A stretch of 16,529 nt of DNA from Candidatus Hestiella acidicharens (lineage in GTDB: Archaea > Thermoproteota > Thermoprotei_A > Sulfolobales > Acidilobaceae). Position numbers and translations under genes: made by a program. Positions 1 to 16,529 of the stretch are shown here, one piece after another (position 1 is the stretch's first letter; every line of letters begins with the position of its first letter). The stretch covers positions 1 to 16,529 of the forward strand of contig WAJZ01000049.1 of NCBI GenBank assembly GCA_015523575.1, read 5' to 3'. The notes below the pieces were generated by a model that saw nothing but the letters and a program-made list of their open reading frames with translations, was not told the DNA's origin and ran no database searches.

Positions 1-1
1 A

Positions 2-61
2 GCATATTCAATAGCTGTTGAAAGGGTAGTAAAGGCGATGAAGCTAAGGGGATGGATATAG
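2..61 (+). CDS. 3' end of an unidentified gene (partial, cut by the window edge)
   Basis: An open frame enters from the left edge and stops at TAG 59-61, giving about 19 residues that end in KAMKLRGWI. The piece is basic and could be the tail of a real protein. It is too short to assign, and by chance alone such a short open stretch is not rare. It lies directly upstream of the IS607 relic, so it could be a host gene end or another piece of mobile DNA. Confidence 0.25.
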   Translation, partial: AYSIAVERVVKAMKLRGWI

Positions 62-198
62 GCTTTTTATAACTTCAATTAATATTTTTATTCCAAATGG
101 GAGAATAATTGGCTATCATAGGGCAAGCTTTAGTTTTTACCGGCCAAATACAAATGCCTAACGAAACAGTTAAACACTTTATAGGCTAATATAATAAT

Positions 199-475
199 TG
201 ATGGACAAAAACAGAAATGATAAAAACGTTTGCTAAAGAAAGCGGTTTTAATGACATAGAAATACTTAAGGATATTGGTTCTGGATTGAAGGAAGATAGG
301 AAGGGCTTTCAAAAGTTATTAAAGATGGTCATGAATAGGAGACTTTCAAAAGTTATTATTGCTTCCAAGACAGGCTCACTAGGTTTGAAACCGTTAAGCT
401 ATTCTTTAATAGTTATGGAACAGAAATTATTGTAATAAATAAAGAGAGAAGAAAACCCTAAAAGAAGATATTGAA
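199..475 (+). pseudogene. tnpA: Decayed IS607-family serine recombinase (tnpA)
   Basis: This is a remnant of the small serine recombinase that moves IS607-type elements. In one frame (from about 202) the segment [19 protein letters not shown] followed by LKEDRKG matches the recombinase core downstream of the catalytic serine region. The match then jumps frame near 366: from 366 the reading [18 protein letters not shown] continues with TEIIVINKE and stops at 459-461. This is the expected family order (DRLTRFG, then a helix, then the EIVVVN strand). A further frame change near 455 gives KEDIE, as in the family's VEDL segment. The N-terminal helix-turn-helix and the catalytic-serine segment are missing or unreadable; FYRP at about 134-145 may be a trace of the start. 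With at least two frameshifts it cannot be functional. The tnpB tail that follows supports the IS607 assignment. Confidence 0.7.
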
Positions 476-488
476 TAACAATAAATAA

Positions 489-817
489 TTTCTCATTTTG
501 CAGAGGGAAGTTAATAAAGCTCCAAGGGGAAAAATAGTTAAATGCAAAAGGCGCGGGTTAACTCTCGATAGGCAACTATGCAGGGCAATAAACATATACC
601 TTAAGGTGTGTGGTTTTCCTCCTTTCCCTCCAAGCGCTTTCTACTAGCGGTTGATTAAATGATACGCCTGCGGAAGGCAAAAATGAGGAGGGGGAGCGGG
701 GTTATCATGAAAGGGGAGGAGGGTAATGACACCACGAACCTGATGATTCCCAAGGCTTTGGTAGGCGTAAGGTTATGAATGCCTATAAACACACCAAAGC
801 TGAACCCCTCTACTTAG
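489..817 (+). pseudogene. tnpB: Decayed tnpB (RNA-guided nuclease family) C-terminal tail of the IS607-type element
   Basis: An open frame from 489 to the TAG at 645-647 reads APRGKIVKCKRRGLTLDRQ, then AINIYLKVCGFPPFP. This is the characteristic C-terminal zinc-ribbon and last RuvC motif region of archaeal TnpB (CxxCGLTLDRQ, then an asparagine-containing INIYLRM helix). The second cysteine of the CxxC pair reads as Arg (codon 552-554), so the zinc site is broken. A second frame (about 683-817) reads NDTTNLMIPKALVGVRL, then a stop and NTPKLNPST; this could be the frameshifted distal tail, but that link is weaker. No N-terminal two thirds of TnpB exists here: only about 25 bases separate it from the tnpA remnant, so a large internal deletion has occurred. 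The product is not expected to work. Confidence 0.7.
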
Positions 818-958
818 TTTTGTCATAATATTTCAGATGCAAATCCCAATATCATAACCCTTCACTCAAGAGGAACAATACGCTTCAAGCAACATGATGA
901 AATAAAGTATATGTTGGATAAACACATAACATCAGCCTATCTCATTGGCTTAAAATGA
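818..958 (+). pseudogene. Unidentified coding remnant
   Basis: A frame without a credible start runs from 818 to TGA 956-958, about 46 codons. Its second half, TIRFKQHDEIKYMLDKHIT and then AYLIGLK, has protein-like composition with alternating charged and hydrophobic residues. I do not recognise the family. It lies just after the IS607 relic and may be host coding sequence interrupted or truncated by it, or part of another mobile element. It is not expected to be expressed as it stands. Confidence 0.3.
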
Positions 959-1002
959 ATAAAACGGCACTAAAAGACCTTAAATTTAATTAAATACAGA
1001 AA

Positions 1003-1068
1003 CTGCCCCTCGCAGACCCGTTGGTCTCCATAGCATGGCTCGGTGTTGAGCGCCAGTCATCGGGGCAT
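1003..1068 (+). ncRNA. Candidate structured RNA, GC-rich three-way-junction fold
   Basis: This 66-base stretch is about 64% G+C by hand count while its flanks are strongly A+T-rich. TGCCCC (1004-1009) can pair with GGGGCA (1062-1067). Inside this outer stem lie two further hairpins: AGACC-CGTT-GGTCT (about 1013-1026), and a stem around GGCTC-GGTGTT-GAGC (about 1037-1051). GC-rich islands in A+T-rich thermophile genomes are often RNA genes. No tRNA T-loop, kink-turn boxes or ACA box could be recognised, so the class is unknown and the strand is not determined (plus is given by convention). It lies about 100 bases upstream of the Sm-like gene. Confidence 0.35.
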
Positions 1069-1125
1069 GTTATATTGAGTACTAAGACCTTAAATAATTC
1101 ATTTAGCTAACAAAAGATCCAAAAG

Positions 1126-1169
1126 GTTTTAAAGAGTATATTGTAACACAATACGAGAGGAGATGAAAT
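1126..1169 (+). promoter_or_regulatory. Promoter and ribosome binding site of the Sm-like/L37e/peptidase operon
   Basis: A TATA-like box GTTTTAAAGA (1126-1135) lies about 35-44 bases before the ATG at 1170. This places transcription start near 1155-1160 by the usual archaeal spacing. GAGGAGATGA (1156-1165) fits a Shine-Dalgarno sequence, so the leader would be very short. The assignment rests on pattern and position only. Confidence 0.5.
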
Positions 1170-1406
1170 ATGGCTGAAAGCAACCTGCAGACCAATACGT
1201 TTAGGGTAATAAGCAACTACCTAAATACAAATGTGCTTGTTAAGATGAAGGGTAACAGAAAGGTAAAGGGGGTACTCACCAGCTTTGACCAACATCTAAA
1301 CTTAATATTAGATAAGGCAGAAGAAGTGGGAGAAAACTCCTCTAAGCCTATTGGACTTGTCCTTCTCAGGGGCGATAATGTAATAGCAATAAGTCCTGTG
1401 GGATGA
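1170..1406 (+). CDS. Archaeal Sm-like RNA-binding protein (LSm)
   Basis: This 78-residue protein is a full-length archaeal Sm/LSm protein. Such proteins form heptameric rings that bind U-rich RNA and act in RNA processing and turnover in the cytoplasm. The Sm1 motif is seen at about residues 22-52 ([19 protein letters not shown], followed by [11 protein letters not shown]). The Sm2 motif is [10 protein letters not shown] near residues 65-74, with the R-G-D-N signature that contacts RNA bases. The start is ATG 1170, preceded by GAGGAGATGA. Its stop codon is followed after four bases by the L37e start, and this pairing with L37e is widely conserved in archaea, which supports both the call and the operon. 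Confidence 0.95.
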
Positions 1407-1410
1407 TAAG

Positions 1411-1599
1411 ATGACAAAGGGAACAGCTTCCATGGGGCTTAAAGGAAGGGGGAAGACCCACATAGTGTGCAGGAGGTGTGGAAGGAGATCATTTAATGTT
1501 GCAAAGGGATATTGCGCGGCTTGTGGCTTCGGTAGGAGCAAGAGAATAAGGAGATACAGCTGGCAAAACAAGAAGGTAAACAGGGTTAGGATAGTTTAG
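1411..1599 (+). CDS. rpl37e: 50S ribosomal protein L37e
   Basis: This is a 62-residue, very basic zinc-binding protein of the large ribosomal subunit, of normal length for archaeal L37e. The N-terminal signature [19 protein letters not shown] is present. Two CxxC pairs (CRRC at residues 20-23 and CAAC at 35-38) form the zinc finger. The Arg/Lys-rich tail contacts 23S rRNA. GGATGA (1401-1406), which overlaps the upstream stop codon, may serve as its ribosome binding site, indicating translational coupling with the Sm-like gene. Confidence 0.97.
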
Positions 1600-1609
1600 G
1601 CGACGTTTA

Positions 1610-2728
1610 ATGAATCCTAATTGGGATAATAACAGGAAGAAGGTCAAGGATTTAATGGAAAAGAAAGGTTTAGATGCGATAATCCTTACAGGCCAAGCCA
1701 ATATAATATATTCGACCGGGATAAGGGATCCAACGGAGGTTCTCATCCTCTCAAAGAACTGCCCAGACTACCTCCTAACTTCAAGCCTTGATTACTATAG
1801 GATGTTGAGCAGAACACCGAAAGACATCATAATAAAGGCATTCCACAGGCAGGGGGAGAAGGGGACAGAGCCACCAATACCTAAGGGTGATATCATCGAC
1901 GGTGGCATCCAAGAAGCCATTAAAAAGCTGCTATCAGAGTGTGGCGCAAAATATGGCTCTGACCTTGCTTGGAGCCTTTACCCTATAGGGAAATACCTTG
2001 TAGAGCTAGGCGTTATTGATATAAGCGATGAATTAGCAAAGGTAAGGGCAAAAAAGGATTCATGGGAGGTGGAACTCATAGAGGAATCCATAGGAGCTTC
2101 TGAAAAGGCACTAAGAGAATCCTTGGAAATGCTCGAGGAAAAACCAACAGAGAGGGAAGTAGAGGGAAAATTCTATTCCTCCCTAATGTCACAAGGGGCT
2201 TGGGGTGAATCTTTCCCAACAATAGTGGCATTTTATGAGAACACTGCCCTTCCACACTACAACCCTGGTAGCGTAATACTAGAGAGGCCTGGCCCTGTGC
2301 TTATAGACTTTGGGGCAAACATGAAAGGGTATATGAGCGATATGACCAGGTCATTATGGTTTGGGCCTGGCGGAAGGGAATACAAAAAGCTGATAGAGAC
2401 TGTGGAGGAGGCACAATCGCAAGCCATAGACATAATAGAACCTGGAATAGAAGCCTGGGTGCCAGACAACGCTTCTAGAAAGGTATTTGAGAGAGAAGGG
2501 ATCCTCAGGTATTTTAACCATGGACTTGGCCATGGCGTGGGAGTCGAGATACACGAAAGGCCTTATTTAAGGCCCAACGGAAATGAAGTGCTCGAAAAGG
2601 GGATGGTAGTAACAGTAGAACCTGGTATATATTACCCTGGGCTCTATGGTGTTAGGATAGAAGACATGGTATATATAACAGAAAGAAAGGCAAGGATTAT
2701 CACGAGGTTTTCAAGGATAATATACTAA
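1610..2728 (+). CDS. pepQ: Xaa-Pro peptidase, family M24B (prolidase type)
   Basis: This 372-residue cytoplasmic metallopeptidase of the pita-bread fold should cleave the bond before proline in dipeptides or short peptides. Residues 1-145 form the creatinase-like N-terminal domain. The catalytic domain follows, with all five dinuclear metal ligands visible: D233 in LIDFGA, D244 in YMSDMTRS, H308 in GLGHGVG, E337 in VTVEPGIYYPG and E351 in GVRIEDM. H216 (LPHYNPG) and H315 (EIHERP) are the usual extra active-site histidines. The length fits PepQ (about 350-370). It starts 10 bases after the L37e stop without a clear Shine-Dalgarno sequence, so co-transcription with the translation genes is likely. 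Whether it acts as dipeptidase or aminopeptidase P cannot be told from sequence alone, though the dipeptidase is the better fit by length. Confidence 0.92.
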   Translation: MNPNWDNNRKKVKDLMEKKGLDAIILTGQANIIYSTGIRDPTEVLILSKNCPDYLLTSSLDYYRMLSRTPKDIIIKAFHRQGEKGTEPPIPKGDIIDGGIQEAIKKLLSECGAKYGSDLAWSLYPIGKYLVELGVIDISDELAKVRAKKDSWEVELIEESIGASEKALRESLEMLEEKPTEREVEGKFYSSLMSQGAWGESFPTIVAFYENTALPHYNPGSVILERPGPVLIDFGANMKGYMSDMTRSLWFGPGGREYKKLIETVEEAQSQAIDIIEPGIEAWVPDNASRKVFEREGILRYFNHGLGHGVGVEIHERPYLRPNGNEVLEKGMVVTVEPGIYYPGLYGVRIEDMVYITERKARIITRFSRIIY

Positions 2729-2738
2729 CCTTGCTTTA

Positions 2739-3203
2739 TTACTTCCTAGTAGCATTTATGATTGCCCTAGTGTAGTTGTATTTCTTTATGTTGTGCCATT
2801 GGATGAGCATCAAAATCCCTGGAATAAGGTAAACTATCGTAACAATACCAACCACGACCTCTATAATTCCTATTACTAAGGCTGGGTTTTGGGCTTTTTC
2901 CGGTAAGTCATGGGAAAGCGGGAGATATACAAATGGAATGCTAAGCAGCGCTAAGGTTAAGTAAACTAGACCATAACCATAAAGCACATTAGATGCGAAA
3001 GATTTTAAGAATCCAGGAGTTATCCCGCTTATATTGTAATGATCTGTTTTTGTGATGTTACTAAGCTTTTGCGATACGATGCTATTGGGTATAGTGCTTA
3101 TTGCATAACCACCTAATATAACTATTATAGAAAGGAATATGGCTATTACTATTGATGCTATAGTATAACCCTTGCTCAAGCCTAGCGTGGTTTTGTCCTC
3201 CAT
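2739..3203 (-). CDS. Small multi-pass membrane protein, unknown function
   Basis: This 154-residue protein is not recognised as a member of a known family. Three hydrophobic segments are visible at about residues 13-36, 73-96 and 107-135; the last contains a PG and could be a re-entrant or kinked helix. The segment between the first two (about 37-72) is polar with two N-glycosylation sequons (N49IT, N57IS), suggesting it faces outward. The start is well supported: GGAGAGGTG lies just upstream of ATG 3203-3201. It converges on the peptidase gene with only 10 bases between the stops and has no partner on its own strand, so it is probably a single-gene unit. A real gene is likely from the clean open frame, the good ribosome binding site and the coherent topology. 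Confidence 0.7.
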   Translation of the reverse strand: MEDKTTLGLSKGYTIASIVIAIFLSIIVILGGYAISTIPNSIVSQKLSNITKTDHYNISGITPGFLKSFASNVLYGYGLVYLTLALLSIPFVYLPLSHDLPEKAQNPALVIGIIEVVVGIVTIVYLIPGILMLIQWHNIKKYNYTRAIINATRK

Positions 3204-3552
3204 AACACCTCTCCAAAAATAATTAACCTTAACAGGTATAAATCTCTTAAAAAAGGTTACTAAATGTTATGTAAATAAATTTCAAAAAAGAACTGGGTTT
3301 TTATTAAAGCCAAGTCCCGTTCTGCCTACCCGTTACTTTTGGCTAAAGTGTGAGCATCGTAATGGCTAAGGCTCCTCTCTTCTCGCCTTCATTAGAGACT
3401 CTCGGAGAAAACAAAAACCTACACGTTCAAGATCCTTAATACGCCACATCAATTCGGGCTTAACCTGCCCAGCACACCTGATACGGAGGGAAGAAAACCC
3501 TAACTTGCTTCTCTAATTAATAGAAAATATCTAAACCTTATGTTTTAATTAC
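3204..3552. other. Gene-free strip: promoter of the small membrane protein plus unassigned GC-richer sequence
   Basis: Bases 3204-3300 are A+T-rich and should hold the minus-strand promoter for the membrane protein. From about 3315 to 3500 composition shifts to higher G+C and short open frames appear on both strands, each broken by stops. One plus-strand piece (about 3406-3503) ends GLNLPSTPDTEGRKP before a stop; one minus-strand piece reads LMKARREEP before a stop. None matches a family I can name. It looks like eroded coding DNA, possibly an old mobile-element scar, but that is inference. No tRNA or clear RNA fold was recognised. Confidence 0.4.
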
Positions 3553-5028
3553 CTATGAAGCAGCTCCTTTTCCTTCTTTACCTTTAATACCGGAAACCAC
3601 CTTCGCATTATCTATAAGCTCTTGAATCTTAGACCTCATTTCACTTCTTAATGACAGTAACTCTGCCGCAGGTGAACCCCCTCCCTGTATAACCCCTACT
3701 AGGTGAGGACCAGCTACCCATAGTTGAAGTAGCCTAATAGCCCTCAACCTTTCCTCTGGCGTATAGGAGCTGTTACCTTTTATGGCAAGGGATACCTTTT
3801 CGCCAACCTTTATGTCTTTGATGGAAGGTGCATTAACGGTTATTCCACCACCTACGTCAGCTGCTGCCACTATAGCTTCCTTCAAATGCTCTATGGCATC
3901 TAGCTTAGCAATGTTTGCCAGCCTAAAGTTTGGTATGTACTCCCCGCTAGGATGCTTCCAGCCCTTGGCCATAGCTGCTATGCCGGAAGCATAAGCGGCT
4001 TCGCCGTGCCTCATAATGTCTAGCAACCTACCTTGGATGTAACTTGTGTTTAGCACACCATTAACGTCTGCAGCAAGGGCTGCAGACCCTAATATAGAAT
4101 CTGCAAACCCTGCCTTGCAAGCCCCTCCGCCTGCCCTGTGATGGGCAGCAAAGTATTCAACGAGCTTTCCAGTAAATTCATATTGGCCTTCCATAAACAC
4201 CCTTTCCTTAGGCACAAAGACGTCATCAAATATAACTATATAAGTACTCCTGTGGCCAAAGGGCGATGGATAGTCGGACTCACTTCCCATATCGCTTGAA
4301 ACCTTTTTCATGACATCCATAGGGTGCCACGCCGATATGAAGTAAATATTCTCTGTATCCGGTTTTATTGAAAATGCAACGGCATAGTCTTTTTCCAGCT
4401 CTTTCATCCCCTTAGTAGGTACTACCAAGAGCTCGTCTGCTAGGGCCGCGCCTGTAACGTGCATCTTCGCCCCCCTCACAACTATTCCATCCCTTCTTCT
4501 TTCAACGATACGAAGGTATGCCATCTCATTACCTTGCTCCAAAGGTCCTTTAGACCTGTCCCCTTTTGCATCAGTCATAGCTGTCTCAACTACTAGGTCT
4601 TTTGACTGTACTTCCTCGAGCCACTCTAAGAACCTCCTGTGATAATCAGTATTATATTTATTATCTATATCGAAGGTAGACGCAAACAACGCATTTATCC
4701 CATCATGACCAGTACAACGATAGTTGCAATTCGAGATACGGTAGTTTAGTATCCTTTGTGATTCTGCCCTTAGGAGCAGATCCTCTATACTCATTTCTAC
4801 ATTTACGAGCCTACTTACCTCTTCCCCTTTCCAATTCTTTGCTGTCAATATACCCCTATACTCTTCATTTAAGGCAAGCTCGTATGTCTTCAATATTACG
4901 TTAATAACCGGCTTTAGAACAGGGTTAGAAGTTACATCGTTTACCTTTTCTCCACCAACGTAAATATTAAGCCTATCCTGCCTTGCTCTTAACCTGTTTA
5001 AATATTCGCTTGGGGTACCTAACGCCAA
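3553..5028 (-). CDS. abfD: 4-hydroxybutyryl-CoA dehydratase / vinylacetyl-CoA isomerase
   Basis: This 491-residue flavin and [4Fe-4S] enzyme dehydrates 4-hydroxybutyryl-CoA to crotonyl-CoA by a ketyl-radical route. In Thermoproteota it is the key step of the hydroxybutyrate CO2-fixation cycles; in fermenters it serves GABA and succinate breakdown. The four cluster ligands known from the Clostridium enzyme are present: C101 and C105 (NCNYRCTGHDG), H297 and C304 (HHRAGGGACKAG). The Thr near residue 192 (MHVTG) and Lys305 also fit known active-site positions. The four-ligand set separates it from 4-hydroxyphenylacetate 3-hydroxylases. One oddity: the position of the Clostridium Tyr296 reads Gly301. 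Translation most likely begins at TTG 5028-5026, preceded six bases earlier by GGTGG; the first internal Met is far into the protein at residue 79. It lies 175 bases downstream of the urocanase gene on the same strand and has its own TATA-like element. Confidence 0.92.
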   Translation of the reverse strand: MALGTPSEYLNRLRARQDRLNIYVGGEKVNDVTSNPVLKPVINVILKTYELALNEEYRGILTAKNWKGEEVSRLVNVEMSIEDLLLRAESQRILNYRISNCNYRCTGHDGINALFASTFDIDNKYNTDYHRRFLEWLEEVQSKDLVVETAMTDAKGDRSKGPLEQGNEMAYLRIVERRRDGIVVRGAKMHVTGAALADELLVVPTKGMKELEKDYAVAFSIKPDTENIYFISAWHPMDVMKKVSSDMGSESDYPSPFGHRSTYIVIFDDVFVPKERVFMEGQYEFTGKLVEYFAAHHRAGGGACKAGFADSILGSAALAADVNGVLNTSYIQGRLLDIMRHGEAAYASGIAAMAKGWKHPSGEYIPNFRLANIAKLDAIEHLKEAIVAAADVGGGITVNAPSIKDIKVGEKVSLAIKGNSSYTPEERLRAIRLLQLWVAGPHLVGVIQGGGSPAAELLSLRSEMRSKIQELIDNAKVVSGIKGKEGKGAAS

Positions 5029-5063
5029 CGAAAACCACCAGTAGCTGTGTGCTAATAGAGGTT

Positions 5064-5073
5064 ATTATATTAA
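5064..5073 (-). promoter_or_regulatory. TATA-like box for the 4-hydroxybutyryl-CoA dehydratase gene
   Basis: Read on the minus strand, TTTAATATAA lies about 36-45 bases before the TTG start. With normal archaeal spacing this gives a short leader that still contains the GGTGG ribosome binding site. A second A+T-rich candidate lies near 5101-5112. This suggests independent transcription from the upstream urocanase gene. Confidence 0.45.
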
Positions 5074-5167
5074 ATGAGATGAGAAATAATTAATAAATTA
5101 AAATTTTATAAACGCTAAGTCGTTGTGCTGATACTACACTTACAAGCAAAATAAACATGATGTTATA

Positions 5168-5176
5168 GAAAAAAGG
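5168..5176 (-). terminator. Possible U-run terminator after the urocanase gene
   Basis: On the minus strand CCTTTTTTC occurs about 28 bases after the urocanase stop. Archaeal termination commonly occurs at such U-runs without a strong hairpin, and none is obvious here. Together with the TATA-like box further on, it argues against read-through into the next gene, though weakly. Confidence 0.35.
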
Positions 5177-5203
5177 TTCAATCATTATATCGGCATAGGA
5201 AAT

Positions 5204-7063
5204 CTATGTATTAAAAGGAGATCTATAGTTCCCCTTCCTCCTCTCGTATTCTTCTAAATCCTTTTTAACCCTATCATAGGTAAAATCAGAGATCCTTCCC
5301 TTACTTCTCGCCTCTTCTATAATCCTCTTGCTCTTCTCTTCGAGCATCGAAATTATTGGTATCCTTATGCCCTTTTCTCTAGCAACGCGTATTGATTTTG
5401 GATAGCCTGCATGTGCATGCCTTATAACCCCCATCCCTGGGTCGACCGTAAAGACCCTTAGTGCCTTTTTCTCAGCTAGCTGAGATCCATCGACAACCAT
5501 ACCAAAGCCCGTGTGAATAGCATAGCCTATACCAACCCCTCCGCCGTGGTGGAAGCAGGTCCAAGTAGCACCACTAGCCGTATTTAAGGCATAGTCAAGG
5601 ATAGGCCAATCACCTATTGCATCGCTTCCATCTATCATATTTTCTGTTTCTCTATATGGAGAGGCAACGCTCCCAGCATCGAGATGATCTCTTCCAAACC
5701 ATATTGGTCCGCTCAACTCTCCCTTTCTTACCATTTCGCTAACTACCTTCCCAAACAACGCCCTCTCTCCATAACCAAGGTATACAACTCTTGCAGGAAG
5801 CCCTTGGAAGTGTACATAATCATGGGCGGACTTTATCCACCTATACAACTTCTTGTTCCTCTCGAAAAATGTTATTAAAACGTCATCAAGCTTAAATATG
5901 TCCTTTTCGTTTCCAGTTAAACTTGTCCACCTAAAGGGTCCCCTTCCTTCTTCAAAGAGGGGTCTCATAAACTCCATTTGACCAGGTATCTTGAAGGCCT
6001 CCTTTACCCCTGCATCATAGGCCTGCTTCCTGAGGTTGTTTCCATATTCAAAGGTGACCGCGCCTCTAGCCATTAACTCTAGCATAAGCTGGACATGCTT
6101 TTTCATTGTTTCCTTTGACTTTACTATGTAGCCTTCTCTGTCCTCCTTCCTCAGCCTCTCGGCCTCCTCTACGCTCACGCCCTCAGGCACGTAAGATAGG
6201 GGATCGTGGGCGGGTGTTTGATCACTTAACAGGTCCGGCGTTATACCTTCCCTTACAAGGGTTCCAAGCAACTCGACAGCGTTTGCCTTCACCCCTATGC
6301 TGGTCGGTGTTTTGGACTTCTTTGCTTGCAAAGCCATGTCTATAGCCTTGTCTATGTCGTCTGTCCAAGTATCTAAGTAAGCAGTTTCTATCATCCTGTC
6401 TATCATCCTCTTATCTACATCAGCTATTAATGCAACCCCTCCAAGCATCTTTATTGCAAGTGGCTGTGCACCCCCCATGTTTCCAAGCCCGGCACTAACA
6501 ACAAACTTGCCTTCGAGACTCCCCCAATACCTCTCGGCCGCGGCCCCTATAGTTTCATAGGTTCCTTGCAATATTCCTTGAGTACCTATATATGCCCAGC
6601 ATCCAGCAGTCATCTGATGATAGCTTATTAGACCCATCTTTTCTAGCTCCCAAAAATATTCCCAATCAGCCCACTTCGGTACGAGCATGGCGTTACTCAT
6701 AACTACGCGTGGGGAGCCCTGGTAGAGCTTGAATATGCCCACTGGTTGACCACTCTGTATCACCAAGGTATCGTCGCTGTTCATAGTCAAAAGGGAATCA
6801 ACTATTGCCTCGAAATCATTCCATGACCTAGCAGCCTTACCGGTACCTCCATAAACTATAAGGTTCTTTGGATCCTTTGCAACCATGGGGTCTAAAACAT
6901 GGAAGAGCATCCTCAGAATTCCTTCTATCTGCCAATCCCTACTGTGTACATGGATTTCCTCCCCCTTTATCGCCTTTACTGTCTTCGTCTCCGGGTCATA
7001 ATAGCCTTCCGAGATAAGTTCCTCTATGGGCCTCCCCTTATAGTTCTGGTACAATTGAGACAC
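5204..7063 (-). CDS. hutU: Urocanate hydratase (urocanase)
   Basis: This 619-residue enzyme should convert urocanate to imidazolone-propionate with tightly bound NAD+ as electrophile, the second step of histidine degradation. Family marks: YGGTGKAARSW (71-81), QSGQPVGIF (103-111), the NAD-binding glycine motif SAGLGNMGGAQP (190-201), GRDHLDAGSVASPYRETE (457-474), and NTASGATW with HHGGGVGIG (494-513). The PROSITE urocanase motif FQGLPxRICW reads FQGLPARVVY here (419-428), so the cysteine linked to the active site in bacterial enzymes is Val427. The protein is longer than the usual 550-560 residues, largely through a charged helical C-terminal tail after about residue 570. The start could be GTG 7063 or TTG 7054; GAGGTG sits six bases before the TTG, matching other starts in this window, so a 616-residue form is quite possible. 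It diverges from the formimidoylglutamase-like gene. Confidence 0.93.
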   Translation of the reverse strand: MSQLYQNYKGRPIEELISEGYYDPETKTVKAIKGEEIHVHSRDWQIEGILRMLFHVLDPMVAKDPKNLIVYGGTGKAARSWNDFEAIVDSLLTMNSDDTLVIQSGQPVGIFKLYQGSPRVVMSNAMLVPKWADWEYFWELEKMGLISYHQMTAGCWAYIGTQGILQGTYETIGAAAERYWGSLEGKFVVSAGLGNMGGAQPLAIKMLGGVALIADVDKRMIDRMIETAYLDTWTDDIDKAIDMALQAKKSKTPTSIGVKANAVELLGTLVREGITPDLLSDQTPAHDPLSYVPEGVSVEEAERLRKEDREGYIVKSKETMKKHVQLMLELMARGAVTFEYGNNLRKQAYDAGVKEAFKIPGQMEFMRPLFEEGRGPFRWTSLTGNEKDIFKLDDVLITFFERNKKLYRWIKSAHDYVHFQGLPARVVYLGYGERALFGKVVSEMVRKGELSGPIWFGRDHLDAGSVASPYRETENMIDGSDAIGDWPILDYALNTASGATWTCFHHGGGVGIGYAIHTGFGMVVDGSQLAEKKALRVFTVDPGMGVIRHAHAGYPKSIRVAREKGIRIPIISMLEEKSKRIIEEARSKGRISDFTYDRVKKDLEEYERRKGNYRSPFNT

Positions 7064-7066
7064 CTC

Positions 7067-7160
7067 TGCTCACAGGTAATGGAATCCTTTTTCAAAATAA
7101 TAAACCTATTGTGAAATAAGGATTTATTTTAAGATAACCACAATTTTAAGGGTGAAAGTT
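7067..7160. promoter_or_regulatory. Divergent promoter region between hutU and the ureohydrolase gene
   Basis: This short A+T-rich spacer serves both genes. For the plus strand, TTTATTTTAAG (about 7123-7133) is a TATA-like element ahead of GGTGA (7151-7155) and ATG 7161. For the minus strand, the complement of AAAATAATAAA (about 7094-7104) is TATA-like ahead of the GTG/TTG start. A shared spacer suggests joint control of the two histidine-degradation genes. No clear operator palindrome was recognised. Confidence 0.45.
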
Positions 7161-8090
7161 ATGGAAGAAAACAAAGGAAGCTGGGAGAGCTATGTTATGA
7201 AAGATAAGAAGTCGCTCCTGAGAGATGCAGGTGATTTGAGGATCCGTGACCTGAAGAAAGTTGTGCCATTAATAGGGATTCCATGGGATTGGAACACCTC
7301 AGGTAGACCCGGTGCTAGGTTCGCACCCGATACTATCAGAAAGGAGCTTTTCTCACTAACCCCACTTTCCCATGATCTAGGAAGCATAGATATTGGGTTT
7401 GAAGACCTAGGCGATGTAGCCGTAGTACCCGGGGATATAGCGGAGACAAGGAAAAGGGTGGAAAAGGTTTCCAAAGCCGCAATAGGGGTTGCCCTTTCTA
7501 GGAATGTACCCGTAGCGTTCCTTGGGGGTGACCATGCCATAACTGGGTGGACATTTGATGCAACCGCATCGCTTCTGCCAGAAACGTCGATCCTTGTGTT
7601 AGATGCACATTACGATATAAGGAAAACTTTCGAGGGACTGACAAGTGGCTCTTGGCTATATGACGTTTGTAGCAAGAGAAAGGTGAACGTAATGGTAGTA
7701 GGGGTTTCCGACTATTCGAACCCTGTTTATGCTGCCGAAAGGGCCAAGGAGCTAGGAATTACTGTCTTGACAAGGTCAAGGTTGTTGACAAACTTTGAGG
7801 AGTCACTAAAAGAAATAGAAAGCTTTTCGAAAGGCAAGAAAATTTACCTAAGCATAGACATGGATCACCTAGACCAGTCCTTTTCACCAGGAGTGAATTC
7901 TCCTACCCCGCTTGGCCTTACGCCCTATGAGTCCATTAGGATAATAGATAAGGTAATAGGTTCTTCAAGCAGGCTTATAGGGGTTGACGTAACTGAAGTT
8001 GCACCTCCGTATGATATAGGTAGCATGACTTCTAAGCTCTCGGCAAAGCTATTGCTAAGGTCTATTCACCTTGCAGTAAGCAAGAAATAG
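7161..8090 (+). CDS. hutG: Ureohydrolase (arginase/agmatinase family), probably formimidoylglutamase
   Basis: This 309-residue protein belongs to the binuclear-manganese ureohydrolases. All six metal ligands are visible: H125 (GGDHAI), D148, H150 and D152 (DAHYD), D233 and D235 (SIDMDHLD). The late EVAPPYD segment (279-285) is also family-typical. Agmatinases and arginases usually read DP after the last ligand motif and then GTGTP; here it is DQSFSPGVNSP, closer to the PGVSAP type of HutG. With urocanase diverging from the same promoter region, hydrolysis of N-formimidoylglutamate to glutamate and formamide is the best guess. Agmatinase or guanidinobutyrase cannot be excluded; the latter would feed 4-aminobutyrate metabolism. 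The start is ATG 7161 with GGTGA five bases upstream; an in-frame GTG at 7152 overlaps that site and is less likely. Confidence 0.75.
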   Translation: MEENKGSWESYVMKDKKSLLRDAGDLRIRDLKKVVPLIGIPWDWNTSGRPGARFAPDTIRKELFSLTPLSHDLGSIDIGFEDLGDVAVVPGDIAETRKRVEKVSKAAIGVALSRNVPVAFLGGDHAITGWTFDATASLLPETSILVLDAHYDIRKTFEGLTSGSWLYDVCSKRKVNVMVVGVSDYSNPVYAAERAKELGITVLTRSRLLTNFEESLKEIESFSKGKKIYLSIDMDHLDQSFSPGVNSPTPLGLTPYESIRIIDKVIGSSSRLIGVDVTEVAPPYDIGSMTSKLSAKLLLRSIHLAVSKK

Positions 8091-8361
8091 CACTTTTCTT
8101 CCTCATGGTACTTTTTAGATGGTGCCTTGTTTTTCCTATGGTATGATCTGCGATTTCTTGAAGCACATTCCTATAAGTTTCCTCAACTGTTTTAGGGGCT
8201 TGTCTACCGAACCCATTAGCCCCATGCTTCCATGATAAGATTCTTTTAGAAGCCTTTAAACTGAACTGCTTGTTCAACCGCTTCTACCGCCTTTCCCTAT
8301 ACTTATGACTTCTTTTGTTAGTGGTTGCCTCTATATGATATTTATTCTAGTAACTTTAATA
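8065..8361 (-). pseudogene. Unidentified minus-strand coding remnant, possibly transposase-derived
   Basis: Read on the minus strand, about 8277 down to 8091 gives LSWKHGANGFGRQAPKTVEE, then TYRNVLQEIADHTIGKTRHH, then LKSTMRKK. This is basic and protein-like; the style recalls the N-terminal DNA-binding part of archaeal transposases, but I cannot name the family. The frame then runs into the 3' end of the ureohydrolase gene, so the true end is lost or lies near 8091. Upstream (8278-8361) the frame is broken. There is no recognisable remainder of a transposase and no terminal repeats, so this is at most a scar. Confidence 0.3.
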
Positions 8362-8362
8362 A

Positions 8363-8608
8363 TTATGCAAAGGCTTCCCCCTCCCTCATAAACCTCATCT
8401 TTGTTAGCGGTTCATTAAGGGCTACGCTAATGAATATTGCTTGACCTGCTTTACTGGAAGTTAAGCTTGGCCTTAAGCCCTTAATGATAACCTTACTCTT
8501 ATTGGCACAGGAGAAGAGGGGTTTATCGTTTTTCTTCTTATTAGCTTTTTCTAAACATTTAAAATTCCCTAGTTGCCAAATTAAATACCCAAATAAGTAG
8601 TCTTTCAT
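8363..8608 (-). CDS. Hypothetical protein or coding remnant, unknown
   Basis: An 81-codon minus-strand frame runs from ATG 8608 to the stop at 8363-8365. The protein starts MKDYLFGYLIWQLGNFKCLE, continues with a very basic stretch (ANKKKNDK), and ends LTKMRFMREGEAFA. It is not recognised. No convincing Shine-Dalgarno sequence precedes the ATG, and it sits in a zone of broken frames, so a decayed gene fragment is more likely than a working small gene. Confidence 0.25.
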   Translation of the reverse strand: MKDYLFGYLIWQLGNFKCLEKANKKKNDKPLFSCANKSKVIIKGLRPSLTSSKAGQAIFISVALNEPLTKMRFMREGEAFA

Positions 8609-8637
8609 ACTGGCTCAGGACAGGGCCTCCTTTGTTA

Positions 8638-8658
8638 TCTTAATTATAAGAATTAAGA
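8638..8658. repeat. Short perfect inverted repeat
   Basis: TCTTAATT (8638-8645) and AATTAAGA (8651-8658) are perfect inverted copies separated by five bases. It lies in gene-free A+T-rich DNA, about 500 bases from the start of the winged-helix gene and near no start codon, so a role as operator is doubtful. A low-complexity palindrome of this size can also arise by chance. Confidence 0.4.
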
Positions 8659-8861
8659 ATATCTATTGTTATATTGTTAAAATCCGAAATGGCCTCCCAG
8701 CAGGCTTGTATTTAGTTCATCTAGTTGTCACAGCATCTAATCTCTTTTCACTCTAAAGTGCGACTGCTAGAGCAGAGAGGTTTAGAGACATATACCTTTT
8801 TGTTCACCTATTGGAGTTCAGCGTTGAGCCATTATTCGTATTCCTTAAGCCTTAAGGTTAC

Positions 8862-9164
8862 CTATGCTGGCGTCTTTAGATTGCTGTCATTATTTATATC
8901 TCCTAGAATTATCGATTCGAATAAATCCTTTAGTGGTTCTTTTTCCTTTATTTTTTCAAGCACTTTTTTTCCGATAATTGTCGTTTGATATATTTTATAG
9001 CTACCTCTTGAATATAAGGCCTCTAAAAGTCCAAACTCGTTCAGGCATTGGATCATCGCCAACACTTTATACCTGGGTATGTCAAGCTTTTGGGCCACAT
9101 CTCCGGGTGATAGGGGGCCATAGCTATTAAATGCTTCTAAAATTCTCTCTATTACGCTTGACAA
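8862..9164 (-). CDS. Small winged helix-turn-helix DNA-binding protein
   Basis: This 100-residue protein has the plan of archaeal one-domain winged-helix regulators. A first helix (SVIERILEAFNSY) is followed by GPLSPGDVAQKLDIPRYKVL as the helix-turn-helix (about residues 16-35), a recognition-side helix (MIQCLNEFGLLEAL), a basic two-stranded wing (SRGSYKIYQTTIIG, about 52-65) and a C-terminal helix. No metal- or ligand-binding domain is present. The start is TTG 9164-9162, with GGTGA six bases upstream on the minus strand; no ATG is available near it. It diverges from the large glycoprotein gene across 83 bases, so local control of that gene or of itself is plausible but inferred. Confidence 0.75.
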   Translation of the reverse strand: MSSVIERILEAFNSYGPLSPGDVAQKLDIPRYKVLAMIQCLNEFGLLEALYSRGSYKIYQTTIIGKKVLEKIKEKEPLKDLFESIILGDINNDSNLKTPA

Positions 9165-9198
9165 TATAATTCACCAATTCAAGCTATTATGATGTTAA

Positions 9199-9247
9199 AA
9201 AATATAAGCCGTAAAACCCTATAATATTTTATTATGAGGATGAAATA
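9199..9247 (+). promoter_or_regulatory. Promoter and ribosome binding site of the glycoprotein gene
   Basis: AAAATATAA (about 9198-9206) is a good TATA-like box. Transcription would begin near 9228, leaving a leader of about 20 bases. GAGGATGA (9236-9243) is a Shine-Dalgarno sequence four bases before the GTG start at 9248. The box lies in the spacer shared with the divergent winged-helix gene. Confidence 0.5.
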
Positions 9248-11128
9248 GTGAACAAAAATATCAAGGCAATAGCTGTGGTCTTACTAATCCTGTTTTTGCC
9301 TATAATAATACCAGTAGGCCATTCATATACTTATTCGAGGTCACTTTCTTACTATCCATCATATTTGATGCTAGGTAATTGGGTTAATACGAGCATGTTA
9401 ATTATAACGGGCATCCCAATTCCCAATGCATCTCTAAATAGATTAAAGAATCGCAATACCACAATAACCAATATATACCTCGGTGGATATGGTATTATAC
9501 CACTCAATATAACCTTCTTTCTTGGGCGCATCTCATCAACAAGGCTTACATTAAACAATACTGTTAATATAAGGGGAGAAGATGGAAAAATTATTATAGC
9601 GTCGCCACCTCATTTGCCTTCTTTTATAGCTATCTTAAAGCCAGCAAAATATATAGGGGTATACATAACCATACCAAGAAGCTATAGCATCACATCATAT
9701 GGTAACTATACAGTATTACTATATAATAAAAAACATATTAGAATTTCCATTTATTACAATGGAAGTAAAGAAGTAATTCATTTAGCAAATGAAACCTTGA
9801 TAAAGCTAAAATATAAGGCAAATGGCTACTTAGAGCTCGGCATTAACACCACGAAATATTACCCGTCAAAATACATGATAGCATATAATGAGAGAGAAGT
9901 TAATAATTGGTTATATAGGTCCAAGATGCTTAAGGCAAGTATTAATAGAGACCTAGCCTATGAATACTTTCTCAGCCTTCTATTCTTAAAAGACCAGCAA
10001 AATCCATACCTCGGTATCTTTGCGTCTTCCCCCTCTCCAAGGTGTTTGTATTCTTCGATAGTAGTTTCTTCATTCGCTTCCTTAGCCCTTCAAGACTCTG
10101 GCCATTACATCTCTGCCAGTAAATTCTGGCAGTGGATGGCTGATACCGCTAAACAGAACTCTACTTGGTATAAGGAATACAACTTTTATACCGGTCGTCC
10201 CTTATCTAAAAGCTTTCCATCACTTATTGCTATTGGGCTTTTCCAGTTGGGTATATATGACTATTTCCAAATAACACATAACATAACGTTTCTGTCATCG
10301 GTATTGCCGGCGTTGAACAAAACGTTAAACTTTGAGTTATCTCAGATAAGAAATAATAGGTATTCCATGCTACCTATGGGAGTAGGTGTTTGGGGGAACA
10401 AGACTGCATACCACTTTTCCTCAGAGGCTATAGATGATTTAGGTATTTATTATGTATCCAAGATATACCAATACCTAGGAATAAACACCACAACATTAAA
10501 AAACTACGAGAAGGTTTTAAACCAAAGTATCATAAAGTATTTTTGGAATGGCAATTTCTTTTATTCGTCTATAGCATTTAATTCAACGTCAACAGGTAGA
10601 GAAAAAGTCATCCCAATCCCTCCATACTATGACTCTTTAACCATCCTACCTATGGCTCTCGGATACCTCCAGCCAAAGTCATCTTACGCTTCTAGCGACG
10701 TAATTGCAGAGGTCTCAAGGCTAGCAGTTTCGGGTGGAATAGCTAGGTATGTAAATGACTTCTATCATTATAATGTTACTTTACATGATAGCTCTACTTT
10801 TAACCCACCCTGGGTTGTAACCACTATGTTTCTATCGTATTATTATGATAAGCTAGGTAGCTATAGTAAATCCCTAGCATTACTTAACTGGGTTTTTAAG
10901 CACTCACAGAGCGGTTTAATCCCACAGGCAATAGATCCGAAATATGGGAATCCGTTGCCTACAACTTCCCCATCAAGCTGGTCCACAGCAATGTTTGTGT
11001 TATCCCTCTTGGGTATTCATAATACTGGTAAGCCGAGCAAAAACAGCATTATGGCATGGGTAATTATAATAATGTTACTGGTAGTATTATCTTACGTTAT
11101 GGAAAGGAGAAGTGTCTTAAAAAAGTAG
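9248..11128 (+). CDS. Secreted, membrane-anchored glycoprotein with a degenerate GH15-like alpha/alpha barrel
   Basis: This is a 626-residue cell-surface protein. Residues 4-25 form a signal peptide and about 603-617 a C-terminal membrane anchor followed by a basic tail (MERRSVLKK), so the bulk faces outward. About 17 NxS/T sequons are present, fitting heavy N-glycosylation. Residues 30-225 look beta-rich. Residues 230-590 are helical and follow the order of GH15 glucoamylases: SPSP (261-264), NPPWVVTTMFLSYYY (519-533), then GLIPQAID (556-563) and SSWSTAMFVLSLL (576-588). The catalytic features are altered: the usual PEQ holding the general base reads PQA (Q560), the WxRD sugar-binding motif after SPSP appears as VVSS, and no WE general-acid motif is seen. 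GTG 9248 is the start, with GAGGATGA upstream. It may be a binding protein, a barrel with changed chemistry, or a distant family of similar fold. Confidence 0.75.
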   Translation: MNKNIKAIAVVLLILFLPIIIPVGHSYTYSRSLSYYPSYLMLGNWVNTSMLIITGIPIPNASLNRLKNRNTTITNIYLGGYGIIPLNITFFLGRISSTRLTLNNTVNIRGEDGKIIIASPPHLPSFIAILKPAKYIGVYITIPRSYSITSYGNYTVLLYNKKHIRISIYYNGSKEVIHLANETLIKLKYKANGYLELGINTTKYYPSKYMIAYNEREVNNWLYRSKMLKASINRDLAYEYFLSLLFLKDQQNPYLGIFASSPSPRCLYSSIVVSSFASLALQDSGHYISASKFWQWMADTAKQNSTWYKEYNFYTGRPLSKSFPSLIAIGLFQLGIYDYFQITHNITFLSSVLPALNKTLNFELSQIRNNRYSMLPMGVGVWGNKTAYHFSSEAIDDLGIYYVSKIYQYLGINTTTLKNYEKVLNQSIIKYFWNGNFFYSSIAFNSTSTGREKVIPIPPYYDSLTILPMALGYLQPKSSYASSDVIAEVSRLAVSGGIARYVNDFYHYNVTLHDSSTFNPPWVVTTMFLSYYYDKLGSYSKSLALLNWVFKHSQSGLIPQAIDPKYGNPLPTTSPSSWSTAMFVLSLLGIHNTGKPSKNSIMAWVIIIMLLVVLSYVMERRSVLKK

Positions 11129-11269
11129 ACATGCTGACCTTTTACAGGTCTTACAAACGTTATTTGGTGATTTTACATCAATAATTAAAGGTTTTCTACT
11201 TACTTCATGACGCTAAATAAAGATGATCAAGAAATCTAATGCATTTAACTTTCTAAGCAGAAATTTAAA
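11129..11269 (+). promoter_or_regulatory. Intergenic region with the promoter of the glycine dehydrogenase operon
   Basis: GCATTTAACT (11241-11250) is TATA-like and lies about 25 bases before the ATG at 11270. Transcription would then begin at or next to the start codon, so the first gene would be leaderless. No Shine-Dalgarno sequence precedes that ATG, which agrees. No glycine riboswitch fold was recognised. Confidence 0.45.
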
Positions 11270-12670
11270 ATGGCGATAGACATGGAACATGCTTGGATAC
11301 CAAACAGCAAAGAAGAGATAAAGAGAGAAATGCTTGATTTTATTGGTGTAAAAGATGTTTTGGATCTTTATAATGATGTACCAAAAGATATATTAATTTC
11401 AGAAGATAAGTGGAACTCCCTTAATATTGGGATGAAACGACCACTTGATGAAATCGAAGTATCAGAGGTAGTTGAAGATGTTCTAAACAAAAATATTGTT
11501 TTTGGGCCTAGAAAGCAATTCATAGGTGGAGGTGCATGGCCTCACTATATTCCAGCTTCAGTTAGATACCTTGCTGAGAGAGGGGAGTTCCTTACCGCAT
11601 ACACCCCATACCAGGCAGAAATCAACCAAGGGCTCATGCAAACGCTATTTGAGTATCAAAGTATGATGGCAGATCTGCTTGACATGGATGTTGTAAATTC
11701 AAGCATGTACGATATGGCAAGCTCCTTGGGAGAGGCCATATTAATGGCAGCAAGGATAAAGAAGAAAAATAAAGTGATAGTTCCAGAGGTCATTAATCCT
11801 TTTCACCTTTCCGTTGCGAGAAGCTATTCAGCCCCTCATGGGATTCAGCTAAAGAAATATAAAATTGACAAAGAGACTGGATACCTAGATATCGAGGACG
11901 TCAAAAATAAAATAGATGATGATACTATAGCCGTTTACCTAGAATATCCTTATCAATTTACTGGAGTAGTTGATATAAATGCAAAGGCTTTAGGCGAAAT
12001 AGCGCACGAGAAACAAGCCCTGTTTATTGTAGGAGTAAACCCTATCAGCCTAATGCTTTATAAGCCACCAGGGGAATTAGACGCTGACATTGCGATAGGT
12101 GAGGGGCAACCTCTGGGACTGGGTTTGAATTTTGGCGGTCCATATCTCGGTATCTTTGCGACTAAATGGAAAAATGAGCTGGTGAGGCAAATGCCTGGGA
12201 GGATAATTGGTTTGACGGAGGATAGCAGTTCTTCAAACGCCTATGCGATGGTATTACAAACAAGGGAACAACACATAAGGAGGTCGAAAGCTACAAGCAA
12301 CATAACTACAAACTCAAGCTTAAACGCTATGATAGCAGCTTTCTACATTGCATTACTAGGCAGAAAAGGCCTAAGGGATGTAGCGGAAGCCATTTGGTAT
12401 AGGAGCCATTATGCATCTCACGAGCTCAAGAAGATAGGGCTGGATTCGCCTTTGTTCACCGGCGAATTCTTTGGCGACTTCATTGTTGATTTTAAGAAAG
12501 ATTTTAAAGAGATAAGAAAAAACATGTTGAAAGAGGGTATCCTCCTAGGCATACCTCTAGCTAATTACGTAGAATGGGCAACGGAGTCCTGGGGTCTTCT
12601 CAGCTTTACGGAGGTTCACCACAAGGAGGATATAGACTTTGTTCTTAATAAAATTCGAGAATTTATGTGA
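11270..12670 (+). CDS. gcvPA: Glycine dehydrogenase (decarboxylating) subunit 1
   Basis: This 466-residue protein is the alpha subunit of the split P-protein of the glycine cleavage system. With subunit 2 it decarboxylates glycine and passes the aminomethyl group to the lipoyl arm of GcvH. Family stretches are seen: IGGGAWPHYIPASVRYL, TPYQAEINQGLMQTLFEYQ and MYDMASSLGEAILMAARI in the first third; GQPLGLGLNFGGPYLGIFA near the middle; and RMPGRIIG-like and LQTREQHIRRSKATSNI motifs after it. This subunit has the aminotransferase-like fold but lacks the PLP lysine, which is supplied by subunit 2. Its length is normal (about 440-470). The ATG at 11270 appears leaderless; a second ATG four codons on is possible. 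Subunit 2 follows after 13 bases. The T-, H- and L-protein genes are not in the window. Confidence 0.95.
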   Translation: MAIDMEHAWIPNSKEEIKREMLDFIGVKDVLDLYNDVPKDILISEDKWNSLNIGMKRPLDEIEVSEVVEDVLNKNIVFGPRKQFIGGGAWPHYIPASVRYLAERGEFLTAYTPYQAEINQGLMQTLFEYQSMMADLLDMDVVNSSMYDMASSLGEAILMAARIKKKNKVIVPEVINPFHLSVARSYSAPHGIQLKKYKIDKETGYLDIEDVKNKIDDDTIAVYLEYPYQFTGVVDINAKALGEIAHEKQALFIVGVNPISLMLYKPPGELDADIAIGEGQPLGLGLNFGGPYLGIFATKWKNELVRQMPGRIIGLTEDSSSSNAYAMVLQTREQHIRRSKATSNITTNSSLNAMIAAFYIALLGRKGLRDVAEAIWYRSHYASHELKKIGLDSPLFTGEFFGDFIVDFKKDFKEIRKNMLKEGILLGIPLANYVEWATESWGLLSFTEVHHKEDIDFVLNKIREFM

Positions 12671-12683
12671 GAGGTGGTAGGCT

Positions 12684-14240
12684 ATGTTTAGGCAGGCAAA
12701 ATGGGATGAACCAAGCATATATGAGTTGAGTAACGGCAGAGAGGGTATCAGGTTTAGTCACATTAATGATGCATTTAGGAATATAATGGGAGAGATATCA
12801 ATTGATGCTAGTGTGAAAAGGGAGAAAGATCCCCAGTTACCTGAAGTCAGCGAAGTTGAAGTAATTAGGCATTATACAAAACTTTCTGAGATGAGCTATG
12901 GTGTTGATAATGGACCCGTACCATTAGGAAGTTGTACCATGAAGTACAACCCTAGAATTGCGCTAAGGTACTCAAGCGATAATAGGTTAGCTTTCATTCA
13001 CCCATTGCAACCTGAGGAGACCATTCAAGGCTTGCTAAAGGCATTATATGACCTTCAATTTTGGTTAGCAGAAATAACTGGGATGGATTATTGCACTTTG
13101 CATCCGGCCGCAGGTGCCCAGGGAGAGCTTACTGGTATATTAACGATAAGGAAGTATCATGAGATAAAGGAACAGATAAGCACTAAAGATGAAATACTTA
13201 TACCCGACTCTGCGCATGGAACGAATCCAGCTAGTGCCATTATGGGTGGTTTTAAAGCAATAGAGATACCAACAGCCGATGATGGTAACATAGATTTCGA
13301 TGCATTTTTGGCATCGCTAAGCGAAAGAACAGCAGGATTTATGATAACAAATCCAAATACCCTAGGTCTCTTTGAGGAAAGGATACTCGATATAGAGAGA
13401 AATGTGCATGAAAAGGATGGGTTGTTATACTATGATGGCGCAAATTTGAATGGCATATTGGGAAAGGTCAGGCCTGGTGACATGGGCTTCGATATTGCTC
13501 ACCTGAACCTACACAAAACGTTTTCATCGCCTCATGGCGGAGGTGGACCGGGCTCGGGGCCTATCTGCATAAAGAACAGGAAAGTGGTTAATGGCATAAC
13601 ATTAAAGGATCTAATTCCAGGACCAATGATCTATTATGATGAGAAGGAAGGCCTATATAAAATAAAATGGCCGGGGAGGTATAGTCCAGGGTTACTGAAG
13701 GCGTTCTTTGGTAATGTGCAACAACTGCTGTGGACCTATGTCTATATCCTTTCATTGGGGCCCCAGGGCCTCAAAGAAACTGGCGAAGTTTCCGTTATAA
13801 ACACAAATTATTTTGTAAAGCTAATGGAAAAATACAGAGGGTATAGCATCCCATATGGAAAGAGGTTTAGAAAGCATGAGGTCGTACTAAGTTCTGAACC
13901 ACTTCATAAAGAAACAGGAGTTACTGCTGAAGATATAAGCAAAGGCCTTCTTGACGTGGGCTTTCACGCCCCAACCATTTACTTCCCATTAATAGTAAAG
14001 GAAGCATTAATGACCGAGTTTACAGAAGGTGAGACCAAAGAAAACATAGAAAGGTATGCCAAGAGGCTTGGAGAGATAGAAGACATTGCAAGAAAGGATC
14101 CTGAAGAACCGAAAAGGTGGCCAAAAAACACGTCGGTCGGAAGGGTCAACATGGTAAAGGCAAACCATCCAAAAACTCTCATTCCTACTTGGAGAATAAA
14201 GATCCTGAGAGAAAGGGGCTTAATAAAAACCTTGCGTTAG
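12684..14240 (+). CDS. gcvPB: Glycine dehydrogenase (decarboxylating) subunit 2, PLP-binding
   Basis: This 518-residue beta subunit of the glycine cleavage P-protein carries the cofactor. K278 in IAHLNLHKTFSSPHGG is the expected Schiff-base lysine, followed by the glycine-rich GGGGPGSGP. Other marks are LGSCTMKYNPR (81-91), HPAAGAQGELTG (140-151), PDSAHGTNPASA (174-185) and ITNPNTLGLFE (221-231). Its length is normal for archaeal and Gram-positive GcvPB. GAGGTGG just after the gcvPA stop serves as ribosome binding site for ATG 12684, so the two genes form a co-translated pair. The gene ends 17 bases before the convergent GAPDH stop, leaving little room for terminators on either side. Confidence 0.97.
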   Translation: MFRQAKWDEPSIYELSNGREGIRFSHINDAFRNIMGEISIDASVKREKDPQLPEVSEVEVIRHYTKLSEMSYGVDNGPVPLGSCTMKYNPRIALRYSSDNRLAFIHPLQPEETIQGLLKALYDLQFWLAEITGMDYCTLHPAAGAQGELTGILTIRKYHEIKEQISTKDEILIPDSAHGTNPASAIMGGFKAIEIPTADDGNIDFDAFLASLSERTAGFMITNPNTLGLFEERILDIERNVHEKDGLLYYDGANLNGILGKVRPGDMGFDIAHLNLHKTFSSPHGGGGPGSGPICIKNRKVVNGITLKDLIPGPMIYYDEKEGLYKIKWPGRYSPGLLKAFFGNVQQLLWTYVYILSLGPQGLKETGEVSVINTNYFVKLMEKYRGYSIPYGKRFRKHEVVLSSEPLHKETGVTAEDISKGLLDVGFHAPTIYFPLIVKEALMTEFTEGETKENIERYAKRLGEIEDIARKDPEEPKRWPKNTSVGRVNMVKANHPKTLIPTWRIKILRERGLIKTLR

Positions 14241-14257
14241 CTTTTATAACATTACCT

Positions 14258-15289
14258 TTAATACAATCTTTTTGTCAACCCTAAGGTCCTGTCTGTTTCT
14301 TTTATAGACTCTAGTTTTTGTGCAAGCTTTAGAGAAGCCCTTATGGCATCTATGTTTTCCGGTACCACTATGGATTCTTGATGTACTGCTTGGAAAAACT
14401 GTAGCTCATTTTTTTCTATAGTAATCGAGTCCTCGAAAATAACAAGTTCATTAATGTCACCTTTTTCTCTGCTAAGCCTTGCAGCATCCATTAATTGTGC
14501 CGTGCTTTCTATTTTTGCGCCTTTGCTGTCGACCATAATTATCCTTGGATAAGCGTTTAGCGCATCAATAATTTCACTCTTCTTAATATTATGCTTGAAC
14601 CTTATAGCGACATGGTGAACGTGCATCAAGGTAGTAGGAACAACGACTGCAGCTGTTGATATGTCTATCCAAGGCAAAACGGTCTTTACATCATGCGCGT
14701 GGTGACTTGGTATTGTAGGTGGGCTTATCGTTATAGCGTTTATCGGTCCTTTTTTAATTTCAGGCGGATCGGCCCCTCTTCTAATTAAAACTGCGTTCAC
14801 CTTTTTGATCTCTTCCAAACCTTTTAGAGCACAGATACTCCTTAGCAGACCAGTAGTATTACAAGATACAACCCTTAGGGTTCTTTTTCCCATGCTTTCA
14901 TCATAGTTACATAGCGCATTGAAAGAACCCTCTGCTACACTAGCCCTTTCTCCACCTTGGTAAATTACATTTATACCAAGCTCTGAATAAAGGGGCCTAT
15001 AAGTTTCTCCAATACCACCAGGAGTCGCATCTATGATTATATCAGATTCCTTGATTAAGTCTACTAGTGTTCCCCGAACTTCTATTCCTGCCTTTTGAAA
15101 TGCTTCAGCTTCCTTCTCTGAAACAGCATATATCTTGAAGCCTTTTTCTGCCGCATAATATGCGTTATAGTCTGGCCTCTTCTTTACTATCCCCGAGACG
15201 ACCATGTCGTTTTGTTTGTTAATTGCCATAGCTATCCTTTTTCCTATAGTTCCAAAGCCATTTATACCAACCTTAACCTTCTTTGACAT
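14258..15289 (-). CDS. gap: Archaeal (type II) glyceraldehyde-3-phosphate dehydrogenase, phosphorylating
   Basis: This 343-residue cytoplasmic enzyme interconverts glyceraldehyde 3-phosphate and 1,3-bisphosphoglycerate with NAD(P). The Rossmann motif GINGFGTIGKR lies at residues 8-18. The catalytic cysteine is C143 in SCNTTGLLR, with PSHHAHDVKTV (194-204) and LMHVHHVAIRF further on carrying the conserved histidines. The overall sequence is the archaeal class, not the bacterial/eukaryotic one. In crenarchaea this enzyme works mainly toward sugar synthesis, while a non-phosphorylating enzyme or ferredoxin oxidoreductase runs glycolysis; that role is inferred. The start is ATG 15289 with GGGTGAG four bases upstream; an in-frame GTG at 15298 overlaps the ribosome binding site. 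The gene overlaps the end of pgk by 17 bases, indicating coupled translation. Confidence 0.96.
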   Translation of the reverse strand: MSKKVKVGINGFGTIGKRIAMAINKQNDMVVSGIVKKRPDYNAYYAAEKGFKIYAVSEKEAEAFQKAGIEVRGTLVDLIKESDIIIDATPGGIGETYRPLYSELGINVIYQGGERASVAEGSFNALCNYDESMGKRTLRVVSCNTTGLLRSICALKGLEEIKKVNAVLIRRGADPPEIKKGPINAITISPPTIPSHHAHDVKTVLPWIDISTAAVVVPTTLMHVHHVAIRFKHNIKKSEIIDALNAYPRIIMVDSKGAKIESTAQLMDAARLSREKGDINELVIFEDSITIEKNELQFFQAVHQESIVVPENIDAIRASLKLAQKLESIKETDRTLGLTKRLY

Positions 15290-16505
15290 AATTCTCACCC
15301 TCGAAGAATTTTCTATAAGAATAAGCCAGGGCCTCTATACCAGGCATGGGTTCTCCTGAGAGAAAATACACGACAGCACCACCTCCGGTACTTATGTAGT
15401 TTACCTTCTTTCTTAATTCTGGGGGGAGATCTTCTAGTATCGAAAGAAAATGACCCCCACCAAATATTATGAACGCATTTGACTTTAAGGAAGCTTCTGC
15501 AAGCCTTATTGTTCCTTTTTTAAACCTTTCATCTTCGATGACTCCAGCTGGACCTCTTAGTATGATAGTTTTTGAGTCCTTAAGTATTTCGCTGTATACC
15601 TTTAGTGTTTCTTCTCCTATATCCTTTGGTGAGCCCGTAATTTTATCTACCTTTTGCATTGATAGGTTTCCATCATTTAGTTCAGAGACAACATCTAAAG
15701 GTGCCACTACCTTGTTGCTTTTTGCTATCACCTTTGCATTGTCTAATAGATGGTCGAACTTTTCTTGTAGCAACGTTTTTGCAGTACCAACATCGTAGCC
15801 CCTTGCGTCGAGTATCAACAATGACACCAAACCTCCTGTTAATATATAATCTGCGGAATCCGTTTTTATGAGATGGTTTATTATTTTTACGGCGTCGTCA
15901 AGCTTGGTACCGCCTATGAAATATGTTATAGGGCGATGGCCATTAAAGGCTCTCGATAATGCTGAGACCTCATCTTGCATTACCCTTCCAGCTACGCTAG
16001 GCATTACATACGGGAAGCCTGCGATGCTTGGTTGGCTTCTATGGGATGTTGCAAACGCGTCTCCTACATAATAATCAAAAAACTTACGAAGCTCGCTAAC
16101 AAGCTTTGTTCTAGAAAGGGCTTCCATTGGTTGCTCAACGTTTTCCTCCGGCAAGAATCTAGTGTTATCCAACATCAATATTTCACCATTTTCGAGGTTT
16201 GCTATCCTTCTCTTTGCATCTTTACCAATGATGTCCTTTACAAACTCCACATTAACTCCAAGTAATCTTGACAGAATTTTTGAATGTTGCTCTAAGGAAA
16301 TGAAATCATTCTTACCAGGTCTCCCCTGATGGCTCATTATTACAAGCCTCGTGTTTAGTTCAGCTAGCTCTTTTATTGTCTTTACATGTGCTTTAAACCT
16401 GCTTATATCTAAGATCTTTCCATCCTTTATCGGGGAATTTACGTCGATTCTCAACAAGATGCTTTTACCTGTAAGGTCAACATCATCCAAAGTGGCTATC
16501 TTCAT
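15273..16505 (-). CDS. pgk: Phosphoglycerate kinase
   Basis: This 410-residue cytoplasmic enzyme transfers phosphate between 1,3-bisphosphoglycerate and ADP. N-domain substrate-binding motifs are present: LRIDVNSPIKDG (18-29), MSHQGRPGK (57-65), LDNTRFLPEE, and YVGDAFATSHRSQPSIAGFP. C-domain nucleotide-binding motifs include YFIGGTKLDDA, LRGPAGVIEDERF, FGGGHFLS and STGGGAVVYFLSG. Its length fits archaeal Pgk (about 408-415). ATG 16505 (MKIATLDDVDLTG) matches the family start. In-frame GTG codons at 16526 and 16523 would add seven unusual residues and lie at the window edge, so they are less likely. No clear Shine-Dalgarno sequence precedes the ATG, so it may be leaderless or follow an upstream gene outside the window. 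It overlaps gap, forming a two-gene operon. Confidence 0.96.
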   Translation of the reverse strand: MKIATLDDVDLTGKSILLRIDVNSPIKDGKILDISRFKAHVKTIKELAELNTRLVIMSHQGRPGKNDFISLEQHSKILSRLLGVNVEFVKDIIGKDAKRRIANLENGEILMLDNTRFLPEENVEQPMEALSRTKLVSELRKFFDYYVGDAFATSHRSQPSIAGFPYVMPSVAGRVMQDEVSALSRAFNGHRPITYFIGGTKLDDAVKIINHLIKTDSADYILTGGLVSLLILDARGYDVGTAKTLLQEKFDHLLDNAKVIAKSNKVVAPLDVVSELNDGNLSMQKVDKITGSPKDIGEETLKVYSEILKDSKTIILRGPAGVIEDERFKKGTIRLAEASLKSNAFIIFGGGHFLSILEDLPPELRKKVNYISTGGGAVVYFLSGEPMPGIEALAYSYRKFFEGENYVKEG

Positions 16506-16529
16506 ATTTCTAAACAAGAGCACCACGCC

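What the first reader, a model, noticed from the sequence alone, without database searches (positions are those of the whole stretch)
9248..11128. Surface glycoprotein with a GH15-like barrel that seems to have lost its catalytic residues
The C-terminal half follows the order of glucoamylase-family motifs (SPSP, NPPW, GLIPxxID, SSWS). The position of the general-base Glu (PEQ in GH15) reads PQA with Gln560. The WxRD substrate motif after SPSP reads as VVSS, and no WE general-acid motif is seen. Conserved fold with all three active-site features changed, a signal peptide, a membrane anchor and about 17 sequons point to a surface role in glycan binding or cell-wall structure, or to new chemistry. 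The motif matching was by eye.
Basis: partly seen in the sequence, partly recalled or inferred. Interest (0 to 1): 0.7.

Follow-up and report, generated by a model that had tools for sequence, protein, structure and literature searches.

The report
Surface glucoamylase relative without active site
A hot-spring archaeon keeps, at its old chromosomal place, a cell-surface relative of starch-digesting enzymes whose active site has been taken apart while the rest of the protein is still under selection, so it most likely does a new, non-digesting job.

The parts
9248..11128 (+). ORF of the GH15-like pseudoenzyme, 626 aa
9165..9247 (.). Upstream intergenic region with a TATA-like stretch, between the divergent wHTH gene and the ORF; 79 of 83 bases identical in the sister lineage L002
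   Evidence: counted on the alignment, against pS 0.343 in the gene; it is shared with the divergent gene; TATA reading by eye
9248..9337 (+). Signal-peptide-like hydrophobic N-terminus (residues 1-30)
   Evidence: hydropathy
9359..9847 (+). N-terminal beta-sandwich (about residues 38-200)
   Evidence: predicted strands; inside the range matched to 9ju0
9938..11023 (+). (alpha/alpha)6-type barrel (about residues 231-592)
   Evidence: predicted helices; fold match
10055..10066 (+). Former W-x-R-D motif (residues 270-273), now S-I-V-V
10220..10228 (+). Former E-x-D (residues 325-327), now S-L-I
10379..10396 (+). Former D-L-S-V-W-E (residues 378-383) with the general acid, now G-V-G-V-W-G
10418..10420 (+). 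Former invariant Trp391, now Ser
10745..10771 (+). Kept outer-cleft columns (R500, D504, Y506, H507, Y508); R500 and Y506 align with the +1 subsite residues of dextran dextrinase
   Evidence: roles from PMC12446779 (passages)
10925..10927 (+). Former general-base Glu560, now Gln
11042..11107 (+). C-terminal membrane anchor (about residues 599-620)
   Evidence: hydropathy; helix 598-625; dN/dS 0.06 over residues 593-626
8862..9164 (-). Divergent small wHTH gene (related to NCBIfam SSO5209 family, below its cut-off), part of the neighbourhood
11270..14240 (+). gcvPA and gcvPB, the conserved downstream neighbours

Best explanation
It is a pseudoenzyme: the vertically inherited, membrane-anchored surface GH15 protein of this Caldisphaera/Acidilobus lineage, which in the Hestiella line lost its catalytic base, later its acid, and the side chains that hold the -1 glucose, probably after a second, intact secreted GH15 copy entered the genome with sugar-transporter genes. 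Its fold, anchor and outer cleft are under purifying selection. It most likely works as a non-hydrolysing scaffold or binding partner on the outside of the cell. Shown by sequence: homology, residue loss, the shared loss in three records, selection, synteny, the second intact copy. Inferred: expression, export and glycosylation, absence of hydrolase activity, that the second copy came first, and what the protein binds.
Against: One sister keeps the general acid (E383), so loss is stepwise and a residual or altered activity there is not excluded. The former conserved columns differ between the lineages at least as fast as the rest (3 of 24 columns changed in all three; 4.5 nonsynonymous differences per 57.5 sites in 25 columns, 0.078, against 0.051 for the gene), so there is no sign of a new conserved site there. 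A test that changed columns sit more often in pocket-side loops than other conserved columns was not significant at any of three thresholds (17 of 62 against 7 of 46, P 0.10 at the 90% threshold; P 0.19 and 0.74 at stricter ones). I found only three dead records, two of them 98% identical, and the protein searches scored only the 7992-7993 candidates sharing most words. The order of events is not shown: the intact pair has lower dS (0.197) than the dead pair (0.459).
Confidence: 0.8

Rival explanations
1. Glycan-binding surface protein (lectin-like), a special case of the best explanation: the barrel lost hydrolysis but still holds alpha-glucan through the outer cleft (+1 and further subsites), keeping polymer at the cell for the intact paralog.
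For: R500 and Y506, which align with the +1 residues R791 and F797 of 9ju0, and W382, D504, H507, D514 and W522 are kept in all three dead records. The barrel is at least as constrained as the N-terminal part.
Against: Of the -1 side chains named for 9ju0, the five that are conserved in this family (A, Y, W, R, D) are all replaced, so the tightest sugar site is gone. Pfam found no carbohydrate-binding module at E<=1.
Confidence: 0.3
2. Hetero-oligomer partner or regulator of the intact paralog in the same genome, another special case.
For: Dead and intact copies co-occur in both Hestiella-like genomes and in none of the other 46 family genomes searched. Dextran dextrinase is a homodimer (PMC12446779, passages); glucoamylase-like domains without detectable activity sit in the phosphorylase kinase complex (PMC10978961, passages).
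Against: The two copies are only about 40-43% identical and the intact one groups with Sulfolobales (99/95), so no inherited interface is expected. Only two genomes support the co-occurrence.
Confidence: 0.15
3. A dying gene: recent loss of function, not yet broken.
For: Active-site residues lost one after another (E383 last); long stem (0.81 against 0.32 changes per column for its probable sister P0003).
Against: dN/dS 0.115 after the loss, open frame in three records, conserved upstream region and anchor.
Confidence: 0.07
4. New chemistry with different catalytic residues, for example a one-carboxylate phosphorolysis or transfer.
For: L002 keeps the acid and has lost the base; GH94 and GH65 enzymes share the fold; a new Glu310 stands at a column that is Arg in 39 of 39 intact rows.
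Against: The window lacks the acid too; -1 binding residues are gone; new acids common to the dead records in the barrel are only D235, D299, E310 and E452, and none could be placed in the pocket without coordinates.
Confidence: 0.04
5. Assembly or sequencing artefact.
For: The window genome and L002 are metagenome assemblies, and P0001 is labelled MAG.
Against: Three separate records share in-frame replacements at 24 conserved columns, with synonymous divergence of 0.46 between two of them, and conserved synteny.
Confidence: 0.02

Closest known systems
Secreted, membrane-anchored archaeal GH15 proteins of Caldisphaera, Acidilobus and Sulfolobales (e.g. P0009 of Caldisphaera lagunensis, source name 'glycosyl hydrolase, glucoamylase')
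   Same: Length, leader, beta-sandwich plus barrel, C-terminal anchor; same gcvPA-linked place in 6 of the 7 other family genomes with the secreted form
   Different: They keep WxRD's Arg-Asp, the general acid and the general base (48 of 48 rows); the window keeps none
Dextran dextrinase, PDB 9JU0 (homolog of GH15, PMC12446779)
   Same: Best fold and profile match; sandwich plus barrel
   Different: Active; Glu671, Glu858, Arg542, Asp543, Trp540 and Tyr535 present; anomer-retaining transglucosidase
Bacterial glucoamylase, PDB 1LF6 (T. thermosaccharolyticum)
   Different: Active inverting glucohydrolase
Phosphorylase kinase alpha and beta subunits, domain D1 (PMC10978961)
   Same: Glucoamylase-like domains, no detectable hydrolase activity; the beta one lacks some catalytic residues
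   Different: Subunits of an animal kinase complex; not of this family; the alpha one keeps both Glu
4F2hc/SLC3A2 (recalled, from no call)
   Same: Single-pass surface protein with a dead glycosidase-like ectodomain
   Different: GH13-like fold; transporter partner known

Membership tests
GH15 (fold and descent) | (alpha/alpha)6 barrel matching solved GH15 structures | tested here: met
GH15 (fold and descent) | Sequence descent from GH15 proteins | tested here: met
   51% to P0003 and about 48% to Caldisphaera GH15 proteins over 94-100% of the query; clade support 100/100
GH15 (fold and descent) | Pfam PF00723 over its gathering score | tested here: not met
   No Pfam match at E<=1 for the window, none at E<=0.01 for P0002; the five intact relatives tested all pass 22 bits
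GH15 glucohydrolase (active) | General acid Glu in the alpha5-alpha6 loop | tested here: not met
   G383 in window and P0001, E in L002; E in 48 of 48 intact rows
GH15 glucohydrolase (active) | General base Glu in the alpha11-alpha12 loop | tested here: not met
   Q560 in all three; E in 48 of 48
GH15 glucohydrolase (active) | -1 subsite Arg-Asp (WxRD) | tested here: not met
   V/I and V/A at 272-273; R and D in 48 of 48
Pseudoenzyme | Lost catalytic residues with purifying selection on the protein | tested here: met
Pseudoenzyme | No catalytic activity | not testable with these tools
   needs purified protein

The most novel reading that the evidence does not exclude
An ancestral surface glucoamylase was freed from digestion when an imported, transporter-linked copy took over, and was rebuilt as a non-catalytic surface protein that holds glucan or cell-surface partners through the outer half of the old cleft: a surface-anchored GH15 pseudoenzyme in archaea, caught with its loss in steps (base and sugar site first, acid later).
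Probability: 0.3. Interest if true: 0.6.

Novelty: new variant of a known kind. Interest (0 to 1): 0.45.

Why it matters
Pseudoenzymes of glycoside hydrolases are well known in animals and plants (recalled), and glucoamylase-like domains without activity in phosphorylase kinase, but I found no report of a surface-anchored GH15 pseudoenzyme in archaea in the listings of searches, which cover an open-access library only. Here intact orthologs, the second copy and a half-way sister are all in hand, so the order of loss and the retained function could be tested directly. It also shows that Pfam annotation misses such a protein.

Tried and rejected
Rejected: unrelated fold; pseudogene; chance motif matching.

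Led nowhere or came out against a simple story: (1) Clustering of changed columns in pocket-side loops was not significant. (2) I thought the dead protein might serve as binding protein for the sugar transporter, because no SBP_bac_1 or SBP_bac_8 match was found in G000 and G013 while the three Caldisphaera-genus genomes G011, G012 and G014 have matches. But in G013 the transporter cluster itself is damaged (a 3' remnant of its binding-protein gene with an in-frame stop, and a MalK in two frames), so this gives no support. In G000 no MalF match was found at all, but the contig ends inside MalK and the assembly is 76% complete. (3) The lower dS of the intact GH15 pair (0.198) and of the neighbouring IMPase gene (0.162) against MalK (0.38-0.41) in the same stretch leaves the transfer history unclear. 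(4) A second protein search with the alignment brought no new clusters. (6) No paper was found for 'Hestiella', nor for phosphorylase kinase together with glucoamylase and GH15; with other words found the kinase papers. (7) read some loci on the wrong strand and the leave-one-out control held an error of mine; replace them. (8) The phmmer alignment of the window alone with 9ju0 is out of register at the former WxRD; I used the profile alignment.

Rows dropped: L018 (frame broken, run of N) and L019 (fragment) were left out of all counts from then on; eight exact duplicates and L072; the broken gene of G165 (L088, L091) was left out. The 48 rows include near-identical ones and two cut ones (L010, L012) and are not 48 independent cases.

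Full report
What is there. The window is contig C49 of a 1.06-Mb, 76%-complete assembly. Among named genome contigs the closest match is Candidatus Hestiella sp. S016_56 (89%; taxonomy, Acidilobaceae); the 98% protein P0001 bears the name Caldisphaeraceae archaeon. ORF 9248-11128 encodes 626 aa with a hydrophobic N-terminus, a C-terminal hydrophobic segment and 17 sequons. Pfam finds nothing at E<=1; NCBIfam finds the oligosaccharide-amylase model TIGR01577 at 1.9e-18, over residues 275-588, below its cut-off.

The active site. In 9JU0, Glu671 is the acid/base catalyst, Glu858 the nucleophile (the general base position of inverting GH15), Arg542 and Asp543 hold O4 and O6, and Ala529, Tyr535 and Trp540 form a patch for the -1 unit; Arg791 and Phe797 serve +1 (PMC12446779, passages read). 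The profile alignment of the family with 9ju0 (chain position minus 19 gives the paper's numbers, my count) pairs these with window columns 383, 560, 272, 273, 260, 266, 270, 500 and 506. Counts in intact rows: R272 48/48, D273 48/48, E383 48/48, E560 48/48, Y266 48/48, W270 47/48, A260 47/48, D327 48/48, D378 48/48, W391 48/48. The three dead records (window, P0001, L002) read VIV, VVA, GGE, QQQ, CCC, SSS, SSS, III, GGG and SSS. R500 and Y506 are kept in all. A further -1 contact of 9JU0, Glu874, aligns with Leu in 47 of 48 intact rows, so this family differs there anyway. Of 14 conserved charged columns the window has lost eight. New acids shared by the dead records at barrel columns where under 15% of intact rows are acidic: D235, D299, E310 and E452; no pair is evident.

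Chance. Of 88 columns conserved in at least 97% of 39 intact rows, 20, 20 and 19 are changed in the three dead records; held-out intact rows change at most 9 of 93, median 1. Seven of the seven -1/catalytic columns lie among the 20 (P 1.2e-5; L002 6 of 7, P 3e-4). The loop-clustering test was not significant.

Selection. Between window and L002, dN/dS is 0.115 (0.084-0.153), 0.088 in the barrel and 0.158 in the N-terminal part. Five neighbouring gene pairs have 0.031-0.084; five other window genes had no match in L002. The intact paralog pair in the same two genomes has 0.211 (0.142-0.310). In the 83-base intergenic stretch before the start 79 bases are identical (counted), though that stretch also serves a divergent gene. 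The formerly conserved columns do not differ less between the lineages than the protein as a whole. So the protein is constrained, but the old site is not visibly conserved anew.

History. On a tree built without the 25 changed columns, the dead records are one clade (100/100) inside the 11-row Caldisphaera clade (100/100), with P0003 as probable sister (87/83, not starred) and a long stem of 0.81 (several long rows elsewhere in the tree are unsure). The neighbourhood is shared: gcvPA lies directly downstream in 8 of 9 genomes with the secreted form, and in G014 about 5.5 kb away on the other strand; the divergent wHTH lies next to the gene in 6 of 9 (for G011 only 1.5 kb on that side was seen). 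So the dead copy is at the ancestral place. Of 48 family genomes searched, 9 have the secreted form, and only G000 and G013 have it twice. Their second copy is intact in every catalytic column, 91% identical between the two, and falls in a 9-row group (99/95) with Sulfolobales rows and one Marsarchaeota row. It follows a MalK-like gene in both, and MalF and MalG in G013, the order found in a Sulfolobaceae locus; the G000 contig ends inside MalK. The simplest reading is import of a transporter-linked GH15, then release of the resident copy. The order of the two events is inferred.

Function. GH15 enzymes use both Glu residues as catalysts (PMC12446779, passages), so the window protein should not hydrolyse; activity was not measured. 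The conserved fold, anchor (dN/dS 0.06 over residues 593-626) and kept outer-cleft columns suggest a surface scaffold or binding role. I put 0.8 on a non-catalytic, selected surface protein, with about 0.3 on glucan binding and 0.15 on a partner role to the intact copy as special cases of it.

Known parallels. Human phosphorylase kinase alpha and beta carry glucoamylase-like domains without detectable activity, beta lacking some catalytic residues (PMC10978961, passages). So a non-catalytic GH15-like domain is a known kind; a surface-anchored archaeal one at the ancestral locus, in a genome with an intact second copy, is not described in the listings I saw. The library holds open-access papers only.

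Noticed in passing
L006:5859-8968 (G013:C19): The sugar-transporter cluster beside the intact GH15 copy is damaged in G013: only about the last quarter of the binding-protein gene was matched, with an in-frame stop, and MalK lies in two frames. In G000 the part of MalK on the contig is open.
   Followed up: partly
G000 and G013 whole genomes: No SBP_bac_1 or SBP_bac_8 match in either genome, while G011, G012 and G014 have them. The second, weaker-matching GH15-like ORF (open frames of 615-639) seen in the 7 other family genomes with the secreted form is not listed for these two. Assemblies are 76% and 92% complete.
   Followed up: partly
L088 and L091 (G165, same order): The secreted GH15 gene is split by about 1.25 kb that holds a transposase-like ORF (name by eye).
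   Followed up: no
L006 and L030: Synonymous divergence is uneven along one short stretch: GH15 0.198 and IMPase 0.162 against MalK 0.38-0.41, which hints at recombination between lineages.
   Followed up: no
window 1610-8090 against L002: Five window genes upstream of the wHTH (M24 peptidase, small membrane protein, HpaB-like, HutU, ureohydrolase) have no match in the 9 kb held upstream in L002, while the downstream side is syntenic.
   Followed up: no
window 3553-5028: HpaB-like protein (PF11794, PF03241) far below the 4-hydroxyphenylacetate monooxygenase cut-offs; Cys and His spacing looks like 4-hydroxybutyryl-CoA dehydratase (by eye, recalled).
   Followed up: no
window 5204-8090: Urocanate hydratase (TIGR01228, over cut-off) and a ureohydrolase closest to formimidoylglutamase (below cut-off) side by side: probable histidine degradation.
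   Followed up: no
window 2739-3203: Membrane-protein-like ORF of 154 aa with no Pfam match over cut-off and no NCBIfam match at E<=1e-10.
   Followed up: no
P0006, and L010: P0006, otherwise intact, has Leu in place of the WxRD Trp; the L010 match lies in two pieces near its start.
   Followed up: no
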